Both the position numbers and the translations under genes were made by a program. 7,959 nucleotides of DNA from Candidatus Alcyoniella australis (GTDB lineage Bacteria > Lernaellota > Lernaellaia > JAVCCG01 > Alcyoniellaceae). The notes beneath the pieces were generated by a model. It saw only the letters and a list, made by a program, of their open reading frames with translations. It did not search any database and was not told the DNA's origin. Of this stretch, positions 1 through 7,959 are shown in pieces; positions within the stretch are counted from its first letter, which is position 1, and the number at the start of each line of letters is the position of its first letter. The stretch spans positions 1-7,959 of the forward strand of contig JAVCCG010000135.1 in NCBI GenBank assembly GCA_030765605.1, in the 5' to 3' direction.

Positions 1-1269
1 ATGTCCAAAGAACTTCTTGGCGAGCGGGCTACTAGAGCCACATCCGCCTACGAGATGCGCAGCCTGCTCGGGCTGCTGCCCAATCCCGATATCGTTCTGC
101 GCCGCGCGGGCAAGTCGATCACCGTCTTCCGCGAGCTGCTCACCGACGATCAGGTCAACGCCTGCGTCACCTCTCGTCGTCTGGGCGTACTGTCCTGCGA
201 GCACGAAATAGAGCCTGCCTCGGGCCACCGCGCAGATAAAAAAGCCGCCGAGATCTGCCGCACCGCCTTCGAGCACGTGGACACCGACCAGCTCGTGCGC
301 GAGATCCTCAACGCCGTGCTGTTCGGCTACGCGCCGATCGAGATGCTTTGGCGCTACGAGGCCGATGCGCTGACGCTCGCGGACCTGGTCGGCAAGCCGC
401 CCGAGTGGTTCGGCTATGACGACGACAACCGCCTGCGCTTTCTCTCGCGCGAGCAGCCGATCAACGGCGAGCTGTGCGATCCGCGCAAATTTTTCGCCGC
501 GCGCTACGAGGCCGGCTACGACAATCCCTACGGCTCGGGCATCTTGAGCAAGTGCTTCTGGCCGGTGGTCTTCAAGAAAGGCGGCCTCAGATTCTGGCTC
601 AATTTTGCCGAGAAGTTCGGCACGCCCTGGATCGAGGCCAAAGTGCCCAAGGGCACTGACGCCAACGAGCGCGAGATGCTGGCCGACCGGCTGGTGCAGA
701 TGGTCCAGGACGCCGTGGCCGTGCTCGAGGAGGGCGAGGAACTCAAGCTGCACGGCGTGGACGTCAAGGGCAGCTCGGATCTCTACGACCGGCTTGTGGC
801 CGTGATGAACGCGGCGATCAGCAAGACTGTGCTGGGGCAGACGCTGAGCACGGAGGTCGGCGATAAGGGCAGCTACGCCGCGACCAAGGGGCACCTCGAG
901 GTGCGCGACGACTACATCGGGGCCGATAAGCGGCTGGTCGCCGTGACCATGCGCAAGCCGCTGGGCCTGTTGACGAGCCTCAACGTGGCGGGAGCCACGC
1001 CGCCTGTCTGGCGCTGGTTCGAGGAGGAGGATGTCCGCAAGGACCGCGCCGAGCGCGACAGTCTGCTGCGCGAGAAGCTCGGCGTGCTGTTCACGCCCGA
1101 GTACATCGGACGCACCTACAACATCGAGCCCGAGACCGACTTTACCCTCGATCAAGTTGCGGAACAGCCCCAGGAGTCCGCGTCGATCGATGCGAACGAA
1201 TTCAGCGATGAGGCCGACGCCCAAGCCGTGGTGCGACTGGTCGGCAAGGTTAAGGACGCGGTGAAATGA
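1..1269 (+). CDS. Mu gp29-like portal protein (DUF935 family)
   Basis: This 422-residue protein is recognised as a DUF935 / Mu gp29-type portal, the dodecameric ring at the capsid vertex through which DNA is packaged and ejected. Visible family landmarks are an N-terminal LLPNPDIVL segment (residues 25-33), the LTDDQVNACVTSRR helix (47-60), FGYAPIEMLW (108-117), the NPYGSG turn (175-180), and the KKGG...NFAEKFGTPW stretch (192-210) that is typical of the family. It is somewhat shorter than Mu gp29 (about 510 aa), mainly at the C-terminus, where the last 40 or so residues are Glu/Asp-rich. The ATG is the first base of the window, so its ribosome binding site is not visible and a slightly earlier start cannot be excluded, although the N-terminus looks family-like. 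Its TGA overlaps the next start by four bases (ATGA), showing co-translation. In Mu the terminase lies upstream and a MuF-like protein downstream; here MuF is absent. Confidence 0.9.
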   Translation: MSKELLGERATRATSAYEMRSLLGLLPNPDIVLRRAGKSITVFRELLTDDQVNACVTSRRLGVLSCEHEIEPASGHRADKKAAEICRTAFEHVDTDQLVREILNAVLFGYAPIEMLWRYEADALTLADLVGKPPEWFGYDDDNRLRFLSREQPINGELCDPRKFFAARYEAGYDNPYGSGILSKCFWPVVFKKGGLRFWLNFAEKFGTPWIEAKVPKGTDANEREMLADRLVQMVQDAVAVLEEGEELKLHGVDVKGSSDLYDRLVAVMNAAISKTVLGQTLSTEVGDKGSYAATKGHLEVRDDYIGADKRLVAVTMRKPLGLLTSLNVAGATPPVWRWFEEEDVRKDRAERDSLLREKLGVLFTPEYIGRTYNIEPETDFTLDQVAEQPQESASIDANEFSDEADAQAVVRLVGKVKDAVK

Positions 1270-1706
1270 AGCATCTTGTGCGCCGCACCCAACGCGATAT
1301 CGCCGAGCTGGTGCGCGAGCGGGCGCGAGAGCTCGTGCCCAAGCGAACGCACGAGCTCGAGCGCTCGATCATCGTGGTCGAGACCCCACGGGGCTGCATA
1401 GTGGGGTCTGATAAGCGATACGCGGCTACGGTCCATGATGGCGAGCCACTCCCCGGTCCGCACGAGATCGTGCCGCGACGCGGGAAGGCGCTGCGTTTTA
1501 CAATCGGCGGCAAAACCGTATTCGCGCGACGCGTCCAGCACCCCGGCGCTTCGTCCTTCCCGTCAACGCCCTACCTGCGCGACGCTGTAAAGGATGTGCT
1601 GCCCAAGGCCGAGAAGCTGATCCTCGCCCGCTTCGGCGAGGAGGTCGTGAGGCAGTTCAAGGCCGCCGGTTTCCGGCGGGGCATGCGCTACAAGCGGCTT
1701 AGGTAG
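1266..1706 (+). CDS. HK97 gp10-like head-tail / tail-completion protein
   Basis: This 146-residue protein resembles HK97-gp10-like (Mu gpG-position) virion morphogenesis proteins, which sit at the head-tail interface. Landmarks in order are an N-terminal amphipathic helix (residues 5-23), VPKRTHELERSI (24-35, the family's 'P..TG.L..SI' element), a strand with VGSDKRYAATVHDGE (46-60), HEIVP (66-70) and KALRF...KTVFARRVQHPG (74-94), then PYLRDAV (102-108) at the start of the C-terminal helix. The last 15 residues are strongly basic. The start ATG overlaps the portal stop by four bases, so the pair forms one translational unit. It is the last structural gene before the AT-rich region; no protease, scaffold or major capsid gene follows, unlike the Mu order. 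The fold call is by motif pattern only. Confidence 0.72.
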   Translation: MKHLVRRTQRDIAELVRERARELVPKRTHELERSIIVVETPRGCIVGSDKRYAATVHDGEPLPGPHEIVPRRGKALRFTIGGKTVFARRVQHPGASSFPSTPYLRDAVKDVLPKAEKLILARFGEEVVRQFKAAGFRRGMRYKRLR

Positions 1707-1714
1707 CTGCCGTC

Positions 1715-1783
1715 CACTTTGGACATTTGTCCAGACTAACTAAATCGGTTAACATTAGGCGACACTTTGGACATTTGTCCAGA
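1715..1783. repeat. Two phased 21-base repeats with dyad core
   Basis: An identical 21-base sequence occupies 1715-1735 and 1763-1783, with starts exactly 48 bases apart. Its core TGGACATTTGTCCA is a dyad with six-base arms around a two-base centre. The following 27 bases are also partly alike between the units (15 of 27 positions by eye), so this looks like an old 48-base tandem duplication whose first half has been kept unchanged. Conservation of only the dyad half suggests a protein-binding site, either for the transposase at an element end or for a regulator. No third copy was found by eye in the window. Confidence 0.8.
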
Positions 1784-1805
1784 GTGACTAATTTAGTAAA
1801 CTTCA

Positions 1806-1819
1806 GTGCCAATTGGCAC
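1806..1819. repeat. 14-base perfect palindrome, left copy of cassette-flanking repeat
   Basis: GTGCCAATTGGCAC is its own reverse complement. The 14-base string TGCCAATTGGCACA (1807-1820) is repeated in the same orientation at 2770-2783, so the two copies bracket the AT-rich minus-strand cassette. It could be an operator, a recombination site or a relic of insertion. Confidence 0.75.
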
Positions 1820-1882
1820 ACCGTATTCAGCAATTTTACAGTCTCGCCCACACGTCAAACAACGCTCAGCCCTTTACTTTTA

Positions 1883-1972
1883 TTACCCCTGAGCCTTCTT
1901 GGCCCGTGCTCTTCCATTGTCCTTAATTCCAGGAGGAATCGGACCCCTTTCTCTCGTCTTTTTCTCCGGAAT
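1883..1972 (-). pseudogene. Start-less short frame with RGPIPP tail
   Basis: Downstream of the 122-aa membrane protein gene, in the -1 frame relative to it, an open stretch ends at TAA (1883-1885) and encodes PEKKTRERGPIPPGIKD followed by a basic tail NGRARAKKAQG. The frame is open back into the membrane protein gene but contains no ATG, GTG or TTG. The only plausible start is ATT at 1970-1972, a rare initiator, eight bases after an AGGA (1981-1984). The RGPIPP peptide matches the two small proteins upstream, yet uses different codons, which argues that it was or is translated. It may be a tiny gene with an unusual start, a frameshifted C-terminal extension of the membrane protein, or the remains of a decayed gene. 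The start given is a guess. Confidence 0.45.
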
Positions 1973-1977
1973 ATTTT

Positions 1978-2346
1978 CTATCCTACAACGATAAAGAGAA
2001 AGAATATAAGAGCCAGGCCAATTGATAAGCTGCTTAGATAGATTGAATAATGGCCCAATTTCCCATACCTAGTGCTTCTGTAATCAATATTAACCGAATC
2101 GTCGTCCATACATTTCATCCAATGGTTTATTCTAAAATATTTACCGACCACGTTAAAAGCGATAGCGGCAATCGCTGATAAAAACGTCATTTTGGCCCAC
2201 AATGGATCTTTGATAATTTCGGCCTCGAGGAGCACCCAAACCGCAGCGATAATAGCTATGGCGAATGTGGTTATATCCTTCCTAATCTCATTTCTATCAC
2301 TGATATACTGCTCACAGACGAATTTGTATTCTTCTTCTGCAGTCAT
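1978..2346 (-). CDS. Small three-helix membrane protein, function unknown
   Basis: This 122-residue protein has a charged N-terminal helix with the pattern EYKFVCEQYISDRNEI (residues 6-21), then three predicted membrane helices at about 26-45, 51-69 and 99-121. The loop between helices 2 and 3 (70-97) is polar and contains HWMKCMDDD. The protein stops directly after the third helix. I do not recognise a named family; short membrane proteins with a leading E-Y-x-x-x-x-E-Q-Y-x-x-x-R-x-E-I helix do occur in phage and defence-associated islands, so superinfection exclusion or an abortive-infection effector is a reasonable guess but only inference. The ATG follows an AAGGA at an eight-base spacing, located inside the end of the upstream 47-aa gene, whose stop is four bases away, so the two are probably translated together. 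Base composition is AT-rich like the rest of the cassette. Confidence 0.72.
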   Translation of the reverse strand: MTAEEEYKFVCEQYISDRNEIRKDITTFAIAIIAAVWVLLEAEIIKDPLWAKMTFLSAIAAIAFNVVGKYFRINHWMKCMDDDSVNIDYRSTRYGKLGHYSIYLSSLSIGLALIFFLFIVVG

Positions 2347-2350
2347 GGAA

Positions 2351-2494
2351 TCAATCCTTTGACTTATCTGTATCGCCTACAGGATCTTTAGCCGGTGGAA
2401 TAGGACCTCGAGCTTTTTTCTTCGCTGAATCCTTGGATTTCGCTACAGCTTTTTTCGCTGAAGGTTTTTTTGTAGCAGTCTTTTTAACTGACAT
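2351..2494 (-). CDS. 47-aa Lys/Ala-rich basic protein with RGPIPP motif
   Basis: The frame is below common ORF length cut-offs but looks real. It encodes 47 residues: an N-terminal Lys/Ala/Ser-rich half like a histone-H1 or nucleoid-protein tail (TKKPSAKKAVAKSKDSAKKK, 8-27), the motif ARGPIPPAK (28-36), and an acidic/polar end (DPVGDTDKSKD). The start ATG at 2492-2494 is preceded by an AAGG about nine bases upstream. It lies 21 bases after the stop of the 60-aa gene and four bases before the membrane protein gene, so it is the middle gene of a minus-strand operon. The ARGPIPPAK nonapeptide also occurs in the 60-aa protein, with about three-quarters nucleotide identity around the motif and mostly synonymous changes, implying duplication followed by selection on the peptide. 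A nucleic-acid-binding or membrane-surface role is conceivable; no function can be assigned. Confidence 0.62.
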   Translation of the reverse strand: MSVKKTATKKPSAKKAVAKSKDSAKKKARGPIPPAKDPVGDTDKSKD

Positions 2495-2515
2495 TTTCTT
2501 CGGCCTTTTTCTGCG

Positions 2516-2698
2516 TCATCCCTCTTTTTTAGCGGGTGGAATTGGCCCTCTTGCTTTGGGCTTCGGCCTCTCTACGTCCGAGTCCTTCCTGTTGACTCTG
2601 TCTGAAAGGGGGATTCCTTTTTCAAAGGGCCTATGAGTTTCAGCGATGGTAGTATCTGAATCGGATTTTTTGGAGCGGTCGTTCTTGTCGTCTACCAT
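2516..2698 (-). CDS. 60-aa disordered protein with RGPIPP motif
   Basis: This is a 60-residue, highly charged protein without any obvious hydrophobic core, so probably disordered. The first 20 residues are Asp/Lys/Ser-rich; the C-terminus reads KPKARGPIPPAKKEG. The start is well supported: a perfect AGGAGG (2705-2710, minus strand) lies six bases before the ATG, and a good promoter lies just upstream (2725-2753). It is the first gene of the AT-rich minus-strand cassette. Its C-terminal KARGPIPPAK is shared with the next gene and in part with the frame at 1883-1972. A plus-strand open frame over the same DNA (2433-2636) is judged a shadow because it lacks a ribosome site. I do not recognise a family. 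Confidence 0.65.
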   Translation of the reverse strand: MVDDKNDRSKKSDSDTTIAETHRPFEKGIPLSDRVNRKDSDVERPKPKARGPIPPAKKEG

Positions 2699-2724
2699 GA
2701 CAGACCTCCTAATAGAGTTTCATT

Positions 2725-2753
2725 CTTATACTACGCACAATATTAATTGCCAA
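2725..2753 (-). promoter_or_regulatory. Sigma70-like promoter of the AT-rich cassette
   Basis: On the minus strand, TTGGCA (2748-2753) and TATAAG (2725-2730) are separated by exactly 17 bases; each matches the -35/-10 consensus at five of six positions. The expected transcript start is about 2716-2719, close to the perfect AGGAGG of the 60-aa gene. This indicates that the cassette is expressed independently of the phage repressor operon, as expected of a moron or conversion gene set. A palindrome at 2770-2781 lies 16 bases upstream of the -35 box. Confidence 0.7.
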
Positions 2754-2769
2754 TCCCACGATTTCCTTT

Positions 2770-2783
2770 TGCCAATTGGCACA
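2770..2783. repeat. Palindromic repeat, right copy of cassette-flanking repeat
   Basis: TGCCAATTGGCACA is identical to 1807-1820 and in the same orientation; its first 12 bases are a perfect palindrome. It ends two bases before the stop codon of the exported-protein gene, exactly where base composition returns to GC-rich. It also lies just upstream of the cassette promoter, so it could be an operator or activator site as well as an insertion boundary. Confidence 0.72.
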
Positions 2784-2785
2784 GC

Positions 2786-3541
2786 TCACGGCTGGAAGGT
2801 CTCACTCGTTACGCAGGACATGGCCTTGTCCGCGCGCCTATACCACTCTGTATTGCTTATTCCCAGGTCTTTGCGCATCTGGGCACGCCACGCTTCATCT
2901 TGTAAAAGGCCGTTCTGGTCTCTGAATTTCGAGTCCATGCCCTGCGTTTTGCAGCGATAATTCGCGGCGGCAATTTCCTCGACGGACCACGGCCAGCAAC
3001 CCTCGGGCACGATCTCGATCTCCCAGGTCGGCGCGCTATAGGCCGGAATTGCTCCCTTGCCGTCGTTAGAGAATAGGACCCTGGCCACCTGTGAGCCCTT
3101 GCCGATACAGGATTCAGCGGCCAGTGCGCGCAGCTCGACCCAGCCCGCGTCGAACTTGGACGCCTGCCCTAGGGCCGCCTGCATCGCGGTCGGCCCGAGC
3201 TGGTCGTGTGTCAGCGTCTGGGGGAACAGGACGTAGGTTCTCACGGCCAGGCGCTGCCCCTGCCGGATCAACTCGGTTTCAAGAAAGCGATAGCCCCCGA
3301 CCTTTGAAGGAACAGGGCCCGGAATACGATGTCCGTTATAAACGATCGTAAATCCCGTGCTTGGTACGGTGGCCTCGGCGCTATGCGGCGTGGGGCTGGG
3401 CGTCCGTTGGGCTACGACTGCCGGGGAAGGTGTCGAGACTTCTGGTTGATTGCCAATCCCGGCCAATATAACAAGAATCAGGACCGGCAGCCCGAGAAAA
3501 ACGAGCAACCAATACCATTTAAATTGTGTGTTCCCAGCCAT
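2786..3541 (-). CDS. Membrane-anchored exported protein of the lysogeny operon
   Basis: This 251-residue protein has a single N-terminal membrane segment (about residues 9-29) with no lipobox or clear cleavage site, so it is probably a type II anchor with the rest in the periplasm. A Pro/Ser/Thr-rich linker follows (33-62), then a compact domain (about 64-180) that looks like alternating strands and helices, and a helical C-terminus. Four cysteines (145, 182, 197, 243) lie on the exported side and may form disulfides. The domain pattern around 98-165 resembles DUF4875-type proteins, but this is tentative. The ATG starts one base after the repressor TAA and has no strong ribosome site of its own, so it is likely translationally coupled and expressed in the lysogen. 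That context suggests lysogenic conversion or superinfection exclusion; this is inference from position. Confidence 0.75.
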   Translation of the reverse strand: MAGNTQFKWYWLLVFLGLPVLILVILAGIGNQPEVSTPSPAVVAQRTPSPTPHSAEATVPSTGFTIVYNGHRIPGPVPSKVGGYRFLETELIRQGQRLAVRTYVLFPQTLTHDQLGPTAMQAALGQASKFDAGWVELRALAAESCIGKGSQVARVLFSNDGKGAIPAYSAPTWEIEIVPEGCWPWSVEEIAAANYRCKTQGMDSKFRDQNGLLQDEAWRAQMRKDLGISNTEWYRRADKAMSCVTSETFQP

Positions 3542-3542
3542 A

Positions 3543-4544
3543 TTACAGGTCGCTCGAAAACTGCCACACCACGCGGCCGACGATCAGCTCTTTGATATCG
3601 CGGTCGTTCAGGTCCAGCACCAGCGGGATCCAGCCCGAGGCCGGGTTGTCGGCGTTGAGCACCAGCAGGTGCCCTCTGCGCGCGGTGCGCTTGATTGTCA
3701 GGCCGTCCTCGGTGCGCACCAGGAATATCTTGGGCGTCTTGTAGCGGCCCGGGTCCAGGTCGTCGCGGTCCACGGCCACGATGTCGCCGGGCCTGATCGT
3801 GGGCAGCATCGAGGTCCCCTGCACCTTGTCCACGGTGAAGGCCACCAGGTTCTTGCGGCCCTTGATCTGGTCGCGGTGGATCACGGCCCAACCCTTGAGC
3901 GCCTCGCGCCCCACCATCTCAGCCCCGGCCGCCACGGCCCCCGCCACCAGCGGCACGCGCCGGAACTCGACCGGCTCCGCGTCCTCAACGCCGTTCGCCA
4001 TCGGCGCGGCAACCAGGGTTACGGGCAGATCGGCCAAGGCCTCGAGATCAAGAAATTCGGGATCGTCATCCCCGCTTTGCTTTGGCCCGGTGCCGAATAA
4101 AATCCACTGCGGGAAATAGTCAATTCTCTGAAATAGCCGCTCCAATAAGTCCAGAGGTGGTGTTTTTTTCTCTCGGATATACGAATCAAGCTGACTCCCT
4201 GACACCCCCATTAAGCTCGCCAGGGTCTCCGGACGCAGGCTATTATCTTCCATTATTTTTTGAAGCCGTTGCCCAATTCCAACAGGGGTTTTTTGAGATA
4301 GCAAGATTGGGTTTTTCCCATCGAGCAGCCATTTCGGATTGATGTCGGTTCGACCGCAGATCCGATCTAGCGTACTTCCCGACGGCCTGACTCGGCCCGT
4401 TTCTATCTGCGAGAGCCCTCCTGAGGTTATACCAATCAGCTTTGCAAGGGCTCTCTGAGAAAGCCCTGCTCTTTCCCGGAAAATAGAGATCCGGCCTCCG
4501 ATTTGCTTAGTGGCTAATTTATTGCTTGACTCATGCTTAGTCAC
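3543..4544 (-). CDS. Phage repressor: tandem HTH domains plus S24 self-cleaving domain
   Basis: This 333-residue cI/LexA-like repressor should hold the early promoter off and inactivate itself on RecA activation. It has an XRE-type HTH domain at 15-79 and a second one at 90-154 that aligns to the first without gaps over 65 positions (20 identities by eye). After an acidic linker comes an S24 peptidase domain: probable cleavage bond Ala206-Gly207 in VPLVAGAVAAG, nucleophile Ser245 in GTSMLPT, and general base Lys285 in GLTIKR. These spacings fit LexA-type dyads. The start is GTG at 4542-4544, the first start codon after an in-frame TAA, with AGAGGA about ten bases upstream; the GTG lies inside an operator palindrome, so autoregulation is likely. 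The HTH-encoding half is clearly more AT-rich than the S24 half, suggesting domain exchange. No clear minus-strand promoter was found. Confidence 0.92.
   Translation of the reverse strand: MTKHESSNKLATKQIGGRISIFRERAGLSQRALAKLIGITSGGLSQIETGRVRPSGSTLDRICGRTDINPKWLLDGKNPILLSQKTPVGIGQRLQKIMEDNSLRPETLASLMGVSGSQLDSYIREKKTPPLDLLERLFQRIDYFPQWILFGTGPKQSGDDDPEFLDLEALADLPVTLVAAPMANGVEDAEPVEFRRVPLVAGAVAAGAEMVGREALKGWAVIHRDQIKGRKNLVAFTVDKVQGTSMLPTIRPGDIVAVDRDDLDPGRYKTPKIFLVRTEDGLTIKRTARRGHLLVLNADNPASGWIPLVLDLNDRDIKELIVGRVVWQFSSDL
4506..4518. promoter_or_regulatory. Putative repressor operator O1
   Basis: CTTAGTGGCTAAT resembles the palindromic site at 4536-4548 (arms TTAG / CTAA around TGG). It lies within the first codons of the repressor gene and upstream of the early promoter -35 box. 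The assignment rests on similarity of three sites in a short region. Confidence 0.5.
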
Positions 4545-4554
4545 TAAGTATATT
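4526..4554 (+). promoter_or_regulatory. Early (lytic) operon promoter
   Basis: TTGACT (4526-4531) and TATATT (4549-4554) are separated by exactly 17 bases, each with five of six consensus matches. Transcription would begin near 4561 and run into the Ner-position HTH gene and on to the transposase. A perfect CTTAGT-C-ACTAAG palindrome fills most of the spacer and a related site covers the start point, so repressor binding would block RNA polymerase directly. Confidence 0.75.
4536..4548. promoter_or_regulatory. Putative repressor operator O2 (perfect palindrome)
   Basis: CTTAGTCACTAAG has perfect six-base arms around one central base. It sits between the -35 and -10 boxes of the early promoter and includes the GTG start codon of the repressor gene on the other strand. 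It is therefore well placed both to silence the early operon and to limit the repressor's own expression. Confidence 0.7.
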
Positions 4555-4558
4555 TCCT

Positions 4559-4571
4559 CTTAGTCAACTAC
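4559..4571. promoter_or_regulatory. Putative repressor operator O3
   Basis: CTTAGTCAACTAC shares CTTAGTCA with O2, with a less perfect right arm. It covers the predicted early transcript start (about 4561), 23 bases from O2, which is near two helical turns. It may bind the repressor or the small HTH protein encoded just downstream. Confidence 0.5.
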
Positions 4572-4587
4572 TTGCTCCGGGTGAAAG

Positions 4588-4794
4588 ATGGGCTCCCAAC
4601 TCAAAGCGCTCCTTGTTTTGCACGGTATCCGGCAGAAGGAAATCGCTGCCGAGATGCACTTATCCCCCTCAACGATCTGCCGCGTTCTCAACGGCGAAAG
4701 GCGCTCTCCCCGAGTCGAGGCCCACATCCGCCACCGGCTTGCTCGCCAGCCCAAAATCAACCTATCCCACCCCCGCGAGGCCGTCAATGTCTAA
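4588..4794 (+). CDS. Small XRE-type HTH protein in the Ner/Cro position
   Basis: This 68-residue protein is little more than an HTH domain: IRQKEIAAEMHLSPSTICRV (residues 14-33) is a clear XRE-type helix-turn-helix with NGERRSP after the recognition helix. It is the first gene after the early promoter and divergent from the repressor, the place held by ner in Mu and cro in lambda, so it probably turns down repressor and early transcription after induction. It is not an obvious sequence relative of Mu Ner, so I give no symbol. The ATG follows GGTGAAAG, a modest ribosome site. Its stop overlaps the next gene's start by eight bases, indicating coupled translation. Confidence 0.82.
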   Translation: MGSQLKALLVLHGIRQKEIAAEMHLSPSTICRVLNGERRSPRVEAHIRHRLARQPKINLSHPREAVNV

Positions 4795-5239
4795 GTCAAA
4801 ACGAAAATCAGACCCCCGGACCTCTGGCCAGCGCGACCTTCCAGGCATCGGATCGAAAGAACCGGAGCCGGGGGCATTCGATATCGACGCCGCCATTCGC
4901 GCCTGGCTGGTGCGCGCCTCCGGCCGCAACCCGCTGTCGCGTGCGGTAATTGCAGCTCGCGTGGGCGAGCTCGTCAGCAGGCCCGACCTCTCGCAGGCGG
5001 TGTGGGACGCCTACTGCGCCGGCAGTAAAGAGGGATACCGCCTCCCCGCGTCGTACATTCCCGCAGTCTGCTGGGTGCTTGACGATTACGAGGGTCTGGC
5101 GATTCTCGCGCGCGCCGTGGGTTACGACACGGTCGGCCCAAGTGAACGGCACTTCGTGGAACTCGGCCGCAAAAAGGCCAAGGCCGCCCGCCTGGCGCAT
5201 GAAATCGCGGCGCTCGAGGCTGAGGCGAGGAGAGCCTGA
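4787..5239 (+). CDS. CII-like early regulatory protein
   Basis: This 150-residue protein has a basic, disordered N-terminus (1-30), then a helical region reading SRAVIAARVGELVSRPDLSQ (51-70), AVWDAYCAGSKEGYRLPASY (71-90) and IPAVCWVLDD (91-100), followed by a helical C-terminus rich in Ala/Glu/Lys (125-150). This pattern (IAxRxxELxxR...LDAWxAxSKxxxRLPAxYIPAxC, then a heptad-like tail) is common to small phage proteins next to transposable-phage transposases and is comparable to phage CII/CP76-type regulators. A DNA-binding control role is inferred. I chose ATG 4787, inside the end of the previous gene; the open frame extends further upstream, but that part is in shadow of the HTH gene. Its TGA shares an A with the next ATG (TGATG). 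Confidence 0.68.
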   Translation: MSKSKRKSDPRTSGQRDLPGIGSKEPEPGAFDIDAAIRAWLVRASGRNPLSRAVIAARVGELVSRPDLSQAVWDAYCAGSKEGYRLPASYIPAVCWVLDDYEGLAILARAVGYDTVGPSERHFVELGRKKAKAARLAHEIAALEAEARRA

Positions 5240-5574
5240 TGGCCGCCGACTACACCAACAAGTCGGTGCAAAAGGCCCTTGATCTAATCGAGACCCTGTC
5301 CGGCCGCGAGCTCGAGTTCACTTCGCTGGCCGCGATCGCCGAGGCCTCGGGCCTCGAGAAGGACAACGCGCTGCGCCTGCTGTGGAACCTCGAACAGCGT
5401 GGCTACGTTGAGACCAACGGCAGGGGCTCCTACCGCCTCAGCCCACGCATCGTTCGTTTTGCCGAGAAGTTCCGCCTGGGCCTGGTCGAACGCGCCCGGG
5501 CGCTGGATTCCACCTTTCAATCTTACATCGGAGATATAGATGACCGACAAGAACCAGGCCCCCATCGCGGATGA
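5239..5574 (+). CDS. IclR-type winged-helix DNA-binding protein, short form
   Basis: This 111-residue protein matches the N-terminal winged-helix domain of IclR regulators: SVQKALDLIETL (9-20), the HTH SLAAIAEASGLEKDNALRLL (29-48), LEQRGYVETNGRGSYRLSP (51-69) as helix end and wing, and a linker helix (72-90). The usual effector-binding domain of about 170 residues is absent, so it would not sense an IclR-type ligand. The ATG follows an AGGAG at seven bases and shares one base with the preceding stop. The last 12 codons overlap the next gene in another frame, so the C-terminal tail may be a by-product of the overlap. In this operon it is likely an accessory regulator of early or late transcription. 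Confidence 0.8.
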   Translation: MAADYTNKSVQKALDLIETLSGRELEFTSLAAIAEASGLEKDNALRLLWNLEQRGYVETNGRGSYRLSPRIVRFAEKFRLGLVERARALDSTFQSYIGDIDDRQEPGPHRG

Positions 5575-6388
5575 AACCCAGATAGTGGCCCCCGGCAACG
5601 ATGCCAAGCAGGCGGCTGTAGAAAAGGTCATGGCCGCGCACCGTGCGGCCGTCAGCCGCATCATTGAAGAGCTTCCCGACGACCCCGATGAGCTGAAGTT
5701 CCGCGTCCGCGCCTTGGCCCCGATGCGCGTCCGCATCGACTTCGAGCTGGGACGTACTCTGCTCAAACTCAAGTCGCTGGTCCCCTACGGCGAGTTCACG
5801 GAATTCGTAGCCGATGAAGTCGGGTTGCATTACCGCGCAGCCGGTCGGGCAATGCTGATGGCAAAAAGGCTCAACGACCATCCGCGGCTACTCGCCTCGT
5901 ACCAAGAGAATCCAAAGCAGGGCCACATCCTGGAAGTGACCGAGGAAGAGCTGGACGAATTCGATAAGTCGGGGCAGCTTTTGGGACGCCCGGCCGATGA
6001 GTTTTTCAGCATGACCAAGGCCGAGCTGATGGCTGAGCGCGAGAAACAAACCAAGGCCATCAAGAAACTCGAGTCCAAGGCCAAAGATAAGGATACGCTG
6101 ATCGAAGCGCTGCGCGGCGAAATCGCCAAGTTGCGCGACGGCCTCTCGCCCGCGATGGCCGAGGCCGAGGAGCAGCTCGACGTCGAGCTTAAGGCTTTCC
6201 AGGCGCACTTTAACCTGCTGCGTTCAATCGATCCCGACAATGTGGAAAACGATGTTCGCGGCCTGGTCCTCGGCCACTACACGCGCCTGACGGAGCTAGT
6301 GACTGAGGAATACCAGGACGCCTGCGAGCGCTTCCACGCCTCGGGCAACCCCGACTTGATCAACATCCCGACCAGCCCTGCGGAGTAG
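5540..6388 (+). CDS. DUF3102-like protein with coiled coil
   Basis: This 282-residue protein carries a DUF3102-like core at about 66-112 (FELGRTLLKLKSLVPYGEFT, then YRAAGRAMLMAKRLND), a pattern found in many phage and plasmid proteins that may act in DNA transactions. A Lys/Glu-rich coiled coil follows (about 158-203), then a helical C-terminal domain (205-265). There are no membrane segments. The ATG lies inside the end of the IclR-type gene, 35 bases before its stop, with GGAG at six bases. The stop is three bases before the transposase GTG. Its position directly upstream of the transposase suggests a partner in transposition or replication, or a regulator, but its biochemical role is not known. 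Confidence 0.78.
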   Translation: MTDKNQAPIADETQIVAPGNDAKQAAVEKVMAAHRAAVSRIIEELPDDPDELKFRVRALAPMRVRIDFELGRTLLKLKSLVPYGEFTEFVADEVGLHYRAAGRAMLMAKRLNDHPRLLASYQENPKQGHILEVTEEELDEFDKSGQLLGRPADEFFSMTKAELMAEREKQTKAIKKLESKAKDKDTLIEALRGEIAKLRDGLSPAMAEAEEQLDVELKAFQAHFNLLRSIDPDNVENDVRGLVLGHYTRLTELVTEEYQDACERFHASGNPDLINIPTSPAE

Positions 6389-6391
6389 GCC

Positions 6392-7959
6392 GTGGCTGCG
6401 GTTGATCCCCGGATCGGCATTGAGCTGGCGGACCGCATGAGCGCGGCCGCATCAGCCGCCGACCGATCGCGCATCGTCGAGGAGTACGAGGCGCGTCTGG
6501 GCATGTCGGCCGCCACGATTTACCGCATCGCTAAAGCCCACGGATGGGAGTCCGGTCGCAAACAGCGGGCCGATGCGGGCACGTATCGTTGCGACCTCAC
6601 CGACGAGCAGATCCGCACGCTGGCGGCCATGCAGGTGCGCGCCACGCGCGCCAACGGCAACCGTACCATGCCCACCTGGGTGGCGCAGCTCCACGCCTCG
6701 GACAACGGTCGCGCGCCCGCCGACGTTTCGCCGGCCACGATTAACCGCCACATGCGCCGCCTCAATATCGGCACCAAGGCCCAGCGCGCTCCTCAATCGA
6801 CCTGGGGCACACGCAGCCTTTACCCCAACCACGTACACCAGGTGGACGCCTCGATCTGTATTCAGTGGCGTTTTTCCGGCAAGGCCGAGAAGGGGCCGTC
6901 CGTGCCGCGCGACATGCGGCTTATGTACTACAAGAACAAGCCCGAGTACTTCCGCAAAGTGAAAAAGGTTCTCATCCGCTACGCCCTGGTCGATCACTGC
7001 TCGGGCGCGTTCTACTGGCGTTATTTCTACGAGTCGGGCGAGTCTCGCGAGCTGGCCGTCGAGTTCCTGCTCGAGGCCTGGGCCAACAAAGACCTTCCTA
7101 ACTATCCCTTCCACGGCGTCCCTAAATTGCTTATTTCGGACAAGGGCTCGGGATTTGAGAACCAGTTTTGCGAAAACTTGTTTGCCCGTCTGGGCGTCGA
7201 GTTCCAGGCCCACGAGGCCGGCCATCCCTGGGCCAAGGGCAGTATCGAATCCCACCACTGGCTGATCGAGCGTTTTTTCGAGAGCAGTCTCAGCCTCAAA
7301 GCCGCCGAGAACCTCGACGAACTCAACGCCCGGGCCTGGGACATGATGGCCTACCTCAACGCCTGCAAGCCGCACAGCCGCACCGGATCCCCGCGCTCCC
7401 GCTATTGGGCCTGGAAGGTTGGCGACCTGCGCGAGCTCCCACCCATCGAGGTCTGTAAGGCCCTAGCGCGCAGCGCCCCCGTGGAGCGCACAGTAAAAGG
7501 CGGCCGCAAGGTCGGCTTCAAGGGCAACGAGTACCAGCTTCGTGGCGGTACGTTCGTGGGCGACAAGGTCATGGTGGACTACTCGCCATACGAGTGGCCC
7601 CAGGCGATCCGCTGCTGGCGCATCGCGGACGGCGTCGAGCTCGCGGCCACGTTGGTAAAGACCGACGAGCACGGGTTCGACGTGCGCGGCCAGGTCTGGG
7701 GCGATCGTTCCACGCACAAGCGCCACGCCTTCAACCAGGCCGAGCGCCTACGCGCCGACCTGGACCAGGGGCGGATCGACCTCTCCGGCATCACCCCCAA
7801 GCCCCAGGCGGGCAAGGTGCCAAAGATCGCCATGCCTCAGCGCACCGGCGCGCCGGTATTCCCCGAGCAGCACGAGCCCGAGGTATTCACCGCCTACGCC
7901 GCACTGAAACGCCTGCGCGAGCTGCTCGGCCGCAACATCAGCCCAATCGAGCATCAGTG
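6392..7959 (+). CDS. Mu-type DDE transposase (3' end outside window)
   Basis: An open frame of at least 522 codons runs to the window edge. It begins at GTG 6392, six bases after a GGAG and three bases after the upstream stop. An N-terminal HTH (about residues 25-51, MSAATIYRIAKAHGW) and a second helical DNA-binding segment (70-125) precede an RNase-H-like catalytic core with Asp152 (HQVDASI), Asp250 (LISDKGSGFEN) and Glu286 (GSIESHHW). That gives D-97-D-35-E, the spacing of retroviral integrases, Tn552 and (nearly) TnsB, unlike MuA with its longer D-55-E. Residues about 365-440 (GGRKVGFKGNEYQL, then GDKVMVDY) look like the Mu transposase C-terminal beta-barrel. It should cut and join element ends for integration and replicative transposition, normally with a MuB-like ATPase encoded next. 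The last two bases, TG, would complete a stop codon if followed by A. Confidence 0.93.
   Translation, partial: MAAVDPRIGIELADRMSAAASAADRSRIVEEYEARLGMSAATIYRIAKAHGWESGRKQRADAGTYRCDLTDEQIRTLAAMQVRATRANGNRTMPTWVAQLHASDNGRAPADVSPATINRHMRRLNIGTKAQRAPQSTWGTRSLYPNHVHQVDASICIQWRFSGKAEKGPSVPRDMRLMYYKNKPEYFRKVKKVLIRYALVDHCSGAFYWRYFYESGESRELAVEFLLEAWANKDLPNYPFHGVPKLLISDKGSGFENQFCENLFARLGVEFQAHEAGHPWAKGSIESHHWLIERFFESSLSLKAAENLDELNARAWDMMAYLNACKPHSRTGSPRSRYWAWKVGDLRELPPIEVCKALARSAPVERTVKGGRKVGFKGNEYQLRGGTFVGDKVMVDYSPYEWPQAIRCWRIADGVELAATLVKTDEHGFDVRGQVWGDRSTHKRHAFNQAERLRADLDQGRIDLSGITPKPQAGKVPKIAMPQRTGAPVFPEQHEPEVFTAYAALKRLRELLGRNISPIEHQ

Follow-up and report, generated by a model that had tools for sequence, protein, structure and literature searches.

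Three tiny proteins sharing a conserved RGPIPP motif are encoded beside a predicted three-helix membrane protein in an operon of a Mu-like phage

Why should three tiny reading frames, packed into one AT-rich cassette, all encode the hexapeptide RGPIPP? The cassette lies on a contig of 7,959 bp (C135) that belongs to a 4.29-Mb genome; we analyzed this contig whole and call it the window. Its gene content is that of a Mu-like phage. The window begins with a Mu portal gene (1-1269) and a neck protein gene (1266-1706), followed by the cassette on the minus strand, a gene for a DUF4875 protein, and a CI/S24-type repressor gene. Early genes and a Mu-type transposase gene lie to the right of the repressor. 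The GC content of the cassette is 40-50%, versus 60-67% in the phage genes to its left. A second phage contig from the same metagenome, IMG/VR 3300035698_034080 (L013; 11,330 bp), shares 127-bp end stretches with the window (1-127 and 7833-7959), and we refer to it as the sister contig. The cassette occupies the site between the neck and repressor genes, and the content of the two phages differs there.

The cassette is an operon of four minus-strand genes, which encode, in order, proteins of 60, 47, 122, and 29 amino acids and are separated by gaps of 4 to 21 nt. Small protein A (60 aa; 2516-2698) ends in KPKARGPIPPAKKEG, and an AGGAGG Shine-Dalgarno sequence precedes its gene at 2705-2710. 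Small protein B (47 aa; 2351-2494) has a Lys/Ala-rich N-terminus, contains KKKARGPIPPAKDPVGDTDKSKD, and carries a net charge of +10. The third gene (1978-2346) encodes the 122-aa membrane protein, and the last (1883-1972) encodes small protein C, a 29-aa protein with a probable ATT start that contains IPEKKTRERGPIPPGIKDNGRARAKKAQG. An earlier note, made from the sequence alone, had reported RGPIPP in all three small frames, with synonymous codon differences among the copies of GPIPP, and both observations were borne out. The motif codons occupy 2534-2551 in A (copy 1), 2393-2410 in B (copy 2), and 1931-1948 in C (copy 3), all on the minus strand. The same note described the motif as a C-terminal tail. 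This term is loose, since 5 residues follow it in A, 13 in B, and 15 in C, where the motif is central. The short frame of C has no ATG, GTG, or TTG, and its start would be the ATT at 1972. An AGGA lies 8 nt upstream of this codon; in the homologue of C the codon is ATG, and the Shine-Dalgarno sequence stands at an equal distance from it. We also considered a −1 frameshift that would fuse C to the 122-aa protein; by eye there is no slippery heptamer in either phage, and given the ATG start of the homologue we rejected this idea. The proline content of the three small proteins is 11-14%, they have no apparent signal or membrane segment, and all are probably disordered. A is weakly basic (net charge +3); B and the homologue of C are very basic, with KKPA-type repeats and charges of +10 to +14.

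None of 2,000 composition-preserving shuffles yielded a 6-residue word common to all three proteins, so the sharing of RGPIPP within one genome does not come from chance or composition. Copies 1 and 2 are 79% identical in DNA over 38 bp (E = 0.004), which makes an old duplication the likely origin of this pair.

We found one homologous cassette, in the sister contig (L003/L013). Since the comparison rests on a single sister phage from the same sample, its phylogenetic depth is small. All four genes are intact there, with their order and the three motifs kept, so that a motif-bearing relative with unbroken frames, on which the earlier note had staked its proposal, does exist. The proteins of the sister are 60, 49, 122, and 41 aa long (A, B, membrane protein, and C) and 67, 65, 84, and about 65% identical to those of the window; the homologues of A, B, and C lie at L003 4643-4825, 4847-4996, and 5375-5500. 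The differences in length are due to in-frame indels only, in multiples of three. The 18 motif codons differ between the two phages by 11 synonymous changes and no nonsynonymous one (P = 2e-6 if neutral). Outside the motif, the same ORFs carry about 30 synonymous and 59 nonsynonymous changes, a pattern distinct from that of the motif at P = 2e-5. It is thus the RGPIPP peptide that is under selection, in the third frame as well, and not a DNA repeat, as the note had proposed. The dN/dS ratio, which it had suggested as a check, is 0.09 for the 122-aa membrane protein and 0.18 for the frame of C. The latter value indicates that C is most likely encoded by a genuine gene, even with its unusual start.

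The cassette had also been described as a self-contained system with a private promoter, and this description holds. A sigma70-like promoter, TTGGCA-17-TATAAG, lies at 2725-2753 on the minus strand; we read it directly from the sequence, and a promoter scan demanding T at the last −10 position does not report it. The sister has TTGATA-17-TATAGA at the same operon. About 70 nt upstream of the 60-aa gene, at 2769-2782, is a 14-bp palindrome, TTGCCAATTGGCAC (of the TTGCCAATTGGCAA type), and a second copy marks the downstream end of the cassette (1806-1819). The sister contig keeps both, at L013 3543-3556 in the same place upstream of the operon and at 2544-2557 at the downstream end; the number of matches expected by chance is 0.07 in the window and 0.07 to 0.20 across the two phages. 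In L013, the downstream copy precedes a DUF6338 module. The window lacks this module and retains the copy, which suggests an operator common to accessory modules or a module boundary; the palindrome upstream of the operon is probably one or the other. A search of Rfam gave no match.

We then considered what the 122-aa protein might be. Hydropathy analysis gave three segments, and AlphaFold2 predicted three long helices (residues ~3-41, 48-81, and 93-121) with modest confidence (pLDDT 67, from a two-sequence alignment). Pfam returned no match for this protein even at E 10, and none for A, B, or the homologues of all four proteins. NCBIfam and PHROG had no match for A, B, or the 122-aa protein; small protein C was searched through its homologue only, in Pfam. 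With the same coverage, no profile of a known toxin-antitoxin family matched. A tblastn search of phages and plasmids with the 122-aa protein found nothing, a profile of it gave weak hits only in 386 genomes (the two that we inspected were spurious), and PDB sequence and fold searches were not significant. In these searches, relatives were detectable in the sister phage only. PDC-M35B, a PADLOC model of a candidate phage-defense protein, shows a weak similarity to residues 5-81 that covers half of the profile and is not significant (E = 0.013). This model has no match at E 1e-5 in the genome of the window, and a search for the family gave one weak match in 290 genomes. PDC-M35B is the sole hint of defense in the sequence, and a weak one.

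The motif itself is similarly restricted. Degenerate DNA scans with KARGPIPP[G-start] (viral contigs) and [KR][AED]RGPIPP[AG] (viral and genome contigs) found the motif in such tiny basic ORFs only in the window and the sister contig. Most other matches look like antisense or spurious frames, and a few are in apparent genes. Among the latter, WEKERGPIPPGH occurs in apparent HNH endonucleases (L022, L024, and L034) in a different context: in these HNH endonuclease-like proteins, KERGPIPPG stands just before the HH/active-site region, in unrelated surroundings. A class-wide pattern scan found the RGPIPP pattern in the genome of the window only, and we found no literature with "RGPIPP."

The earlier note knew of no described family with this motif, and our curated-family searches, where run, agree. 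It missed, however, an analogous architecture, that of operons containing a DUF6338 gene (PF19865). In Pseudomonas stutzeri, three Pro-rich proteins of <50 aa are encoded in a predicted operon with a DUF6338 gene (Pstu14405_12030) and are well expressed by mass spectrometry; they were thought to be species restricted, possibly de novo genes (PMC10433244). The sister contig has such a module next to its RGPIPP cassette, with a DUF6338 membrane protein gene (L013 1815-2486) followed, in overlap, by a frame for a 41-aa Pro/Lys-rich protein. We collected DUF6338 genes from plasmids, a Yersinia P2-like phage, a Vibrio plasmid, and genomes of several groups. Of 29 non-redundant loci, 20 have a Pro-rich small ORF directly downstream, compared with 29 of 315 control genes (P = 1e-12). 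The figure is sensitive to the Pro threshold and to the calling of ORFs in six frames, which is also what determines the rate of 9% among the controls. At several further DUF6338 loci, the Pro-rich small ORF falls just outside the strict threshold. Many of these small proteins carry a [KR]G[YFI]xP motif (RGYRPKP, KGYQP, RGITPKPP), and loci L110-L167, from several bacterial groups, encode between one and four tiny Pro-rich proteins, whose tails are of the [KR]GYxP and/or APPPK type. At some Pseudomonadaceae loci, two to four small proteins have a common tail. Three at L139 end in APPPK[NQ]P and three at L162 contain APPPP (each 0/2000 shuffles), two at L138 share APPPK (13/2000), and four at L152 share only APP (50/2000). 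Pfam and NCBIfam have no model for five DUF6338-linked small proteins that we tested.

The mobile settings of these genes vary. On the Vibrio plasmid, the DUF6338 gene lies between DUF3265 ORFs, which are typical of integron cassettes; DUF6338 operons probably travel on such cassettes too. In the P2-like Yersinia phage OM046626 (7530-8418), a DUF6338 gene and one for a 77-aa Pro-containing protein lie between the gpA and gpQ genes, the region in which P2 carries tin and old.

Is the RGPIPP cassette, then, a member of this group? Both kinds of operon combine a small membrane protein with tiny, disordered, Pro-rich proteins (up to four in the DUF6338 operons), closely spaced genes, and, in some DUF6338 loci, a common short motif near the C-terminus; the DUF6338 operons are found in phages, plasmids, and chromosomes. 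The cassette has three tiny Pro-rich proteins, adjacent and on the same strand, and RGPIPP is present in all three beyond what composition explains. The 122-aa protein, however, has no DUF6338 domain and is unrelated by sequence, the shared motif is RGPIPP instead of [KR]GYxP or APPPK, and the small proteins of DUF6338 operons are encoded downstream of the membrane gene, whereas two of the three in the window are upstream. The resemblance of RG-P-I-P to RG-[YFI]-x-P is suggestive only. We conclude that the cassette is not a DUF6338 operon, given its membrane protein, but probably works alike.

What might RGPIPP do? The conservation bears on this directly. If the frames were chance or decaying duplicated DNA without function, the ATT in place of ATG in copy 3 and the DNA identity of copies 1 and 2 would be readily understood. 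This reading is contradicted by the lack of nonsynonymous changes in the motif, and the in-frame indels and the low dN/dS of the membrane protein also speak against it; we consider it highly improbable. A histone H1-like or nucleoid-binding function would fit the strongly basic, KKPA-repeated character of B and the homologue of C, with Lys/Ala/Pro parts binding nucleic acid and RGPIPP serving as a rigid spacer or contact. It is the Lys-rich parts, however, that vary and RGPIPP that is invariant; A is weakly basic, and the linkage to a membrane protein is left unexplained. We judge such a function quite improbable.

Two further explanations bring in the membrane protein. In arrest peptides, RAPP and RGPP motifs are found close to the C-terminus of small ORFs that precede genes for membrane or secretion proteins, and their Arg is irreplaceable (PMC12992588). 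RGPIPP could similarly be a translation-arrest motif near the end of tiny leader ORFs, controlling the membrane-protein gene. The placement of an Arg-x-Pro motif in small ORFs beside such a gene does recall the ApdA, ApdP, and SecM class, two of the three RGPIPP ORFs are just upstream of the membrane gene, and selection falls on the motif. Yet the core is RGPI-PP, not RxPP (x = A, G, S, or P), RAPG, or RAGP, and changing the A-site Pro relieves RAPP stalling (PMC10951233). The small proteins also have no apparent localization signal. Copies 1 and 2 have a gene downstream, but copy 3 has none on its strand in the window (a DUF6338 gene follows in L013), and the RNA around the start of the 122-aa gene folds no better than shuffles (z −0.16), with no attenuator-like structure. 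Arrest, the chief rival at the level of sequence, thus seems to us very doubtful, about as much so as nucleoid binding. A toxin-antitoxin or holin-like module, in which the membrane protein is a pore or toxin that the RGPIPP proteins neutralize or trigger, would suit a small membrane protein with adjacent tiny charged proteins in a prophage, as well as the tight spacing and probably translationally coupled gene order. Three neutralizers with one motif would be unusual, however, and the lack of a toxin or antitoxin family match in the searches above counts against this explanation, which we regard as unlikely.

We tentatively favor, at somewhat less than even confidence, the view that the four genes form a lysogenic-conversion (moron) operon carried by a Mu-like prophage, with RGPIPP serving to dock the small proteins to a common partner and the operon acting at the membrane. 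From its own promoter, the operon would produce one three-helix inner-membrane protein and three tiny basic cytosolic proteins. RGPIPP would act as a short linear motif through which the three small proteins attach to the same partner. The best candidate is the co-encoded membrane protein, on its cytosolic face, where the site would be either the conserved acidic helix at the N-terminus or the loop with DDD that joins helices 2 and 3. The differing N-terminal parts would then give the three proteins separate jobs. Such a mechanism would resemble that of DUF6338 operons with their arrays of Pro-rich small proteins. Since a temperate phage carries the operon as cargo, at a site whose content varies, we infer that its likeliest role would be to alter the membrane of the lysogen or its response to incoming phage DNA, possibly in a protective way. 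More speculatively, the cassette may belong to a class of cargo, so far undescribed, that is widespread on mobile elements and pairs a small membrane protein with tiny disordered proteins, all bearing one short linear motif. It would be the first such cassette without DUF6338, and the motif might bring the array to its membrane partner, where together they would form an assembly that responds to phage or stress.

Tiny ORFs tend to be written off as noise or as "de novo" genes confined to one species. In this cassette, as in the DUF6338 operons of several groups, a membrane protein is accompanied by an array of tiny Pro-rich proteins that have a motif in common, either selected or recurrent, which would correct the published view of the P. 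stutzeri small proteins as having no counterpart elsewhere. If the docking explanation is true, it would offer a single principle open to test, in which disordered proteins dock in a multivalent manner to a membrane partner, and a candidate phage-conversion or defense module.

Several minor observations concern the phage itself. The first 123 bases of the window recur at the ends of contigs C102 and C47 of the same genome. Terminase-like genes are present on both, and over 3 kb the two are about 90% identical. Each is one version of the upstream segment for head and terminase, and the genome thus seems to hold at least two related Mu-like prophages. In the sister, the variable site (L013 3602-4888 and 5511-7090) encodes a Schlafen AlbA_2 protein with a weak match to PADLOC PDC-S50; it also has an extra, partial repressor-like ORF and genes for two unassigned proteins, each with what look like membrane segments. 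Between the neck gene and the cassette of the window (1716-1800) are two copies of a TGGACATTTGTCCA palindrome with TTAGT/ACTAA-like repeats; a search of the sister contig did not find this palindrome. Finally, TTAGTNNCTAA-like sites are repeated at 4530-4580, between the repressor and early genes, and are probably operators of the repressor.
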